Of a stretch of 64,000 bases of DNA, positions 1-64,000 are shown one piece after another. Source of the stretch: Amycolatopsis sp. NBC_01480. GTDB lineage: Bacteria > Actinomycetota > Actinomycetes > Mycobacteriales > Pseudonocardiaceae. Made by a program: the position numbers and the translations under genes. The stretch lies in contig NZ_CP109442.1 in NCBI RefSeq assembly GCF_036227205.1, forward strand, positions 6,324,001-6,388,000, given 5' to 3'. Below the pieces are notes generated by a model that ran no database searches, was not told the origin of the DNA, and saw only the letters and a list, made by a program, of their open reading frames with translations. Position 1 is the first letter of the stretch; the number at the start of each line of letters is the position of its first letter.

Positions 1-995
1 CGGTGGCGAAGGGGGAGACCCTGGCCCTGCTGGGACCGTCGGGCTCGGGCAAGTCGACCGCGCTCAAGGCACTGGCCGGGTTCGTCCGGCCGAGCGCCGG
101 GCGGGTGCTGCTCGACGGCGAGGACGTCACCGACCTCCCGCCGCACCGGCGCGGGCTCGGCGTGGTCGTGCAGAGTTACGCGTTGTTCCCGCACCTTCGG
201 GTGGACGGCAACGTGGCGTTCGGGCTGAAGGCCCGCGGGCTGCCGCGGGCGGAGGTCACCCGGCGGGTGGGCGAGGTGCTGGAGCTGGTGGGCATGGGCG
301 CGTACGCCCGGCGCTTCCCGCGCGAGCTTTCCGGCGGGCAGCAGCAGCGCGTGGCGCTCGCCCGGGCGCTCGCGATCCGGCCCGGCGTGCTGCTGCTGGA
401 CGAGCCACTGTCCGCTTTGGACGCCGCGCTGCGCGAGGAGATGATCGCGGAGCTGCTGCGGCTGCGGGCGGAACTGCCGGACACCACGATGATCCACGTG
501 ACCCACGACCAGGCCGAGGCCCTCGCGCTGGCCGACCGGATCGGGGTGCTGCGGGATTCGCGGCTGGTCGAGCTAGGCCCGTGCGAGGAGCTGTACCGGC
601 GCCCGGCCAGCGAGTTCACCGCGAGCTTCCTCGGCGGGGCCAACCTGGTCCCGGTCGAGCTGGTCCGGTTCGACGGCGCCCGCACCGCCGTCGTCCGGCT
701 CGGCGGGCGCGAGCTGTCCGCCGAGCCCACCGGCGTCCTCGGCGAGGGCCAGTCCGTGGCGCTCGGCGTGCGGCCGCACCGCGTCGGCGTCGGCGCGCCG
801 GGGCCGGACGCGTGGCCCGCGCTGGTCCGCGGCGTGCAGTGGCGCGGCTCGGGCTACCGGCTGGACCTGCACCTGCCCGCCGCGGACTGCGAGCTGCGCG
901 CCGAGGTCCCGGACGGGCCCGGCCTGCCCGCCGTCGGCGACTCGGTGGGAGTGTCCATTCCGGACGGCTGCCCGCTGCTGGGGGTGGGCGGGTGA
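1..995 (+). CDS. ABC transporter ATP-binding protein, 5' end outside window (2-aminoethylphosphonate-type, PhnT-like)
   Basis: ATPase subunit that would power import through the two permeases directly downstream. Visible: Walker A GPSGSGKST only about 11 residues into the readable frame, Q-loop region VVVQSYALFPH, signature LSGGQQQR, Walker B VLLLDEPLSALD, switch His in IHVTHDQAEA, then a C-terminal regulatory OB-type (TOBE) region. Family members carry about 30-40 residues before Walker A, so the true start lies upstream of base 1. The stop overlaps the next start (GTGA). The substrate guess comes from the permeases, which resemble PhnU/PhnV. Iron(III) or thiamine uptake are alternatives because their ATPases look alike. 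The substrate-binding protein is not in the window. Confidence 0.9.
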   Translation, partial: VAKGETLALLGPSGSGKSTALKALAGFVRPSAGRVLLDGEDVTDLPPHRRGLGVVVQSYALFPHLRVDGNVAFGLKARGLPRAEVTRRVGEVLELVGMGAYARRFPRELSGGQQQRVALARALAIRPGVLLLDEPLSALDAALREEMIAELLRLRAELPDTTMIHVTHDQAEALALADRIGVLRDSRLVELGPCEELYRRPASEFTASFLGGANLVPVELVRFDGARTAVVRLGGRELSAEPTGVLGEGQSVALGVRPHRVGVGAPGPDAWPALVRGVQWRGSGYRLDLHLPAADCELRAEVPDGPGLPAVGDSVGVSIPDGCPLLGVGG

Positions 996-1864
996 CCGGC
1001 CTCGTTTTCGAAGCCACCGCCCCGGCCCGCGCCGGACGCCGTCCCCAGCGCGTCCGGCGGGCCCGGCTGTGGTGGCTGGTGCCGCCGGTGATCGTGCTGC
1101 TCGGCTTCTTCGGTTATCCGCTGGTGCTGGTCGCGGTGCAGTCGTTCACCTCCAAGTCCGGCGCGCTCACGCTCTCGGTCTGGGGCGACGTGCTGGGCTC
1201 GGCCGAGTTCCGCGACGCGGCCTGGCAGACCGTGCTGCTCGCGCTGGGCTCGACGGCCGGCTGCCTGCTGCTCGGCACCTTCCTGGCGCTGGCGGTCGCG
1301 TTCGTGCCGTTCCCCGGCGCGCGGGCGCTGGCGCGGCTGGTCGACACGCTGCCCGCGTTCCCCTCGTTCCTCATCGCGCTCGCGTTCACCTTCCTTTACG
1401 GCAGCGCGGGGGTGTTCGGTGCCGGCGGGTTCCTGTACTCGCCGTGGGGCGTGCTGCTCGCCGAGATCACCTTCTACACGCCGTTTGTGATGCGCCCGGC
1501 GCTCGCGGCGTTCGGCCAGGTGCCCGCGGCCCAGCTGGAAGTGGCGGCGAGCCTCGGCGCGCGGCCGGGGCGGGTGCTGCGTCAGGTGGTGCTGCCGGAG
1601 GCTCTGCCGTCGCTCGCGTCCGGTGCCTGCCTGGTGCTGCTGCTGACCATGAACGAGTTCGGGATCGTGTTGTTCCTCGGCGCCAAGGGTGTGTCGACGC
1701 TGCCGATGCTGGTGTACGGCAAGGCGATCGTTACGTTCGACTTCCCGGCCGCCTCCGTGGTCGCGATGGTGGACGTCGTGCTGTCGCTGCTGCTTTACGC
1801 GGGATATCGCCGGGCTGCGGGAGCTATGGGAGGGGGCCGCCGTGCTGCTGTGGACGAGGCGTAG
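992..1864 (+). CDS. ABC transporter permease, PhnU-like (290 aa)
   Basis: Integral membrane subunit of a binding-protein-dependent importer. About six hydrophobic segments follow a basic N-terminus; the EAA coupling loop reads EVAASLGARPGRVLRQVVLP near residue 185. The late stretch KAIVTFDFPAASVVAMVDV resembles the PhnU family of 2-aminoethylphosphonate transporters. The GTG start at 992 overlaps the ATPase stop by 4 nt, so translation is probably coupled. The 3' end overlaps the next permease by 23 bp. General function is secure; substrate is an inference from family resemblance. Confidence 0.85.
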   Translation: MTGLVFEATAPARAGRRPQRVRRARLWWLVPPVIVLLGFFGYPLVLVAVQSFTSKSGALTLSVWGDVLGSAEFRDAAWQTVLLALGSTAGCLLLGTFLALAVAFVPFPGARALARLVDTLPAFPSFLIALAFTFLYGSAGVFGAGGFLYSPWGVLLAEITFYTPFVMRPALAAFGQVPAAQLEVAASLGARPGRVLRQVVLPEALPSLASGACLVLLLTMNEFGIVLFLGAKGVSTLPMLVYGKAIVTFDFPAASVVAMVDVVLSLLLYAGYRRAAGAMGGGRRAAVDEA

Positions 1865-2639
1865 CCGGGTGTTGCTGTGGCTGGTGGCCGGGGTGGTGTT
1901 CGCCGTCGTGGTGGCGGCGCCGCTGGTGATGATCGTGCTGGCGTCCTTCGCCGGGCACTGGACCGGCGTGCTGCCCGGCGGTTTCACCGCGGCGCATTAC
2001 GTCGACGCGCTGTCCGGCGACACCTTCGCGAGCCTTTCGGTGAGCGTGCAGACCGGCGTGATCGCGTCCGCCGCGGCCGTGCTGCTCGGCACCTGGGCCG
2101 CGCTGGCGGCCGACGGCGCGCCGTCCCGCGTGCGCCAGGCCGTCGGCACGCTGTTCCACCTGCCGATCGCGGTGCCGTCAGTGGTGCTGGGGCTGGCGCT
2201 GCTGGTGGCGTTCAGCCGTCCGCCGCTCGCGTTGAACGGGACGCGGTGGATCGTGATGGCCGCGCACCTGATGTTGTTGCTGCCGTTTGCTTACAGCACG
2301 GTCTCGGCGGCCCTGGCCCGTGTGGACCCGCAGCTGGCGCAGGCCGCGGCCAGCCTCGGCGCGCGTCCGGCACGGGTGCTGCTGCGCGTCCGGATCCCGG
2401 TGCTGCTGCCCGCGATGTCCGCTTCGGCGAGCCTCGCCCTGGCGATGTCGATGGGCGAACTGGGCGCCACGATGATGCTGTACCCACCGGACTGGCGCAC
2501 ACTCCCGGCGAGTGTTTTCGCGCTGACCGACCGTGGGCAGGTGTTCCTGGCGTCGGCGAGCACGGTGGTGTTGCTGGTGGTGACGTTGGCGGGGGTGGTG
2601 TTGCTGGGGCTGGTCCGCGGTCGTGGCGCGGCTCGGTGA
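1842..2639 (+). CDS. ABC transporter permease, PhnV-like (265 aa)
   Basis: Second membrane subunit of the same importer. The GTG start at 1842 has a purine-rich ribosome site (GGGAGGGGG from 1828) and lies inside the end of the previous gene. About six membrane segments; EAA loop QAAASLGARPARVLLRVRIP. The segment GATMMLYPPDWRTLPASVF followed by ALTDRG is characteristic, as I remember it, of PhnV from 2-aminoethylphosphonate systems. Together with genes 1-995 and 992-1864 this gives one ATPase and two different permeases, the usual PhnT-PhnU-PhnV layout. Confidence 0.85.
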   Translation: MLLWTRRSRVLLWLVAGVVFAVVVAAPLVMIVLASFAGHWTGVLPGGFTAAHYVDALSGDTFASLSVSVQTGVIASAAAVLLGTWAALAADGAPSRVRQAVGTLFHLPIAVPSVVLGLALLVAFSRPPLALNGTRWIVMAAHLMLLLPFAYSTVSAALARVDPQLAQAAASLGARPARVLLRVRIPVLLPAMSASASLALAMSMGELGATMMLYPPDWRTLPASVFALTDRGQVFLASASTVVLLVVTLAGVVLLGLVRGRGAAR

Positions 2640-2695
2640 AGAGATTCCGGGTCCCCGCGTGCAACCTTCGGGGGCCTGGTTTCCGTCCGCACTGT

Positions 2696-3220
2696 ATGCG
2701 GACAACGGTGAAAGTCCTGGGTATGAGCGTTCTGCTGCTTTCTGTGGCGGCTTGTGGCGGGCAGTCCGGTTCGGGCGCCTCCGCACCGTCCACTTCGGCG
2801 TCTCCGGCGCCGGGTCCGACGTCGGTTCCGCCGGCATCGGGCTCGACGTCCCCGCCGCCGGTCCCGCTGCCCTCGCCGTCCGGGCCGCCCCAAAGCCGCC
2901 CGACGCAGGGCGTGCCGCCGGGTGACACGGCGCCGGCGCCGGGCCAGGTCGACGCGTCGGCGCTGCCGCCCGGCTATCCCCACGACCTCACGCTCGCGCA
3001 GGGCGGCAAGGTCGTGGTGATCCAGGCCGAAGAGGGCGGCTGCGACAAGCTCTCCGCGCGCGCCGGTGAGCAGACGGCCCAGCAGGCCGTCGTGGTGGTG
3101 ACCGTGACCAAGGCGCCGCACGGCCAGATGTGCCCGATGCACATCAGGGAGATCTCCCTGCCGGTGACGCTCGACCAGCCGCTCGGCGGCCGGAAGCTGG
3201 TTCTGCGCCCCGGATCCTGA
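2696..3220 (+). CDS. putative lipoprotein, Pro/Ser-rich linker plus two-cysteine domain (174 aa)
   Basis: Unknown function. The ATG at 2696 opens a short basic and hydrophobic signal ending in a lipobox (SVAAC, Cys20), so the protein should be lipidated and face outward. Residues about 21-80 are a Pro/Ser/Ala-rich spacer. The C-terminal domain (about 85-174) has two cysteines in the contexts EEGGC and GQMC that are shared with the next gene, suggesting a disulfide. It is a tandem paralogue of the 3263-3748 product. No catalytic motif is visible. It lies 56 bp after the permease and may be co-transcribed with it. Confidence 0.75.
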   Translation: MRTTVKVLGMSVLLLSVAACGGQSGSGASAPSTSASPAPGPTSVPPASGSTSPPPVPLPSPSGPPQSRPTQGVPPGDTAPAPGQVDASALPPGYPHDLTLAQGGKVVVIQAEEGGCDKLSARAGEQTAQQAVVVVTVTKAPHGQMCPMHIREISLPVTLDQPLGGRKLVLRPGS

Positions 3221-3262
3221 TCACGTGCAACCCCCGGCGGCGGTGCTTCCGTCCTAGGTGGC

Positions 3263-3748
3263 ATGAGGCACTTGACGAAGCTGGTCGGCACGGGCCTGAT
3301 CCTCTTGACGGTGACGGCCTGTGGCGGCCAGGAAACGATGGCCACCCACCCAGCGTCGGGGAACGACCCCGCGGCACCGAGCAGCGCGACGACACCGCCC
3401 TCGCCCGGCGCCCCGGCCAAGCCCCGGCTCGAACTCCCCCCGGGCAGCACCCCGGTACCCGCGGCCAAGGTCGACGCCGCGGCCCTGCCGAAGGACTTCC
3501 CGCGCCAGGTCTACACGGCCAACGGCGGCACGATCATCAACCTCCGCGCCGAGGAGGGCGGCTGCCAGCACGCCCTGGGCGAAGCGATCGAGCAGACCGC
3601 GCAGCACGTGGTCCTCGACCTGAGCGAGACCAAGGCGCAGACCGGGCAGATGTGCACGATGGACCTGCGGTACCCGTACATCTCCGTGGCACTGGCCGCG
3701 CCTTTGGGCGACCGCACGGTGGTGCTGAAGAAGTCGCCGCCGCACTGA
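3263..3748 (+). CDS. putative lipoprotein, paralogue of the preceding gene (161 aa)
   Basis: Starts with a lipoprotein signal (LTVTAC, Cys20), then a Pro-rich spacer, then a domain aligned with the upstream gene: DAAALPKDFPRQV against DASALPPGYPHDL, AEEGGC in both, EQTAQ in both, TGQMC against HGQMC, and a closing APLGDRTVVL against QPLGGRKLVL. Gene order, shared signal design and shared cysteines show a tandem duplication that has diverged. Secreted, membrane-anchored; role unknown. A strong palindrome begins 19 bp after the stop. Confidence 0.75.
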   Translation: MRHLTKLVGTGLILLTVTACGGQETMATHPASGNDPAAPSSATTPPSPGAPAKPRLELPPGSTPVPAAKVDAAALPKDFPRQVYTANGGTIINLRAEEGGCQHALGEAIEQTAQHVVLDLSETKAQTGQMCTMDLRYPYISVALAAPLGDRTVVLKKSPPH

Positions 3749-3767
3749 GTAACGCTTCGCCGGAGGT

Positions 3768-3816
3768 AGCGGATGACGCTTTCGCTGCACTGAGCGCAGG
3801 GAAAGCGTCATCCGCT
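3768..3816. terminator. palindrome, copy 1 of the GCGGATGACGC family
   Basis: Arms AGCGGATGACGCTTTC (3768-3783) and its exact complement (3801-3816), 16 bp, with a second small CTGC/GCAG stem in the centre. Placed just after a stop codon, so a transcription end or mRNA-stabilising hairpin is likely. Near-identical arms occur at 54964-55010 and 63352-63400. Confidence 0.7.
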
Positions 3817-3980
3817 GCAACCACTGACGGCCTCCGCGGCCGCCGGGCGACTCGAGTCGGGGGGCCGCCCGGCGCCCGCGCAGGCGACCGGGCCGTGGCG
3901 GGGTTTTCCACCACCGGTGCAGGAAACCCCGTCGCGGCCCATTCCGCGGCCCCCGCGCGCACCCCTTAACCTCGGCGCCC

Positions 3981-4418
3981 ATGGGAACACGCCAGGTTTC
4001 GCGCACCGCGGTGATCGCCGCCTCGGCCGAGCAGCTTTTCGAACTGCTTGCCGACCCTGCCAAACACCCCCTGATCGACGGTTCCGGCACGGTCCGGTCC
4101 AGTGGCGCGAGCGCCCCCGACCGGTTGTCGCTCGGGGCGCGGTTCGGCATGGAGATGAAGATGGGCGCGACGTACAAGATCCAGAACACCGTGGTGGAGT
4201 TCGAGGAGAACCGCCTCATCGCGTGGCGGCACTTCATGGGGCACCGCTGGCGCTGGCTGCTCAAGCCCCTCGACGACGGCAAGACCCAGGTCACCGAGAC
4301 CTTCGACTGGTCCACGGCCACCGCCCCGTTCGTCATCCGGCTGGCCGGGTTCCCCAGGAAAAATGCCCAGGGCATCGAGAAGACGCTCGAGCGGCTCGCC
4401 GGGATGTTCCCCGGCTGA
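3981..4418 (+). CDS. SRPBCC-family protein (145 aa)
   Basis: Predicted START/Bet v1-like helix-grip fold that binds a hydrophobic ligand. The N-terminus RTAVIAASAEQLFELLADPA is the usual opening of polyketide-cyclase/dehydrase-like SRPBCC proteins; the middle has alternating strands (KMGATYKIQNTVVEFEENR) and the end a long helix (IEKTLERLAGMF). Length is typical for the family. No catalytic residue can be assigned and the ligand is unknown. It sits alone between the lipoprotein pair and the MFS/MarR operon. Confidence 0.75.
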   Translation: MGTRQVSRTAVIAASAEQLFELLADPAKHPLIDGSGTVRSSGASAPDRLSLGARFGMEMKMGATYKIQNTVVEFEENRLIAWRHFMGHRWRWLLKPLDDGKTQVTETFDWSTATAPFVIRLAGFPRKNAQGIEKTLERLAGMFPG

Positions 4419-4489
4419 AGCCCGAAGACGCCCGCGACGTCCGCTTTGCGCGTGACCTCGGCCGCGTTCCACCAGGGCGGCCGGAAAGT

Positions 4490-4526
4490 TAGTTGTAGCC
4501 TGCTAAATATTATAGGCCTACAACTA
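4490..4526. promoter_or_regulatory. promoter/operator of the MFS-MarR operon
   Basis: Inverted repeat TAGTTGTAG (4490-4498) and CTACAACTA (4518-4526) around an AT-rich core, TAAATATTAT, in otherwise GC-rich DNA. The core fits a -10 region. The downstream MarR protein is the obvious candidate to bind here and repress its own operon. Confidence 0.65.
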
Positions 4527-4541
4527 CTTCGAAGGAGTCCC

Positions 4542-5987
4542 GTGCCGGAGCTGAGCCGTCGGCGGCGGCAGGCGGTACTGGCCGTCTGCTGTATGAGCCT
4601 GTTCATCGTGGGGCTCGACAACACGATCGTGAACCTGGCGCTGCCGTCCATCCAGCACGAGCTCGGCGCGTCCGTCTCGAGTCTGCAATGGACGATCGAC
4701 GCCTACACGCTCGTGCTCGCCAGCCTGCTGATGCTGTCCGGTTCCACGGCCGACCGGCTCGGCCGGCGCCGGACGTTCCAGACCGGGCTGGTGCTCTTCG
4801 GCCTCGGCTCGCTGCTGTGCGGCGTCGCGCCGAGCATCGGGCTGCTCATCGCTTTCCGTGCGGTGCAGGCGATCGGCGGCTCGATGCTGAACCCGGTGGC
4901 GATGTCGATCATCACCAACACCTTCACCGAACCGAAGGAGCGGGCGCGCGCGATCGGCGTGTGGGGTGGCGTGGTCGGGCTGAGCATGGCCATCGGGCCG
5001 GTGGTCGGCGGCGCGCTGGTCGGGCCCTTCGGCTGGCGCTCGATCTTCTGGATCAACGTGCCGGTGGCGATCGCCGCCGTGGTGCTCACCGCGCTGCTGG
5101 TGCCCGAGTCGCGCGCGCCGCGGCCGCGCCGGATCGACCCCGTGGGCCAGCTGCTCGTCATCGTGTTCCTGGCCGGCCTGACATACGGCATCATCGAAGG
5201 CCGGGAGGCGGGCTACGGCTCCCCGCGGATCCTGGGCGTGTTCGCGCTGGCGCTGCTCGCAGTGCTAGTACTGGTTCCGTACGAGAAACGGCGCCGGGAT
5301 CCCTTGCTGGAGTTGAGGTTCTTCCGCAGCGTGCCGTTCTCCGGGGCGACCGTGATCGCGATTTCCGCGATGGCCGGCCTCGCCGGATTCCTCTTCGTCA
5401 ACTCGCTCTACCTGCAGGACGCCCGCGGTTACAGCGCGCTCCACGCCGGCCTGCTGACCCTGCCGATGGCCGCGATGACGGCGGTCTTCGCGCCGCTGTC
5501 CGGACGGCTGGTCGGCGCGCGCGGCGCCCGGCTGCCGCTGGTCGTCGCCGGGTGCGGCATCACGGTGGGCGCCGCGGGGCTGTCTTGGGCGACGCAGGGC
5601 ACGTCCGTGTGGCCGCTGATGGCCTGTTACGTCGTCTTCGGCATCGGGTTCGGCCTGGTCAACGCGCCGATCACGAACGCGGCGGTGTCCGGCATGCCGC
5701 GCTCGCAGGCCGGGGTCGCGGCCGCGATCGCGTCGACGAGCCGTCAGGTCGGGGCGTCGTTCGGCGTCGCGGTGATCGGCACGGTGGTCACCGCGCGGGT
5801 GCACGGCCCGTTCAGCACGGGTTTCGCGGCGGCCAGCTCCGTGGGCTGGTGGATCATCGCCGGCTGCGGGGCCGTGGTGCTGGTGCTCGGCCTGGTCACG
5901 ACCAGCGGCTGGGCCCGCGCGTCCGCCGCCAGGGTCGCCGACGGGCTGGAGGACGAGCCCAGCGCCGGGCTGGTGCCCGCGCGATGA
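4542..5987 (+). CDS. MFS drug exporter, DHA2 family (481 aa)
   Basis: Proton-driven multidrug efflux protein of the 14-helix DHA2 group. Evidence: TM1 motif LDNTIVNLALPSIQ, motif A-like GSTADRLGRRRTF after TM2, a helix-breaking Gly-rich segment with GGVVGLSMAIGPVVGG (motif C region), and about 14 hydrophobic stretches. The reading frame is open further upstream, but the GTG at 4542 is chosen because it has GAAGGAG 5 nt before it and follows the operator palindrome. The stop overlaps the MarR start (ATGA). Substrate unknown; the MarR partner suggests induction by the exported compound. Confidence 0.9.
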   Translation: MPELSRRRRQAVLAVCCMSLFIVGLDNTIVNLALPSIQHELGASVSSLQWTIDAYTLVLASLLMLSGSTADRLGRRRTFQTGLVLFGLGSLLCGVAPSIGLLIAFRAVQAIGGSMLNPVAMSIITNTFTEPKERARAIGVWGGVVGLSMAIGPVVGGALVGPFGWRSIFWINVPVAIAAVVLTALLVPESRAPRPRRIDPVGQLLVIVFLAGLTYGIIEGREAGYGSPRILGVFALALLAVLVLVPYEKRRRDPLLELRFFRSVPFSGATVIAISAMAGLAGFLFVNSLYLQDARGYSALHAGLLTLPMAAMTAVFAPLSGRLVGARGARLPLVVAGCGITVGAAGLSWATQGTSVWPLMACYVVFGIGFGLVNAPITNAAVSGMPRSQAGVAAAIASTSRQVGASFGVAVIGTVVTARVHGPFSTGFAAASSVGWWIIAGCGAVVLVLGLVTTSGWARASAARVADGLEDEPSAGLVPAR

Positions 5988-6397
5988 GCAGCGAGACGGC
6001 CGCGCGGGCCTGGGCCCGGATGCGGTCACTGGTGCTGGACCAGCACGACCGCCGCCGCAAGGTCTGCGACGCGCTCGGCATGAGCTTCATCAAGGTCAAG
6101 GCCCTGTACCGGGTCGCCGAGCGGCCGATGACCATGCGCGAGCTGACCGAGACGCTCAACACCGACCGGCCATACACCACGCTGGTGGTGGACGACCTGG
6201 TGCGCCGCGAGCTGGCCGTCCGTGAGCCGCATCCGGACGACCGCCGCAGCCGCGTCGTCACGCTCACCCCGGCGGGCCGGGAAGCCGCCGCGCTGGCCCT
6301 GCGGATCCTGGGGGAGCCGCCCGGGGCCGTGCTCGCGCTGCCGCCCGCCGACCTCGCGGCGCTCGACCGCATCCTGGCGCGCTTGACCAGCTCGTGA
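5984..6397 (+). CDS. MarR-family transcriptional regulator (137 aa)
   Basis: Winged-helix regulator. Helix-turn-helix region MTMRELTETLNTDRPYTTLV (about residues 48-67), then a wing with the MarR-typical DDRRSRVVTLTPAGREAA. The start overlaps the exporter stop by 4 nt, so the two are translationally coupled and likely repressed together from the palindrome at 4490-4526. The stop codon lies inside the left arm of the palindrome at 6390-6437. Confidence 0.9.
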   Translation: MSSETAARAWARMRSLVLDQHDRRRKVCDALGMSFIKVKALYRVAERPMTMRELTETLNTDRPYTTLVVDDLVRRELAVREPHPDDRRSRVVTLTPAGREAAALALRILGEPPGAVLALPPADLAALDRILARLTSS

Positions 6398-6437
6398 GTG
6401 TTTATGACGGTTAGAACCGTCATGAACACTCACGAGC
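6390..6437. terminator. bidirectional terminator palindrome, copy 1 of the CTCGTGAGTG family
   Basis: Arms 6390-6412 and 6415-6437, 23 bp with one T/G wobble and a 2-nt centre; left arm begins GCTCGTGAGTGTTTATGACG. It lies between the convergent marR and fumarase genes and contains the marR stop codon. A nearly identical element is at 17530-17577. Confidence 0.75.
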
Positions 6438-6440
6438 AGT

Positions 6441-8099
6441 TCAGTGGAAACTGATCTGCAGCACCGGTTCGCTGGTCGCGGCGAAGAAGTCGTTGCCCTT
6501 GTCGTCGATGACGATGAAGGCGGGGAAGTCCTCGACCTCGATCTTCCAGACGGCTTCCATGCCCAGCTCGGCGTACTCGAGCACGTCGACCTGCTTGATG
6601 CAGTCCTTGGCCAGCCGGGCGGCGGGGCCGCCGATCGAGCCGAGGTAGAAGCCGCCGTGCGCCTGGCACGCGGCGGTGACCTGCTTCGAGCGGTTGCCCT
6701 TCGCCAGCATCACCAGTGAGCCGCCGGCGGCCTGGAACTGCTCGACGTACGAGTCCATCCGCCCGGCCGTGGTCGGGCCGAACGAGCCGGACGCGTAGCC
6801 CTCCGGCGTTTTCGCCGGGCCCGCGTAGTACACGGGGTGGTCGCGCAGGTACTGCGGCATCTCCTCACCGGCGTCGAGGCGCTCGGCGATCTTCGCGTGC
6901 GCGATGTCGCGCGCCACCACCAGCGGCCCGGTCAGCGAAAGCCGCGTTTTCACCGGCAGCCGCGAGAGCTGCTCGCGGATCTCGGCCATCGGCCGGTTCA
7001 GGTCGACGGTCACCACCTCCTCGGACAGGTCGTCCTCGGTGACCTCAGGCAGGAACCGCGCCGGGTCGCGCTCGAGCTGCTCGATGAACACCCCGTCGGC
7101 GGTGATCTTGGCCTTGGCCTGGCGGTCGGCCGAGCAGGACACCGCGATGCCGACCGGGCAGGACGCGCCGTGCCGCGGCAGCCGGATCACCCGCACGTCG
7201 TGGCAGAAGTACTTGCCGCCGAACTGCGCGCCGATGCCGAACTGGCGCGTCATCTCCAGCACCTGCTGCTCCAGGTCCGGATCGCGGAACGCGTGGCCCA
7301 GCTCCGAGCCCTCCTGCGGCAGCGTGTCCAGGTAGCGCGCCGAGGCGAGCTTCGCGACCTTCAGGTTGAACTCCGCCGACATGCCGCCGACGACGATCGC
7401 CAGGTGGTACGGCGGGCAGGCTGCGGTGCCGAGCCCGCGCAGCTTCTCGTCCAGGAACCGCGCGAGCCGCTTCGGGTTCAGCACGGCTTTGGTCTCCTGG
7501 AACAGGAAAGTCTTGTTCGCGCTGCCGCCGCCCTTGGCCATGAACAGGAATTCGTACGCCGGGTCGCCTTCACCGTCTTTGTGGTAGAGCTCGACCTGCG
7601 CGGGCAGGTTGGTGCCGGTGTTCCGCTCGTCCCAGAAGTTGACCGGCGCCATCTGCGAATAACGCAGGTTCAGCTGCTGGTAGGCGTCGAAGATGCCCTG
7701 TGACAGCGCGCGCTCGTCGTCGCCGCCGGTGAGCACGCCCTCGGAGCGCTTCCCGATGACGATCGCCGTGCCGGTGTCCTGGCACATGGGGAGGACGCCG
7801 CCGGCCGAGATGGCGGCGTTGCGCAGCAGGTCCATCGCGACGAACCGGTCGTTGCCGCTGGCCTCGGGGTCGTCGACGATGGCCCGCAGCTGGGCCAGGT
7901 GTGACGTGCGCAACAGGTGCTGGATGTCGGTGATGGCCGTGCGCGCGAGCGTGGTCAGCGCGGCCGGGTCGACCCGCAGGAACTTGCGCCCCGCGGCCTC
8001 GACGACCTCGACGCCGTCCGCGGTGACCAGCCGGTACTCGGTGGTGGTGTCCTTGCCGAGCGGCAGGACTTCGGTGTGCTGAAACGTGGTGGACGGCAC
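6441..8099 (-). CDS. fumA: fumarate hydratase, class I, iron-sulfur (552 aa)
   Basis: Interconverts fumarate and malate in the TCA cycle using a 4Fe-4S cluster in the cytoplasm. The single chain carries both the alpha part (about residues 50-330) and the beta part (about 370-552), as in E. coli FumA/FumB. Candidate cluster cysteines lie in [19 protein letters not shown] and [11 protein letters not shown]. Beta-domain signature [11 protein letters not shown] and the conserved [11 protein letters not shown] are present. Full length for the family. Oxygen-sensitive by family, unlike class II FumC. It ends 3 bp from the shared palindrome with marR. Confidence 0.95.
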
Positions 8100-8542
8100 A
8101 GCCAGGCTCCTTTGCCCCTGATCGGAATCCGACCACGGTACTCAGCGCCCTCCACGTCACCGTTCACGCCCGAGCGCCAGTGTGTCCCAGAGCACGAGCG
8201 CAGCGAGAGAAAGGCGAGTCGCGGCGAAAACCGGCTTTGTCTTGTGCGAGGAGGAATGCCTAGGCCCCGGCTCATCCGGGCAGGTGCGGCGCCTGGGGTT
8301 TGGTTCGGGAGGCCGGGCCCACCCCGACGGACCCGACCTCCCGGGGAAAGCGGACGGATGCGCACACATCCGCACCGCGTGGCTCAAACCGGGCGTTCAC
8401 CGCCGGCAGGCGAACGGCCCAGTCACGACATTGTCGTGACGCAGGTCATAAGTCAATCCGGCCGAACGGGTGTCACCGAAGGCTTGCTACCCACTCCCCG
8501 TACCCCTCAAACTCGCTGATCTTTCACCGGCCCCCGTTAACG

Positions 8543-8580
8543 CCGAAGATCCCGTGACCATGCGCTCACGGGATCTTCGG
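8543..8580. terminator. hairpin, 15-bp arms
   Basis: CCGAAGATCCCGTGA (8543-8557) and its exact complement (8566-8580) with an 8-nt loop. It lies about 180 bp beyond the sigB stop. There is no clear U-tract, so the terminator role is only likely. Confidence 0.5.
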
Positions 8581-8643
8581 GCCTACAAAAGGCGGTCAAC
8601 GCCGGTCGGCGCCGGCCGCTGGAAGGTGACCACCGACGGGGGT

Positions 8644-8690
8644 CCAGGGGGCTTGCCCCCTGGCGGGGGTTTGGGGGTTCGACCCCCAAA
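8644..8690. repeat. tandem G/C-run hairpins
   Basis: Two adjacent palindromes built from runs of G and C: CCAGGGGG-CTTG-CCCCCTGG (8644-8663) and TTTGGGGGT-TCG-ACCCCCAAA (8670-8690). Similar paired elements are scattered in actinobacterial genomes as far as I recall. Position after sigB fits termination; G-runs could also form other structures. Confidence 0.55.
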
Positions 8691-8755
8691 GGACACCTGA
8701 CTTGCGGACTGTGGTGAGCGTGCTCCGCGAGCACGGCTCGCCCCAACCCGCAACG

Positions 8756-9793
8756 TCAGCTGGCGTAAGCCCGCAGCCGCTCGGCTCGCTCGCCCTGGCG
8801 CAGCTTCGACATGACCTCGCGTTCGATCTGGCGCACGCGCTCGCGGGACAGGCCGAAGTGCTTGCCGATCTGGTCGAGGGTGCGGGGCTGGCCGTCGTCG
8901 AGGCCGTAGCGCAGGCGGATCACGTGCTGCTCGCGGTCGTCGAGCGTCGCGAGGACGCGGCGCAGGTCGTCCTGGAGCAGGCCGGAGATCACGGCGCTCT
9001 CGGCGTCGGTGGCCTCGGAGTCCTCGATGAAGTCGCCCAGCGGGGCGTCTTCCTCGGTGCCGACCGGCATGTCCAGGCTTACCGGGTCACGCGAGTGGTC
9101 GAGCAGGTCCGAGATCTTGTGCGCCGGGATGCCGGACTCGGCCGCCAGCTCCTCGTGCGTGGCGTCGCGGCCGAGCTGCTGGTGCAGGTCGCGCTTGATG
9201 CGGGCGAGCTTGTTGACCTGCTCGACCAGGTGGACCGGCAGCCGGATGGTGCGTCCCTGGTCGGCCATCCCCCTGGTGATGGCCTGGCGGATCCACCAGG
9301 TGGCGTAGGTCGAGAACTTGAACCCCTTGGAGTAGTCGAACTTCTCCACCGCTCGGATCAGGCCCAGGTTCCCCTCCTGGATCAGGTCGAGCAGCGGCAT
9401 CCCCCGGCCGGTGTAGCGCTTGGCCAGCGAGACCACCAGGCGGAGGTTGGCCTCCAGCAGGTGGTTCTTGGCCACGTGGCCGTCGCGCACCAGCGCGTTC
9501 AGCTCCGTGCGCCGCTTGGCGGTGAGGTTCTCGGCGGTGTCGGCCATGTGCTGGGCGAACACCCCGGCCTCGATGCGCTTGGCCAGCTCGACCTCGTCGG
9601 CCGCGCTGAGCAGCGCGGTCTTGCCGATGCCGTTGAGGTACACGCGCACCAGGTCGGCGGCCGGGCTCTGGGCGTCGAGGTCTTCCGCGGTGAGTGTCCC
9701 CACACCCGCCGGCGGCTCCTCGACGAAGGGCCGTGTTGGAATCCCGCGCTCGCGAATCCCGCGCGCTTCGCGTTCGAGAGTCTGGACTGACAT
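8756..9793 (-). CDS. sigB: RNA polymerase sigma factor SigB, group 2 (345 aa)
   Basis: Non-essential primary-like sigma factor directing stress or stationary-phase transcription. Region 1.2 ([16 protein letters not shown], about residue 45), region 2 ([36 protein letters not shown]), 2.4 ([14 protein letters not shown]), region 3, and region 4.2 ([20 protein letters not shown]) are intact. The acidic/basic N-terminal extension seen in the SigA gene at 48089 is absent. The ATG at 9793 is preceded by GGGGAGG. Proximity to DUF3099, DUF3039 and YihY matches the SigB neighbourhood of M. tuberculosis (Rv2707-Rv2710, from memory), which supports SigB over other HrdB-like paralogues. A likely ECF promoter lies upstream. 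Confidence 0.9.
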
Positions 9794-10108
9794 TCTGCCT
9801 CCCCGGTCACGGGCTGAACGTGTCTCGCCGGTGATGCGCCTGCGGTGACGGGCCCTGTGGAAACCCGGACCGCGGGCCCAGCCGGCTTGGCTGGACATCG
9901 ATCTCAACGCCCCGGGAACGCAAAACGTTCCCGGCTTGCTGAAGAGAGGACGGGGGGAAACGCCTCGCGGTTGCTCCACCAAAACTGAGCTTTTCCTGAG
10001 AAGCCCGCTGTGGCCCGGGAATCGTGAAGATCCGGTGAGGATCGCCGCTTCCGGTGAACCGGTGCGGCCGCGGATCCGTACGCGGTTCCGGCGGCCGGGA
10101 TATGTGGT
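9794..10108. other. sigB leader and promoter region
   Basis: 315 bp without a gene between sigB and dtd. It holds the promoter at 9906-9932 and a short palindrome, CCGGGAACG / CGTTCCCGG (9912-9934), which overlaps the -35 element. Nothing else recognisable. Confidence 0.5.
9906..9932 (-). promoter_or_regulatory. ECF-type promoter for sigB (SigH/SigR/SigE-like)
   Basis: On the minus strand GGGAAC (9932-9927), then 18 nt, then GTT (9908-9906), matching the GGGAAY-N18-GTT pattern known for SigR/SigH and related ECF sigma factors. The predicted transcript starts near 9898, giving a leader of about 105 nt before the sigB ATG. In mycobacteria sigB is controlled by SigE/SigH through such a site, so the match is functionally sensible. 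Confidence 0.65.
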
Positions 10109-10534
10109 CTAGACCTCTACGAGAACGGTGAACGGGCCGTCGTTCACGCTCTCCACCGCCATCATCGCGCCGAACCGGCCGGTCGCGACCGTCGCGCCGC
10201 GCGCCCGCAGCTCCTCGATCATGGCTTCCACCAGGGGTTCGGCCACTTCCGGGCGGGCTGCGGCGGTCCACGACGGGCGACGGCCTTTGCGGGTGTCGCC
10301 GTACAGCGTGAACTGTGAAACGACGAGCAGCGGCGCGCCCACGGTGGCGCACGACTGCTCGTCCCGCAGAATGCGCAGCTCGTGGAGCTTGCGTGCCATC
10401 GTGGCCGCTTTCACCCGATCGTCCGAGGCGTGAATTCCCAGCAGCACCAACAGTCCCGGTTCCGCGATGGCCCCGATCACATTTCCGTCCACTGTCACAC
10501 TCGCCCGGGTGACGCGGGCCGCGACCGCTTTCAT
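10109..10534 (-). CDS. dtd: D-aminoacyl-tRNA deacylase (141 aa)
   Basis: Removes D-amino acids (and glycine mis-charged on tRNA-Ala) from tRNA, a proofreading step. Family motifs: N-terminal [17 protein letters not shown], the catalytic-site motif [15 protein letters not shown] (about residue 79), and the C-terminal cross-subunit motif [11 protein letters not shown], the Gly-cisPro region reading NDGPFT here. Full length. It lies 10 bp downstream of the methyltransferase gene on the same strand, so it is probably the second gene of that operon. Confidence 0.93.
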
Positions 10535-10544
10535 GACGAGCGTC

Positions 10545-12065
10545 TCAGTGCCCGGCCGGCACGAGCATGCCGTGCCGCACCAGTTCGCGGACCACGGGCA
10601 GCGCCGCGGCGGCCAGTTCGCCGGGCTCGAGGCCCTGTGCCGCGGCCAGCAGCTCGATCAGGTCCTCCAGCGGCAGCGCGCCCTGGCAGCCCGCGAGCAG
10701 CCGCGTGGCGAGCTCGTCGACCTCGTGCTGCCACCCGGGCCCGTCGGTGCGGTGCAGCCGCCGCACGGTCGTCTCCCAGCCCTCGGGGCCGGGGGAGTCG
10801 ACGCGCTCCAGCAGCACGGTTTCCGGCACCCGGAACGCGACGTCCAGCAGCTCGTCGCCGTGCGCGCGAAGCCATTCCACGCGGTCGAGCCAGTTCGCGG
10901 CCTCCGGGCCCAGCGGATCGTCGTACGCCTGGCGCAGGTCTTCGCACACCACGGTCGGCGTTTTCCCCGCCGCACGGCGCAAAGTGACAAATCCGAAGCC
11001 GATGCCTCGCACGTCGTTCTCGGTGAACCAGTCCAGCCACGCGGCGGCTTTCGCGCGGCCTTCCGGCGAACGCGGGTCGATGCCCTCGTCTCGCAGCCAG
11101 GTGCCGACGTACAGCCCGGGGTCGGCGACGTCGCGCTGGACGAACCACGCGTCGGTCTCCGCGGGCAGCCAGCGGGCGACGCGGTCGGCCCAGTCCTCGC
11201 GGCCGGTGTGCAGCCAGGACGCGAGCAGCTGGCCGACGCCGCCGTCGTTGAGGAATCCCGGCAGCTGGCGCACCACGAGCGCGCTGGCGTCGTCGCCGGC
11301 CAGCCCGGAGTCGCGGTAGGTGTAATCGACCCGCGGCGGGCCGACGACGAACGGCGGATTGCACACGACCTGGTCGAACCGCCGCCGAGCGACGGGCGCG
11401 AACCACTCGCCGCGCACCAGCTCCACGTTCAGCTGGTTGAGCCGGAACGTGCCCGCGGCCAGGGCCAGCGCCCGCGCGGAGACGTCGGTGGCCGTCACCC
11501 GCTGTGCGTGGCGGGTGGCGTGCAGCGCCTGGACGCCGTTGCCGGTGCCGACGTCGAGCAGGCTGCCGACCGGGCGGCGGCTCGTCGCGCGGATCAGGCT
11601 CAGCGAGGCGTGCCCGACGCCGAGCACGTGGTCCTCGGGCACGGTGTGGCCCAGCATGTCGGCGTCGAGGTCCGACACCACCCACCAGGAGCCCTCTTCG
11701 TCACCGTGCGGGCGGATGTCGAGGGCGGCCTTGAACCCGCCGGCGTCGGCCTTCAGCACCCCGGCGGCCACCGCGGCCTCGGCGGAAAGCGGGGCAAAAG
11801 CCGCTTCGACCGACTTTTCGGGCTCCGCCAGGCCGAGCAGGAACAGCCGGATGAACGTGCCGAGGTCGCCGGCGTCGAGGCTCGCGCGGCGGGCCGGCTC
11901 CGGCTCGCCGCGGCCGAGCGCGGAGTGCGCCGCGCCGCCGAGTGCGGCGACCACGCCGTCGGCGTCGTAGGCGGCGCGGAGGAAGGCCTCGCGCAACCGC
12001 GCGCAGACGTCGTCGGACAGGTCGGGCAGAGGCGTGTTCGTGCTCACGGTGGGTAAGCCTGCCAC
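10545..12065 (-). CDS. SAM-dependent methyltransferase with N-terminal DUF7059-like domain (506 aa)
   Basis: Two-part protein. Residues about 1-150 form an actinobacterial helical domain; residues about 165-330 are a class I methyltransferase with the SAM-binding motif [13 protein letters not shown] and the catalytic NPPF loop ([11 protein letters not shown]), which is typical of N6-adenine or N5-glutamine methylases of the RlmG/PrmC type. The C-terminal part (about 380-506) looks like a small helical module. Target unknown, possibly rRNA or a release factor. The GTG at 12065 would sit 1 nt from the divergent start at 12067; the in-frame GTG at 12047 is a reasonable alternative. Confidence 0.85.
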
Positions 12066-12066
12066 G

Positions 12067-13341
12067 ATGGCCGCTGTGACCTACGAACGTGTCCTCGCTC
12101 CGCTCGGCGCCGCGCTGCCCGACCTGGAGGCGCTCTACGTCGACCTCCACCGACATCCCGAGCTGGCGTTCGCGGAGACGCGCACCGCCGCCGAGCTGGC
12201 GCGGCGGCTTGCGGACGACGGGTTCGAGGTGCACACGGGCGTCGGCCGCACCGGCGTGGTCGGCGTCCTGCGAAACGGCGAGGGGCCGACCGTGCTGCTT
12301 CGCGCCGACATCGACGCTCTGCCGGTCGAGGAGAAGACCGGCCTGCCGTACGCGAGCACCGCCCGTGGCGTCGACGCCGAAGGCCGCGATGTGCCGGTGA
12401 TGCACGCCTGCGGCCACGACATGCACGCCACCTGGCTCTCCGGCGCCGCGAGCCTGCTGAGCGCCGCCCGCGACAGCTGGTCCGGCACGCTGCTGGCGGT
12501 GTTCCAGCCGGGTGAGGAGGGCGGGGACGGCGCCGCCGGCATGGTCCACGGCGGTGTCTTCGACCTCGCGGGCAAGCCGGACTTCGTGTTCGGCCAGCAC
12601 CTCGTGCCCGGGCCGGCGGGCTGGGTGCTGACCCGGCCGGGCGTGATCATGGCGGCGGCGGACTCGCTGCGGATCACCCTGCACGGCCGCGGCGGGCACG
12701 GCTCGCGCCCGGAGACCACCGTCGACCCGGCCGTGCTCGCCGCTTCGGTGGTGCTGAAGCTGCAGACGATCGTCTCCCGCGAGACCGCGGCCACCGAGCC
12801 TGCCGTGGTCACGGTCGGCTCGATGCACGTGGGCACCACCGGAAACGTGATCGCCGACGACGCGGTGCTGGAGGTGAACACCCGCGCCTTCGACAATGCC
12901 GTGCTGCTGCGCGTGCGTGCCGCGATCGAGCGGATCGTCCAGGGCGAGGCCGCCGCGGCGGGTGTGCCGAAGCCACCGGAGATCGAGCTGGTCGGCACCT
13001 ACCCGGTCACGGCCAACGACGAGGCGGTGTCCGACGAGCTGACCGGGGTGTTCCGCGGGCACTTCGGGCCGGAGGCAACCCAGCCCGCGCCGCTGGTCAC
13101 CGGCAGCGAGGACTTCAGCGAGTTCGGCCGCGCGGCCGGCGCGCCCTCGGTGTTCTGGCTGGTCGGCGGCCTGGACCCGGTCGAGGTGATCACCGCGATG
13201 ACCGAGGGGCGGTTCGAGGCCGACATCCCGTCGAACCACTCGCCGCGGTTCGCGCCGGTGCTGCACCCGACCCTGCGGGCGGGGGTGGAGACCTTGGTGG
13301 TCGCCGCCCTTTCCCGGATGGCCCACCCGGGTGTCGAATGA
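12067..13341 (+). CDS. M20D-family amidohydrolase/peptidase (424 aa)
   Basis: Zinc-type amidohydrolase that cleaves N-acyl amino acids or similar amides. The N-terminus has DLHRHPELAFAE; metal-site segments include HACGHDMHATWL (about residue 115) and GEEGGDGAAGMV; the dimerisation domain carries RGGHGSRPETTVDP; the closing metal ligand region is SNHSPRF. Length fits the hippurate hydrolase/IAA-amino-acid hydrolase group. Substrate cannot be told. Divergent from the methyltransferase with almost no spacer, so the promoters must overlap the opposite coding region or the message is leaderless. Confidence 0.9.
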   Translation: MAAVTYERVLAPLGAALPDLEALYVDLHRHPELAFAETRTAAELARRLADDGFEVHTGVGRTGVVGVLRNGEGPTVLLRADIDALPVEEKTGLPYASTARGVDAEGRDVPVMHACGHDMHATWLSGAASLLSAARDSWSGTLLAVFQPGEEGGDGAAGMVHGGVFDLAGKPDFVFGQHLVPGPAGWVLTRPGVIMAAADSLRITLHGRGGHGSRPETTVDPAVLAASVVLKLQTIVSRETAATEPAVVTVGSMHVGTTGNVIADDAVLEVNTRAFDNAVLLRVRAAIERIVQGEAAAAGVPKPPEIELVGTYPVTANDEAVSDELTGVFRGHFGPEATQPAPLVTGSEDFSEFGRAAGAPSVFWLVGGLDPVEVITAMTEGRFEADIPSNHSPRFAPVLHPTLRAGVETLVVAALSRMAHPGVE

Positions 13342-13379
13342 GCCGCGCGAGTGGGAGCATGGACCTCGGAGGTGGTGCT

Positions 13380-13706
13380 GTGAACGAGCCCGCCCACGGC
13401 CCGGATCCCCGTCCCGCCCCGGTGCTGATCACCGAGGCCGCCCCGTCCTACGACGATCAGCTGGCTTCGCGCAAGCGCCGGTACATCATCATGATGCTGT
13501 GCCGCATCCCGTGCCTGGTGCTGGCCGGGCTGACCTACCACACCTGGTGGCTGGCCATCACGTTCCTGGTGATCTCGGTGCCGCTGCCGTGGATCGCCGT
13601 GCTGATCGCGAACGACCGCCCGGCGCGCAAGTCCGAGGACGCCAACCGCTACCAGCGGGAGGCGAAGCAGATCGAGCACCGCGACCACCCGGTCATCGAA
13701 GGCTGA
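13380..13706 (+). CDS. DUF3099 family membrane protein (108 aa)
   Basis: Small protein of unknown function conserved in actinobacteria. LITEAAPSYDDQLASRKRRY leads into two hydrophobic helices (about residues 40-80: MMLCRIPCLVLAGLTY and LAITFLVISVPLPWIAVLIA), followed by a charged cytoplasmic tail. The GTG at 13380 is chosen because GGAGG lies 7 nt upstream; the frame is open to 13338, overlapping the amidohydrolase. The M. tuberculosis homologue (Rv2709, from memory) lies next to sigB. Confidence 0.8.
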   Translation: MNEPAHGPDPRPAPVLITEAAPSYDDQLASRKRRYIIMMLCRIPCLVLAGLTYHTWWLAITFLVISVPLPWIAVLIANDRPARKSEDANRYQREAKQIEHRDHPVIEG

Positions 13707-13723
13707 GCGCTCGCGTCGAAGTC

Positions 13724-13772
13724 CGTCAAGGCCTCCTTACCCGCTTCCAACGCGGGTAGGGAGGCCTTGACG
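13724..13772. terminator. bidirectional terminator palindrome
   Basis: Arms CGTCAAGGCCTCCTTACCCG(C) (13724-13744) and 13752-13772, 21 bp with one wobble and a 7-nt loop, between the convergent DUF3099 and psuK genes. Confidence 0.7.
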
Positions 13773-13818
13773 GCGTTCAGGGCTGCGTTGTCACGGCTGG
13801 GTTTTCACGGCTGTGTTG

Positions 13819-14688
13819 TCAGGGCTGGGGCCCGACTCGGCTGACGGCCAGCGCGCCCAGCCGGGTGCCCGCCCGCAGTACGTCCACAGTGGACTTCCCG
13901 GCGAGCCAAGTGGTGAGCACACCCGCGTCGAACGCGTCGCCCGCGCCGGTGGAGTCGACGCAGTCGGCCTCGATCGCGGGCACAGTGGTGACGCCGTGCT
14001 CGTCGACCCAGCTCGCGCCTTCGAGCCCGGCGGTGACCACCACGGCGCCGACGTGCCCGAGCAGCTCCTTCGCCGACTCGGGGTCCGCGGATCCGGTCAG
14101 TGCCACCAGTTCTTCGGTGTTCGGCATCAGCAGGTCCGTGCCGCGGACGTCGTCGAGGAACGCTCCGGCGTCATGGATGTGCGCGGCCGCCTGCGGGTCC
14201 ACCGAAGTGGTCAGCCCGGCCGCCTTCGCCGCCGCCAGCGCGGCCAGCCCGGCCGGGCGCGAGGACGGGTCCAGCAGCACGTAACCGGACAGGTGCAGGT
14301 GGCCCGACCCGGCGAGCGCTTCGGGCGTGACGTCGCCGGGCTGGAAGCGTTTGTTGGCGCCGCGGTCGGCGAGCATGCTGCGCTGGCCGGTGCCGTCCAC
14401 CATCACCACGACACAGCAGGTCGCCGCCTCGGGGTCGACGGCGAACGCGCAGCGTACCCCGGTGGCCTCCAGCTCCGCGCGGATCAGCCGGCCGCCGGAG
14501 TCGTCGCCGATGCGCGCGACGAGTGTGGTCGCCGCGCCCAGGGATCGCAGCCACAGCGCGGTGTTCGCGCCCGCGCCGCCGCCGGTGAAGCGGATCTCGG
14601 CGCGCGCGTCGCCGCCGTGGGGGAGTGCCTCGTCGTGCCGGGCGACCACGTCCAGGCCGGCGTCGCCGACCACCACGATCCCGGTCAC
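13819..14688 (-). CDS. psuK: PfkB-family kinase, probable pseudouridine kinase (289 aa)
   Basis: Ribokinase-fold enzyme expected to phosphorylate pseudouridine to its 5'-phosphate. N-terminal GDAGLDVVARHDEALPHGGD and GGGAGANTALWLRSLG, and the C-terminal signature DSTGAGDAFDAGV with the catalytic Asp, are intact. Substrate is assigned by context: the start overlaps the stop of psuG by 4 nt, and the kinase-glycosidase pair is the known pseudouridine degradation route. On its own a ribokinase or adenosine kinase would be equally possible. Confidence 0.85.
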   Translation of the reverse strand: MTGIVVVGDAGLDVVARHDEALPHGGDARAEIRFTGGGAGANTALWLRSLGAATTLVARIGDDSGGRLIRAELEATGVRCAFAVDPEAATCCVVVMVDGTGQRSMLADRGANKRFQPGDVTPEALAGSGHLHLSGYVLLDPSSRPAGLAALAAAKAAGLTTSVDPQAAAHIHDAGAFLDDVRGTDLLMPNTEELVALTGSADPESAKELLGHVGAVVVTAGLEGASWVDEHGVTTVPAIEADCVDSTGAGDAFDAGVLTTWLAGKSTVDVLRAGTRLGALAVSRVGPQP

Positions 14689-15590
14689 GACAGCGCCACC
14701 GCGACCTCGGCGGCGAGCTTCGCGTTGGACAGCACCAGCGCCTCGTTCGCGTCGATGCTCACCCCGCCGCTCGCGGTGTGGAAGTGCTCCAGCAGCACGG
14801 GGGTGACGTCCGAACCGTGGACGTTGTTCTCCCGCAACAGGTTCAGCCCCTCTTCGAGCAGCCGGTCGTGCAGCATCTTGTCCATTTCGGACTGTTCCGG
14901 GATCGGGTTCGTGAGCAGCACGCCGGACGGGGCGTACGCGCGGTGCGCGGCGATCACGGCGGCGGCCTGCTCCGCGTCGTCCACGCGCCAGCCGACCGGG
15001 TGGCCCGAAGAGCGCAGGTAGAACGCCGGGAAGTCGTCGGTGCGGTAACCGAGCACCGGCACCGAGTTCGTCTCCAGCACCTCCAGCGTCGCGGCGATGT
15101 CCAGCACCGACTTCACCCCGGAGCAGACGACCACGGTCGGCAGCTTCGCCAGCACGCCGAGGTCGGCCGAGACGTCCCAGGACTGTGCCGCGCCGAGGTG
15201 CACGCCGCCGAGCCCGCCGGTGGCGAACACGCCGATGCCGGCCGCGGCCGCGAGCGCGGACGTGCCGGCGACGGTGGTCGCGCCGGAGCGGCCGAGGCCG
15301 ACCGCGGGGCCGAGGTCCCGCAGCGAAAGCTTGTCCAGCCCGGCATCGGGCGCGCAGACCCGCTCCAGCTCGGCCGGCGAAAGGCCGATCACCGGGCGGC
15401 CGTCCAGCACGGCGATGGTGGCCGGGACGGCGCCGCCCGCGCGCACGACCTGTTCGATGCGGTGGGCGACGTCGAGGTTGCGGCCGGGCGGCAGGCCGTG
15501 CGACAGGATCGTGCTCTCGAGGGCGACGACGGGGTGGCCGTCACGCAGCGCCGAGGCGACCTCCGGGTGGAGGGACAGTTGCGTACTCAC
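14685..15590 (-). CDS. psuG: pseudouridine-5'-phosphate glycosidase (301 aa)
   Basis: Splits pseudouridine 5'-phosphate into uracil and ribose 5-phosphate (a C-C bond cleavage), allowing reuse of uracil from degraded RNA. Recognised by the N-terminal VVALESTILSHGLP, the GLSPAELERVC segment, the Gly-rich centre (FATGGLGGVH), and TNPIPEQSEM near the C-terminus. Length matches E. coli PsuG. It is flanked by an HD protein 9 bp upstream and psuK overlapping downstream, so the three form an operon. Confidence 0.93.
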   Translation of the reverse strand: MSTQLSLHPEVASALRDGHPVVALESTILSHGLPPGRNLDVAHRIEQVVRAGGAVPATIAVLDGRPVIGLSPAELERVCAPDAGLDKLSLRDLGPAVGLGRSGATTVAGTSALAAAAGIGVFATGGLGGVHLGAAQSWDVSADLGVLAKLPTVVVCSGVKSVLDIAATLEVLETNSVPVLGYRTDDFPAFYLRSSGHPVGWRVDDAEQAAAVIAAHRAYAPSGVLLTNPIPEQSEMDKMLHDRLLEEGLNLLRENNVHGSDVTPVLLEHFHTASGGVSIDANEALVLSNAKLAAEVAVALS

Positions 15591-15599
15591 GGACGGACA

Positions 15600-16244
15600 T
15601 CATCTGTGATCGCCGGCGGGGGAGCGCCAGCGGGTCAGCTCGGCCGCCAGATTGCGCCGCGCGGCCGCCTCCCAGCGTGATCGCGCGGCTTCGCTGCGGT
15701 ACAGCGGGGCGTGGGCCAGCAGGTTCTCCAGGACGGCGGCGCGTCCGGCGGCCCAGGCCGCATCGTCGTACTTCGCGTACTCCTCGCGGACAGCGATCGC
15801 GTACGCGTCGTACTCGGCGGGCGTGGCGCCGAGGATCGCGAGGTCGGCGTCGAGCAGGGCGGTGGCGGCTTCGTCGTCCTCGGGCGCCTGGTGGCCGGCG
15901 GTGGCGAGCACCAGTCCTTCGGCGCGGGCGACGTGCGGCTCGGCGACGCCCGCGCGCGTGAGCCAATGGCGCAGCCACGCGGCGCTGCGGCGCTCGTCTT
16001 CACCGGACACCGCGTCGTACACGACGTCGTGCGCCCAGGCGGCCACAGTCACCACGGCGCGCTCGGAAAAGGGCAGGTCACGGGCCAGCTGCGCGGAATC
16101 GCGCGCGACCGCCGCCGCATGGGCCAGGCCGTGGTAGCGCCGGTGCGGCTCGCCGTACTGCCACTCGAGGTACGACCACGCGTCGCGGGCCACCCGGGCG
16201 TCGCCGCGCAGTGCGGTGAAGGCGGAAAGCCAGCTTCGGTCCAC
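15600..16244 (-). CDS. HD-superfamily metal-dependent phosphohydrolase-like protein (214 aa)
   Basis: Predicted HD-fold protein: YHGLAHAAAVAR supplies the first His and AAWAHDVVYDAV the HD pair, followed by LVLATAGHQ and a later DADLAILG. This pattern matches the small predicted HD hydrolases of unknown substrate found in many bacteria. First gene of the psuGK operon. The GTG at 16244 is chosen because translation further upstream reads low-complexity sequence; the ribosome site is weak. Link to pseudouridine metabolism is only by position. Confidence 0.75.
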   Translation of the reverse strand: MDRSWLSAFTALRGDARVARDAWSYLEWQYGEPHRRYHGLAHAAAVARDSAQLARDLPFSERAVVTVAAWAHDVVYDAVSGEDERRSAAWLRHWLTRAGVAEPHVARAEGLVLATAGHQAPEDDEAATALLDADLAILGATPAEYDAYAIAVREEYAKYDDAAWAAGRAAVLENLLAHAPLYRSEAARSRWEAAARRNLAAELTRWRSPAGDHR

Positions 16245-16308
16245 GCCGCCGACGATAACGCCGCCACCGGTGATTCCGGCACTCCCGCCGCTGAGGCATG
16301 ATGGACGG

Positions 16309-16551
16309 GTGAGCACCGAGACGCTGACGAAGCCGGAGACCGACAGTTCCGAGTCGACCGACGACGACACGCCCAAGATGTTCCACTACGTGCGCAAGAA
16401 CAAGATCGCCGAAAGCGCGGTCATGGGCACGCACGTGGTGGCCCTCTGCGGCGAGGTCTTCCCGGTCACCCGGTCGCCCAAGCCGGGCTCCCCGGTCTGC
16501 CCGGCCTGCGAGGAGATCTACAAGGGCCTCCGCCCGGGCAAGGACAAGTAG
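16309..16551 (+). CDS. DUF3039 family protein (80 aa)
   Basis: Small conserved actinobacterial protein (Rv2708c type, from memory). After an acidic, Ser/Thr-rich tail of about 22 residues comes MFHYVRKNKIAESAVMG, then two cysteine contexts, ALCGEVF and VCPACEEIYKGL, that could bind zinc. GTG start at 16309. Divergent from the HD protein. Function unknown; the sigB-neighbourhood conservation is the main clue. Confidence 0.85.
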   Translation: MSTETLTKPETDSSESTDDDTPKMFHYVRKNKIAESAVMGTHVVALCGEVFPVTRSPKPGSPVCPACEEIYKGLRPGKDK

Positions 16552-16560
16552 CCCGCTGCG

Positions 16561-16582
16561 CCCCTGCCCGGGTGCGCAGGGG
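16561..16582 (+). terminator. short hairpin after the DUF3039 gene
   Basis: CCCCTGC (16561-16567) and GCAGGGG (16576-16582), loop 8 nt, 9 bp after the stop codon. Modest GC-rich hairpin without a U-tract. Confidence 0.4.
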
Positions 16583-16690
16583 AAGCGCGACGCGAACAAA
16601 GATGAAAATCCTTCACCCGGTGGCTGTGCGGCCGGGGAGGAACTGGTAGATCTGCGATCCGGTTACTTCCCCCCTCCGGACGGAGTTCGC

Positions 16691-17527
16691 ATGCGCAGAA
16701 CCGGGATCGTGCTCGCCCTTGTCGTCCTGCTCGCCGCCGCGGTGCCCGGGATGGCCGGCGCCGTCACCGGGTGGACCACCGTCGGGTCCGACAACGCGCG
16801 CCCGCTCGACGAGAGCCAGGGGCTGGCGACCATCGTCCGGCCGTCCGGCACCACCATCCGCTACACCGGGATCAGCACCGTGCCCGCCGACCTCGCCGCG
16901 CAGGGCTGGAACCACGTCGGAGACCCCGGTTCGGCACAGGGCTGGTACGTCGAGCCCTACCAGCGCGACGACCGCGGCGCGAAGCTCTTCCGCGTCCAGG
17001 CCCCGGACGGCACCTGGACCGACTACAAGCACAACCTCGAATCGTGGGAGGCGAACAACAACTCGTTCGCCGCCGTCTCGCCCGACGCGCGCTGGATGGT
17101 GGCCGGCGAGTACGGCACCATGGACCGGCTCCTGGTGCACCCGATGCCCGGCGTCGCGTTCACCGACCCGGGCCAGAACCTGCCGTACGCCTCGGCCATC
17201 CGGCTCGACCACCCGGTCCGCGACGTGCAGGGCTGCGACTTCGTCAGCGACACCCGGCTGCTGTGCTCCTCCGACGACCCGGACGGCAGCCTGTTCGGCA
17301 CCACCAAGCCGCTGCTGCAGGTGGACCTGGCCGCCCCGGTGTCCGGCTCCGACGTGGCCGGGCATGTGACTTCGCTGGGCCAGCTGCCGCTGGAAAGCGG
17401 CTGCAGCGGCAACTTCGAGGTCGAGGGCATCGACTTCGACGAGCGCGACAACACCCTGCGCGTCGTCGTGATGTCGCCGAGCGTCTGCATCGCCTTCGAC
17501 AGCAAGACCTGGCGCTTCCACCAGTGA
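16691..17527 (+). CDS. secreted protein of unknown function (278 aa)
   Basis: Has a standard signal peptide (RR, then a hydrophobic run, cleavage probably after AGA near residue 24) and no lipobox, so it should be exported. The mature part is rich in Trp, Tyr and Asp with several short repeats of beta-propeller-like spacing (SPDARWMVAGEYGTMDRLL, QGCDFVSDTRLLC, VEGIDFDERDNTLRVV), and five cysteines. This resembles secreted propeller-like proteins, but no family can be named. A weak resemblance in style to the 37743 product (both secreted, WD-type spacing) is noted. Own transcription unit, ending at a strong palindrome. Confidence 0.7.
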   Translation: MRRTGIVLALVVLLAAAVPGMAGAVTGWTTVGSDNARPLDESQGLATIVRPSGTTIRYTGISTVPADLAAQGWNHVGDPGSAQGWYVEPYQRDDRGAKLFRVQAPDGTWTDYKHNLESWEANNNSFAAVSPDARWMVAGEYGTMDRLLVHPMPGVAFTDPGQNLPYASAIRLDHPVRDVQGCDFVSDTRLLCSSDDPDGSLFGTTKPLLQVDLAAPVSGSDVAGHVTSLGQLPLESGCSGNFEVEGIDFDERDNTLRVVVMSPSVCIAFDSKTWRFHQ

Positions 17528-17529
17528 CC

Positions 17530-17577
17530 GCTCGTGAGTGTTCATGACGGTTCTAACCGTCATGAACACTCACGAGC
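17530..17577. terminator. bidirectional terminator palindrome, copy 2 of the CTCGTGAGTG family
   Basis: Perfect 23-bp arms (17530-17552 and 17555-17577) with a 2-nt centre, between the convergent secreted-protein and YihY genes. Differs from the 6390-6437 copy only at one arm position and in the centre. Confidence 0.8.
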
Positions 17578-17588
17578 AGTGCTGGGGG

Positions 17589-18698
17589 TCAGGTGCGGGT
17601 GTCGTCCTTCTCCACGGCCGGTTCGGGCTCCGGCGCCTCGTCCGGGGCGGAGGAGCGAGACTCCTCCACCTCGTGCCGTTTGGGCCGCCGCAACGGGATC
17701 GTGGTGCGGTCCCAGAGCTTGTGGCCCTCCTCGGTGCGCATCCGCTCGTTCGCCCGCTCCATCTCCAGCCGCCGCCAGCGCCGCCGCTGACGCCGCGTGG
17801 CGCGCGCCGGCCACAGCTCCTGGATGGCGCTGTTGAAGTACGCGCCGCCCACCACCGCGAGCCCGATGAAGAACATCAGCAGCAGGAACGCGATCGGCGC
17901 GGCGAGCGCGCCGTAGGTGTAGCCGGTCTTGGTGATCCAGTTCAGGTAGATGCGCAGTCCCACACTGGAGAGCAGGAAGACCACCATCGCCAGCACCGCG
18001 CCCGGCAGCCCGCGGTGCCAGGGCAGCCGCCGCGGCAGCGCGAGCTTGTAGAGCGTGGTCAGCGCCAGCACGATCATCACGCCCAGCACCGGGAAGTAGA
18101 GCGTGCCGACCCACTCGGTGACGGTCGGGCGCCACTCGGCCGGGAAGAACTCCGGCAGCAGGTCCGGCCCGATCGCCAGCAGTGGCAGCCCGACCACCAG
18201 GATCACCAGCCCGCACAGGTACAGCAGCAGCGCGAAGATCCGCTGCCACACCTCGTTGCGCACGCCGTACTGGTCGTGCGCGACGGTGATCGCGTCCACG
18301 AACGAGGACATCGCCGACGAGCCCGCCCACAGCGAGATGAGGAAGCCCACCGAGACGATCTCGCCCTTGCCGACGGTGAGGATGCTGTTCACCGTCGGCT
18401 CGATGATCTCCTGCACCGCGTTGGCGCTGAAAATGGTGCGGCAGAAGGTGATGATCCGGTCGTGCGCGGCGGTGACCACGTCCTGGCCGAACCACTCGCC
18501 GACGAAGCCGAGGCTGCCCAGCAGCCCGAGCAGCAGCGGCGGGAGCGACAGGGTCTGCCAGAACGCGGCTTCGGCGGCCTCGGAGAAGATGTTGCCGTCC
18601 CAGGCCTTGGCGAAGGTGCGCGTGATGAGGCGCCACGGCCCCTTGCGCGCCGTCTTCATCGCGGTCGCCGCCCCGGCGTCCGGTTTCGCCTCGCTCAT
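17589..18698 (-). CDS. YihY/BrkB-family membrane protein (369 aa)
   Basis: Inner-membrane protein of unknown function, formerly mis-annotated as ribonuclease BN. About six hydrophobic helices; diagnostic segments include WDGNIFSEAAEAAFWQTLSL, the SLWAGSSAMSSFVDAITVAH motif, GPDLLPEFFPAEW, and LAAPIAFLLLMFFIGLAVVG. The cytoplasmic C-tail (about 300-369) is long and charged. ATG at 18698 is taken over 18713 because a GGGA sequence lies before it. The orthologue beside sigB in M. tuberculosis is Rv2707. Confidence 0.88.
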   Translation of the reverse strand: MSEAKPDAGAATAMKTARKGPWRLITRTFAKAWDGNIFSEAAEAAFWQTLSLPPLLLGLLGSLGFVGEWFGQDVVTAAHDRIITFCRTIFSANAVQEIIEPTVNSILTVGKGEIVSVGFLISLWAGSSAMSSFVDAITVAHDQYGVRNEVWQRIFALLLYLCGLVILVVGLPLLAIGPDLLPEFFPAEWRPTVTEWVGTLYFPVLGVMIVLALTTLYKLALPRRLPWHRGLPGAVLAMVVFLLSSVGLRIYLNWITKTGYTYGALAAPIAFLLLMFFIGLAVVGGAYFNSAIQELWPARATRRQRRRWRRLEMERANERMRTEEGHKLWDRTTIPLRRPKRHEVEESRSSAPDEAPEPEPAVEKDDTRT

Positions 18699-18890
18699 GG
18701 TGGGTCCCAGCATGGTCCATTCGCGCGAATTTGGCTCGTCACCGGTGGTATTCGCGGGCGTGTCGGGTGAACGCCGGGTGAGTTCCGCCGTGGCGGTGCC
18801 CCGCGCCGGCGCACCCGGAAGGTAAGCTCACGGGAGTGCCCTCACCGCAGTCGCCGGCGTCGAAGCCGGTACCACAGTGGGGGTTCTTGC

Positions 18891-20705
18891 ATGTCACAGC
18901 CGCACGTCACGGCCGAAGGCCGCGGCATCCGCGTTATCCGAGCAGGGGGTGAGCCGAGTTTGTCCGACACGACCGAACGGGTCCTCGGGGCACCGCCCGC
19001 CGAGCAGGACTCCACCGCCCGCCCGCTGCGGGCCTGGCAGCGCCGCGCGCTGACCAAGTACCTGACCCGGCGGCCGAAGGACTTCCTGGCGGTCGCGACG
19101 CCGGGCGCCGGCAAGACGGTGTTCGGCCTGCGGATCGCGGCAGAGCTGCTGTCGGACCGCACCATCGAGGCCGTCACGATCGTCACCCCGACCGAGCACC
19201 TGAAGCACCAGTGGGCCGCTTCGGCCGCGGCGGCCGGGATCGCGATCGACTCCAACTTCCGCAACACCACCGGCGTCACGTCGTCGGACTACCAGGGCGT
19301 CGCGGTCACGTACGCGCAGATCGCCGCGCACCCCACGCTGCACCGGGTGCGCACGGAGAACCGCAAGACGCTGGTCATCCTCGACGAGATCCACCACGGC
19401 GGCGACGCGAAGTCGTGGGGCGACGCGGTGCGCGAGTCGTTCACCCCCGCGGTGCGCCGGCTCGCGCTGACCGGGACCCCGTTCCGCAGCGACGATTCGG
19501 CCATCCCGTTCGTCACCTACGAGCCCGACGAGAGCGGCTTCCAGCGCAGCAAGGCCGACCACTCGTACGGCTACGCCGAGGCGCTGGCCGACGGCGTGGT
19601 CCGGCCGGTGGTCTTCCTCGCCTACTCCGGCGAAGCCTCCTGGCGCACCAGCGCGGGGGAGGAGTTCACCGCGCGCCTGGGCGAACCGCTCACCGCGGAG
19701 CAGAACGCGCGGGCCTGGCGCACGGCGCTGGACCCGGCGGGCGAGTGGGTCCCGTCGGTGCTCCAGGCCGCCGATACCCGGCTTTCGCAGCTGCGCGCGC
19801 AGGGCATCCCGGACGCGGGCGGCCTGGTCATCGCGACGGACCAGGAGTCGGCCCGCGCGTACGCGAAGATCCTGGAGCGGATGTCCGGGCAGACCCCGAC
19901 CGTGGTGCTCTCGGACGACCCCAAGGCGTCCGGGCGGATCAAGGAGTTCTCCGACTCGACCGACCGCTGGCTGGTCGCGGTCCGGATGGTCTCGGAGGGC
20001 GTCGACGTGCCGCGGCTGGCTGTGGGTGTGTACGCCACCAGCGCGTCCACCCCGCTGTTCTTCGCCCAGGCCATCGGCCGTTACGTGCGGGCCCGCAAGC
20101 CCGGCGAGACGGCCAGTGTCTTCCTGCCCAGCGTCCCGGTGCTGCTGGAGCTGGCGAGCGAGCTGGAAGCCCAGCGCGACCACGTGCTCGGCAAGCCGCA
20201 CCGCGAGAAGGAGGGCTGGGACGACGAGCTCCTCGCCCAGGCCAACCGGACCGAGGACGAGCCGGGCGAGGAGGAGAAGGCGTTCACCTCCCTCGGCGCG
20301 TCGGCCGAACTCGATCAGGTGATCTACGACGGCAACTCGTTCGGGACCGCCGTCTTCTCCGGCTCCGACGAGGAGCAGGAGTACCTCGGCCTGCCCGGCC
20401 TGCTGGAGCCGGACCAGGTCCGCGCCCTGCTGCGCAAGCGGCAGGAGGAGCAGCTCTCCGACGAGAAACGCCGCAAGCCCAAGGACGAGCAGCCCGCGGC
20501 GCCCGCGCGGCCGCAGTCGGTGAGCGAGCGGATCGGCACGCTGCGCAAGGAGCTGAACGCGCTGGTCGGCATGTACCACCACCGCACCAAGAAGCCCCAC
20601 GGCGCGATCCACAACGAGCTACGCAGGGTGTGCGGCGGGCCGCCCACCGCCATGGCGACCATGGAGCAGCTCGAGGAACGGATCGTCACGCTCCGTTCCT
20701 GGTAG
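18891..20705 (+). CDS. DEAD/DEAH-box (superfamily 2) helicase (604 aa)
   Basis: ATP-dependent nucleic-acid motor. Motif I ATPGAGKTVFGLRIA (about residue 65), motif II variant DEIHHGG, motif III LALTGTPFR, C-terminal helicase lobe with VRMVSEGVDVPRLAVGVYAT (motif V) and QAIGRYVRARKPGE (motif VI). The architecture is that of the XPB/ResIII-like type, with a charged tail (about 500-604) containing KRQEEQLSDEKRRKPKDEQ and a small closing helical module. RNA or DNA preference cannot be told. Divergent from yihY and followed by an unusual repeat element rather than a gene. Confidence 0.88.
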   Translation: MSQPHVTAEGRGIRVIRAGGEPSLSDTTERVLGAPPAEQDSTARPLRAWQRRALTKYLTRRPKDFLAVATPGAGKTVFGLRIAAELLSDRTIEAVTIVTPTEHLKHQWAASAAAAGIAIDSNFRNTTGVTSSDYQGVAVTYAQIAAHPTLHRVRTENRKTLVILDEIHHGGDAKSWGDAVRESFTPAVRRLALTGTPFRSDDSAIPFVTYEPDESGFQRSKADHSYGYAEALADGVVRPVVFLAYSGEASWRTSAGEEFTARLGEPLTAEQNARAWRTALDPAGEWVPSVLQAADTRLSQLRAQGIPDAGGLVIATDQESARAYAKILERMSGQTPTVVLSDDPKASGRIKEFSDSTDRWLVAVRMVSEGVDVPRLAVGVYATSASTPLFFAQAIGRYVRARKPGETASVFLPSVPVLLELASELEAQRDHVLGKPHREKEGWDDELLAQANRTEDEPGEEEKAFTSLGASAELDQVIYDGNSFGTAVFSGSDEEQEYLGLPGLLEPDQVRALLRKRQEEQLSDEKRRKPKDEQPAAPARPQSVSERIGTLRKELNALVGMYHHRTKKPHGAIHNELRRVCGGPPTAMATMEQLEERIVTLRSW

Positions 20706-20742
20706 CGCCGGTCCCGCCCGCCCTGCTGGCCCCTCGCTCCAA

Positions 20743-20880
20743 GCGCCCCAATGTGGCGTTGGTTGCGCTCAACGCACCCAATGTGGCGTTGGGTGCGTGG
20801 AATCAGGGCTGGGCGCGGAGCGTCTCCGTTGAGGGTGGTGGTGGGGCAGGGCTGGAGCACCGAACGCCACATTGGGGCGC
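20743..20880 (+). repeat. 138-bp inverted-repeat-ended element, copy 1
   Basis: Ends are a perfect 18-bp inverted repeat, GCGCCCCAATGTGGCGTT (20743-20760) and its complement (20863-20880). A third AATGTGGCGTT unit lies inside (20780-20790). The interior is the reverse complement, with few changes, of the interior of the element at 25898-26035, which has the same length. No coding capacity. Confidence 0.8.
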
Positions 20881-21049
20881 ATCGCGTTGGGCCGACCGGG
20901 TACGCGCCGGGCCCGGGTTTCATGATCACTGCGCGTGTTCCGCCGGCGCCACGATCGACGGTCACGCTGAGTATGTGCTGGCGATCACTCCGTCAGGCGA
21001 TTTACGCTTTCCGGACGGTCGCCGGGCCATGTTGCCGAACCGTGTCCAA

Positions 21050-21079
21050 TTGGTGTCATTTAATCGATCCAGCTATCTT
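21050..21079 (+). promoter_or_regulatory. candidate -35/-10 promoter of the sugar ABC operon
   Basis: TTGGTG (21050-21055), 18 nt, TATCTT (21074-21079): a recognisable primary-sigma pattern in an unusually AT-rich stretch. Transcription would begin near 21086, just before the operator palindrome. Confidence 0.55.
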
Positions 21080-21097
21080 CCGCGAAGCTGCTCAGCG

Positions 21098-21124
21098 GCA
21101 TATGTTGTCGGCCACAACATATGC
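21098..21124. promoter_or_regulatory. palindromic operator upstream of the sugar-binding gene
   Basis: Perfect inverted repeat GCATATGTTGT-CGGCC-ACAACATATGC, 11-bp arms, 60 bp before the start codon and just downstream of the predicted transcription start. The ROK regulator encoded as the last gene of the operon is the natural candidate to bind here. Confidence 0.7.
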
Positions 21125-21184
21125 GCGTCGGTGCGCCGGGTCCCCGGATTCACCGCCCGCGAGCATGATCCGGAAGGAACGAGG

Positions 21185-22318
21185 ATGCGCAGCAGAACCC
21201 TTACCCTCCTTGCCGCCACGGTGAGCGCCGGCCTGGTGCTTACCGCTTGCGGTGCCAACTCCAACTCCGGGGGCTCTGCGAACAGCTCCTCGGCGGCCTC
21301 CGCTCCGGCGGGCGGCGGCGCCAACGGCAAGGTCGGCGTGATCCTCCCGGAGACCGCCACCTCCGCCCGCTGGGAAGCCTTCGACAAGCCGATGCTCCAG
21401 GCCGCGCTCTCGGCCCAGGGCTTCTCGGCGGACATCCAGAACGCCCAGGGCGACAACCAGAAGTTCTCGACGCTGGCCGACGGCTTCATCAGCCAGGGCG
21501 TCAAGGTCCTGGTCATCGCCCCGTCCGACCCGGCGGTCGGCGCGGCCATCGAGGCCAAGGCGAAGACCGCGGGCATCCCGGTCATCGACTACGACCGCCC
21601 GAGCCTCGGCGGCTCGGCCGACTACTACGTCTCGTTCGACAACGAGAAGGTCGGCGAGCTTCAGGCCCAGGGCCTGGTCGACGCGCTGAAGGGCAAGCCG
21701 AAGCCGGCCATCGTCCAGATCGAGGGCGCGCCGACGGACAACAACGCCACCCTGTTCGGCGACGGGCACGACAAGATCCTCAAGCCGCTGTACGCCTCGG
21801 GCGCCATGACGCTGGTCCGCAAGCAGGCCATCAACGACTGGGACGCCGCGCTCGGCGGCACCACCTTCGAGCAGATCTTCACCGGCGCCGGCGGCAAGAT
21901 CGACGGTGTCGTGGCGGCGAACGACGAGCTCGCCGGCGCGGTCATCACCGTGCTGAAGAAGAACGGCCTCAACGGCAAGGTCCCGGTCACCGGCCAGGAC
22001 TCCACCGCGGCCGGCCTGCAGGCCATCCTGCGCGGCGACCAGACGCTGACGATCTTCAAGCCGATCAAGGAAGAGGCGGAGAACACCGCGAAGCTGGCCG
22101 CCGCGCTGGCGAAGAACGACACGGCCGCCGCCGACAAGATCGCCACGGGCACGCTGCACGACCCGAAGAACAACCGCGACCTCAAGTCGGTCCTGCTGAC
22201 CCCGCAGCTGATCACCATCAACAACGTCAAGGACGTCGTCTCCCAGGGCTACGTCAAGGCGTCGGAGATCTGCACCGGCGACCTCGCCGCCAAGTGCACC
22301 CAGTACGGCATCTCCTGA
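21185..22318 (+). CDS. xylF: sugar ABC transporter substrate-binding lipoprotein, XylF-like (377 aa)
   Basis: Extracytoplasmic receptor for a pentose, probably D-xylose. Lipobox LVLTAC (Cys22) after a short signal, Ser/Gly linker, then a periplasmic-binding-protein fold type I domain: VGVILPETATSARWEAFDKP, AQGDNQKFSTLADGFISQG, VLVIAPSDPAVGAA, IPVIDYDRP, VVAANDELAGAVI, VTGQDSTAAGLQAI. The GQDST and NDELA elements are characteristic of XylF. ATG at 21185 with GGAAGGA 6 nt upstream. First gene of the operon, under the operator at 21098-21124. Confidence 0.9.
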   Translation: MRSRTLTLLAATVSAGLVLTACGANSNSGGSANSSSAASAPAGGGANGKVGVILPETATSARWEAFDKPMLQAALSAQGFSADIQNAQGDNQKFSTLADGFISQGVKVLVIAPSDPAVGAAIEAKAKTAGIPVIDYDRPSLGGSADYYVSFDNEKVGELQAQGLVDALKGKPKPAIVQIEGAPTDNNATLFGDGHDKILKPLYASGAMTLVRKQAINDWDAALGGTTFEQIFTGAGGKIDGVVAANDELAGAVITVLKKNGLNGKVPVTGQDSTAAGLQAILRGDQTLTIFKPIKEEAENTAKLAAALAKNDTAAADKIATGTLHDPKNNRDLKSVLLTPQLITINNVKDVVSQGYVKASEICTGDLAAKCTQYGIS

Positions 22319-22347
22319 GCTGACTGAGTAGCACAACCCCGTTACCG

Positions 22348-22388
22348 CCGGGCCGGGATGCGTACCCCGACGACGCATCCCGGCCCGG
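22348..22388 (+). promoter_or_regulatory. intercistronic hairpin between binding-protein and ATPase genes
   Basis: CCGGGCCGGGATGCG (22348-22362) and its exact complement (22374-22388), 15-bp arms, 11-nt loop. No U-tract follows. Placed to act as a partial terminator or 3'-end stabiliser that gives more binding protein than membrane components. Confidence 0.7.
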
Positions 22389-22415
22389 TACCCACGCGAG
22401 AGATATGCGAACCCC

Positions 22416-23189
22416 ATGAGCGAGCCCATTCTCGACATCAAAGGCCTGAACAAGAGCTTCGGCCCGGTCCACGTCCTGCACGACGTGGACTTCGCCGTGC
22501 GGGCGGGCGAGGTGACCGCGCTGGTCGGTGACAACGGCGCCGGCAAGTCGACCCTCGTCAAGTGCGTCGCCGGCATCCACCCCTACGACACGGGCACGGT
22601 GCTGTTCAACGGCGAGCCGGCCCACATCCACAGCCCCAAGGACGCCGGCGAGCTCGGCATCGAGGTCGTCTACCAGGACCTCGCGCTGGCCGACAACCTC
22701 GACATCGTGCAGAACATGTTCCTCGGCCGCGAGCGCGGCAGCCGCTGGCTGCTCGACGAGGCCAGCATGGAGAAGGCCGCGCGCGAAACGCTGGCCTCCC
22801 TGTCGGTGCGCACCGTGAAGTCCGTGCGCACCCCGGTCTCCTCGCTGTCGGGCGGCCAGCGCCAGACCGTCGCGATCGCGAAGTCGGTGCTGTGGAACAG
22901 CAAGGTCGTGATCCTGGACGAGCCGACCGCCGCGCTCGGCGTCGCGCAGACCCGGCAGGTGCTGGACCTGGTCCGCCGCCTGGCCGAGCAGGGCCTCGGC
23001 GTGGTGCTGATCAGCCACAACATGGCCGACGTGTTCGAGGTCGCCGACCGCATCAACGTGCTGTACCTGGGCCGTCTCGTGGCGGAGGTCCAGACCAAGG
23101 ACGTGAACCACAGCCAGGTCGTCGAACTGATCACCGCGGGCCGGTCGGGCGACCTCGGCTTGGCCCGCCCCGAAGCCGTCGCGCTGTGA
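22416..23189 (+). CDS. xylG: sugar ABC transporter ATP-binding protein, single-domain XylG-like (257 aa)
   Basis: ATPase for the importer. Walker A GDNGAGKSTLVKCVAG, signature LSGGQRQTVAIAK, Walker B VVILDEPTAALG, and a switch His in LISHNMADVFEVA. Canonical XylG/RbsA proteins are about 500 aa with two ATPase domains; this one has a single domain and must dimerise, a form known from FrcA-type and many actinobacterial systems. The stop overlaps a possible GTG start for the permease at 23186. Confidence 0.9.
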   Translation: MSEPILDIKGLNKSFGPVHVLHDVDFAVRAGEVTALVGDNGAGKSTLVKCVAGIHPYDTGTVLFNGEPAHIHSPKDAGELGIEVVYQDLALADNLDIVQNMFLGRERGSRWLLDEASMEKAARETLASLSVRTVKSVRTPVSSLSGGQRQTVAIAKSVLWNSKVVILDEPTAALGVAQTRQVLDLVRRLAEQGLGVVLISHNMADVFEVADRINVLYLGRLVAEVQTKDVNHSQVVELITAGRSGDLGLARPEAVAL

Positions 23190-23209
23190 GCAACGAGAAA
23201 GAACCGGAC

Positions 23210-24643
23210 ATGACTGAGACCCCTGCCAAGCCCGCGCAGCCGGATGCCGCGGCGAACGCGATCGCCGACTTCGGCATCGACACCACGTCGATGTCCACGG
23301 GCGAGGCGATCAAGGACTACTTCGCGCGGATGAAGGACGGCCAGCTCGGCTCGATCCCGGCCGTGCTCGGCGTGATCGTGCTGGCGATCCTGTTCAGCGC
23401 CCTGTCGGGCGACTTCTTCACGCTGCGGAACATCGCGAACCTGCTCGCGCAGGGCGCGGGCCAGACCATCATCGCCATGGGCATCGTGTTCGTGCTGCTG
23501 CTGGGGGAGATCGACCTCTCCGCCGGCACCGCGTCCGGCCTGTGCGCCTCGGTGATGGCCCTGCACTACGTCAAGGCCGGCAACCTGCTGGGGTCCATGG
23601 GCACGGGCGTGTTCATCTCGTTCCTGGTGGTGCTCGGGATCGCGGTCGTGCTGGCGCTGCTGCAGCGCATCTGGGCGGGCGCGGTGATCGCGGCGATCGG
23701 CATCGGCCTGATCGCGTTCGGCGTGCCGGTGAACGCGTGGCTGGAAATGCTGATCGCGATCTGCGTCGGCACCGCGATCGGCTGCATCACCGGCTTCCTG
23801 GTGTCGAAGATCGGCATGCCGTCCTTCGTCGTGACGCTGGCGCTGTTCATCGTCTGGCAGGGCGTGATCCTGCAGTTCATCGGCGAGGGCGGCACGCTGC
23901 CGATCAGCACCAGCGACACGCTGAACGCGGTGGCGAACGGCAACCTCTCGGTCGCGGGCAGCTGGATCCTGTTCATCATCGCGGCCGGCGGTTACGCGCT
24001 CGTCGCGCTCGGACAGCACTTCTCCCGCCGCAAGCGCGGCCTGGTGGTGCAGCCGACGCCGATCGTGCTGTTCAAGGTCGGCGTGGTCGCGGTGCTCGCG
24101 GCGGTGTCGACCGCGCTGCTGTCGGTCAACCGCTCTTCGAGCAGCCTCGTGGTGATCCAGGGCGTCCCGTTCGTGGTCCCGATCGTGCTGGTGCTGCTGG
24201 TCGCGGGCACGTACGTGCTCAACCGCACGCGCTACGGCCGGCACATCTACGCGGTCGGCGGCAACAAGGAAGCGGCCCGCCGCGCCGGTATCAACGTGGC
24301 GAAGCTGCGCACCAGCGTGTTCGTGATCAGCTCGACCTTCGCCGCGATCGGCGCGATCGTCTACTCGTCGAAGATCGGCGCGGTCAACCCGCAGTCCGGT
24401 GGCCTCAACACGCTGCTGTTCGCGGTGGGCGCGGCGGTCATCGGCGGCACCTCGCTGTTCGGCGGCAAGGGCCGGATGATCGACGCGGTGATCGGCGGGA
24501 CCGTGCTGGCGATCGTGACCAACGGGCTCGGCCTGCTCCAGCAGTCCTCGGCCGTGGTCAACATCGTCACCGGCCTGGTCCTGATGCTCGCGGCCTCGGT
24601 GGACGCGCTTTCGCGGCGCCGAGCGGCTGCGTCGGCACGCTGA
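23210..24643 (+). CDS. xylH: sugar ABC transporter permease, XylH-like (477 aa)
   Basis: Membrane channel subunit. About 10-12 hydrophobic segments beginning near residue 45; family hallmarks MGIVFVLLLGEIDLSAG, the permease loop GRHIYAVGGNKEAARRAGIN, and GGLNTLLFAVGAAVIGGTSLFGGKGR. The size is larger than RbsC (about 320 aa) and in keeping with XylH. ATG at 23210 chosen; GTG 23186 directly overlapping the ATPase stop is an alternative adding 8 residues. Confidence 0.9.
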   Translation: MTETPAKPAQPDAAANAIADFGIDTTSMSTGEAIKDYFARMKDGQLGSIPAVLGVIVLAILFSALSGDFFTLRNIANLLAQGAGQTIIAMGIVFVLLLGEIDLSAGTASGLCASVMALHYVKAGNLLGSMGTGVFISFLVVLGIAVVLALLQRIWAGAVIAAIGIGLIAFGVPVNAWLEMLIAICVGTAIGCITGFLVSKIGMPSFVVTLALFIVWQGVILQFIGEGGTLPISTSDTLNAVANGNLSVAGSWILFIIAAGGYALVALGQHFSRRKRGLVVQPTPIVLFKVGVVAVLAAVSTALLSVNRSSSSLVVIQGVPFVVPIVLVLLVAGTYVLNRTRYGRHIYAVGGNKEAARRAGINVAKLRTSVFVISSTFAAIGAIVYSSKIGAVNPQSGGLNTLLFAVGAAVIGGTSLFGGKGRMIDAVIGGTVLAIVTNGLGLLQQSSAVVNIVTGLVLMLAASVDALSRRRAAASAR

Positions 24644-24666
24644 CGCGTGATGGGACGATTCAGCCG

Positions 24667-25836
24667 GTGAGCAGCTCACCCGTCGCACGACCCGATGAGG
24701 TGCGCCGGCACAACCGCACGACCTTGCTCCGCCTGCTGCACGTCAGCGGGCCCAGCACCCGGGCGACGCTGGCCACCGCGCTGGGGCTCAACCGCAGCAC
24801 GATCAAAACGCTCGTCGACGGCCTCGCGGAAGCGGGCGTCGTCGAGGAGCGGGTGCCGAGGCCGGGACGGGGGGCGGGCCGCCCCTCGCTCCTGGTCCTG
24901 CCCCAGCCGCACGCGGCGGTGGTGCTCGCGGTCGACCTCCAGGTCGAGCACGTGGCGATCGCGCTGGTGGGGCTGGGCGGCCAGATCCTCGGCCGCAACA
25001 GCTGGAACCTGCACGGCCGGACGCGCACCGCGGACGAGGTGATCACGCACGTGATCGAGTCGGCCGCGGTGCTGGCCGGCGACCTCGGGGTCCAGCCGAT
25101 CGCGGCGGGGGTCTCTGTGCCCGGGGTCGTGCGGCGCGCCGACGGCCACGTGCACGAGGCGCCCAACCTGCGCTGGACCGACGTCGCCCTCGGCGAACGG
25201 CTGTCCAGTGTGCTGCGGATCCCGATCCTCGTCGGCAACGACGCGGAACTCGGTGCCGTGGCGGAACATTTGCGCGGCGCGGCCCGCGGCTCGTCCGACG
25301 CCGTGTACGTCTCCGCCGACGTGGGCGTCGGCGGCGGCGTGATCGCCCAGGGCTCTTCGCTGCGCGGCGGCGCGGGCTACGTCGGCGAGATCGGCCACAT
25401 GGTCGTCCGCCCGGGCGGGCGGCCCTGTTACTGCGGCAGCAGCGGCTGCTGGGAGACCGAGATCGGCGAGGCCGCGCTGTGCCGCGCTCTGGGCCTGCCG
25501 GAGGAGACCCCGCGCGGCGCCATCCTGTTCGAGCTGCGGGAGCTGTCCCGCAACCCGGAGGAGGCCGCGTCCCGGCTCGCGGAGTTCGCCGAGTGGCTGA
25601 CCCTCGGCCTGGTCAACGTGGTCAACCTGCTGGGCCCGCAACTGGTCGTGCTGGGCGACCTGCTCACGGTGCTGCCGGAGTCGGTGCTCCAGCCGATCGC
25701 CGCCGAGGTCCGCCGGCGCAGCCTGGTCAGCCGCGCGGTCGGCGGCACCCGGATCGTCAGCTCGGCCCTCGGCGCCGACGTGAAGCTGCTGGGCGCTGCC
25801 GAGGTGGCGTTCGAAGTGGTCCTGGACACGGTCTGA
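24667..25836 (+). CDS. ROK-family transcriptional regulator, XylR-like (389 aa)
   Basis: Sugar-responsive repressor. Winged helix at about residues 12-65 (NRTTLLRLLHVSGPSTRATL, LNRSTIKTLVDGLAEAGVV), then a ROK sugar-kinase-like fold with a zinc-binding CYCGSSGCWE and GEIGHMVV. As last gene of the sugar operon it probably autoregulates through the palindrome at 21098-21124. GTG start 23 bp after xylH. The 138-bp repeat, copy 2, begins 61 bp after the stop. Confidence 0.88.
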   Translation: MSSSPVARPDEVRRHNRTTLLRLLHVSGPSTRATLATALGLNRSTIKTLVDGLAEAGVVEERVPRPGRGAGRPSLLVLPQPHAAVVLAVDLQVEHVAIALVGLGGQILGRNSWNLHGRTRTADEVITHVIESAAVLAGDLGVQPIAAGVSVPGVVRRADGHVHEAPNLRWTDVALGERLSSVLRIPILVGNDAELGAVAEHLRGAARGSSDAVYVSADVGVGGGVIAQGSSLRGGAGYVGEIGHMVVRPGGRPCYCGSSGCWETEIGEAALCRALGLPEETPRGAILFELRELSRNPEEAASRLAEFAEWLTLGLVNVVNLLGPQLVVLGDLLTVLPESVLQPIAAEVRRRSLVSRAVGGTRIVSSALGADVKLLGAAEVAFEVVLDTV

Positions 25837-25897
25837 GGCTCACGCCCCCGGCTCTGCCCCCGCTCCCGCCCCGGCCTCCGCTCCGCCCGGCTTTGAA

Positions 25898-26035
25898 GCG
25901 CCCCAATGTGGCGTTGGTTGCTCCAGCCCTGCCCCACCACCACCCTCAACGGAGGCGCTTCGCGCCCAGTCTTGATTCCACGCACCCAATGTGGCGTTGG
26001 GTGCGTTGGACGCACCGAACGCCACATTGGGGCGC
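25898..26035 (-). repeat. 138-bp inverted-repeat-ended element, copy 2 (opposite orientation)
   Basis: The same 18-bp terminal arms (25898-25915 and 26018-26035) and exactly the same length as 20743-20880, with the 102-bp interior reversed. One internal 11-bp AATGTGGCGTT unit is flipped relative to the rest of the interior. The two elements bracket the sugar ABC/ROK operon. Confidence 0.8.
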
Positions 26036-26207
26036 ATCGGGCGAAGCGGGAGGCGGGCCGAGCGTCAGGTGGGCCGGGGCGCAGCGGGCGGCGAGCTGAC
26101 GGGGCGGGGCTGCGGCGAGAGAGCGCAGCGAGGGTGTGGGGGGGAGAGTGCGGCGAGTGAGCGTGGCGACGCTCCGGGCGTCGAGCGCTAAGATCCCCGG
26201 AACGCCA

Positions 26208-26240
26208 GAAGCGGCAGGCGCATCGGGCGCCTGCCGCTTC
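26208..26240 (-). terminator. hairpin terminator of the DUF7455 gene
   Basis: GAAGCGGCAGGCGC (26208-26221) and its complement (26227-26240), 5-nt loop, 23 bp beyond the stop of the minus-strand gene. Confidence 0.65.
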
Positions 26241-26263
26241 CGGTCGAGTTCCTTGGGGACCCC

Positions 26264-26443
26264 TTACTTCTGGATCTCCGCGGCCAGCTCCTTGAGCTTG
26301 GCCTCGTGCTCATGGGCGTGGTGCCCGCAGAAGAGCAGCTCTCCTCCGGAACTGAGCACGGCGCGTACCTGTGCCGCGGCCCCGCACCGGTCGCATCGGT
26401 CGACGGCGGTCAATTCGGGGCGGGTGAGCGTGGGTGATGTCAT
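26264..26443 (-). CDS. DUF7455 family zinc-ribbon-like small protein (59 aa)
   Basis: Not covered by longer-ORF searches. Minus-strand ATG at 26443 with GGAGGGAG upstream; reads MTSPTLTRPELTAVDRCDRC through to a TAA at 26264. Cysteines in DRCDRCG and LLFCGHH (His pair) suggest a zinc ribbon, followed by a charged helix EHEAKLKELAAEIQK. Small actinobacterial proteins of this design lie close to the hrdB/sigA gene in other genomes, from memory. Function unknown. It has its own terminator. Confidence 0.82.
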   Translation of the reverse strand: MTSPTLTRPELTAVDRCDRCGAAAQVRAVLSSGGELLFCGHHAHEHEAKLKELAAEIQK

Positions 26444-26708
26444 GGGGGTCTCCCTCCGTCCCGGTACCGGTCGCCCGGTACCTCGATCCAGCTACGCCCA
26501 CTTCGGCAGTGATGCCCTTGGCGGGATCGCCTCCGGCTCCGCGGTGTTCGTGCTTCCACTCTTGCAGACGTTTGGCGGCCCGCAAGTGTTCCCGCACCGG
26601 TGGGACCTGTGTCACGCCGAATTACCCCGGTTGTCGTAATGGCGTCCCGATCCTTAGGACCAGACCACCCGCGGGAGCCTGTTTTTCGAGGTCAGGCACT
26701 ATGCAGGA

Positions 26709-27575
26709 GTGGGTTCAGCACGTGTCGCCGGCCGGGCCGGCACCATTCCGGCACCGATCTTGTTCGTTCTCAGCGGAATTTCGATGTATGCCGGTGCGGC
26801 CATCGCGGTCGGCCTTTTCGGGCACGCGACGCCCGCGGGGGTGGCTTGGCTGCGGTGCCTGGGCGCGGCCGCGGTGCTGCTCGCCTGGCGCCGTCCGTCA
26901 TGGGCCGCGTGGCAGGGCGGGCGGCTGTGGCTGGCGGTCGGGTTCGGGGTGGTCACGGCGGTGATGAACGTGGCCTTCTACGAGGCGATCGCGCGCCTGC
27001 CGCTGGGCACCGTGGTGGCGCTGGAGTTCGCCGGTCCCGTGGTCGTCGCGGCTTTCGGCTCGCGCTCGCGCCGGGACTTCGCCGCGCTGGCGCTGGTGGT
27101 CGCCGGGGTGGTCGCGATCGCGGACGTCCGGCTCGAAGGCAGCGCGCTGGGCGTGCTGCTCGCCCTCGGCGCGGCGGCCGCGTGGGCGGGCTACATCGTC
27201 CTCGGCAAACGCGTCGCGGTCGGCGGCAACGGCCTCGACAGCCTCGCGATCGGCTTCACGGCGGCGACCGTCGTGTTGTCCCCCTTGGCCCTCGGCACGG
27301 GAGAAGTGTGGTCTTCACCACGTCTGCTAGTGCTCGGAATCGGTGTAGGGGTGCTCTCGACGGTGTTGCCGTACGCGCTTGACCAGCTGGTACTGCGCCG
27401 CGTCGGCCAGGCCCGCTTCGCCGTGCTGCTCGCCCTGCTGCCCGTGACGGCCGGGGTGATCGGCTTCGTGGCGCTGGCCCAAGTGCCGAGCCTGCCCGAG
27501 GCGCTGGGCACGCTGGCGGTGGTCGCCGGCATCGCGCTGCGCGGGCGGGACAAGGCCGTGGCACCGCCGGGCTGA
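26709..27575 (+). CDS. EamA/RhtA-family exporter (288 aa)
   Basis: Ten-helix drug/metabolite superfamily transporter, closest in style to the threonine/homoserine exporter RhtA. Two EamA repeats (about residues 20-140 and 155-280); features include the first-half GVAWLRCLGAAAVLL, VAFYEAIARLPLGTVVALEF, and the second-half GWYGVLSTVLPY-equivalent GVGVLSTVLPYALDQLVLRR. Substrate is not determinable. GTG start at 26709. Convergent with ileS, 13 bp between stops. Confidence 0.85.
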   Translation: MGSARVAGRAGTIPAPILFVLSGISMYAGAAIAVGLFGHATPAGVAWLRCLGAAAVLLAWRRPSWAAWQGGRLWLAVGFGVVTAVMNVAFYEAIARLPLGTVVALEFAGPVVVAAFGSRSRRDFAALALVVAGVVAIADVRLEGSALGVLLALGAAAAWAGYIVLGKRVAVGGNGLDSLAIGFTAATVVLSPLALGTGEVWSSPRLLVLGIGVGVLSTVLPYALDQLVLRRVGQARFAVLLALLPVTAGVIGFVALAQVPSLPEALGTLAVVAGIALRGRDKAVAPPG

Positions 27576-27588
27576 CTAGGCCGACGGA

Positions 27589-30500
27589 TCAGTTCCGGCG
27601 GAGCCAGAACGTCAGCCCCAGCCCGGATTCCTCGTGCGGCTTCGCGTCCCAGCCCGGTTCGCCCGGCTCGAAGACGGTGGCCAGCACCTCCTCCGCGATC
27701 AGTTCGCGGTGCTCGGCGAGCGCGCCGGCCGTCTGCTCATCCGCGGTGACGTAACGCAGTTCGATCCGGTCGGAGACGTCCAGGCCGCCCGACTTACGCG
27801 CGTCCTGGATGAGCCGGATCGCGTCACGGGCCAGCCCGGCGCGCCGCAGCTTCGGGGTCAACGCCAGGTCCAGCGCGAGCGTCGCGCCCGCCTCGGAAAC
27901 CGCGGACCAGCCCTCGCGCGGGGTTTCGGTGAGCAGCACCTCGTCAGACGAAAGCGGCACGCTCGAGCCGTCGACCACCACGCTCGCGGTCCCGGCGGCG
28001 AGATCCCGCTGCAACGCCGCGGCGTCGGCCTCCGCGATCGCCTTCGCGACGGCCTGGACGCCCTTGCCGAATCGCTTGCCCAGCGGGCGAAAGGCGGCCT
28101 TCGCGGTGATGTCGACCAGCGGTCCGCCGGCCTCGGCGACGCCCAGCACCGCGCCGACGTTCAGCTCGGCCGCGATCTCCCCGAGCAGTTCCGGGCCCAG
28201 CTCGTCGAAGCCCTGCGCCGAAGCCAGCGCGCGGGCCAGCGGTTGCCGGGTCTTCACGCCCGACTCGGCGCGCGCGGTGCGGCCCAGCTCGACCAGCCGT
28301 CGGGCCAGCGCCATCTGCTCGCCCAGCGCCGGGTCGACGAGGCTGTCGTCCGCCACCGGGTAGGACGCGAGGTGCACCGACAGCGGGGCGTCCGCCTCGA
28401 CCGGCACCACGAGGTCCTGCCAAACGCGTTCGGTGATGAACGGCGTGAGCGGGGCCAGCAGCAGCGTCACGGTCCGGACGGCCTCGTGCAGTGTGGCCAG
28501 CGCGGCCGGGTCGCCGCGCCAGAAACGGCGGCGGCTGCGGCGCACGTACCAGTTGGACAGGTCGTCGACGAAGGCGGCGAGCAGCTTGCCCGCCTCCTGG
28601 AGGTCGTACGCCGCCATCGCGCCGTCGACCCGGCGCACGAGACCGTGCAGTTCCGAGAGCAGCCAGCGATCCAGCACCGGCCGCTCGGCGGGCGCCGGGT
28701 CCCCCGCCGACGGAGTCCACTCGGCGAGGCGGCCGTAGAGCGCCTGGAACGAGACGGTGCTCCAGTAGGTCAGGAGGGTCTTGCGGACGGCCTCCTGGAT
28801 GGTGGTGTCCCCGACCCGACGGTTCGCCCACGGCGAGCCGACGGCCGCCATGAACCAGCGCACCGCGTCGGCGCCGTGCCGTTCCAGCAACGGGATCGGC
28901 TCGAGCACGTTGCCGAGGTGCTTGGACATCTTGCGGCCGTCCTCGGCCACGATGTGCCCGAGGCAGACCACGTTCTCGTACGCGGAGCGGTCGAAGACCA
29001 GCGTGCCGACGGACATCAGCGTGTAGAACCAGCCGCGGGTCTGGTCGATCGCCTCGCAGATGAACTGCGCCGGGTAGCTCCGCTCGAACAGCTCCCGGTT
29101 GCGGTGCGGGTAGCCGAACTGGGCGAACGGCATCGAGCCCGAGTCGTACCAGGCGTCGATCACCTCCGGCACCCGCCGGGTGGTGGCGCCGCACTCGCAG
29201 GGGAAGGTGATTTCGTCGATATACGGCCGATGCGGGTCGAGCCCGGCCAGGTCGCGCCCGGCCAGCCCACCCAGTTCGGCGAGCGAGCCGACGCAGGTGA
29301 GGTGCCCGTCCGGGCAGCGCCAGATCGGCAGCGGCGTGCCCCAGTAACGCGACCGCGACAGCGCCCAGTCCACGTTGTTGGTCAGCCAGTCGCCGTACCG
29401 GCCGTGCTTGATCGTCTCCGGGTGCCAGTTCGTGCGCTCGTTCTCGCGCAGCAGCTCGTCGCGCACCTCGGTGGTGCGGACGTACCAGGACGGCTGGGCG
29501 TAGTAGATGAGCGCGGTGTGGCAGCGCCAGCAATGCGGATAGCTGTGCTCGTACGGCTGTTCCCGCAGCAGCAGACCGCGGGCGCGCAGGTCGTCGACGA
29601 GGGGATTGTTGGCTTCCCTGAAGAACATTCCGCCGACGAGCGGCACCCCGGCCTCGAAGGTCCCGTCCGGGCGAACCGGATTGACCATCGGCAGCCCGTA
29701 CGCCCGGCAGCCGGCCAGGTCGTCGGCGCCGAACGCCGGGGCCTGGTGCACCAGGCCGGTGCCGCTCTGCGTGGTCACGTAGTCCGCGAGGATGACGAAG
29801 TGCGCGTGCGGCACCTCGACCAGGTCGAACGGGCGGCGGTAGGTCCAGCGTTCGAGTTCGCGGCCGGTGAAGGACTCGCCGGTGCGCGTCCAGCCGTCGC
29901 CGAGCGCCGGGGCGGCCAGTTCGTCGGCGACCACAACGCGTTCCTCGCCGTCGGTCAGCACGACGTAGGCGGCCTCGGGGTCCACGGCCACGGCGGTGTT
30001 GGACACCAGGGTCCACGGCGTGGTCGTCCAGACCACCAGCGACGTGGTGCCCGCCAGCGGGCCGGAAGTCAGCGGGAAACGCACGTAGACCGACGGGTCG
30101 ACGTCGGTTTCGTAGCCCTGGGCCAGCTCGTGGTCCGACAGGGCGGTCTGGTCGCGCGGGCACCAGGGCGCGACCCGGAAGTCCTCGACCAGCCGGCCCT
30201 GCCCGAAGATCTCCTTGAGCGACCACCAGACGGACTCGATGTACGCCGGGTCCATGGTCCGGTAGGCGTCGTCCAGGTCGACCCAGTAGCCCATGCGCTC
30301 GGTCAGCTCGGCGAACGCGTCGGTGTGCCGGGTGACCGACTCGCGGCAGCGGTCCGCGAACTCGGCGATGCCGTACTTCTCGATGTCCGGTTTGCCGGCG
30401 AGCCCCAGCTCCTTCTCGACGGCGAGCTCGACGGGCAGGCCGTGGCAGTCCCAGCCGGCCTTGCGCGCGACGTAAAAGCCCTTCATCGTCTGGTAGCGCG

Positions 30501-30705
30501 GGAAGACGTCCTTGAAGACGCGGCTCTCGATGTGGTGCGTGCCGGGCTTGCCGTTCGCGGTCGGCGGGCCCTCGTAGAAGATCCAGCCGGGGCGGCCCTC
30601 GGACACCTTCAGGCTGCGGGCGAAAACGCTGTTCTCGCGCCAGAAATCGAGCACCTCGTGATCGAGGGCCGGCAGGTCGACCTGCCCCGGTACCGGGTTG
30701 TACAT
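27589..30705 (-). CDS. ileS: isoleucyl-tRNA synthetase with altered HIGH motif (1038 aa)
   Basis: Charges tRNA-Ile; essential cytoplasmic enzyme. Catalytic core starts GPPTANGKPG, but where the class I HxGH signature belongs the residues are G55-T-H-H58, i.e. the first and third positions are swapped; KMSKS reads KMSKH (residues 592-596), as in eukaryote-like type 2 enzymes. The CP1 editing domain (VVWTTTPWTLVSNTAVAV, then GTGLVHQAPAFGADD), the WYDSGSMPFAQ zinc/KMSKS side, and the anticodon-binding domain (RLIQDARKSGG) are complete. ATG 30705 has GGGAGGA. No T-box leader was seen in the 155-bp upstream gap. See finding on mupirocin. Confidence 0.96.
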   Translation of the reverse strand: MYNPVPGQVDLPALDHEVLDFWRENSVFARSLKVSEGRPGWIFYEGPPTANGKPGTHHIESRVFKDVFPRYQTMKGFYVARKAGWDCHGLPVELAVEKELGLAGKPDIEKYGIAEFADRCRESVTRHTDAFAELTERMGYWVDLDDAYRTMDPAYIESVWWSLKEIFGQGRLVEDFRVAPWCPRDQTALSDHELAQGYETDVDPSVYVRFPLTSGPLAGTTSLVVWTTTPWTLVSNTAVAVDPEAAYVVLTDGEERVVVADELAAPALGDGWTRTGESFTGRELERWTYRRPFDLVEVPHAHFVILADYVTTQSGTGLVHQAPAFGADDLAGCRAYGLPMVNPVRPDGTFEAGVPLVGGMFFREANNPLVDDLRARGLLLREQPYEHSYPHCWRCHTALIYYAQPSWYVRTTEVRDELLRENERTNWHPETIKHGRYGDWLTNNVDWALSRSRYWGTPLPIWRCPDGHLTCVGSLAELGGLAGRDLAGLDPHRPYIDEITFPCECGATTRRVPEVIDAWYDSGSMPFAQFGYPHRNRELFERSYPAQFICEAIDQTRGWFYTLMSVGTLVFDRSAYENVVCLGHIVAEDGRKMSKHLGNVLEPIPLLERHGADAVRWFMAAVGSPWANRRVGDTTIQEAVRKTLLTYWSTVSFQALYGRLAEWTPSAGDPAPAERPVLDRWLLSELHGLVRRVDGAMAAYDLQEAGKLLAAFVDDLSNWYVRRSRRRFWRGDPAALATLHEAVRTVTLLLAPLTPFITERVWQDLVVPVEADAPLSVHLASYPVADDSLVDPALGEQMALARRLVELGRTARAESGVKTRQPLARALASAQGFDELGPELLGEIAAELNVGAVLGVAEAGGPLVDITAKAAFRPLGKRFGKGVQAVAKAIAEADAAALQRDLAAGTASVVVDGSSVPLSSDEVLLTETPREGWSAVSEAGATLALDLALTPKLRRAGLARDAIRLIQDARKSGGLDVSDRIELRYVTADEQTAGALAEHRELIAEEVLATVFEPGEPGWDAKPHEESGLGLTFWLRRN

Positions 30706-30860
30706 GACGTCCTCCCTCGGCGCGCTCGACGTCGGCCAGCTCGGAAGGTACCCCGGGCCGCCGCGCCCGGGCTCCCGCTTTTCGCGGCCGGGGTCACAGC
30801 CGCCGCGGATGGCCCGGACCGCGCGGACCGGGGATACTGGCCCGGTCCCGGGAGGTGGCG

Positions 30861-32204
30861 ATGACCAAGGCGGCGTCCGCGGTGGCCAAGGAGCTGGCCG
30901 CGGCCGGGGTGGCCGGCGTCCACCTGGCCTGGGCCGACAACAACGGCATCCCGCGCTCGCGCATTGTGCCCGTCGGCGGGCTCGCCGGGGCCGCCGCGCG
31001 CGGGGTGGGCGCGACCTCGCTGTTCGCCGTCTTCGACAGCCACGACGCCATCACGTACGGCCATTCGGGGCTCGCCACGCCGTCGGGTGACATCCGGCTG
31101 GTGCCGGTGGTCGAGCGGATCCGGCGGCTGGCCGGGCAGGCCGCGCTCGCCTGGGCGCCGGCCCGCCAGCTCGCCGCCGACGGCTCGCCGTGGCCGTACT
31201 GCCAGCGCACGGTGCTGGAGCGCCAGGTCGCCGAGGCCGGGCGGCGCGGGCTGGAATTCCGGGCGGGGTACGAGCTGGAGTTCACCGTCGCGCCGGCTGG
31301 CCGGGTTTCCGAGCCCGGGCACCCCGGCCCCGCGTACAGTCCGCACGCGCTCGTGGGCCTGGACGGCTTCGTCACCGCACTGCTGAACGATTTCGCCGCC
31401 AACGGCCTCGAGATCGGCCAGCTGCACGCCGAGTACGGCGTCGCGCAGCTGGAGCTGTCGCTGGCCGCGACCGACCCGCTGTCCGCGGCCGACGACCAGC
31501 TGCTCGCCCGCCAGACGATCCACGCCGCCGCCCACGCCCACGGGCTGGTGGTGAGTTTCGCGCCGCTGGTCGGCCTCGGCGCGGCCGGCAACGGCTGGCA
31601 CCTGCACACGTCGGTGCGGCGCCGGGGGCGGAACCTGTTGTCCGGTGAGGGTTTGCCGGCCGGTGAAGGGGCCGCGTACCTCGGCGGGCTGCTGCGTGAC
31701 CTGCCCGCGCTGACCGCGGTCACGGCACCCAGCGTGCCCTCGACGCTGCGGCTGCGGCCGGGCTTTTTCGCTGGGGCGTATGCGTTCTGGGGCGTCGAGA
31801 ACCGCGAGGCGCCGCTGCGGTACGTGCCGGGTTCGAAGCTGCTCGGGCCGGATCACGCGAACGTCGAGCTGAAGACGTCCGACGCGTCGGCGAACCCCTA
31901 TCTGGCGCTGGCCGTCGTGCTGGCCGCCGGGATGGCCGGGATCGAGGACGACGCGGGCCTGCCCGAGCCGATCGGGCAGGACCCGGGCGGCTGGACCGAG
32001 GGCGAGCGCGAGACCCGCGGGGTGGCGCCGCTGCCCGCGACCCCGGCCGAGCAGGACGCGGCTTTGCTGGCCTCGCCCCGCGTTTCGGGCGCACTCGGCG
32101 ACGAGCTGCTCGGGGCGTTTCGCGCGGTGCGCGCATCCGACGCGGCGTGGGCGGCGGAGCGCAGCACCGAAGCAGTCATCGCCGCGCACCGGTGGCGGTA
32201 CTGA
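30861..32204 (+). CDS. glutamine synthetase-like protein (447 aa)
   Basis: Member of the glutamine synthetase fold that ligates glutamate to ammonia or an amine. Active-site segments: GYELEFTV (metal Glu), HAEYGVAQLELSL, GNGWHLHTSV (His loop), STLRLRPGFFAGAYAFWGVENREAPLR split as STLRLRPGFF and FWGVENREAPLR, and ELKTSDASANPYLA. The last would be RxxDxxANPYL with Arg in canonical enzymes, here Lys. The N-terminal region is short and the adenylylation loop of GlnA is absent, so this is a GlnA-like paralogue such as a gamma-glutamylamine synthetase, not the main GlnA. ATG at 30861, GGGAGG at 30850. Confidence 0.85.
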   Translation: MTKAASAVAKELAAAGVAGVHLAWADNNGIPRSRIVPVGGLAGAAARGVGATSLFAVFDSHDAITYGHSGLATPSGDIRLVPVVERIRRLAGQAALAWAPARQLAADGSPWPYCQRTVLERQVAEAGRRGLEFRAGYELEFTVAPAGRVSEPGHPGPAYSPHALVGLDGFVTALLNDFAANGLEIGQLHAEYGVAQLELSLAATDPLSAADDQLLARQTIHAAAHAHGLVVSFAPLVGLGAAGNGWHLHTSVRRRGRNLLSGEGLPAGEGAAYLGGLLRDLPALTAVTAPSVPSTLRLRPGFFAGAYAFWGVENREAPLRYVPGSKLLGPDHANVELKTSDASANPYLALAVVLAAGMAGIEDDAGLPEPIGQDPGGWTEGERETRGVAPLPATPAEQDAALLASPRVSGALGDELLGAFRAVRASDAAWAAERSTEAVIAAHRWRY

Positions 32205-32209
32205 GCCTG

Positions 32210-32989
32210 ATGTCCTCCCGTGTAGACGGTGACCACACCGGCCTGTCCCGCGTGCACTGGCTGCCCGGCGGCGCGCGCCTGGCCGCCGAGGCGCGGGCCG
32301 AGCTGCCGCAGAAGGACGGTCTGGCCGCGGCGTTCACGGCGCTGGCCGCGCTGCGTGCCGCCGGTATCGCGGTGGCGGACCAGGACGAGGTCGCCGTCGC
32401 GGCAGGCACCGTGCGAGGCCCGGGCGGACCGCCGCCGGGTGAGAAGGGCCGGTCGGACTTCCGCCTGCGCATCCCGTCCGATAACGCGACGGCGGGCACT
32501 TCGGCGGTGGGCTTGGCCTCGGCCGTCGAAACGCTCTCGTCGGGCCGCCTGCGCGCGGTCCCGGCGACGGGGGAGTGGACCGCCACGACGTTGTTCGATC
32601 TGCTGGTGTCCCTGTGGGACCTGCCCCGGGTGGCGGTGATCGCCCGGGTGGACGCGGCTGAGCTGGGTGCTCCCGACACCCCGGAACGTGCGCTGCTCGA
32701 CTACCTGGACACCGGAGTTCCTCCACTGTGGACGAATCGCTGGCGTCCGGAGGGTGGGCATCACGTGCTCGTGGCGGGGGTTCGGATCGGGGCGGAGGGT
32801 ACGTTGTTGTCCGTTGTGGACACTTATCCGGTGTTGGGGGACAACGGGATTCACGAGCAGCCGTTGGAGTGGGTCACCGCCGCGTTGCGTGAGGAGCCGG
32901 GCACCCTGCTGCTGGTCGTCGATGCGGAGCACGCGCCGACCCTCGAGCGGGCCGTGCTAGCAGCAGGCCTAACCCCGCGAATGCCGTGA
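32210..32989 (+). CDS. protein of unknown function, partner of the GS-like gene (259 aa)
   Basis: Not recognised. It is translated 5 bp after the GS-like stop, so the two are probably one operon. Sequence shows Ala-rich helices (LAAEARAELPQKDGLAAAFTALAALRAAG), an acidic, conserved-looking DSDQDEVAV-type stretch, a glycine/proline loop (RGPGGPPPGEKG), and a C-terminal alpha/beta region with LLSVVDTYPVLGDNGIHEQP and LLLVVDAEHAPTLERAV that resembles a cysteine-peptidase-like (papain-fold) tail, weakly. No signal peptide or membrane segment. Start uncertain: GTG codons slightly upstream are possible. Confidence 0.7.
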   Translation: MSSRVDGDHTGLSRVHWLPGGARLAAEARAELPQKDGLAAAFTALAALRAAGIAVADQDEVAVAAGTVRGPGGPPPGEKGRSDFRLRIPSDNATAGTSAVGLASAVETLSSGRLRAVPATGEWTATTLFDLLVSLWDLPRVAVIARVDAAELGAPDTPERALLDYLDTGVPPLWTNRWRPEGGHHVLVAGVRIGAEGTLLSVVDTYPVLGDNGIHEQPLEWVTAALREEPGTLLLVVDAEHAPTLERAVLAAGLTPRMP

Positions 32990-33023
32990 CGGCCCCAGTC
33001 AAAAGGGGCCGCCACAGCCCCCG

Positions 33024-34475
33024 TCACTCGGCTTTCGCGTTGCCCGGGGCCAGCCGGGAGTGCTTGCGGCCGTAGAAGAAGTAGATCAGCAGGCCCAGGA
33101 CCAGCCACGCGGCGAAGCGGATCCAAGTGAGCACGTCGAGGTTCAGCATCAGGTAGAAGCACGCCACCGCGGCGATGATCGGCACCACCGGGGAAAACGG
33201 CACGGTGAACGGCCGTTTCAGGTCCGGCCGACGGCGCCTCAGCAGGGGCACCGCCACCGCGACGATGATCATCGCCGACAGGGCGCCGATACTGACCATG
33301 TCGGCCAGGGCGGAGATCGGGACGAACGCCGCCAGCACGGCGATCAGGACCGCGCCGGCGATGGTCATCCGGTGCGGGGTACCCCAGCGCGGGTGCGCGG
33401 TGCCGATCGCCTTCGGCAGCAGGCCGTCGCGGCCCATGGCGAAGCCGATCCGGCCGATGGTCACCAGCTCCACCATCATCACCGAGGTCAGGCCGGTCAC
33501 GGCGCCGAGCGAGATCAGCGCGCCCACCCAGTGCTGGCCGACGCGGTCGAAGGCGTCCGCGAGCGGGGCGCCGGTGTTGATGTCGGTGTACGGGATCATG
33601 CCGGTCAGCACGATCGAGACGCCGATGTAGAGCACCGCGCACACCGCGAGCGCGCCGAGGATGCCGACGCGGAGGTCCTTGCGCGGGTTGATCGTCTCCT
33701 CGCCGAGGTTGGCCAGTGCCTCGAAACCGGTGTAGGCGAAGAAGACCACGGCGGCGGCGGTGACCATGCCCGCGACGCCGTACATGGTCTGCTCCAGCCC
33801 CAGCGCGGCCTGGATCACCGGCTGGTGCAGCGCGCTGGCGCCCTCGGCCGCGGGCTGCGAAGGCGGGATGAACGGCGTCAGGTTGGCGCCCTTGATGAAG
33901 AACACGCCGACCGCCAGGATCAGCACGCACACCGCGACCTTCACCACCACGAGCACGTTCGTCAGCCAGGCCGACTCCCTGATCCCCAGCACCGCGACGA
34001 CGGTCAGCACCGCGATGATGAGCACGGCGCCGACGTTCACTTTCGCGTCTTCACCGAACCACGCCGGTGACAGCCCCAGCAGGTTCGCCAGGTAGCCGGA
34101 CCAGCCGCGCGACACCACGGCCGCGCCGAGCGCGAACTCGAGCAGCAGGTCCCAGCCGATGATCCAGGCGAACACCTCGCCGAGCGTGGCGAACGCGTAC
34201 GTGTAAGCACTGCCGGCCGTCGGGACGCTGGACGCCAGCTCGGCGTAACACAGCGCCGCGAGCCCGGCGACGATCGCGCCGAGCACGAACGACAGAGTCA
34301 CCGATGGACCGGCGTGCGTCTTGGCTTCGACGCCCGCCAGGGTGAAGATGCCCGTGCCGATGATGATCCCGACGCCGAACCCGATCAGGTCGCGCCCCTT
34401 CAGGCGCCGCTTCAGCTCGCCAGAGTCCTGCCGCTTGAGGACCTCGTCCACGTCCAAAGTTCTCCGCACACCCAT
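33024..34475 (-). CDS. APC-family amino-acid permease, cationic amino-acid transporter-like (483 aa)
   Basis: Twelve-helix amino acid importer or exchanger. N-terminal LKGRDLIGFGVGIIIGTGIFTLAG is the helix-1 signature of CAT-type permeases; GPSVTLSFVLGAIVAGLAAL and FAYTGFEALANLGEETINPRKDL are the usual helix 2 and 6 motifs. The C-tail is short and basic. Convergent with the GS-like operon, only 34 bp between stops, which could place amino-acid uptake beside amine metabolism. Substrate unknown. Confidence 0.88.
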   Translation of the reverse strand: MGVRRTLDVDEVLKRQDSGELKRRLKGRDLIGFGVGIIIGTGIFTLAGVEAKTHAGPSVTLSFVLGAIVAGLAALCYAELASSVPTAGSAYTYAFATLGEVFAWIIGWDLLLEFALGAAVVSRGWSGYLANLLGLSPAWFGEDAKVNVGAVLIIAVLTVVAVLGIRESAWLTNVLVVVKVAVCVLILAVGVFFIKGANLTPFIPPSQPAAEGASALHQPVIQAALGLEQTMYGVAGMVTAAAVVFFAYTGFEALANLGEETINPRKDLRVGILGALAVCAVLYIGVSIVLTGMIPYTDINTGAPLADAFDRVGQHWVGALISLGAVTGLTSVMMVELVTIGRIGFAMGRDGLLPKAIGTAHPRWGTPHRMTIAGAVLIAVLAAFVPISALADMVSIGALSAMIIVAVAVPLLRRRRPDLKRPFTVPFSPVVPIIAAVACFYLMLNLDVLTWIRFAAWLVLGLLIYFFYGRKHSRLAPGNAKAE

Positions 34476-34534
34476 GGGGGAACGTTAGAAGCTGACGGCC
34501 GCTCGCGCAGATCGGCTGGTCCGAAGGGGGAAAG

Positions 34535-35185
34535 CTACTCGCCGGTGAGACCGTTCTCCTGCGCCAGGATCGCCGCCTGGACCCGTGAGCGCAGGTCGAG
34601 CTTGGTCAGCACGCGGGAGACGTGCGTCTTCACCGTGGTCTCGCCGATGCGCAGGCGGGTGGCGATCTGGGCGTTGGACAGGCCGGCGCCGAGGCAGCCC
34701 AGCACCTCCACCTCGCGGTCGGTGAGATCGCCGAGCCCGGCGGGGGCGGCGGCCGGCTTGTCCGCGGTCTGCGCGAACGCCGTGATCAGCTTGCGCGTGA
34801 CCTGCGGCGCCAGCACGCCCTCGCCCGCGGCGACGAGCTTGACGGCCTCGATCAGCCGAGGCGCCTCCACCGACTTGAGCAGGAAGCCCGCCGCGCCCGC
34901 GCGAAGGGCGGCGTGCACGTACTCGTCGAGGTCGAAAGTGGTCAGCACGAGGACTTCGGCCAGCCCCTCGGCGATCACCTGGCGGGTGGCGGTGATGCCG
35001 TCGGTGCCGGGCATCCGGACGTCCATCAGTACGACGTCGGGCTTCAGGGCCCGCGCCTGCCGGACCGCCGCGGCCCCGTCCGCCGCCTCGCCGACCACCT
35101 CGATCCCCTCGGCGTTGCCCAGGATGAGCATCAGCCCGGCCCGGATCGCGCCGTGGTCGTCGGCCACCAGCACCTTGACCGTCAC
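34535..35185 (-). CDS. two-component response regulator, NarL/LuxR type (216 aa)
   Basis: N-terminal receiver with acidic pocket VLVADDHGAIR, phospho-acceptor Asp in VVLMDVRMPG, conserved Thr (LVLTTFD) and Lys (FLLKSV); C-terminal LuxR-type helix-turn-helix LTDREVEVLGCLGAGLSNAQ and GETTVKTHVSRVLTKLDLRS. The GTG start at 35185 overlaps the kinase stop by 4 nt. It should act with the kinase below; the divergent membrane genes at 36506 are candidate targets. Confidence 0.93.
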   Translation of the reverse strand: MTVKVLVADDHGAIRAGLMLILGNAEGIEVVGEAADGAAAVRQARALKPDVVLMDVRMPGTDGITATRQVIAEGLAEVLVLTTFDLDEYVHAALRAGAAGFLLKSVEAPRLIEAVKLVAAGEGVLAPQVTRKLITAFAQTADKPAAAPAGLGDLTDREVEVLGCLGAGLSNAQIATRLRIGETTVKTHVSRVLTKLDLRSRVQAAILAQENGLTGE

Positions 35186-36414
35186 GTCCGTCCCTTCGCC
35201 AGCGGCAGCTCCGCCCGCACCAGCCAGCCCGAGGCGGACGGGCCCGCGCTCAGCGTGCCGCCCACCGCCCTGGCCCGCTCGGCCATGCTCGCCAGCCCGT
35301 GCCCGGTCCCGCCGGTGCGCGCCGCCGCGGCCCGCAGCTCGTTGCTGACTTCCACGGTCAGTAAACCGCCCTCGCGGCGCAGCTGCACCAGCACCCGACC
35401 GCCCGGGGCGTGCTTGACCGCGTTGGTGAGCGCCTCCTGGGCGATCCGGTACGCGGTGAGGTCGACCGCCGCGGGCAGCTCGGCGCCGGTGTCCACTGTG
35501 GAGTCCACCGTCACCTCCATGCCGGTGGCGCGCGCGGACTCCACCAGCCGTGACAGCTCGGCCAGCCGCGCCGGGGCGGTGGTTTCGTAGTCCTGCCCAC
35601 CGGTCCCGGACGCCGCGCGCAGCAGACCGATCATCGCGCGCATCTCGTCGAGCGCGCTGACACTGTTCTCCCGCACGGCTTCCAGCACGGCGCGGGACAT
35701 CTTCGGGTCGTCCGCCATGGACAGCGCGGCCTCCGACTGGAGCGCGATCGCGGACAGGTGCCCGGCGATCACGTCGTGCAGGTCGCGGGCCATCCGGGCG
35801 CGCTCCTCGGCCACCGCGGCGCGCTGGTCCAGCTCGGCGATCTTGGACAGCTGCGCGGCGTGGGCCCGCTCGGTCGCGGCGGCGTCGCGGTGCTGGCGGA
35901 CGTTCGCCCCCCACCACACCGGGACCAGCAGGAACGGCAGGATGCCGAGCGAGGCGAGCACCGCCATCCGCCACTCGACGGACGCGGCCACCGCGCCGAA
36001 CAGCACGCTCAGCGTGGCCGCCGCCGTGACCCCGATCAGCACGCGGGTCGTGCGGCGGGTCCCGTACACCGTCGCCGCGTACAGGAAATCGGTGTAGACG
36101 ACCACCACCGGCAGCGAGGGGCCCAGGACCAGGTCGGTCACCAGCACGGCGGTGGCCAGGAGCAGGCCGCCGGGCACCCAGCGGCGCAGGAAGACGAGCC
36201 CGCCCAGCGCGGCCAGCTCCAGCAGCCGCACCCACAGCCCGAACGGGTCGGGGCCGGCCATCAGCCGGTGCATGCCGGTGAGGTAGATCGCCAGCCCGAT
36301 CAGGACGACGAACAGGGCGATCAGGCCGTCCTGCTGCCGCGCGGGCAGCTCCCGGGGCCTGAGCAGGGCCGGCCTGTGGAGGGGTCGCAGCGGCACGACC
36401 CCATGAGAACACAC
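35182..36414 (-). CDS. two-component sensor histidine kinase, NarL partner type (about 410 aa)
   Basis: HisKA_3-type kinase. After five or six membrane segments (about residues 35-175) comes a coiled stretch, then the phospho-His box ERARMARDLHDVIAGHLS, the N-box YRIAQEALTNAVKHAP, and a degenerate G-box GTGHGLASMAERARAVGG. No separate extracellular sensor domain is visible, so it probably senses a membrane signal. The start is uncertain: GTG 36414 and GTG 36396 are both possible, and translation from 36507 would add unlikely sequence. Co-transcribed with the regulator. Confidence 0.85.
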   Translation of the reverse strand: MCSHGVVPLRPLHRPALLRPRELPARQQDGLIALFVVLIGLAIYLTGMHRLMAGPDPFGLWVRLLELAALGGLVFLRRWVPGGLLLATAVLVTDLVLGPSLPVVVVYTDFLYAATVYGTRRTTRVLIGVTAAATLSVLFGAVAASVEWRMAVLASLGILPFLLVPVWWGANVRQHRDAAATERAHAAQLSKIAELDQRAAVAEERARMARDLHDVIAGHLSAIALQSEAALSMADDPKMSRAVLEAVRENSVSALDEMRAMIGLLRAASGTGGQDYETTAPARLAELSRLVESARATGMEVTVDSTVDTGAELPAAVDLTAYRIAQEALTNAVKHAPGGRVLVQLRREGGLLTVEVSNELRAAAARTGGTGHGLASMAERARAVGGTLSAGPSASGWLVRAELPLAKGRT

Positions 36415-36505
36415 CCGCCGGCGGCCGTCGTCCTCCGAAGTGATGACCTCTTGATCATGCCCTTCACTGATCCGCGCCGGCCAAGATCGCGCGAGGGTGG
36501 ATGGC

Positions 36506-37096
36506 ATGAACGCGATCGGGAACTATCTCGTGGACAACCCCATGACCCTGTTCATCATCGGTGGTGAGGTGGCCTTCTGGGTCTTCATCGTGGGCGGGCT
36601 CATCGCCCGGTACCCGCTGAAGCTGAAGAAGTTCAGCACCGTGCTGCTGGCCGCGGTGCCGCTGATCGACCTGGTGGTGCTCGGCGCGACCGTGGTCGAC
36701 CTCTCGCGTGGGGCAACGCCGAACGCCACCCACGGCCTCGCCGCCGTCTACCTGGGCTTCAGCGTGGTGTTCGGGCCGGCCATGGTGCGCTGGGCGGACG
36801 TGCGGTTCGCGCACCGGTTCGCCGGCGGGCCGCCGCCCGCGCCGAAGCTGCGCGGCAAGGCGAAGACGCGACATGAGTGGCGTGAGTGGTTCCGGTGCCT
36901 GCTGGCGTCGGCGATCGCTGCCGTGCTGCTGCTCGCCGCGATCTTCCTCGTCGGCCGGCCGGGCGAGGTCCAGCCGCTGTGGGACTGGCTCCCGCGGCTC
37001 GGCGCGGTGATCGCCGTCTGGCTGATCACCGGCCCGCTGTGGCAGGAGATGTTCGGGAAGAAGTCCGAGCCGGCCCGGGCGAAGGTGAGCCGGTGA
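36506..37096 (+). CDS. multi-pass membrane protein of unknown function (196 aa)
   Basis: Five or six hydrophobic helices: MTLFIIGGEVAFWVFIVGGL, VLLAAVPLIDLVVLGATVV, AAVYLGFSVVFGPAMVRW, CLLASAIAAVLLLAAIFLVG, LGAVIAVWLITGPLW. The middle loop is basic and Pro-rich (RFAGGPPPAPKLRGKAKTR). ATG at 36506 follows GAGGGTGG; the GTG at 36497 is an alternative. First of three genes that overlap or follow closely and diverge from the sensor kinase 91 bp away, so it is a plausible regulon member. No family recognised. Confidence 0.7.
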   Translation: MNAIGNYLVDNPMTLFIIGGEVAFWVFIVGGLIARYPLKLKKFSTVLLAAVPLIDLVVLGATVVDLSRGATPNATHGLAAVYLGFSVVFGPAMVRWADVRFAHRFAGGPPPAPKLRGKAKTRHEWREWFRCLLASAIAAVLLLAAIFLVGRPGEVQPLWDWLPRLGAVIAVWLITGPLWQEMFGKKSEPARAKVSR

Positions 37097-37305
37097 TCGA
37101 GCTCGCCGGCCTCCTGCTCGTCACCCTGGGCGCCGGCGGGCTGATCAACCGGCTGGCCGGCGCCGCGGACCCGGGCTGGTTCGTGCAGCTGCGCGTCCTT
37201 CCGCCGCAGCTGCACATCGGGGCCAGCGTGGTGCTCCTGCTTGTCGGGGCGGGCCTTCTGTTCGCCCAGCAGGCCCGCAAACACCACCGCGATCGGTCCC
37301 GCTGA
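37093..37305 (+). CDS. small membrane protein (70 aa)
   Basis: Two hydrophobic helices: residues about 1-20 (IELAGLLLVTLGAGGLINRL) and about 45-62 (IGASVVLLLVGAGLLFAQQ), basic tail. GTG start overlaps the previous stop by 4 nt (GTGA), so the two are coupled and may form a complex. Function unknown. Confidence 0.7.
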   Translation: MIELAGLLLVTLGAGGLINRLAGAADPGWFVQLRVLPPQLHIGASVVLLLVGAGLLFAQQARKHHRDRSR

Positions 37306-37321
37306 GGCTTACCATGGGTGG

Positions 37322-37699
37322 ATGACCGGGCCTCTGGTCCTCTTCGCCGTGGTCTGCCTCGCCCCCTCGGCGCTCTTCTGGTGCGCGTTGCGCGTTCCGG
37401 CCCTCTACCGCTGGGCAGCCCGCCGCCGTCCCGGCCGCGCGGTGCCCGCGGGGCCGCCGATCGAACAGCTCTCGGCCGACCTGCGGCGGGTGCGGCGTCA
37501 GCTGTCCGGCTACCCGCCCGGCACCCCGGCGGCCCGCCGCTACGGCACCCGCCAGGCGTACGACGAACTGCTGGCGACGGCGTGCCGCGAGGTCGGCGTC
37601 GACCACCAGCTCGCCGCTCTGCCGGAGGGCATCAACCGCGACCTCGAACGGCTGCGGGTGGAGGATTCGCTGCGGCAGCACGGACTGGTCGTCTCCTGA
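37322..37699 (+). CDS. hypothetical protein with N-terminal membrane anchor (125 aa)
   Basis: ATG at 37322. One N-terminal helix (LVLFAVVCLAPSALFWCALR), then a basic arginine-rich segment and a helical C-terminal domain (ATACREVGVDHQLAALPEG, INRDLERLRVEDSLRQHG). The anchor plus basic domain suggests a cytoplasmic-facing membrane-tethered protein. Likely the third gene of the 36506 operon, 16 bp after the preceding stop. No homology recognised. Confidence 0.7.
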   Translation: MTGPLVLFAVVCLAPSALFWCALRVPALYRWAARRRPGRAVPAGPPIEQLSADLRRVRRQLSGYPPGTPAARRYGTRQAYDELLATACREVGVDHQLAALPEGINRDLERLRVEDSLRQHGLVVS

Positions 37700-37742
37700 G
37701 CGCTTGTACGCGACGTGTACGCGGCTCGGCGATCCTGGGCCG

Positions 37743-38948
37743 ATGCGACGACGGATACTGGCCGGCCTGGCGGCCCTGCTCCTGCTGACGGTGAGCCCGG
37801 TGGCCGCGCGGGCCGCGGCGAGCTTCCCGAAACTGGACCCGGCCACCGTCGACGGCTACCGGCTCACGGCGGGCAGCACGTTCGCCACCTACGGCGCGCG
37901 GATCGCCCAGCTGGAGAAGGCCGCGCAGCTGACTCGCCGCGGCCTGCCGGAGATCCTCGCCTCGGCGAACCGGGCCGCGCGCCCGCTGTGCCACGGCACG
38001 TACCTGGCCGCCGCGCTGAAACCGGCCGGCTTCTGCTGGGAAGACGCGAACGACGACAAGACGAACGACTGGATCCCGCAGGGCGTCACGGGTTCCGGCG
38101 ACGCCGCCCCGGCGTCCGGCACCGTCGGCGGGAAGCGGGTGGTCGCGACCAGCTGGCACACCCCGGGCGACACCATGGTCCGGGTGTCCTTTGTGGACGC
38201 CAACGGGCTGGGCTACCGGCACGTGCTGCTCGTCGAGCCGACCTCGGACACCGATTTCGCCGCGGTCGCGGGCCACGGCCACGGCCTGACCTGGGCCGGC
38301 AACTACCTGCTGGTCGCGACGACGGGCGGCCTGATCCGCGTCTTCGACACCACGCACTTCTGGAAGGTCGACGACAGCGCGGGGACCGTCGGCCTCGGCT
38401 CCGACGGCAAGTACCACGCCGCGTACTACGACTACGTGATGCCGCAGGTCGGCGCCTATTGGTACCCGGGCGGCGGCGCCTGCACCCCGGTGACCGGCGC
38501 CCGCCCCTGTTTCACGTCCCTGTCGGCCGACCACTCCGACTCGACGTTCGTCACGTCCGAATACGTGCCGACCGCGGCGGGCGGCCGGATCCTGCGCTGG
38601 CCGTTCGACGCTACGGGCTTGCTGAAGCCTTCGGCCGACGGCCTGGTCCACGCGACGGAGGGCTTCTCGTCGCCGGTCTGGGGGATGCAGGGCGCGGTGT
38701 CGCGTAACGGGTACTTCGTGCTGACCGGCGTCTGCCCGGAGTACGCGGGTCAGGCTGGCGACCACCCGTCCTGTCTGCACGGTGGGGTCGGCGGGGTGTC
38801 TACCACCCGGCTGTCCGGGCAGGCTCCGGTCAACAGTGAGAACTTGGCTTATTGGCCGGCTACGGGGGAGCTGTGGCTGATCAATGAGCAGTTGCGAGAG
38901 CGGGTCACGGTGCATCTGTCGTGGCAGACGCTTACCGGGAGGCCCTGA
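37743..38948 (+). CDS. secreted protein of unknown function (401 aa)
   Basis: Signal peptide with RRR then LAGLAALLLLTVSPVAARAA, cleavage likely near residue 25. Mature sequence is rich in aromatic residues and Gly with short repeated strand-turn units (GHGHGLTWAGNYLLVATTGG, AYYDYVMPQVGAYWYPGG, ADHSDSTFVTSEYVP, GMQGAVSRNGYFVLTGVCP) as in beta-propeller proteins, and about seven cysteines suitable for disulfides. No catalytic signature recognised. It lies 43 bp after the 37322 gene. Confidence 0.7.
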   Translation: MRRRILAGLAALLLLTVSPVAARAAASFPKLDPATVDGYRLTAGSTFATYGARIAQLEKAAQLTRRGLPEILASANRAARPLCHGTYLAAALKPAGFCWEDANDDKTNDWIPQGVTGSGDAAPASGTVGGKRVVATSWHTPGDTMVRVSFVDANGLGYRHVLLVEPTSDTDFAAVAGHGHGLTWAGNYLLVATTGGLIRVFDTTHFWKVDDSAGTVGLGSDGKYHAAYYDYVMPQVGAYWYPGGGACTPVTGARPCFTSLSADHSDSTFVTSEYVPTAAGGRILRWPFDATGLLKPSADGLVHATEGFSSPVWGMQGAVSRNGYFVLTGVCPEYAGQAGDHPSCLHGGVGGVSTTRLSGQAPVNSENLAYWPATGELWLINEQLRERVTVHLSWQTLTGRP

Positions 38949-39008
38949 CCTGGTGGAAACTCGTACCGGCTGAGGAAATGCGGCACCGGAAGCCCCTGAC
39001 CTGGCAGG

Positions 39009-40004
39009 ATGCCCCCGGTGGACTTCCATCCGAAAGACCGTCCCCCGGACGCCTTCCAGCAACCCCTGACCGCGCAGCAGGTCGAAATGCTCTGCGACCG
39101 CGCGTTCGGGGCGGGCACTCGGGTGTGGTCGGCCGCCGAGTTGGGGCTTGGTGGGTACAACACGACCTACCGGGTCGAGCTGGATACGGGTCCCGTGATC
39201 CTGCGGGTGGCGCCGGGGCCCGCGCGGCAGACGCGGATCGAGCGGGAGTTCATGCGCAACGAGTACCTTGCGGCGCCTTACTTCGCGCCCATCGCGCCGC
39301 TGCTGCCGCGCACGCTGGCTGCCGATTTCACGCATCAGGTGATCGGGCGGGACTACGTGTTCCAGGCCGTGCTCGACGGGCGGCCCGGGCCCGAGGTGCT
39401 GCCCACCTACGAGCGGGCCGAGCACGGGCCGTACTTCCGGCAGCTCGGCTCGATCACCCGCGCGATCCACGACGTCCGGGGCCCGGGCTTCGGCGTTGTC
39501 GCGGGGCCGCACTTCGCGCGGTGGAGCGAAGCGCTTGTCGCCTACTTCGCGGACAACGCGGCCGACGCCGAGGACGTCGGCCTCAACGCGGTGGACCTGC
39601 GCGAGGTCGGCGAACTCGCCGAACGCGATGCCGCGCTGTTCGACGAGATCACCGAGCCCCGGCTGCTGCACGGCGACCTCTGGCACGTGAACGTCATGCT
39701 CGCCCCGGACCTCACCATCACCGGCGTCTTCGACCACGACCGCAGCTGGTGGGGCGACCCGGCGGCGGACTGGACGATCCACATGGCGTCCGCACGGCCC
39801 GGCACCGAGCGCGACGCCTTCTGGGACGCCTACGGTTCGCCCGACCCCTCCCCGGAATCCCGGCGACGCGCGCTGTACTACCGCGCCCGCCACATCGGCG
39901 CCGTCCGGCTGGAACGCCACCGTCTCGGCAAAGAGGGACGGCTGGCCGAGTCCTACGCGGAACTCGCCGAGGTGCTGGACGGGCTGCGCCGAGGCGTCCG
40001 GTAA
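39009..40004 (+). CDS. aminoglycoside-phosphotransferase-fold kinase (331 aa)
   Basis: Small-molecule kinase of the APH/choline-kinase fold. Catalytic loop LLHGDLWHVNVML (Asp base) and metal-binding FDHDRSWWGDPAADW are intact; the N-lobe has YRVELDTGPVILRVAP with the ATP-contact Val and Arg. The substrate may be an antibiotic, an amino sugar or a ketosamine; fructosamine kinases share the HGDLWHxN loop, so that is a real alternative. Resistance function is not implied. Start ATG at 39009. Confidence 0.8.
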   Translation: MPPVDFHPKDRPPDAFQQPLTAQQVEMLCDRAFGAGTRVWSAAELGLGGYNTTYRVELDTGPVILRVAPGPARQTRIEREFMRNEYLAAPYFAPIAPLLPRTLAADFTHQVIGRDYVFQAVLDGRPGPEVLPTYERAEHGPYFRQLGSITRAIHDVRGPGFGVVAGPHFARWSEALVAYFADNAADAEDVGLNAVDLREVGELAERDAALFDEITEPRLLHGDLWHVNVMLAPDLTITGVFDHDRSWWGDPAADWTIHMASARPGTERDAFWDAYGSPDPSPESRRRALYYRARHIGAVRLERHRLGKEGRLAESYAELAEVLDGLRRGVR

Positions 40005-40050
40005 GGACTCCTTACCGGCGTGGGACGCGGTGAAGGACTCCTTACCGGCG
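40001..40050. repeat. direct repeat of a short palindrome
   Basis: Two units GG(T/G)(A)AGGACTCCTTACCGGCG, at about 40000-40020 and 40030-40050, each containing the small palindrome AAGGACTCCTT. They lie between the convergent kinase and DinB genes, beginning within the kinase stop codon region. Likely terminator. Confidence 0.5.
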
Positions 40051-40064
40051 TGCGAAAAGCAGCG

Positions 40065-40685
40065 CTAGCCGGTGCAACGAGCGGCAAGCGTCGCCTGCCC
40101 ACCACCAGTCAACTCCCGAGCCGCGACACCCCGCCCCGCAATAGCCAGCAGCACCGCCTCACCAGCCCCACGAACCTCAGGCCCGAAACCAGCGGACCAG
40201 TCGACGTCGGTGGCGACCAGCTTCAGGCCGCGCGCCCGCCAAGGAGCACCGGTCGGCGGGGCGAACAGGGCGGCCCGCAACGCGCGGCGCAGCCGGTCCG
40301 GGGGGATTTCGCGGGGCAGGCCGAGCGGGCGGCGGATGTCCTGGTGGTGGATGGTGGCGTCGAGGAACGCGATCATGCCGCCGAGCCCGGCGGTCAGGCC
40401 ACGCGGGGCGAGGTGCTCGGACAGCTGCGTGAGCAACTGCCCGGGGTCCAGCTCGTTGTGGCGGACGCCGAGCGCGTTGATCCGGGTGAGGCTGAACCGG
40501 CCCCGCAGGAAGCGGCTCGCCAGCGCCCGTGTGGTCAGCTCGTCGTAGCTGAGCATGTGCGCGACCACCTCGCGCACGCGCCAGCCCGCGCACAGGCTCG
40601 GGGTGTCCCACTGCGACGGGGTCAGCGTCCGCAGGAAGGCCAGCAGGTCCTGGCGTTCCGCACGGGCCATCTCGAGCATGCTCAC
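40065..40685 (-). CDS. DinB-like maleylpyruvate isomerase-domain protein (206 aa)
   Basis: Member of the actinobacterial TIGR03083 group related to mycothiol-dependent maleylpyruvate isomerase. Segments LCAGWRVREVVAHMLSYDE (metal His) and FLDATIHHQDIRRPLG (two His) provide the DinB metal triad; the C-terminal part has LKLVATDVDWSAGFGPEV and GEAVLLAIAGR. Substrate unknown; supports a mycothiol-producing host. GTG at 40685; sequence upstream is Arg/Pro-rich and probably not translated. Confidence 0.8.
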   Translation of the reverse strand: MSMLEMARAERQDLLAFLRTLTPSQWDTPSLCAGWRVREVVAHMLSYDELTTRALASRFLRGRFSLTRINALGVRHNELDPGQLLTQLSEHLAPRGLTAGLGGMIAFLDATIHHQDIRRPLGLPREIPPDRLRRALRAALFAPPTGAPWRARGLKLVATDVDWSAGFGPEVRGAGEAVLLAIAGRGVAARELTGGGQATLAARCTG

Positions 40686-40713
40686 GCGCGGGACCCTACC
40701 TCGCGGCGGAGAC

Positions 40714-41658
40714 CTACGAAGAGGGATCCGAACCACGCAGCGCGGCCCACCAGAAGCCGAACGCGGCCACCAGTACGGTCACCGCCAGCCAGCCGCCGAA
40801 ACCGCTGCCGTCGACGAGGGCCCAGAAGACGCCGACCACCGGCGCGACGGCGAGCACGGGCAGGTCCGCGCGGAACTGGCGGGCCATCGACACCGGGCGC
40901 GCGGCCGCCGCGTCACGGTCGGAGTCGGGGGCGGCCGGGTTGTCCGTGCGCCGCCCGCGCGGCTCGGTCGAGCGCACCGCGCCGGACGGAAACAACAGTT
41001 CGCCGCCGACCCGCACCACCACATGCCGGTCACGCAGCACGTCGCCGAGCACCTCGACCTTCGACGGCGTGGGCAGGCCGATCAGGCTGGGGGAGAAGTA
41101 CACCGGGATCCACCGCGGCGACATCGTCTCGGTCTCGATCCACGAGCGGGCCAGCACCCCGCGCTGCACCTTCACCCGCCGCACCGGCACCCCCGGCCGG
41201 GCCTTGGCGCGCGAAGGCCGCACAAAACGCGTCAGCAGCAGGAAAACGTCGAAGCCGAGCACCGCCACCGCCGCGACCACGGTCACCGTGGCGTAGGTCG
41301 ACGCGCGGTCGGCCGTCACCAGCGGGCTGGCGCCGCGGGTCACCGCGTGGCTGGGCCGCGCCGAGTCGTAGACCACCGGGACCTGCGTGCCGGCCGGGGG
41401 AGCGGAGCCGTCCAGGCCGACGTCGGCGGTCACGTCCGCGCCGCCGGGCCCGGGGAATCGCAAGGTCACCGTGCCGTCGCCGGTGCGCACCACGGTGCCG
41501 GTCGTCTGCGTGGTCACGCCCCGCAGCTCGGCCTGGGCGTGCGAGAACTCCAGCAGCTGCAACAAGAACACCGCGGCGCACGCCAGCAGCGCCACCGCGC
41601 TCGTGACCAGGATGTGGCGCACCGGCCGCTGCCGCAGGAACTCTCGCACGGATACCAC
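40714..41658 (-). CDS. DUF3592-type membrane protein (314 aa)
   Basis: Three or four hydrophobic helices: residues about 15-37, then a globular outward domain of about 80 residues with repeated GT-rich strands (TTGTVVRTGDGTVTLRFPG, VPVVYDSARPSHA), a helix about 118-140, and two near the C-terminus (about 255-300). The middle domain resembles DUF3592. A later segment (VEVLGDVLRDRHVVVRVGG) is cytoplasmic. Function unknown. ATG at 41658. Confidence 0.7.
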   Translation of the reverse strand: MVSVREFLRQRPVRHILVTSAVALLACAAVFLLQLLEFSHAQAELRGVTTQTTGTVVRTGDGTVTLRFPGPGGADVTADVGLDGSAPPAGTQVPVVYDSARPSHAVTRGASPLVTADRASTYATVTVVAAVAVLGFDVFLLLTRFVRPSRAKARPGVPVRRVKVQRGVLARSWIETETMSPRWIPVYFSPSLIGLPTPSKVEVLGDVLRDRHVVVRVGGELLFPSGAVRSTEPRGRRTDNPAAPDSDRDAAAARPVSMARQFRADLPVLAVAPVVGVFWALVDGSGFGGWLAVTVLVAAFGFWWAALRGSDPSS

Positions 41659-41687
41659 CTTAACCGTCTACAAAGGTCTGACACAGA

Positions 41688-41721
41688 AGAGCGGCACGGG
41701 CCTGAAGGCCCGCGCCGCTCT
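41688..41721 (-). terminator. terminator of the oligopeptide ABC operon
   Basis: Stem AGAGCGGC (41688-41695) with GCCGCTCT (41714-41721) and an inner CGGGCC-TGAA-GGCCCG hairpin, 20 bp beyond the stop of the last gene in the operon. Confidence 0.65.
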
Positions 41722-41740
41722 CCCGGGAATCGTTACCGCG

Positions 41741-43435
41741 TTACTTCACGAAGCCGATCTTCAGGTAGTCGTACGGGTTGTTCGCGTAACCCGGCGAACC
41801 GAAGTTGGCCAGCGTCTTGCGCGTGGCGAACGCGCCCGGCGACTGGAAGATCGGGAGCTGGTGGCCCACCGCCCAGATCTCCTGGTCGGCCGCGTTGATG
41901 TCGGCGGCCCGCTTGGTGTCGTCCAGTTCCTGCGCCGCGGTGTCGAGCAGCTGGTTCAGCTTGTCGTCACCGATGTGGCCGTAGTTCTGGTTGACGTTCT
42001 TCGGGTCCAGGTAGTAGATGCCCTTGCTGCCGCCGATCGGGAAGGAGTTCGACAGCCAGCGGAACAACGTCAGGTCGAAGTTGCCGACGTTGACGTAGTT
42101 CTTGAAGAACTCGGTGCTCGGCACGGGCTGGATGTCCAGGCCCACGCCGATCGCCTTCAGCTCCGACTGCATGATCTGGCCGGTCTGCTGGCTGATCGGG
42201 GTGCCCGAGGGGATCACCAGGCGCAGCTTGAGCTGCTTGCCGTCCTTGGCGCGCAGGTCGCCGGACTGCTTCCAGCCGAGCTTGTCCAGCTCCGCCTTGG
42301 CGGCGTCGGCGTTGTACTTGTACGGCCCCGAGTTGTCCACGTAGTCCTTGGAGCCCTTGAGGTACAGGTGGTTGCCGATCGGCGTGGTGTCCTTCTGCAT
42401 CTGGCCCAGGATCGACTTGCTGATCCCGACGGTGTCGATGCCCTTCATGATCGCCAGCCGCAGGTCCTTGTCGGCCAGGATCGAGCCGGCCGCGCCGTTG
42501 AACGTGACGTGCGTGTAGTCCGGGTTGTTGGACTGGCGGATCGCCGCGTTCGGGTCGGTCTGCGCCCGCTTGTACGTGTTGATGTCGTTGTTGATGTTGT
42601 AGAAGTCGATCTGGCCGTTCGCGAAGGCGTCCGGCTGCGCGGCGCGGTCGACGACCTTGTAGGTCACCGTGTCCAGCTTCGGCTTGTCGCCCCACCAGCT
42701 CGGGTCACGCTCGACCACCGCGGTCTTGGCGGTCTGGTCGATGCTCTTGATCTTGAACGGGCCCGCGGTGATTTCCGGCTTGGCCGCCCACGCCTTGTTG
42801 AACGTGTTCGCGTCGGCGTTGAGCTCCTTCGGGTAGAAGGGGCTGAACAGCGACTTCCACTCGGCGAACTTCTTGCCGAAGGTGACCTTCACGTCCTGGT
42901 CGTCGGTGCCCCGCTCGACCTTCGCGATGTCCTCGTAGCCGGTGGTGCCGGAGACCAGGTAGGCCGGGTCCTTGCCGTTGAGCACCTTGGCCTGCGCGGC
43001 GAAGTCCTCCCAGGAGAACTGCCGGCCGTTGCTCCACTTGGCCTTCGGGTTGATCTTGTACTCGATCACCTGCGGGTCGGTGCTGACGACCTCGGCCGAG
43101 GTGAGGTAGTCCTTGTTCATGACCACCGAGGAGTCGGCGTTCTGGGTGAAGATGTAGGGCAGGATCGCGCCGTCCATGTAGGCGCCGTCGGCCACCGTGC
43201 CGTCGACCTGGTTGTAGTTCCAGTTGTCGGGCAGCTGGTCGACCGGCCACTTCAGGTCGCCGCCGTCCTTCAGCTGGTCGACCGGCATCGCGTTGATGTC
43301 GGCGGACTTCACCGTGTTGCTGCCGGCGTCCTGAAGGCCACTGTTACCGCCGCTGCTGCCACTGCCGCAGGCGGACAGGATCAGCCCCAGGGCGGCAACG
43401 GGCGCCACGAGTGCGGCCATACTCCGTCGCTTCAT
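41741..43435 (-). CDS. peptide ABC transporter substrate-binding lipoprotein, family 5 (564 aa)
   Basis: Receptor of an oligopeptide or dipeptide importer. Lipobox LGLILSAC (Cys23), Ser/Gly linker, then family 5 features: NGRQFSWEDFAAQAKVLNG (the (N/D)G-x-x-(L/F/V)-(S/T)-A-x-D-V signature region), LRLVIPSGTPISQQTGQIMQ and DLTLFRWLSNSFP. Last gene of the four-gene operon on the minus strand, after the ATPase. Peptide preference unknown. Confidence 0.93.
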   Translation of the reverse strand: MKRRSMAALVAPVAALGLILSACGSGSSGGNSGLQDAGSNTVKSADINAMPVDQLKDGGDLKWPVDQLPDNWNYNQVDGTVADGAYMDGAILPYIFTQNADSSVVMNKDYLTSAEVVSTDPQVIEYKINPKAKWSNGRQFSWEDFAAQAKVLNGKDPAYLVSGTTGYEDIAKVERGTDDQDVKVTFGKKFAEWKSLFSPFYPKELNADANTFNKAWAAKPEITAGPFKIKSIDQTAKTAVVERDPSWWGDKPKLDTVTYKVVDRAAQPDAFANGQIDFYNINNDINTYKRAQTDPNAAIRQSNNPDYTHVTFNGAAGSILADKDLRLAIMKGIDTVGISKSILGQMQKDTTPIGNHLYLKGSKDYVDNSGPYKYNADAAKAELDKLGWKQSGDLRAKDGKQLKLRLVIPSGTPISQQTGQIMQSELKAIGVGLDIQPVPSTEFFKNYVNVGNFDLTLFRWLSNSFPIGGSKGIYYLDPKNVNQNYGHIGDDKLNQLLDTAAQELDDTKRAADINAADQEIWAVGHQLPIFQSPGAFATRKTLANFGSPGYANNPYDYLKIGFVK

Positions 43436-43475
43436 TTTTACCTCTCTTTTCCCTGTGTTGCCAACGGATATGTGG

Positions 43476-45608
43476 CTACACGACTTCGCGGGTATGGGCG
43501 TAGTGGCAGGCGACGTCGTGGTCGGCGGCGTGGGACTCCCGCAGCGGCTCGACGTCGATGCACTTACGTTGGTCCTCTTCGGACAGTTGCGCGAACACGA
43601 AGCAGCGCGTGCGGAACCGGCAGCCCGAAGGCGGGTTCGCCGGGCTCGGCAGGTCGCCGGTCAGGATGATCCGCGCGCGCTCGCGCTCCTTGACCGGGTC
43701 CGGGATCGGGATCGCGGACAGCAGGGCCTGCGTGTACGGGTGCTGCGGCGCGTCGAAGACGGTCTGGACGTCGCCGATCTCCACGATCTTGCCGAGGTAC
43801 ATCACGGCCACGCGGTCCGCGATGTGCCGGACCACCGAGAGGTCGTGCGCCACGAACAGGTACGACAGGCCGAGCTTGGCCTTCAGCTCGTCGAGCAGGT
43901 TGATCACGCCGGCCTGGATCGACACGTCCAGCGCCGACACCGGCTCGTCCAGCACGATCAGCTTCGGCTCGAGCGCGAGCGCCCGGGCGATGCCGATGCG
44001 CTGGCGCTGCCCGCCGGAGAACTCGGCCGGGTAGCGGTCCCGGTGCTCCGGGCGCAGCCCGACCAGCCCGAGCAGCTCGGGGATCCGCTTGTCGATGCGG
44101 TCCTTGCTGTAGCCGTGCACCGCCATCGGCTCGGCGATGATGTCGCCGATCGGCAGCCGCGGGTCCAGCGCCGCCATCGGGTCCTGGAACACCACCTGCA
44201 GGTCGCGCCGGATGTTCTTGCGGTCCTTGCCGTTCAGCTTCGCGACGTCCTTGCCGAGCACCGCCACCGAGCCGGACGACGGGGCGGCCAGCTCGAGGAT
44301 CTCCATCAGCGTGGTCGACTTGCCGCAGCCGGACTCGCCGACCAGGCCGAGCGTCTCGCCTTCGACGATGTCGAAGCTGACGCCGTCGACCGCGCGGACC
44401 GTGCCGACCGTGCGCTTGAGGATCGTGCCCTTGCTGACCGGGTAGTGCTTGACCAGCTCCTGCACGTCGAGCACGGTGGTGCGCTCGGTCCGCGGCTTGG
44501 CCGCCACCGGGGGAGCCCCGATCACCTCGGCGCCGTAGACCTCGGCCGCGTCGGCGTCGGGCTTGGCCAGCTCCTCGGTGCGGATGCAGGCTGCGCGGTG
44601 CGTGGTGTCCACCAACGCGTTCGGGTTGCCCGGCGTGATCGTGAACAGCTCGGGCTCGGCGTCGAGGCAGGCGTCGATCGCCAGCGGGCAGCGCGGCGCG
44701 AACGGGCAGCCGGACGGCAGGTCCACCAGCGACGGCGGCTGTCCCTCGATCGGCACCAGCGGCTGCTTCTCGTGCGCGTCCACCCGCGGGATCGAGCCGA
44801 GCAGGCCCAGCGTGTACGGCATCCGCGGCTGGGCGTAGATCGTCTCGACCGGGCCCTGCTCGACCGCTTTCCCGGCGTACATCACCATCAGCCGGTCGGC
44901 GAACCCGGCGACCACGCCGAGGTCGTGCGTGATGATCACGATGCCGGCGCCGGTGACCTCCTGCGCGGTCTTGAGCACCTCCAGCACCTGGGCCTGCACC
45001 GTCACGTCGAGCGCGGTGGTCGGCTCGTCGGCGATGATCAGGTCCGGGTCGTTGGCGATCGCGATGGCGATCACCGCGCGCTGGCGCATGCCGCCGGAGA
45101 ACTCGTGCGGGAACGCCTTCGCGCGCTGCGCGGCGTTCGGGATGCCGACCAGGTCCAGCAGCTCCACGGCCCGGTTGTTGGCCTGCTGCTTGGTGATCCG
45201 GCCCTTGCCGTGCACCAGCAGGGCCTCGGCGATCTGCGCGCCGACCGTGTACACCGGCGTCAGCGCGGAAAGCGGGTCCTGGAAGACCATCGAGATCTTC
45301 TCGCCGCGCAGCTTCGACAGGTCGGTGTCGGACTTGCCGATCAGCTCGCTGTCCTGGAACCGGATCGACCCGGAAACCCTGGCCTGCGGCGGGAGCAGCC
45401 CCATCACCGCGAGCGAGGACACGGACTTGCCGGAGCCGGACTCGCCGACGATGCCCAGCACCTCACCGGCGGCGACCTCATAGGACAGTCCGCGCACGGC
45501 GGTCACGCGGCCCGACTCGGACGGGAACGAGACTTCGAGGTTCGACACCTCGAGCACCGTGCCGGTCGGCTTCTCGGTCTCCGCGCCCAGGGCGAGTGCG
45601 GCGCTCAT
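43476..45608 (-). CDS. dipeptide ABC transporter ATPase, fused DppD-DppF (710 aa)
   Basis: One chain with two complete ATPase halves. First (about 1-330): [16 protein letters not shown], signature [14 protein letters not shown], Walker [13 protein letters not shown]. Second (about 375-700): [44 protein letters not shown]. Both have oligopeptide-transporter C-tails with 4Fe-4S-like Cys patches ([25 protein letters not shown]). In E. coli these are separate proteins; the fused form is common in actinobacteria. The ATG at 45608 overlaps the upstream permease stop. Confidence 0.93.
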
Positions 45609-46609
45609 GCTTCGGCTCCAGCGATCTTCGAGGACGAGGGTGACTTGGTTTTTTCGGCGATGCGCTTGCGTTCCTTGCGCCGCGACCGGCTGGCGGACGG
45701 GTCGAGCGCGTCACGCAGGCCGTCACCGGCGAAGTTCACCGCGAGCACGGTGGCCACGAGGAAGCCGGCCGGGATGTAGAACAGCCACGGGAAGGTGCGC
45801 ACCGCGTCGGAGCCGGCGGAGATCAGCGTGCCGAGCGAGACGTCCGGCGACTGCACGCCGAAACCGAAGAACGACAACGAGGTCTCGGTGATGATCGCGA
45901 CGCCGACGTTGATCGTCGCGTCGATGATCAGCAGCGAGGCCATGTTGGGCACGATGTGCTTGAAGATGATCCGCCAGGCGGGCTGGCCCATGAACTTCGC
46001 GGCCTTGACGAACTCGCGCTCGCGCAGGGTCAGCGTCATGCCGCGCACGATGCGGGCGGTGATCATCCACTGGAACAGCGCGATCAGGCCGACCAGGATC
46101 AGCCAGGTCTTGCCGCGGAAGGCCGGCGACAGGATCGAGATGATCAGGAACGGCGGCAGGATCAGCAGCAGGTCGACGACCCACATGGCGATCCGGTCGG
46201 TCCAGCCGCCGAAGTAGCCCGCGGCCGCGCCGACGATCGAAGCGACGCCGGTGGAGAACAACGCGGCCAGCAGGCCGATGGTCAGCGACTTCTGCAGCCC
46301 CCGCAGGGTCTGCGCGAACATGTCGCCGCCGATCTGGTTGGTGCCGAACCAGTGGTTCCCGTCCGGCGGCATCAGGTTCGACAGCGGGTCGAGCTGGTCG
46401 TAGGCCCACGGCGAATACCAGGTGTAAGTGAAGGCCAGGACGTAGAACAGCACGATCACGGCCAGCGCGACGACGGCGAGCCGGTTGCGCAGGAAGCGGC
46501 GCAGCACCAGCTTTCCGCGGCCCGAGGACTTGCTGTCGGACTCGAGGGCCGGGTCGGTCGCCAGCACGGCCGAGTCGGCGATGTCGGCCTCGTTCACGGG
46601 AGCGGCCAT
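45605..46609 (-). CDS. peptide ABC transporter permease, DppC-like (334 aa)
   Basis: Membrane subunit with about six helices. Cytoplasmic N-tail is long and acidic, then [20 protein letters not shown] (helix 1), [19 protein letters not shown] (typical OppC segment), and the EAA loop [27 protein letters not shown] at 46609; start of the ATPase overlaps its end. With DppB this forms the channel. Confidence 0.92.
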
Positions 46610-47598
46610 CAGATCCTCACCCTCGGGTCGAGCACTGCGTACAGCACGTCGGAAAGCCAGCCGGCGAACAGCACGCAGATGGCGATGAACAGGGTCACGG
46701 TGGCCACGATGTTCGTGTCCTGCTTCTGGATCCCGGTGATCAGCCAGTCGCCCATGCCGTACCAGCCGAAGATCCGCTCGGTGAAGATGCCGCCGGTGAC
46801 CAGCAGGCCGAAGCCGAACGCGAACAGCGTCGCCATCGGGATCAGGGCGGTGCGCAGGCCGTGCTTGAACAGCGCGCGCCGCCGGGTCAGTCCCTTGGCC
46901 TGCGCGGTGCGCAGGAAGTCCGAGCCGAGCACGTCGAGCATCGCCGAACGCTGATAACGGCTGTAATAGGCGACCTGCGTGAGCACGATCGCCAGGGTCG
47001 GCACGATCAGGTGCTGCAGCCGGTCGAGCAGCACGTCGCCGAAACCGCCGGTGACGCTGCCCTGCTCGCCCTGCACGATGAAGAACTGGTAGCCGCCGAG
47101 GAGGTTGTCGTTGACCGACTGCGCGCCCGCCTTGAGGATCGTGGCGATCACGAACACCGGCGTCGAGAGCACCACGAACGAGAACGTGGTGGCGATGTAG
47201 TCGCTGATCTTGTACTGCCGGATCGCGCTCACCACACCGACCAGCACGCCGATGATGATGCCGATCGTGATGCCCAGCAGGAACAGCCGGAGGCTCACGC
47301 CGACCCGGCGGAACAGCTCGTCGGTGATCGCCTGGTCGGCGACCGTCCGGCCGAAGTTCCCCTGGAACACCCCGCTGAGCCAGGTGAAGAACCGCTCGGG
47401 GATCGGCTGGTTCAGGTAGAGCTCGGCCGCCTTGGCGTCGATCGTCGCCTGGGGTGCGGGCGGATTCCGCAGTTTCAGCGCGTCGAGCGGGCTGAACGCC
47501 AGCGACGCCAGGGAAAAGGCGGCGAAGGTGGCGACCAGGCACAGTGCCACGTAGTTGATGAGGCGGCGCAGGAGGAAGCCGATCACGGGGTCCTCCAT
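46609..47598 (-). CDS. peptide ABC transporter permease, DppB-like (329 aa)
   Basis: First gene of the oligopeptide operon. N-terminal RRLINYVALCLVATFAAFSL, LNQPIPERFFTWLSGVFQGNFG and the EAA loop DFLRTAQAKGLTRRRALFKHGLRTALIP are OppB-type. ATG at 47598; its stop overlaps the DppC start by 1 nt (TGATG). The control region is upstream at 47599-48036. Confidence 0.92.
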   Translation of the reverse strand: MEDPVIGFLLRRLINYVALCLVATFAAFSLASLAFSPLDALKLRNPPAPQATIDAKAAELYLNQPIPERFFTWLSGVFQGNFGRTVADQAITDELFRRVGVSLRLFLLGITIGIIIGVLVGVVSAIRQYKISDYIATTFSFVVLSTPVFVIATILKAGAQSVNDNLLGGYQFFIVQGEQGSVTGGFGDVLLDRLQHLIVPTLAIVLTQVAYYSRYQRSAMLDVLGSDFLRTAQAKGLTRRRALFKHGLRTALIPMATLFAFGFGLLVTGGIFTERIFGWYGMGDWLITGIQKQDTNIVATVTLFIAICVLFAGWLSDVLYAVLDPRVRI

Positions 47599-47897
47599 TC
47601 ACCAGGAGCGGAGGATCGGCTCCGCACCGTTGGCCATGCCTGTTTCCCGCCCCATTGAGTTTTCATCGAAACCACTAGCCCGGTGCTGCCTTCCGAATGC
47701 TGACGCTCGTTGTCGGCGCAGCATAAACCGAACCGGGCGGATCGCTCTCCGATCCCAGGCAACCAAACAATCACGATTTCCGTCACCCGGCTGTGAACAA
47801 CCGACTTTCGGGTGTGGCGGGCCCGGGTTTGCCGAGGTAATTCAAAGAGGGCCCTCGTCGCGGTGGGTGCCGCCCCGGATACCCGCGATGACGTTCC

Positions 47898-47932
47898 GGA
47901 AATGTTTCGGATTGGAGCGGGAATGTTTCCGG
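47898..47932. promoter_or_regulatory. direct repeats, candidate regulator site of the peptide ABC operon
   Basis: GGAAATGTTTCGG (47898-47910) and GGGAATGTTTCCGG (47919-47932), spaced 21 bp start to start, i.e. two helical turns, flanked by GTTCCGG (47893-47899) and CCGGAAC (47939-47945). About 300 bp before dppB. Confidence 0.45.
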
Positions 47933-48036
47933 GGAAGACCGGAACGATGAAACGGACAAAACGGACTGTCTGGTCTGGTGAGCCGGCCCGCTCCCGGGCT
48001 CGCCGGGCACTGTCCACAATGGCTGGTCACAGCGAA

Positions 48037-48068
48037 GAACCCCGCCACCGCAAGCGGTGACGGGGTTC
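48037..48068 (-). terminator. sigA terminator
   Basis: GAACCCCG (48037-48044) and CGGGGTTC (48061-48068) with an inner CACCGC/GCGGTG stem, about 20 bp after the sigA stop; the transcript ends TTCTTC. Confidence 0.75.
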
Positions 48069-48088
48069 TCGTCGGTGACCGGGCCGGT

Positions 48089-49471
<1,383 letters not shown>

Positions 49472-49703
49472 TTACGCCCTTTCGCAGCGGTCGATCATGA
49501 CGAGCCGAGGTATCGCCACCTCGGCTGCCTCACATTCGGGGAACACGCCTCGGCCTGCGGTTTTGCACCCCGCAGCCGTGGGCCGTGTTCCATTGTAACG
49601 ACGGCCGGGCAGTGCGTCGCGAAGCGATCACCCTCCGGCCTCCCGGACGGTACCCGCGCGTGACCCCCTCGTGACCGAGGGCAGCCGCGGCGCGGTCCGC
49701 CGG

Positions 49704-50465
49704 TCAGTGCTCGATGCCCTCCACGGCGGCGGCCGCGGCGCCCACGATGCCCGCGTTGTTCTGCAGCGACGCGACGATCACCGGCGTGCGGATGTCCAGC
49801 AGCGGCACCCACTTCTCCGCCTTCTTGCTGACCCCGCCGCCGACGATGAACAGGTCCGGCCAGATCAGGTTTTCCAGCACGCTGAGGTAGCGGTGCACCC
49901 GCTTGGCCCACTGCGGGTAGGTCAGCTCCTCGTTGTCCTTCACCGACGCGGCGGCGCGCTTCTCCGCGTCGTGCCCGTCCACCTCGACGTGGCCGAACTC
50001 GGTGTTGGGCACGAGGTGCCCGTCGTGGAACACCGCGCTGCCGATGCCGGTGCCGAAGGTGAGCAGTGCGGTCACGCCGGTGCGCGCGACCGGGTCGCCG
50101 AAGCGGATCTCGGCCATGCCGGCCGCGTCCGCGTCGTTCAGCATCGCCACGTCCTCGACGCTGCGGCCGAGCCGCTTGGCGAACAGCGCGTCGGCGTCGG
50201 TGGCGATCCACTTGTGGTCGATGTTCGCCGCCGTGTGCGCGACGCCCTTCTTGACCACCGCGGGCAGGGTCACGCCGACCGGGCCATCCCAGCCGGCCAT
50301 CCGCACGATCTCCGCGACCACGTCGGCCACCGCGTCCGGGGTCGAAGGCTGCGGCGTGTCGATCCGGTGCCGTTCGCCGATGAGCTCTCCCCGCTCCAAA
50401 TCGACCAGCGCGCCCTTGATCCCGCTGCCGCCGATGTCGATTCCGAAACCTCGGGTCGCCGTCAC
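49704..50465 (-). CDS. ppgK: polyphosphate glucokinase, ROK family (253 aa)
   Basis: Phosphorylates glucose with polyphosphate or ATP. Phosphate motif [19 protein letters not shown], sugar-site segment [13 protein letters not shown], adenosine motif [17 protein letters not shown], and the lengthy helix [20 protein letters not shown]; all match the PpgK family. GTG at 50465 is chosen over 50486 because of the GAAGGGA before it and the conserved start of the fold. In M. tuberculosis ppgK also lies between suhB and sigA. Confidence 0.92.
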
Positions 50466-50529
50466 TGACGTGGTCCCTTCTCGCACGATTCAGAAGTCTG
50501 CTTCGGAGACTTTAACCGGATGTGGTGAC

Positions 50530-51351
50530 ATGTCGGACGTGGGCGTTCAAGAGTCGTTGCTGAAAAGCGTTGCCGAGCAGGTCGCGGCCGAGGCCGCGGA
50601 GCTGGTCCGGGCCGCCTGGGCCGCCATGCGGGCCGGCGGCGAGGTGCGGGTGGACACCAAGTCCGCCGACACCGACGTGGTCACCGCGGTGGACCGCGAG
50701 TCCGAGGAACTGGTGCGCGCGCGGCTCGCGCGGCTGCGGCCGGGGGAGCCGGTGCTCGGGGAGGAGGGCGGCGGGTCCGCGGCGGCCGGCGGCGTCACGT
50801 GGGTCGTCGACCCGATCGACGGCACGGTCAACTTCCTTTACGGGCTGCCCTCGTTCGCGGTGTCGGTGGCCGCGCAGATCGACGGGGAGTCGGTGGCGGG
50901 CGCCGTGATCGAGCCGGTCAGCGGGCGGCGGTGGACGGCCGCCCGGGGCGAGGGCGCGTGGCTCGACGGCCAACGGCTCTCGGCGTCCGCGCCGCAGCGG
51001 CTGGACTTGTCGCTCGTCGCCACCGGCTTCGCGTACGACGCCGGGCGCCGGGTGCGCCAGGGACGCCTCGTGGGCGAACTGGTCAGCCGGGTGCGCGACA
51101 TCCGCCGCAACGGCGCCGCTTCGCTGGAGCTGTGCGCCGTGGGCGCGGGCTGGCTCGACGCGTACGTCGAGCACGGCCTGCACCGCTGGGACTGGGCCGC
51201 GGGCGCCCTGGTGGCCTCGGAGGCGGGCGCGACGGTGCTGCTGCCGGGTTCGGCCCCGGACCTCGGCGACGACGTCACGTACGCCGCTTCGCCGACCATC
51301 GCCGCTCAGCTGCGCGAGACGCTCGCCGAGTGCGGCGCCGCCTCCGTCTGA
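50530..51351 (+). CDS. suhB: inositol monophosphatase-family protein, SuhB (273 aa)
   Basis: Magnesium-dependent phosphatase of the IMPase fold, expected to make myo-inositol for phosphatidylinositol and mycothiol. Motifs: GEEGGG (metal), [15 protein letters not shown] (the DPxDGTxNF signature) and [20 protein letters not shown] at 50530. Divergent from ppgK. Full length for the family. Confidence 0.92.
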
Positions 51352-51369
51352 CTCCGCCCCAATGCCAGA

Positions 51370-51424
51370 TGCTCTGAAGGCCACCATGAGGGCATATAGG
51401 TCTCTCATGGTGGCCTTCAGGGCA
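51370..51424. terminator. bidirectional terminator palindrome
   Basis: Core arms CTGAAGGCCACCATGAG (51374-51390) and its complement (51404-51420), extended to 20 bp with a wobble; 13-nt AT-richer loop. Between the convergent suhB and cei genes. Confidence 0.7.
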
Positions 51425-51455
51425 CGATGGTGCGAGGAAAACGTCGCGCGACGGC

Positions 51456-52142
51456 TCAGCAGGTGACGTCGCGGGCGCTCGCCAGCAGGGTCTGGTCGAT
51501 CATCGGCCCGCTCGGGCCGGCGGACTGCTCACTGCTGCCGCCGCCCTGGTGCGCCTGGGACCAGCTGGTCAGCTGCTGCAGCACGCGCAGGGCCTCGGCG
51601 CGCGGGCGGATGTCGTCGAAGCGGGTGCCGGTGACCAGGTCGACGCTGGCGTCCTTGCGGTTGTCCCGCACCAGCTCCGCGCACGGCACCACCAGGCTGA
51701 CCGTGCGGGCCGCGGCCGCGCCGTTCTCGCCGTAGCGGATCTGGCCGCGGCACTTCGCGTCGCCCTTGGGGTACGCCGGGTCGTTGCCGGGGTCGCCGAT
51801 GGCGGTGAAGCCGAGGCCGCGCAGCGCGGTGGTGGCGATGCCGCCCTGGCCGCGCGTGCTGCTGGCGTTGAGCACCTTCAGCGCCACCTTGTCCGGCGGC
51901 ATCGGGGCGCGGTCGTCGAGCCCGTTGTGCGGGACGGTGGTGTACGTGGTGCCCGCCGGGGGCGTGGGCGCGGGGGTGCAGAGGACGGCCTGGTCGACGT
52001 CGCCGCGGCCGACCACGGCGTTCACCCAGACGAAGACCGCGCCGAGCGCGAGCACCCCGATCACGATCAGCGCGGGCAGCGGCCGGTGCTTGCGATAGGG
52101 CCGCGGCGCACCACGCTCCCCCGAGCCGTTCCCCGACGCCAC
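51456..52142 (-). CDS. cei: envelope integrity protein Cei-like, LytR C-terminal domain (228 aa)
   Basis: Membrane-anchored, outward-facing protein. Basic N-terminus, one helix (about residues 24-44, ALIVIGVLALGAVFVWVNAV), then a LytR_C domain: VALKVLNASSTRGQGGIATTALRGLG, with two conserved cysteines (AKCRGQIR; VVPCAELV). Orthologue of Rv2700, which supports cell-wall integrity in mycobacteria. GTG at 52142. Confidence 0.85.
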   Translation of the reverse strand: MASGNGSGERGAPRPYRKHRPLPALIVIGVLALGAVFVWVNAVVGRGDVDQAVLCTPAPTPPAGTTYTTVPHNGLDDRAPMPPDKVALKVLNASSTRGQGGIATTALRGLGFTAIGDPGNDPAYPKGDAKCRGQIRYGENGAAAARTVSLVVPCAELVRDNRKDASVDLVTGTRFDDIRPRAEALRVLQQLTSWSQAHQGGGSSEQSAGPSGPMIDQTLLASARDVTC

Positions 52143-52764
52143 CTGCCCCGTCCCTTCCCGAACGCGCGAACCCGTTTCGGCTGCCCGCGGTGCCGGCCCC
52201 GTGTCGCCGGCCCCGAAGTGTCATCCAGTGTCACCAGTGCCCCGGGGCGCCTCGCCCGGACCGTGACACGCCTCGATCGGGGGGTGAGGCGCCGGTATCC
52301 GCACCGGCAGCTTCGTAGCCGGTGAGCCTAGGCGTAACGCACCGCGCCCGGTGGTGCGGGTCACCCTCGTCGAATCCGCGTCACAGCGCGGGCCGGCGCC
52401 GCCGGTCCCGCCCCGGCGATCGCACCACGCGGACCTCCGCGGGAGCAAGCGGACACGGCCGCCGGGTGATCTTCCCGACCGGGGCGCAACCCGAACGGAC
52501 CATAGGCGTCTCACCTGCGGGTTCCCCCTGTCGGGTGACGAATTCCGGGCAATACGCGACTCGCTGCGGAGCGGCTTGACCGGTGAGCTACCCTTCCCGG
52601 GCTCCGGCCGCAGGAAGAGCGCGGGAAAGCTGAGACGGCGGTCACTGCGGAGGCCGGGCACAAACAGGGGCGCTGGAACGTTGACCAGCGGCACGGCGGG
52701 TTCGAGGGGCGACACCTGAGGGCTCGTGAGAACACGACAAGCTGATTCGCAGGGGTGAGGGAAC
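52143..52764. other. intergenic region, no supported gene
   Basis: 622 bp between the divergent cei and DUF4193 genes, so both promoters must be here. GC-rich with fragmented ORFs, none with a family resemblance. No clean promoter pair or riboswitch recognised. Confidence 0.5.
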
Positions 52765-53073
52765 ATGGCTACCGACTACGACGCTCCGCGCCGCAGCGAA
52801 GCCGACGAGCTGGCCGAAGACTCGTTGGAGGAACTGAAGGCCCGGCGCAACGAGAACCAGTCCGGCGTCGTCGACGTCGACGAGGACGCGAACGCCGAGA
52901 ACTTCGAGCTTCCGGGTGCCGACCTCTCCGGGCTTTCCGGGGAGGACATGACCGTGAAGGTGGTGCCGAAGCAGGCGGACGAGTTCACCTGCTCGGTCTG
53001 CTTCCTGGTGCACCACCGGAGCCGGCTCGCCGAGGAGAGCGGTGGGCGGCTGATCTGCCGCGACTGTGCCTGA
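52765..53073 (+). CDS. DUF4193 family protein (102 aa)
   Basis: Conserved actinobacterial protein (Rv2699c type). Acidic N-terminal half (RRSEADELAEDSLEELKARR) then LSGEDMTVKVVPKQADEFTC and two CxxC pairs (FTCSVC and LICRDC) forming a likely zinc ribbon that ends the chain. Possible role linked to transcription is only a guess. ATG at 52765 with GAGGGA upstream. Confidence 0.85.
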   Translation: MATDYDAPRRSEADELAEDSLEELKARRNENQSGVVDVDEDANAENFELPGADLSGLSGEDMTVKVVPKQADEFTCSVCFLVHHRSRLAEESGGRLICRDCA

Positions 53074-53206
53074 TCCACGCCGGCCTGATCGACGCTGAGC
53101 CCGGGCGCACGGGGATTTCGCTCCGGGTCTCAGGGGACCACAGGGTTTTTCAGGGGTGTACACGCAGTCGCCGCGGTTTCGGGGAAGCTCGTGCGCGAGC
53201 TGGGTA

Positions 53207-53238
53207 AAGGGGGCCGGTCTTTCGGGACCGGCCCCCTT
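53207..53238. terminator. bidirectional terminator hairpin
   Basis: AAGGGGGCCGGTC (53207-53219) and its complement (53226-53238), 6-nt loop, between the convergent DUF4193 and DUF3093 genes. Reads with a short U-tract on the minus strand. Confidence 0.75.
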
Positions 53239-53281
53239 CCGCGCGTCCAGGGGCCGCGGGGCGTTCGGACGCAGGGGCGGT

Positions 53282-53767
53282 TCAGGAACGGGCGCGCAGC
53301 AGCTCCGCGACGCGCTCGGGGTGCCGGGTGCTGAACAGCCAGTACGGCGTCGGGTCGTCCGGGTCGGTCAGCTCCACCCGCACGGCCGGGCCCACCCAGC
53401 CGCGGTGCAGCACGAACGCGGCCGGGTCGCCGTCGCGCCCCAGCGCGGGCCTCTTGGCCGCGGTCCCGAGCACCTCGACGGTGCCGGCGAAGCGCAGCGG
53501 GAGGTGGGCGTCGCCGACCCACAGCTCCGGCTCGTCGCCCCCGGTCACCCGCACGCGCGAGCGGCCCAGCGAGAGCAGCAGCGCGGCCATCACCGGCACG
53601 GCGACGGCCAGCGGGATCCACATCGGGATCGACGGGTAGCCCAGATGGATCTCGACGCCGAGCAGGATCGCGCCCAGCATCGGCAGCGGCCAGCCCCACC
53701 ACGGCACGTAGAGCCGTTCGGAGTGCCTGATGCCGCTCGTCACGGCGGTGTTCACGGTGTCACCCAC
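53282..53767 (-). CDS. DUF3093 family membrane protein (161 aa)
   Basis: Conserved actinobacterial protein (Rv2698 type). Opens [20 protein letters not shown] into two adjacent helices (about residues 20-65), then a cytoplasmic PH-like domain ([53 protein letters not shown]). GTG at 53767; GTG 53755 is possible. Divergent from dut with 24 bp between start codons. Confidence 0.82.
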
Positions 53768-53791
53768 GCGACAAGGGTAGTCTCGCCGCCC

Positions 53792-54295
53792 GTGTCCAGC
53801 GTTCAGGTACTCCTTTCCCGGCTCGACCCCGGCGTTCCGCTGCCGGCCTACGCGCGCCCCGGCGACGCGGGGGCCGACCTCGTCAGCACCTCCGACATCG
53901 TCCTCGGGCCCGGCGAGCGCGGGGTGGTCGGCACCGGCGTGGCGATCGCGCTGCCGCCGGGCTACGCGGGGTTCGTCCACCCGCGCTCGGGGCTCGCCGC
54001 GCGGGTCGGCCTGTCGGTGGTGAACACCCCCGGCACGATCGACTGCGGCTACCGCGGTGAGATCCGCGTCTGCCTCATCAACCATGATCTGCGTGAGCCG
54101 GTGGTGCTCGCCCGCGGCGACCGGATCGCGCAGCTGGTCGTGCAGCGGGTGGAGCAGGCCGAATTCGTCGAGGTGGCCGAGCTCGGGGAGACCGAGCGCG
54201 GCGCCGGCGGCTACGGCTCGACCGGCGGACACGCCACACTGGTGCCGGACGGGCCCGGCACGGGAACGGGCACTGGGGAAGGAACGGAGAGCTAG
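53792..54295 (+). CDS. dut: dUTP diphosphatase (167 aa)
   Basis: Hydrolyses dUTP to dUMP, keeping uracil out of DNA and feeding dTMP synthesis. All five trimeric-dUTPase motifs: [39 protein letters not shown], and a C-terminal [12 protein letters not shown]. The residue after GTID is Cys where Ala is usual. GTG start. Stop overlaps the next GTG by 1 nt. Confidence 0.95.
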
Positions 54296-54945
54296 TGGGG
54301 ATTTTCGGACGCAAGCGCGGGTCCGGGGCCGAGCCCGAGGGCCGGCCGGCCGAAGGCGTCGAGGACGACGCCGGCGAGCCCGAGGACCAGCTGTCGGACA
54401 CGGCCGAGGGCCCGTTCGACATCGCCGACGCCGAGGACGACGGCATCCCCCGGATCGACCTCGGCTCGGTGAAGGTGCCGGTGCCGGACGGCTCGCAGGT
54501 GCAGGTCGAGATGGACCCCGAGGCCGGGGGCGTGCGCGCGGTGCACGTGGTGACCGAGCAGGGCCAGATCACGGTCAGCGCGTACGCAGCGCCGCGCACC
54601 GGCGGGCTCTGGCGCGAGGTCGGCACCGAGCTGGCCGACCAGCTGCGCGCGGACGGCGCGAAGGTCAACATCGGCCGCGGCCAGTGGGGCCTGGAGCTGT
54701 CCGCGATCGTCGGCGACGTCGCGTTGCGGTTCGTCGGCGTGGACGGCCCGCGCTGGATGCTGCGCGGGGTCATCGCCGGCCCGCAGTCGCAGTCGGCGCA
54801 CGCCCCGGAGGTGCTGCGCGCGATCGTCCGCCACACGGTGGTGGACCGCGGCAACTCGCCGATGCCGGTGCGCACGCCGCTCACGATCACGCTGCCGGAG
54901 GCCGTCGCCCAGCACATCGCCGAGCAGACCGAACAGCAAGGCTGA
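54295..54945 (+). CDS. DUF3710 family protein (216 aa)
   Basis: Unknown-function protein (Rv2696c type). Acidic N-terminus about 45 residues (EPEDQLSDTAEGPFDIADAE), then LGSVKVPVPDGSQVQVEMD, a strand-rich middle (LRFVGVDGPRWMLRGVI) and a C-terminal VVDRGNSPMPVRTPLTITLP. Start overlaps the dut stop, so the two are coupled. Cytoplasmic. Confidence 0.82.
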   Translation: MGIFGRKRGSGAEPEGRPAEGVEDDAGEPEDQLSDTAEGPFDIADAEDDGIPRIDLGSVKVPVPDGSQVQVEMDPEAGGVRAVHVVTEQGQITVSAYAAPRTGGLWREVGTELADQLRADGAKVNIGRGQWGLELSAIVGDVALRFVGVDGPRWMLRGVIAGPQSQSAHAPEVLRAIVRHTVVDRGNSPMPVRTPLTITLPEAVAQHIAEQTEQQG

Positions 54946-54963
54946 CCGCCGAACCAAGGCGAG

Positions 54964-55010
54964 GCGGATGACGCTTTCCCCGCACTCAGTGCGGGGAAAG
55001 CGTCATCCGC
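54964..55010. terminator. bidirectional terminator palindrome, copy 2 of the GCGGATGACGC family
   Basis: Perfect 23-bp arms around a single central base (54964-54986, 54988-55010), starting GCGGATGACGCTTTCCCCGC. Between the convergent DUF3710 and hydrolase genes. Confidence 0.85.
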
Positions 55011-55016
55011 TGTTAT

Positions 55017-55754
55017 TCAGTGCGCCCGGTCGGGCCGGGGCTGCTCCGTGAGAGCCCGGAGGTAGGCCAGCACGGTGGCGCGGCCGAGCGACTCGCGGTC
55101 CGCGCCGAGGGCGGCGAGCGTCGTCTCGCCGAGGGCCGCCCGAGGCAGTGCCGCAGCCCACTCCCGTGCGACTTTCGTCGGGTGTACCGGATCGTCGACG
55201 CACGTGCCGACCCCGGCCGGCACGGCCAGCCCGCGCAGCGCGGCGAGCGTCGGCGACGGCCGAGCTGCGGCGACGCGCAGGCTGTCCGCGAGCCCGTCGC
55301 CGTGCCGCCGCCAGGCCCGTCCGAGCTCCGCCGCGATCCACGGCGGGCTGCCCGCCTCGGCCTGCGCCAGCGCGGCCTCCACCCCGGAAGCGGCCACGAG
55401 GTCCGCTGAGAGCGTCGCGGCCAGCGACGCGGGTGCCTGGCCGGGTTCGCCGCTCCAGGCCGGGAGCGCGGCCAGCAGGCCCCCGCAGCGCCCCGGATTC
55501 GCCACCGCCCACTCCGCGGCCAGGTGCGCGCCGAACGAGATGCCGCCGACGAGCAGGGTCCCGTGCCGGTCCGCGAGCCGGTCCAGCACGGCCAGGAAGC
55601 CGTCGGCCAGCGCCGCGCCCGGGGGCGGCGGGGGAGCGGTCAGCGGGATGCCCAGGGCGGCCAGCGGGCCGCCGAACACGGACCGGACGAACACCTCGTC
55701 GGAGCCGGTTCCGGGCAGCAGGACGGCGGGCGGGTGCCGGATAACGGACGTCAC
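55017..55754 (-). CDS. alpha/beta-hydrolase (245 aa)
   Basis: Nucleophile elbow GISFGAH (about residue 65 from the GTG at 55754); oxyanion-side AVLLPGTGSDEVF near the start; catalytic acid/His region in GVGTCVDDPVHPTKVAREWA. Orthologue of the Rv2695 hydrolase by position. Substrate unknown; a thioesterase-like role is possible. GTG 55754 taken because the upstream frame is cryptic. Confidence 0.82.
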   Translation of the reverse strand: MTSVIRHPPAVLLPGTGSDEVFVRSVFGGPLAALGIPLTAPPPPPGAALADGFLAVLDRLADRHGTLLVGGISFGAHLAAEWAVANPGRCGGLLAALPAWSGEPGQAPASLAATLSADLVAASGVEAALAQAEAGSPPWIAAELGRAWRRHGDGLADSLRVAAARPSPTLAALRGLAVPAGVGTCVDDPVHPTKVAREWAAALPRAALGETTLAALGADRESLGRATVLAYLRALTEQPRPDRAH

Positions 55755-55859
55755 GTTGCGATCTTGGCGCAAACCGGTTCTCCTGGCTGGGACCGCAGCT
55801 ACGCTGGACACGCACGGGCCGTGGGAAAACTCCGGGCCCCGGAGCACAGGAGCACCACT

Positions 55860-56240
55860 ATGTCCGCCAAAGACGGCGGCTACTTCAGCCGGTTGGTTCG
55901 CAAGCTGACCACCGACGTCGAGGACCTCGACGCCGACGATCTGTCCGAGTCGTCCCGGGCAGGCGGGGCGCAGCGGGCGTGTGACTGCCGCTCCGGTGAA
56001 GAAGTCACCGTGCTCGGCCGGCTGCGCAGCGTGGAGCTGTGCCCCACGGACGAGGCCGCCACGCTGGAGGCGGAGCTGTTCGACGGAACACAGGGCGTGA
56101 CGCTAATCTGGCTGGGCCGACGCCGGATCGCCGGCATCGAGCCGGGGCGGACCATCAAGGTCCGTGGCCGGATGGCCGAGCGTGACGGCCAGAAGGTGCT
56201 GTACAACCCGTACTACGAACTCCAGAGCCCGGTGAGTTGA
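55860..56240 (+). CDS. OB-fold nucleic-acid-binding protein (126 aa)
   Basis: Rv2694c type. N-terminal helix (GYFSRLVRKLTTDVEDLDAD), then an OB-fold: EEVTVLGRLRSVELCP, GVTLIWLGRRRIAGIEPG, TIKVRGRMAERDGQKVLYNP. Short OB proteins of this kind may bind single-stranded nucleic acid. Cys pair ACDC present. ATG 55860; followed 9 bp later by DUF3159. Confidence 0.8.
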   Translation: MSAKDGGYFSRLVRKLTTDVEDLDADDLSESSRAGGAQRACDCRSGEEVTVLGRLRSVELCPTDEAATLEAELFDGTQGVTLIWLGRRRIAGIEPGRTIKVRGRMAERDGQKVLYNPYYELQSPVS

Positions 56241-56249
56241 TCAGCAGTC

Positions 56250-56996
56250 GTGACTGAACCCGCCCCCCACAACGACAAGCACGTGCCCGAAGGCGGGGAC
56301 GACGAGGACAAGCCGCAGCCGACCATGCTGGAGCAGATGGGCGGGGTCTCCGGCCTGATCTACTCCTCGCTGCCGGTGATCGTGTTCGTCCTGGTGAACT
56401 CGTTCTTCGGCCTGACGGCGGCGATCTGGGGCTCGATCGGCAGCGCGGTGGCCATCACGGTGCTGCGCGTGGTGCGCAAGGAGCCGCTGCAGCCCGCGAT
56501 CTCCGGCTTCTTCGGCGTGGCGATCGCGGCGTTCATCGCCTTCCGCACCGGCTCGGCGAAGGGGTTCTTCCTCTTCGGCATCTGGGCCAGCCTGGTCTAC
56601 TGCGGCGTGTTCGTGGTGTCGATCGTGGTGCGCTGGCCGCTCGCGGGCCTGGTCTGGAACGCGCTCAACGGCACCGGCCAGGCCTGGCGCAAGGACAAGC
56701 CCTCGCGCTACGGCTACGACATCGCCACGTTGGTCATGGCGCTGATCTTCGCCGCCCGGTTCGTCGTGCAGCGCTGGCTCTACCAGAGCGACTACACGGG
56801 CTGGCTGGCGTTCGCGAAGATCGCCATGGGCTACCCGCTCTACGCGCTCGGCCTGCTCGTGGTCGTCTGGGCGGTCCGCCGCTCGGACAAGCGCCTCAAG
56901 GCCCTGGCCGAGACGGAGCCGAAACCGGAGACCGACGCCGAGGTGGAAGCGCGGCTGCGCGAGAAGTACGCGAAGACGCCCACTCCCGAGGTCTGA
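56250..56996 (+). CDS. DUF3159 family membrane protein (248 aa)
   Basis: Rv2693c type. About five or six helices (e.g. IYSSLPVIVFVLVNSFFGLT, GFFLFGIWASLVYCGVFVV, IAMGYPLYALGLLVVVWAV), conserved RPLAGLVWNALNG-like segment VRWPLAGLVWNALNGTGQAW and DKPSRYGYDIATLVMALIFAARFVVQR. Charged N- and C-tails. GTG at 56250. Function unknown. Confidence 0.85.
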   Translation: MTEPAPHNDKHVPEGGDDEDKPQPTMLEQMGGVSGLIYSSLPVIVFVLVNSFFGLTAAIWGSIGSAVAITVLRVVRKEPLQPAISGFFGVAIAAFIAFRTGSAKGFFLFGIWASLVYCGVFVVSIVVRWPLAGLVWNALNGTGQAWRKDKPSRYGYDIATLVMALIFAARFVVQRWLYQSDYTGWLAFAKIAMGYPLYALGLLVVVWAVRRSDKRLKALAETEPKPETDAEVEARLREKYAKTPTPEV

Positions 56997-57008
56997 GTTC
57001 CCCCCTGG

Positions 57009-57060
57009 ACCTAAGAAACGGCGCCCCGCACGAGTTCGTGCGGGGCGCCGTTTCTTAGGT
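57009..57060. terminator. bidirectional intrinsic terminator
   Basis: Perfect 25-bp arms (57009-57033 and 57036-57060): AAGAAACGGCGCCCCGCACG and complement, T-tracts at both ends. Between the convergent DUF3159 and ceoC genes; the last base overlaps the ceoC stop codon. Confidence 0.85.
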
Positions 57061-57716
57061 CAGTAACCCAGCGCTGAGCGGATCTCGGGCTCGACGTCGG
57101 AGGTGGCCACGAACAGCAGCTCGTCGCCCGGCTCCAGCGGGTCCTCCGGCTGCGGGACGATCACCCGGTCGCCGCGCAGGATGGTCACCAGGGCGGCGTC
57201 GCGGGGCAGGTCCAGCTCGCTCACCGGCTTGCCCGCCAGCGGGGTCTCCTCCGGCAGGGTCAGCTCGACCAGGTTCGCCTGGCTCTGCCGGAACGTCATC
57301 AGCCGCACCAGGTCGCCGACGCTGACCGCCTCCTCGACCATCGCCGCGAGCATCCGCGGGGTGGACACGGCGACGTCGACGCCCCAGGCGTCGGTGAAGA
57401 GCCATTCGTTGGCCGGGTTGTTCACCCTGGCCACCACGCGCCGCACGGCGAACTCGGTCTTCGCCAGCAGCGACACCACCAGGTTGGCCTTGTCGTCGCC
57501 GGTCGCGGCGATCACCACGTCGCACTGCTCGATCCCGGACTCCTCCAGGATCGAGACCTCGCACGCGTCGCCCAGCACCCAGTCGGCCTGCTCGACCGTG
57601 GCCGGCTCGAACTGGTCGGCCTCCCGCTCGATCAGCATCACCTGGTGCCGCCCGTCGATCAGCTCCACGGCGATCGAGCGCCCCACGGCCCCCGCACCCG
57701 CGATCGCGACCCGCAT
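57060..57716 (-). CDS. ceoC: TrkA/KTN potassium-channel regulatory protein, CeoC-like (218 aa)
   Basis: Nucleotide-sensing ring protein for K+ uptake. Rossmann fold VAIAGAGAVGRSIAVELI (NAD-binding), acidic end of strand 2 (LIERE), then the C-terminal TrkA_C domain (LTLPEETPLAGKPVSELDL, ALVTILRGDRVIVPQPED). ATG at 57716 overlaps the ceoB stop by 1 nt. Partner of CeoB. Confidence 0.9.
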   Translation of the reverse strand: MRVAIAGAGAVGRSIAVELIDGRHQVMLIEREADQFEPATVEQADWVLGDACEVSILEESGIEQCDVVIAATGDDKANLVVSLLAKTEFAVRRVVARVNNPANEWLFTDAWGVDVAVSTPRMLAAMVEEAVSVGDLVRLMTFRQSQANLVELTLPEETPLAGKPVSELDLPRDAALVTILRGDRVIVPQPEDPLEPGDELLFVATSDVEPEIRSALGY

Positions 57717-58381
57717 CAGTTCTCCTCCTCCGGAGCGCGGGCGGCCACGCTCGACACGTCGCTGACGGTGCCGGAGCGCGCCGCGACCCAGACGACGTCG
57801 TCGGCCTGCACCATGGTCTTGTTGTCCGGCAGCACGGCGGTGCCGAAGCGCATGATGAACGCGACCCTGGCGCCGGTCGCGTCCTGCAGCCCCCGCACGC
57901 TGTGGCCGGCCCAGCCCTCGTTCAGCGGCAGCGGCAGCAGCGCGACGTTGCCGGTCGGGTCGCGCCACGCGGAGGCGACGCCGTCGGGCAGCAGGGTGCG
58001 CAGGAACCGGTCGGTGGTCCACGGCACGGTCGCGACCGTCGGGATGCCGAGGCGCTCGTACACCGCGGCGCGCTTGTGGTCGTAGATCCGCGCGACCACG
58101 TGCTCGATGCCGAAGTTCTCCCGCGCGACCCGCGCGGAGATGATGTTGGAGTTGTCCCCGCTGGACACCGCCGCGAACGCCCCGGCCCGCTCGATGCCGG
58201 CCTCGATCAGCACCTGCCGGTCGAACCCGACACCGACCACCTGCTGGCCGTGGAAGTCGCTGCCGAGCCGGCGGAACGACTGCTGGTTCTTGTCGATCAC
58301 GGCCACCTCGTGGCCGAGACGCTCCAGCGCCGCGGCCAGGGACACGCCGACCCGGCCGCATCCCATGATCACCACGTGCAC
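57716..58381 (-). CDS. ceoB: TrkA/KTN potassium-channel regulatory protein, CeoB-like (221 aa)
   Basis: Second RCK subunit. VVIMGCGRVGVSLAAALERL Rossmann motif, the conserved QVVGVGFDRQVLIEAGIERAG and TGDNSNI-type SGDNSNIISARVARENFG, then the TrkA_C domain. Start GTG 58381. Divergent from the KimA-like permease, 151 bp apart. In other bacteria TrkA proteins gate a Trk channel; no such channel is in the window. Confidence 0.9.
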   Translation of the reverse strand: MHVVIMGCGRVGVSLAAALERLGHEVAVIDKNQQSFRRLGSDFHGQQVVGVGFDRQVLIEAGIERAGAFAAVSSGDNSNIISARVARENFGIEHVVARIYDHKRAAVYERLGIPTVATVPWTTDRFLRTLLPDGVASAWRDPTGNVALLPLPLNEGWAGHSVRGLQDATGARVAFIMRFGTAVLPDNKTMVQADDVVWVAARSGTVSDVSSVAARAPEEEN

Positions 58382-58532
58382 GCGCTGCCTCCTCAGGGGG
58401 TGGGGATGACCCGTCCGTAGGTACCCTCGACGACCAGCGCCGAACCTACCTTGTGCGGTCCCGGTCAGCTCCACCGTCCTCCCCACCGCCGCCCTCAGCG
58501 GAGGAGCTACCGCTCCGCTGTAGATTCGCAGG

Positions 58533-60590
58533 GTGTCGAAGTTCCCGACCGTGCTGAAGAGGCTGGTCCTCGGGCGTCCGTTCCGAAGTGACCGGCTGGC
58601 CCACACGCTGCTGCCCAAGCGCATCGCGCTGCCGATCTTCGCCTCCGACGCGCTCTCGAGCGTGGCGTACGCGCCGGAGGAGATCTTCCTGACCCTGAGC
58701 GTGGCCGGGCTGTCCGCCTACGCTTTCGCGCCGTGGATCGGCGTCGCCGTGGCGCTGGTCATGCTGGTGGTGGTCGCGTCCTACCGGCAGAACGTGCACG
58801 CCTATCCCAGCGGCGGCGGTGACTACGAGGTCGCCAGCACCAACCTGGGCGGCAAGTTCGGCCTGACCGTGGCGAGCGCGCTGCTGGTGGACTACATCCT
58901 CACCGTCGCGGTGTCCACTTCGTCCGGTGTGGCGAACATCGGCTCCGCGGTCCCGTGGGTGGCCGAGCACAAGGTGCTCGCCTCGGTGGTGATCGTGGCC
59001 GTGCTGAGCGCGCTGAACCTGCGCGGGGTGCGCGAATCGGGCAAAGCGTTCGCCATTCCCACCTACGGCTTCATCGCCGGCATCATGATCATGGTGGTGT
59101 GGGGCCTGATCGAGGCCGCCACCGGCACGGACATGCGCGCCGAGAGCGCCGGGTTCCAGCTGCACTCCGAGGGTAGCTGGACCGGGTTCGCGTTCGTCTT
59201 CCTGATCCTGCGGTCGTTCTCCTCCGGCGCCGCGGCGCTGACCGGGGTCGAGGCGATCAGCAACGGCGTGCCCGCGTTCCGCAAGCCGAAGTCCAAGAAC
59301 GCGGCCAGCACGCTGCTGCTGATGGGCGTGCTCGCGGTGACCATGCTGGTCGGCATCATCACGCTCGCGATCGTCACCAAGGTGAACTTCGCGGAGGACC
59401 CGGCCACGCAGCTGTCCGGCGCGCCCGCGGGCTACCAGCAGAAGACGATCGTCGCGCAGATCGCGCACGCGGTGTTCGCCGACTTCCCGCCCGCGTTCTA
59501 CTACATCTCCTTCTCCACCGGCATCATCCTGCTGCTGGCGGCCAACACGGCGTTCAACGGCTTCCCGGTGCTCGGCTCGATCCTGGCGCAGGACCGCTAC
59601 CTGCCGCGGCAGCTGCACACCCGCGGCGACCGGCTGGCGTTCTCCAACGGCATCCTGTTCCTGGCGGCGTTCGCGCTGGTGCTGATCATCGCGTTCGACG
59701 CGGAGGTCACCCGGCTGATCCAGCTGTACATCGTGGGCGTGTTCGTCTCGTTCACGGTCAGCCAGGCCGGCATGATCCGGCACTGGAACCGGTTGCTGGC
59801 CAAGGAGAAGGACCCGGCGGCGCGGCGGCGGATGCGGCGCTCGCAGACGGTGAACGCGGTCGGCCTGACGATGACCGGCGTGGTGCTGGTGATCGTGCTG
59901 ATCACCAAGTTCCTGCTCGGCGCGTGGATCGCGATCGCCGCGATGGTGGCGATCTTCGTGCTGATGACGGCGATCCGGAAGCACTACGACCGGGTGGCCG
60001 AGGAGCTCAAGGAGATGGGCGACGCGCCGACCGTGCTGCCCTCGCGCAACCACGCCATCGTGCTGGTGTCCAAACTGCACCGGCCGACCCTGCGCGCGCT
60101 GGCGTACGCCAAGGCGATGCGCCCGGACGTGCTCGAGGCGGTGACGGTGAACGTGGACGACGTGGACACGCGCCGGCTCACCGCCGAGTGGGAGGCGCAC
60201 AAGTTCAAGGTGCCGCTGAAGGTCGTCGAGTCGCCGTACCGCGAAATCACGAAGCCGGTGCTGGACTACGTGAAGCGCGTGCGCGGCGACAACCCGCGCA
60301 ACGTGGTCACCGTGTTCATCCCCGAGTACGTGGTGGGGCACTGGTGGGAGCAGGTGCTGCACAACCAGAGCGCGTTGCGGCTCAAGGGAAGGCTGCTGTT
60401 CCAGTCCGGCGTCATCGTGGCCAGCGTGCCCTGGCAGCTGGAGTCCTCGGCGAAGGCGGCCGCCCGCGTCCGGCGCGCGCGCCCGGCAGCCGGTGACGTC
60501 CGGCGCGGCTTTGATGCCGCAGCGGCCCGCGCCGCCGCCAAACCCGTTCCATCCCCAGTCGAACCACCACCCAAGGAACCTGCTGAATGA
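58533..60590 (+). CDS. APC-superfamily KimA-like potassium permease (685 aa)
   Basis: Predicted proton-coupled K+ importer of the KimA (YdaO) kind rather than an amino acid permease. N-terminus VLGRPFRSD and SDALSSVAYAPEE match KimA; the KimA potassium residues map to D39, Y46, D120 and E240 with near-constant offset, and probably Y399. About 12 helices (residues 35-500), then a cytoplasmic universal-stress-like domain (about 510-640: HAIVLVSKLHRPTLRALAYA), and a Pro/Ala tail. Adjacent to ceoB/ceoC. GTG start; its stop overlaps the methyltransferase start. Confidence 0.88.
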   Translation: MSKFPTVLKRLVLGRPFRSDRLAHTLLPKRIALPIFASDALSSVAYAPEEIFLTLSVAGLSAYAFAPWIGVAVALVMLVVVASYRQNVHAYPSGGGDYEVASTNLGGKFGLTVASALLVDYILTVAVSTSSGVANIGSAVPWVAEHKVLASVVIVAVLSALNLRGVRESGKAFAIPTYGFIAGIMIMVVWGLIEAATGTDMRAESAGFQLHSEGSWTGFAFVFLILRSFSSGAAALTGVEAISNGVPAFRKPKSKNAASTLLLMGVLAVTMLVGIITLAIVTKVNFAEDPATQLSGAPAGYQQKTIVAQIAHAVFADFPPAFYYISFSTGIILLLAANTAFNGFPVLGSILAQDRYLPRQLHTRGDRLAFSNGILFLAAFALVLIIAFDAEVTRLIQLYIVGVFVSFTVSQAGMIRHWNRLLAKEKDPAARRRMRRSQTVNAVGLTMTGVVLVIVLITKFLLGAWIAIAAMVAIFVLMTAIRKHYDRVAEELKEMGDAPTVLPSRNHAIVLVSKLHRPTLRALAYAKAMRPDVLEAVTVNVDDVDTRRLTAEWEAHKFKVPLKVVESPYREITKPVLDYVKRVRGDNPRNVVTVFIPEYVVGHWWEQVLHNQSALRLKGRLLFQSGVIVASVPWQLESSAKAAARVRRARPAAGDVRRGFDAAAARAAAKPVPSPVEPPPKEPAE

Positions 60591-61777
60591 CGGAGAACTG
60601 GCTCGGCCGCACCCTCGAGCTCGAGATCGGGCCGGTGGCGCACGGCGGGCACTGTGTGTCCCGTGTGGACGGACGGGTGGTGTTCGTCCGGCACGGCCTG
60701 CCGGGTGAGCGCGTGCGCGCGGAAGTGACCGAGGACAAGGGCGGCGCGTTCTGCCGCGCCGACGCCGTCGAGGTGCTGACCGGGTCTGAACACCGGGTGG
60801 AGCCGCCGTGCCCGCTCGCGGCGCCCGGTGGCTGCGGCGGTTGCGATTGGCAGCACGCCGACCCGGCGTACCAGCGTTCGCTGAAGGCCGCCGTCGTTGC
60901 CGAGCAGTTGCAACGGCTGGCCGGGATCTCACGCGAGGTGGTCGTCGAGCCGCTCGACGGCGGCCCGCTCGGCTGGCGCAGCCGGGTCCGGCTGGTCGCG
61001 GGCCGGGACGGGCGCGCCGGGCTGCGCGCGCACCACAGCCACCGCGTCGTCCCGCTGGACGACTGCCCGATCGCGGTGAAGGGCTCGCTCGACAGCGTGC
61101 TGGCCAAGCGCTGGCGCCCGGGCAGCGAGATCGAGGTGACCAGCGACGGCGAGGGCCACCAGCACGTGCGCGAAGTGTCCACTGTGCACGGTCGGAACAA
61201 GTCGCGGCAGCTGTCCGGCGGTGAGGCGGTGCACCACGCCGCGGACCGCGACTGGCGGTTCGACGCGCACGGCTTCTGGCAGGTGCACCCGGCCGCGGCG
61301 GACACCTTCGCCCAGGTCGTGGCGGAGTGGGCGGAGGCGCCGCGCGGCGGGGTGGCCTGGGACCTGTACGCGGGCGTCGGGTTGTTCGCCTCGGTGCTGG
61401 CCGAGCAGGTCGGGCCCGAGGGCCGGGTGCTGGCCGTGGAGTCGGGCCGCCGCGCGGTCACCGACGGCGAGCGGAACCTGGCGGACCTGCCGCAGGTGAG
61501 CTGGCGCACGGGCCGCGTCGAGCACCTGGTGGCGGACGCGCCGCGGCCGGTCGACGTGGTCGTACTGGACCCGCCGCGCAAGGGCGCCGGGAAGGCGGTC
61601 GTGGACGCGATCGTGGCCGGCTCGCCCGACCGGATCGTCTACGTGGCCTGCGATCCGGCGGCGCTGGCGCGAGACGTGGCGACGTTCGCTTCGCACGGGT
61701 ACTCGCTTTCGGACCTGCGCGCGTTCGACGCGTTCCCGATGACGCACCACGTGGAGTGCATCGCGCTGCTTCAGTAG
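60587..61777 (+). CDS. TRAM-domain RNA (uracil-5-)methyltransferase, TrmA/RumA family (396 aa)
   Basis: SAM-dependent 5-methyluridine methyltransferase of 23S rRNA or tRNA. N-terminal TRAM domain (EIGPVAHGGHCVSRVDGRVV, HGLPGERVRAEV), iron-sulfur Cys ligands CPLAAPGGCGGCDW (three of the four expected), SAM fold AWDLYAGVGLFASVL, and C-terminal DPPRKGAG and VYVACDPAALARD with catalytic Cys. Starts ATG overlapping the permease stop by 4 nt; convergent with and overlapping the hydrolase by 7 nt at its end. Orthologue of Rv2689c. Confidence 0.9.
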   Translation: MTENWLGRTLELEIGPVAHGGHCVSRVDGRVVFVRHGLPGERVRAEVTEDKGGAFCRADAVEVLTGSEHRVEPPCPLAAPGGCGGCDWQHADPAYQRSLKAAVVAEQLQRLAGISREVVVEPLDGGPLGWRSRVRLVAGRDGRAGLRAHHSHRVVPLDDCPIAVKGSLDSVLAKRWRPGSEIEVTSDGEGHQHVREVSTVHGRNKSRQLSGGEAVHHAADRDWRFDAHGFWQVHPAAADTFAQVVAEWAEAPRGGVAWDLYAGVGLFASVLAEQVGPEGRVLAVESGRRAVTDGERNLADLPQVSWRTGRVEHLVADAPRPVDVVVLDPPRKGAGKAVVDAIVAGSPDRIVYVACDPAALARDVATFASHGYSLSDLRAFDAFPMTHHVECIALLQ

Positions 61778-62667
61778 CGGTCGCCTTTGCCGATGAAGTC
61801 GGCCAAAGCGGCGGCGACGGCGTCGGGCTGCTCGTCCGGGATGAAATGCCCCGCGTCCGGCACCACGATGCCGGTGGTGTCGGCGGCCCAGGGCCGCAGC
61901 GACGCGGCCATGTCGGGGATGGAGCCGTGGCGGCCGGAGATCCCGAGAACCGGCAGGGTGAGGTGTTGCCGTGCCAGGGCTTCGTGGTTCTTCCGCGCCG
62001 ATTCGGCGGCGTGCCGGTAGTAGGCCAGGCAGGCGCGAAGCCCGTCTTCGGCGGCGACGGCCGCGGCGTACGCCTCGATTTCGGTGTCGTCGAAAGTGCT
62101 GGGGGAGAGGGATTTCGCCTTCAGGAACCAGCCGACGTACTCGCGCTCACGCCCCGCGAGCAGGATTTCGGGCAGGTCGGGCACGAGGTGGAAGGCGAAA
62201 TGCCAGGTCTTCCACGCCCGTTCGGGGTCGAGCGGGACGGCGTCGGGCAGCGTGATGCCCGGGATTCCGGCGTCGAGCAGGGCGACGCCGTGCAGCCGGC
62301 TCTCGAACTGCACCGCGAGGGAGAAGGCGACCCACGCGCCGACGTCGTGGCCGGCCAGCCAGTAGCGCGAAACTCCCAGCGCTTCCACCGCAGCGTGGAC
62401 ATACGCGGCGACGGTGTGAGTGTCGTAGCTGCCGTGCGGTCGTTCGGAATGGCCCTGGCCGGGCAGGTCGATCGCGAGGACGTGGCACCGGCGGGCCAGC
62501 GCGGGCATGACCTGCCGCCAGGCCCACCAGGTCTGCGGGAATCCGGCGAGCAGCACGACGGCCGGACCGTCCGCGCGGCCGCCTTCGACCGCGTGAAGCC
62601 GGATTCCGCCCGCTTCGACCCAGCGGTGGGTGAAGCCGGGTAGGTCGCGGACTGGGTTGTCGGTCAT
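61771..62667 (-). CDS. alpha/beta-hydrolase, epoxide-hydrolase/haloalkane-dehalogenase type (298 aa)
   Basis: Nucleophile Asp in the elbow AGHDVGAWVAFSLA, oxyanion region LLAGFPQTWWAWRQVMPALA, acid/His triad end VVPDAGHFIPDEQP, DLPGQGHSERP after strand 4. This Asp-nucleophile arrangement fits epoxide hydrolases or dehalogenases. ATG at 62667. Controlled by the divergent TetR from the palindrome at 62687-62714. Confidence 0.88.
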   Translation of the reverse strand: MTDNPVRDLPGFTHRWVEAGGIRLHAVEGGRADGPAVVLLAGFPQTWWAWRQVMPALARRCHVLAIDLPGQGHSERPHGSYDTHTVAAYVHAAVEALGVSRYWLAGHDVGAWVAFSLAVQFESRLHGVALLDAGIPGITLPDAVPLDPERAWKTWHFAFHLVPDLPEILLAGREREYVGWFLKAKSLSPSTFDDTEIEAYAAAVAAEDGLRACLAYYRHAAESARKNHEALARQHLTLPVLGISGRHGSIPDMAASLRPWAADTTGIVVPDAGHFIPDEQPDAVAAALADFIGKGDRY

Positions 62668-62686
62668 GGGCTCCTCCGTCGGGATG

Positions 62687-62714
62687 CTATCTTGAACTAT
62701 CTGGTTCAAGATAG
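62687..62714. promoter_or_regulatory. TetR operator between hydrolase and regulator
   Basis: Perfect inverted repeat CTATCTTGAAC (62687-62697), TATCTG spacer, GTTCAAGATAG (62704-62714). It lies in the 76-bp divergent gap, so one bound TetR dimer could block both promoters. Confidence 0.78.
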
Positions 62715-62743
62715 ACCGGGCGGATCGGCGGGAGGATCGGGGT

Positions 62744-63316
62744 ATGGCGGGCAAGAAGCAGTTCGACGTCGACGCGGCGCTCGAGGCCGCGATGATCCAG
62801 TTCTGGCAGGCCGGGTACGCCGAGACCTCGGTGGACGACCTGTCGCGGGCCACCGGGCTCAACCGCAGCTCGCTCTACTCGTCCTTCGGGGACAAGGATT
62901 CGCTCTTCCTGAACTGCCTGGACCGCTACGTCACGCGTTATGGGGAGAAGTACGACGCCGCGCTGGCCGGCGCCGATCAGCCGGTTGCCGCCGTGCGGGC
63001 GTTTTTCGAGGTCGCCTTGAAACGCATCGCGGACCCCGGCCTGCCCGACGGGTGCCTGGTGGTCCAGTCCGTTCTGGCGACGCCCGTGCTTAGTCCACGC
63101 GTGGCCCAGCGTGCGCAGGAAGCGGTGGGCTCCCAGCGCACCCGGCTGCGCACCGCGTTGAAGGCGGGCGGGGTGTCCGACTCGGTGGCGGGGACTTTCT
63201 CCGTCCATATCGCGGCGGTGAACCAGTCGCTGGCGGTCATGAGCCGGGCCGGGGCCGGCCCGCAACAGCTGCACGCCATCGTCGACGTGACCCTGGACGC
63301 GCTGGCCCGGGCTTAG
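62744..63316 (+). CDS. TetR-family transcriptional regulator (190 aa)
   Basis: N-terminal HTH: FDVDAALEAAMIQFWQAGY, ETSVDDLSRATGLNRSSLYS, SFGDKDSLF (about residues 6-55). C-terminal ligand domain (LVVQSVLATPVLS, LHAIVDVTLDALARA) fits the AcrR/TetR C-terminal group. ATG 62744. The stop codon lies in the loop of a 12-bp hairpin. Confidence 0.9.
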   Translation: MAGKKQFDVDAALEAAMIQFWQAGYAETSVDDLSRATGLNRSSLYSSFGDKDSLFLNCLDRYVTRYGEKYDAALAGADQPVAAVRAFFEVALKRIADPGLPDGCLVVQSVLATPVLSPRVAQRAQEAVGSQRTRLRTALKAGGVSDSVAGTFSVHIAAVNQSLAVMSRAGAGPQQLHAIVDVTLDALARA

Positions 63317-63328
63317 CGGGCCAGCGCG
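63298..63328 (+). terminator. hairpin over the TetR stop codon
   Basis: CGCGCTGGCCCG (63298-63309), loop with the TAG stop codon, CGGGCCAGCGCG (63317-63328). Perfect 12-bp arms. Confidence 0.6.
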
Positions 63329-63681
63329 GCGTCGAGCGGCGCACTGAATGCAGCGGATGACGCGTTCCCTGCACTGAATGCAGGGCACGCGTCATCCGCT
63401 GCTCCTTGGTTCGGCGTCGAGCAGGTCTAGGTCTGCGGCAGCGAAGTCACCTTCGGCGAGAACACCAGGCCGAGTTCGCCGAAGAACCGGGTCCACCCGC
63501 TGTGGCGGGCGCGGGATTGTCGTCGTCCCCTCGATTCGGGGCAGGCTCATCGGGAAGCCGGGGCCGAGACGCCTTGCGGGGCTGGGGCCTGGTCTCCGTG
63601 CTGCGGGCGGCCAGTGATGTGGCCAGGGCGTTCCGGAGCCCGGCCCGCCGTCCGATCCGGTGAGACATGGCCGAAGCTTGC
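63317..63681. other. intergenic region with palindrome; possible gene remnant
   Basis: 365 bp. Contains the third GCGGATGACGC palindrome. Downstream, on the minus strand, a fragment reading RFFGELGLVFSPKVTSLPQT ends at a TAG at 63427-63429, but the frame is interrupted within about 40 codons, so it may be a degraded gene. Nothing else recognised. Confidence 0.4.
63352..63400. terminator. palindrome, copy 3 of the GCGGATGACGC family
   Basis: Arms AGCGGATGACGCGTTCCCTG(CA) (63352-63373) and complement (63379-63400) with one mismatch, after the TetR gene. Confidence 0.75.
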
Positions 63682-64000
63682 CTACTCGGCCAAGCGTCGT
63701 GACGCCGCGCCCGCTGCCAGCCCCGTCGCCGTGAGCACCAGCCCGACGCCGAGCAGGACCCACGTCCCGCTCGCCGGCGCGATCCGCGCGGCGGGTGCCA
63801 GGTCGGCCACGCGGGGGAGCGTGAGCACGAGGTACTGCGCGGCGATCCCGATCACCGCGATGCCGGGCAGGCACGCGAAGGCCAGCGGCTCGTCCCGGTG
63901 CCGCTGCAACGCCGCCAATGCCAGTCCGAACGCGAGTGCCATCGCCAGCGCACACGCCAGCCGCAACCCGAGCCCCAGATCCGGATCGGCGACCCCCGGC
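63682..64000 (-). CDS. membrane protein, 5' end outside window
   Basis: Minus-strand frame runs from the window end to the stop at 63682 (at least 105 residues). Three hydrophobic helices: ACALAMALAFGLALAALQ, FACLPGIAVIGIAAQYLVLTL and TWVLLGVGLVLTATGLAAGAAS, ending in a basic tail. The codon read as start at 63966 is TTG with in-frame sequence upstream, so the true start is probably beyond base 64000. No family recognised. Confidence 0.6.
   Translation of the reverse strand, partial: PGVADPDLGLGLRLACALAMALAFGLALAALQRHRDEPLAFACLPGIAVIGIAAQYLVLTLPRVADLAPAARIAPASGTWVLLGVGLVLTATGLAAGAASRRLAE

What the first reader, a model, noticed from the sequence alone, without database searches (positions are those of the whole stretch)
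30532..30543. Isoleucyl-tRNA synthetase with swapped HIGH motif (GTHH), predicted mupirocin hyper-resistance
Seen: at the class I signature position the enzyme reads G55-T-H-H58, not H-x-G-H, and KMSKS reads KMSKH. Known, from memory: eukaryote-like type 2 IleRS enzymes tolerate mupirocin, and a published study on a Priestia megaterium IleRS2-type enzyme linked a swap of positions 1 and 3 of HxGH (GxHH) to hyper-resistance. Inference: this organism makes a naturally highly mupirocin-tolerant IleRS, apparently as its only IleRS in this region.
Basis: partly seen in the sequence, partly recalled or inferred. Interest (0 to 1): 0.72.

Follow-up and report, generated by a model that had tools for sequence, protein, structure and literature searches.

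The report
Acquired spare mupirocin-tolerant isoleucyl-tRNA synthetase
This actinomycete keeps its normal isoleucine-tRNA-charging enzyme and has gained, from a distant relative, a second one of a kind already known to be almost insensitive to the antibiotic mupirocin; the enzyme type is known, but its arrival as a single-gene spare copy had to be uncovered.

Summary
The GTHH motif is real and exactly where stated (30532-30543, residues 55-58), and KMSKH is at 592-596. The enzyme is a type 2 IleRS. The motif swap and its link to mupirocin hyper-resistance are already published (PMC10485003), and GTHH/GAHH with KMSKH is usual among relatives (79 and 77 of 80). The GTHH gene is an acquired spare. 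The nearest relative, G047, has an empty site there; the insert is essentially ileS alone; and the protein groups with Micromonosporaceae (81% identity at best), not with its own family's GxHH enzymes (53-66%). Of 80 genus genomes, 5 carry an extra copy. In two of these (G042, G069) and in two other genera, the extra ileS lies among shared biosynthetic-type genes, which suggests a link to an IleRS inhibitor. The most likely role here is an inhibitor-tolerant back-up IleRS without T-box control. Hyper-resistance of this particular enzyme is inferred, not measured.

The parts
27589..30705 (-). ileS, type 2 isoleucyl-tRNA synthetase with GxHH motif, 1038 aa (the acquired copy)
   Evidence: ORF; Pfam tRNA-synt_1, Anticodon_1, DUF5915; best solved relatives are type 2: 1ile 902.6 bits and 8c8w 853.2, against 351.0 for type 1 8c9f (types of the 8c chains from PMC10485003 and recall)
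30532..30543 (-). codons for G55-T-H-H58, the swapped class I signature motif
28918..28932 (-). codons for KMSKH (residues 592-596)
27576..30750 (.). inserted segment, about 3.2 kb, absent from the sister genome G047; starts right after the EamA stop codon and ends where homology resumes in the ileS/glnA-like intergenic region (right edge uncertain, about 30750-30800)
   Evidence: DNA comparison with G047 C42; no direct repeat of 8 nt or more shared by the two edges
26709..27575 (+). EamA-type transporter, left neighbour, part of the host block
   Evidence: Pfam PF00892; next to the glnA-like gene, without ileS between, in 12 of 12 loci from other genomes, G022 not counted
30855..32204 (+). 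glutamine-synthetase-like gene, right neighbour, part of the host block
   Evidence: Pfam PF00120; a match of 77% or more in 14 of 25 genus genomes searched, G000 included
32147..34475 (.). DUF6885 protein (ORF 32147-32989 +) and amino-acid permease (33024-34475 -); in G022 its ileS lies between these two genes instead
   Evidence: Pfam; synteny

Best explanation
The window gene is a horizontally acquired, intact second isoleucyl-tRNA synthetase of the GxHH type 2 kind. Shown by sequence: the motif; a second, canonical HYGH IleRS elsewhere in the genome; the empty site in the nearest relative; a gene tree in conflict with host kinship; constraint on the protein. Inferred: the third-position histidine takes over catalysis and clashes with mupirocin as in the published GxHH enzymes, so this enzyme keeps charging tRNA-Ile when an IleRS inhibitor (mupirocin or an actinomycete compound) blocks the housekeeping HYGH enzyme. 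It is then a resistance back-up, carried without the T-box control that the housekeeping gene appears to have.
For: Second ileS, HYGH/KMSKS, at G000:C1:9845933-9849007, beside FtsZ-, SepF-, DivIVA-, LspA- and RluD-like proteins (names by inspection). 80 of 80 genus genomes have a copy 41-44% identical to the window protein, with HYGH checked in 50 of them; 5 of 80 have an extra copy at 49-100%, all GxHH. Nearest relative G047 (HYGH protein 98.9% identical) has one IleRS only and an empty site whose left junction is exactly the EamA stop. Tree: window and G022 copies in an 11-row subclade with 9 Micromonosporaceae rows (SH-aLRT 100, quick method); holding them with 15 GxHH rows of their own family is rejected, p-AU 3.8e-7. 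Identity to Dactylosporangium fulvum: GTHH 81.2%, HYGH 67.8%. T-box-like leader before the HYGH gene in 4 of 5 genus loci, none in 5 of 5 GxHH loci. Published Ki: D. radiodurans ALHH 6.6 mM, S. griseus 10 mM; motif exchange shifts Ki about 175- to 823-fold (Table 1). GxHH ileS among shared biosynthetic-type genes in G042, G069, G097, G181.
Against: No Ki, MIC or expression data for this enzyme. A figure legend in PMC10485003 lists Ile/Val/Leu/Met/Tyr at X; here X is Thr. The host's HYGH enzyme looks type 2 as well and may already be micromolar-tolerant, so the gain against mupirocin may be modest. No evident biosynthetic pathway next to the window copy: of 10 ORFs scanned (ileS included) none but a glutamine-synthetase-like protein, also present without ileS, could hint at one, and 2 had no match; the rest of the window was not scanned. 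The tree in which 20 Micromonosporaceae rows exclude the window copy is not rejected (p-AU 0.12), so the donor may be a sister of that family. All T-box matches are below the family's gathering score (25.6-35.6 against 93 bits), and the fifth HYGH locus (G058) had none.
Confidence: 0.68

Rival explanations
1. Redundant housekeeping copy on the way to replacing the old one: the GTHH enzyme is simply a second IleRS with no special role in resistance, an intermediate towards lineages that kept only the GxHH enzyme.
For: GxHH-only genomes exist: 27 of 66 GxHH holders lack an HYGH match at 1e-250 (some are incomplete drafts) and 13 of 29 named genomes do. In 23 of 80 relatives the GxHH gene itself lies near cell-division-cluster genes, none of them among L040-L083.
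Against: The HYGH gene is intact and constrained (G000-G047 dN/dS 0.07) and keeps its locus and T-box-like leader; extra copies are rare in the genus (5 of 80) and 3 of those 5 lie among biosynthetic-type genes.
Confidence: 0.2
2. Biosynthetic tRNA-dependent transferase like SbzA of the SB-203208 pathway rather than a resistance enzyme.
For: SbzA is an extra cluster-borne IleRS that transfers Ile to a metabolite and is also called a self-resistance protein (passages of PMC6331615 and PMC12945691). Neighbourhoods with GxHH ileS in G042 also hold GNAT, AMP-binding, carrier and GltX-like proteins.
Against: No evident pathway beside the window copy (10 ORFs); the protein is 76-80% identical to enzymes that are the only IleRS match in 8 named Micromonosporaceae genomes, so it is very likely a full-function synthetase.
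Confidence: 0.05
3. The only or main IleRS of the organism.
For: No other IleRS gene inside the 64 kb window.
Against: A complete HYGH/KMSKS ileS scores 834.7 bits, over the family cut-off of 621.4, and 80 of 80 genus genomes have one of that kind.
Confidence: 0.02
4. Contamination or misassembly of foreign DNA.
For: The gene groups with another family.
Against: It sits between genes of a block found in other genus genomes in a two-contig assembly of completeness 99.96 and contamination 1.02; a sister copy (87%) lies two genes away in G022.
Confidence: 0.01

Closest known systems
IleRS2 with non-canonical G/AXHH motif (S. griseus, D. radiodurans; PMC10485003, PMC4861432)
   Same: Type 2 by sequence, swapped first and third motif positions, editing-site stretches shared with 1ile.
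   Different: X is Thr rather than one of the residues listed in a figure legend; KMSKH; here it is a second gene beside a canonical HYGH enzyme instead of the sole one.
Two-IleRS bacteria: IleRS1 + IleRS2 in some Bacillaceae (stated in the introduction of PMC10485003)
   Same: Two full-length IleRS genes, one more drug-tolerant.
   Different: Here both appear to be of the type 2 family (canonical HYGH plus GxHH). The type of the HYGH copy rests on its 42% identity to the window protein and was not tested against solved structures.
MupA/MupB, acquired IleRS2 of resistant staphylococci (plasmid-borne ileS2 named in PMC10485003; NCBIfam models seen)
   Same: Acquired extra IleRS that bypasses an inhibited housekeeping enzyme.
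   Different: Chromosomal, actinomycete, not on an identified mobile element; the motif state of MupA/MupB was not examined here.
SbzA, extra IleRS in the SB-203208 cluster (PMC6331615, passages)
   Same: Extra IleRS in an actinomycete.
   Different: SbzA is cluster-borne and transfers Ile to the product; no cluster was seen around the window copy.

Membership tests
IleRS2, G/AXHH subgroup | Type 2 IleRS by sequence and C-terminal part | tested here: met
   Alignment to P. megaterium IleRS2 chain 8c8w reaches query residue 1009, to type 1 chains 8c9f and 1ffy only 767 and 793; bits 853 against 351 and 336
IleRS2, G/AXHH subgroup | Gly/Ala at position 1 and His at position 3 of the signature motif | tested here: met
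   GTHH aligned to HVGH/GVHH; 80 of 80 relatives GxHH
IleRS2, G/AXHH subgroup | mM-range Ki for mupirocin | not testable with these tools
   Published only for other members
IleRS2, G/AXHH subgroup | X is Ile/Val/Leu/Met/Tyr (figure legend) | tested here: not met
   X is Thr; Thr or Ala in 79 of 80 relatives. A description of sampled enzymes rather than a strict criterion
Horizontally acquired second ileS | Second complete ileS in the same genome | tested here: met
Horizontally acquired second ileS | Gene tree in conflict with host kinship and an empty site in close kin | tested here: met
   exact donor family not settled (p-AU 0.12)
Mobile resistance element | Integrase, transposase, repeats or plasmid at the insert ends | tested here: not met
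   Insert holds ileS alone and lies in the chromosome-sized contig; no direct repeat of 8 nt or more shared by the edges, one 8-nt inverted match; one search shows only diverged short repeats across the stretch
Self-resistance gene of a biosynthetic cluster | Lies in a biosynthetic cluster | tested here: inconclusive
   No evident pathway among 10 ORFs scanned between 22416 and 39920; the rest of the window was not scanned. Biosynthetic-type neighbours seen instead for G042, G069, G097, G181 and G058 copies

The most novel reading that the evidence does not exclude
GxHH-type ileS is a free-standing inhibitor-resistance gene that circulates among antibiotic-making actinomycetes on top of a canonical type 2 IleRS, giving a 'two IleRS2' state that I did not find described (35 of 62 GxHH holders sampled in this family; 16 of 29 named genomes). 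In four genomes of three genera it would be the self-resistance gene of an undescribed pathway (shared genes include luciferase-like monooxygenase, methyltransferase, SIS, BtpA, TauD, GNAT and MFS proteins; AsnB in three; MutE- and GltX-like in two) that makes a new IleRS inhibitor. The window copy would then be an escaped resistance gene without its pathway.
Probability: 0.35. Interest if true: 0.65.

Novelty: new member of a known kind. Interest (0 to 1): 0.4.

Why it matters
What is useful is the setting: a canonical and a swapped-motif type 2 IleRS side by side in one cell, with an empty-site control in a close relative. That makes the supposed selective force (IleRS inhibitors in soil) directly testable by deleting one gene. 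The same kind of gene among shared biosynthetic-type genes in sister species is a practical lead to an undescribed IleRS inhibitor.

Tried and rejected
Considered and rejected: sole IleRS; a canonical HxGH elsewhere in the protein; a T-box before the GTHH gene (none, 601 bases, nor in L010); presence in G000 of the exporter found beside the G042 ileS (no match at 1e-70); mobile-element ends. Led nowhere: sigma-70-type promoter scan (none found; other promoter types not covered); dating the G000 and G022 gains against each other (dS of the GTHH pair 0.49, of the HYGH pair 0.35, too rough). Paper searches listed no report of two type 2 IleRS in one actinomycete; only listings were seen, and the held library lacks most subscription journals and the Bacilli pair paper. 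No structure prediction was run; no order-wide survey was made.

Rows dropped or not looked at: of 54 loci chosen for the tree, three proteins were not caught by my pattern (L014, L168 and the GxHH protein of L229), leaving 52 rows; one search removed four more (L229_HYGH, L230, L110, L115), leaving 48. One search was given 29 of the 80 loci. One search covered 25 of 80 genus genomes; 11 of 25 lack a close glnA-like gene, so the host block is not genus-wide. One search called genes in 8 of the fetched neighbourhoods. The cluster's upstream part was fetched for G042 and G097 but not for G069. Gene picks come from a rough GC3 script and some are wrong frames.

Full report
OBSERVATION. The minus-strand ORF 27589-30705 encodes a 1038-residue protein whose residues 55-58 are GTHH (window 30532-30543) and 592-596 KMSKH (28918-28932). 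Pfam gives tRNA-synt_1, Anticodon_1 and DUF5915, with a weaker tRNA-synt_1g match. Against solved structures it scores highest with type 2 enzymes (T. thermophilus 1ile 902.6 bits, P. megaterium 8c8w 853.2) and much lower with type 1 (8c9f 351.0, 1ffy 336.0); GTHH is aligned column by column with HVGH and with GVHH, and the editing-site stretches WTTTPWTL and GTGxVHQAPAFGA are shared with 1ile.

WHAT IS KNOWN ABOUT THE MOTIF. PMC10485003 (abstract, introduction, Results parts 1 and 2 of 3, Discussion read) describes G/AXHH as a natural variant of type 2 IleRS (86 of 379 sequences in that study), gives Ki 6.6 mM for the D. [quoted passage not shown] P. megaterium IleRS2 itself is naturally HVGH. 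PMC4861432 (abstract and sections 24 and 28 read) gives Ki 10 mM for the S. griseus enzyme. In our own count, 80 of 80 genome contigs relatives carry GxHH (40 GAHH, 39 GTHH, 1 GVHH) with KMSKH in 77 and RMSKH in 3; 29 of 29 family loci L161-L189 carry GxHH (24 GTHH, 4 GAHH, 1 GIHH) with KMSKH. KMSKH is thus a trait of the clade, though the G058 copy has GVHH with KMSKS.

A SECOND IleRS. The ileS model finds two full-length genes in this genome over the cut-off: the window gene (855.9 bits) and C1:9846449-9849001 (834.7 bits). The second reads HYGH and KMSKS and lies in a block with FtsZ-, SepF-, DivIVA-, LspA- and RluD-like proteins (names given by inspection). In the genus, 80 of 80 genomes have a copy 41-44% identical to the window protein, and only 5 of 80 have an extra, closer copy: G000 itself, G022 (87%), G069 and G042 (63%), G058 (49%). 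The HYGH motif was checked in 50 of the 80 (where the pattern demanded it); the five extra copies read GTHH (four) and GVHH (one). The genus is possibly Amycolatopsis or a close relative: 20 kb of the second contig matches two plasmids of that genus over 5-10% of its length, a hint and not an identification.

HOW IT CAME. In the HYGH tree of 51 rows (50 genus genomes and one outgroup) the nearest relative of the window genome is G047 (98.9% aa identity), which has one IleRS match only (a draft of about 70 contigs, completeness 99). G047 carries the same neighbourhood with 94-97% DNA identity, and between the EamA stop codon and the glnA-like gene there is a short spacer instead of ileS. The left junction is exactly at the EamA stop (window 27575/27576); on the right, homology resumes between about 30750 and 30800. 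The insert holds ileS and no other gene; its two edges share no direct repeat of 8 nt or more. Twelve loci of the block, from 12 further genomes, also lack ileS there (two of them, G042 and G069, have an extra ileS elsewhere), as do G060 and G056. The block is not genus-wide: 14 of 25 genomes searched, G000 included, have a glnA-like match of 77% or more. The protein tree (52 rows, quick method) puts the window and G022 copies in an 11-row subclade with Dactylosporangium, Phytohabitans, Virgisporangium, Actinoplanes-type and other Micromonosporaceae, apart from the GxHH enzymes of the window's own family, which are 53-66% identical to it, while Micromonosporaceae reach 73-81%. Holding the window and G022 copies with 15 GxHH rows of their family is rejected (p-AU 3.8e-7); a tree in which the 20 Micromonosporaceae rows exclude them is not rejected (p-AU 0.12), so the donor may be a sister lineage. 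For D. fulvum the GTHH proteins are 81.2% and the HYGH proteins 67.8% identical to the window genome's, which joint descent would not predict.

AN UNRESOLVED DETAIL. In G022 the sister copy sits in the same neighbourhood but in another slot, between DUF6885 and the amino-acid permease, two genes away. The other 12 genomes of their 14-row clade in the HYGH tree lack an extra copy. One gain with several losses and a local move, or two gains from related donors next to each other, are both possible; the GTHH pair is slightly more diverged than the HYGH pair (dS 0.49 against 0.35), which leans to two gains but is weak.

HOW COMMON THE PAIR IS. Of 297 family genomes sampled, 62 hold a GxHH-type copy at E 1e-240. 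Of these 62 plus four genus genomes, 39 of 66 also hold an HYGH-type copy (35 of the 62); 27 of 66 do not, some of them incomplete drafts (37 of 58 among the more complete ones hold it). Of 29 named genomes, chosen from 80 loci, 16 hold both and 13 only the GxHH type. PMC10485003 mentions coexistence of type 1 and type 2 in some Bacillaceae; a pair of two type 2 enzymes did not turn up in the listings of the searches I made, which cover only the held open-access library.

REGULATION. A T-box match precedes the HYGH gene in 4 of 5 genus loci (25.6-35.6 bits, E 0.00028 to 0.11, all under the gathering score of 93; G058 had none, E 0.001 for the window genome alone), with the stretch GGGUGGUACCGCG in the best one. 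None was found in 5 of 5 GxHH loci or in 601 bases around the window gene's start. T-box control of amino-acid genes in actinobacteria, ileS among the words, is a published topic (PMC1262725, seen in the search listing only). So the spare copy appears to be outside the starvation-sensing control of the housekeeping gene.

WHY A SPARE. The strongest functional hint comes from sister copies. In G042 and G069 the extra GTHH ileS lies beside an AMP-binding protein, a MutE-like protein, an AsnB-type amidotransferase, an MFS transporter, a GltX-like protein and a LysR regulator. In G042 a further AMP-binding protein and aldehyde dehydrogenase, luciferase-like monooxygenase, methyltransferase, carrier, SIS, BtpA, aminotransferase, TauD and GNAT proteins lie upstream; this part was not fetched for G069. 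G097 has a third, HYGH-like ileS there. Self-resistance or a tRNA-dependent step, as for SbzA (PMC6331615 and PMC12945691, passages read), would both fit. The window copy has no evident pathway among the 10 ORFs scanned, and its genome lacks a close match of the exporter. I did not survey how many of all extra copies lie in such clusters. The best reading is an inhibitor-tolerant back-up enzyme without its own pathway; mupirocin is the inhibitor with evidence for the motif, but the true selective agent is unknown.

VERDICT. Observation confirmed; interpretation partly supported: known enzyme type, wrong on being the only IleRS, and better described as an acquired second gene. Hyper-resistance is inferred from the motif and published relatives and needs a Ki measurement.

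Noticed in passing
L146+L239 (G042), L147 (G069), L229+L241 (G097), L234 (G181): Shared biosynthetic-type genes around a GxHH ileS in four genomes of three genera (luciferase-like monooxygenase, methyltransferase, SIS, BtpA, TauD, GNAT, MFS; AsnB in three; MutE- and GltX-like in two; upstream part not fetched for G069). Possibly an undescribed IleRS inhibitor pathway.
   Followed up: partly
L229:10763-13792 (G097): A third, diverged HYGH-like IleRS (55% to the window genome's HYGH enzyme over most of its length, long branch) beside the GxHH ileS; possibly an SbzA-like transferase.
   Followed up: no
L148 (G058), ileS at 8454-11687: A GVHH/KMSKS IleRS (49% to the window protein) between a 2-oxopent-4-enoate hydratase-like protein and a cupin-like and further biosynthetic-looking genes, with a 2-ketoarginine methyltransferase-like protein (below its cut-off); a different neighbourhood type.
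   Followed up: partly
L145 (G022) 9048-12155 versus window 27589-30705: Sister extra ileS copies (87%) lie in the same block but in different slots two genes apart, while the other 12 genomes of their clade in the HYGH tree lack an extra copy.
   Followed up: partly
window 25981-26036, within about 25842-26180: A palindromic interspersed repeat (102 matches in the genome, many of them both strands of one site) inside a roughly 340-bp stretch that the sister genome G047 lacks, about 1.5 kb from the ileS insert.
   Followed up: partly
L009:11110-11286 (-): T-box-like leader before the housekeeping HYGH ileS, about 60 bases upstream of its likely start codon (start judged by eye).
   Followed up: partly
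L009:4205-4319 (-): SAM-IV riboswitch (113.6 bits) a few kb from the housekeeping ileS.
   Followed up: no
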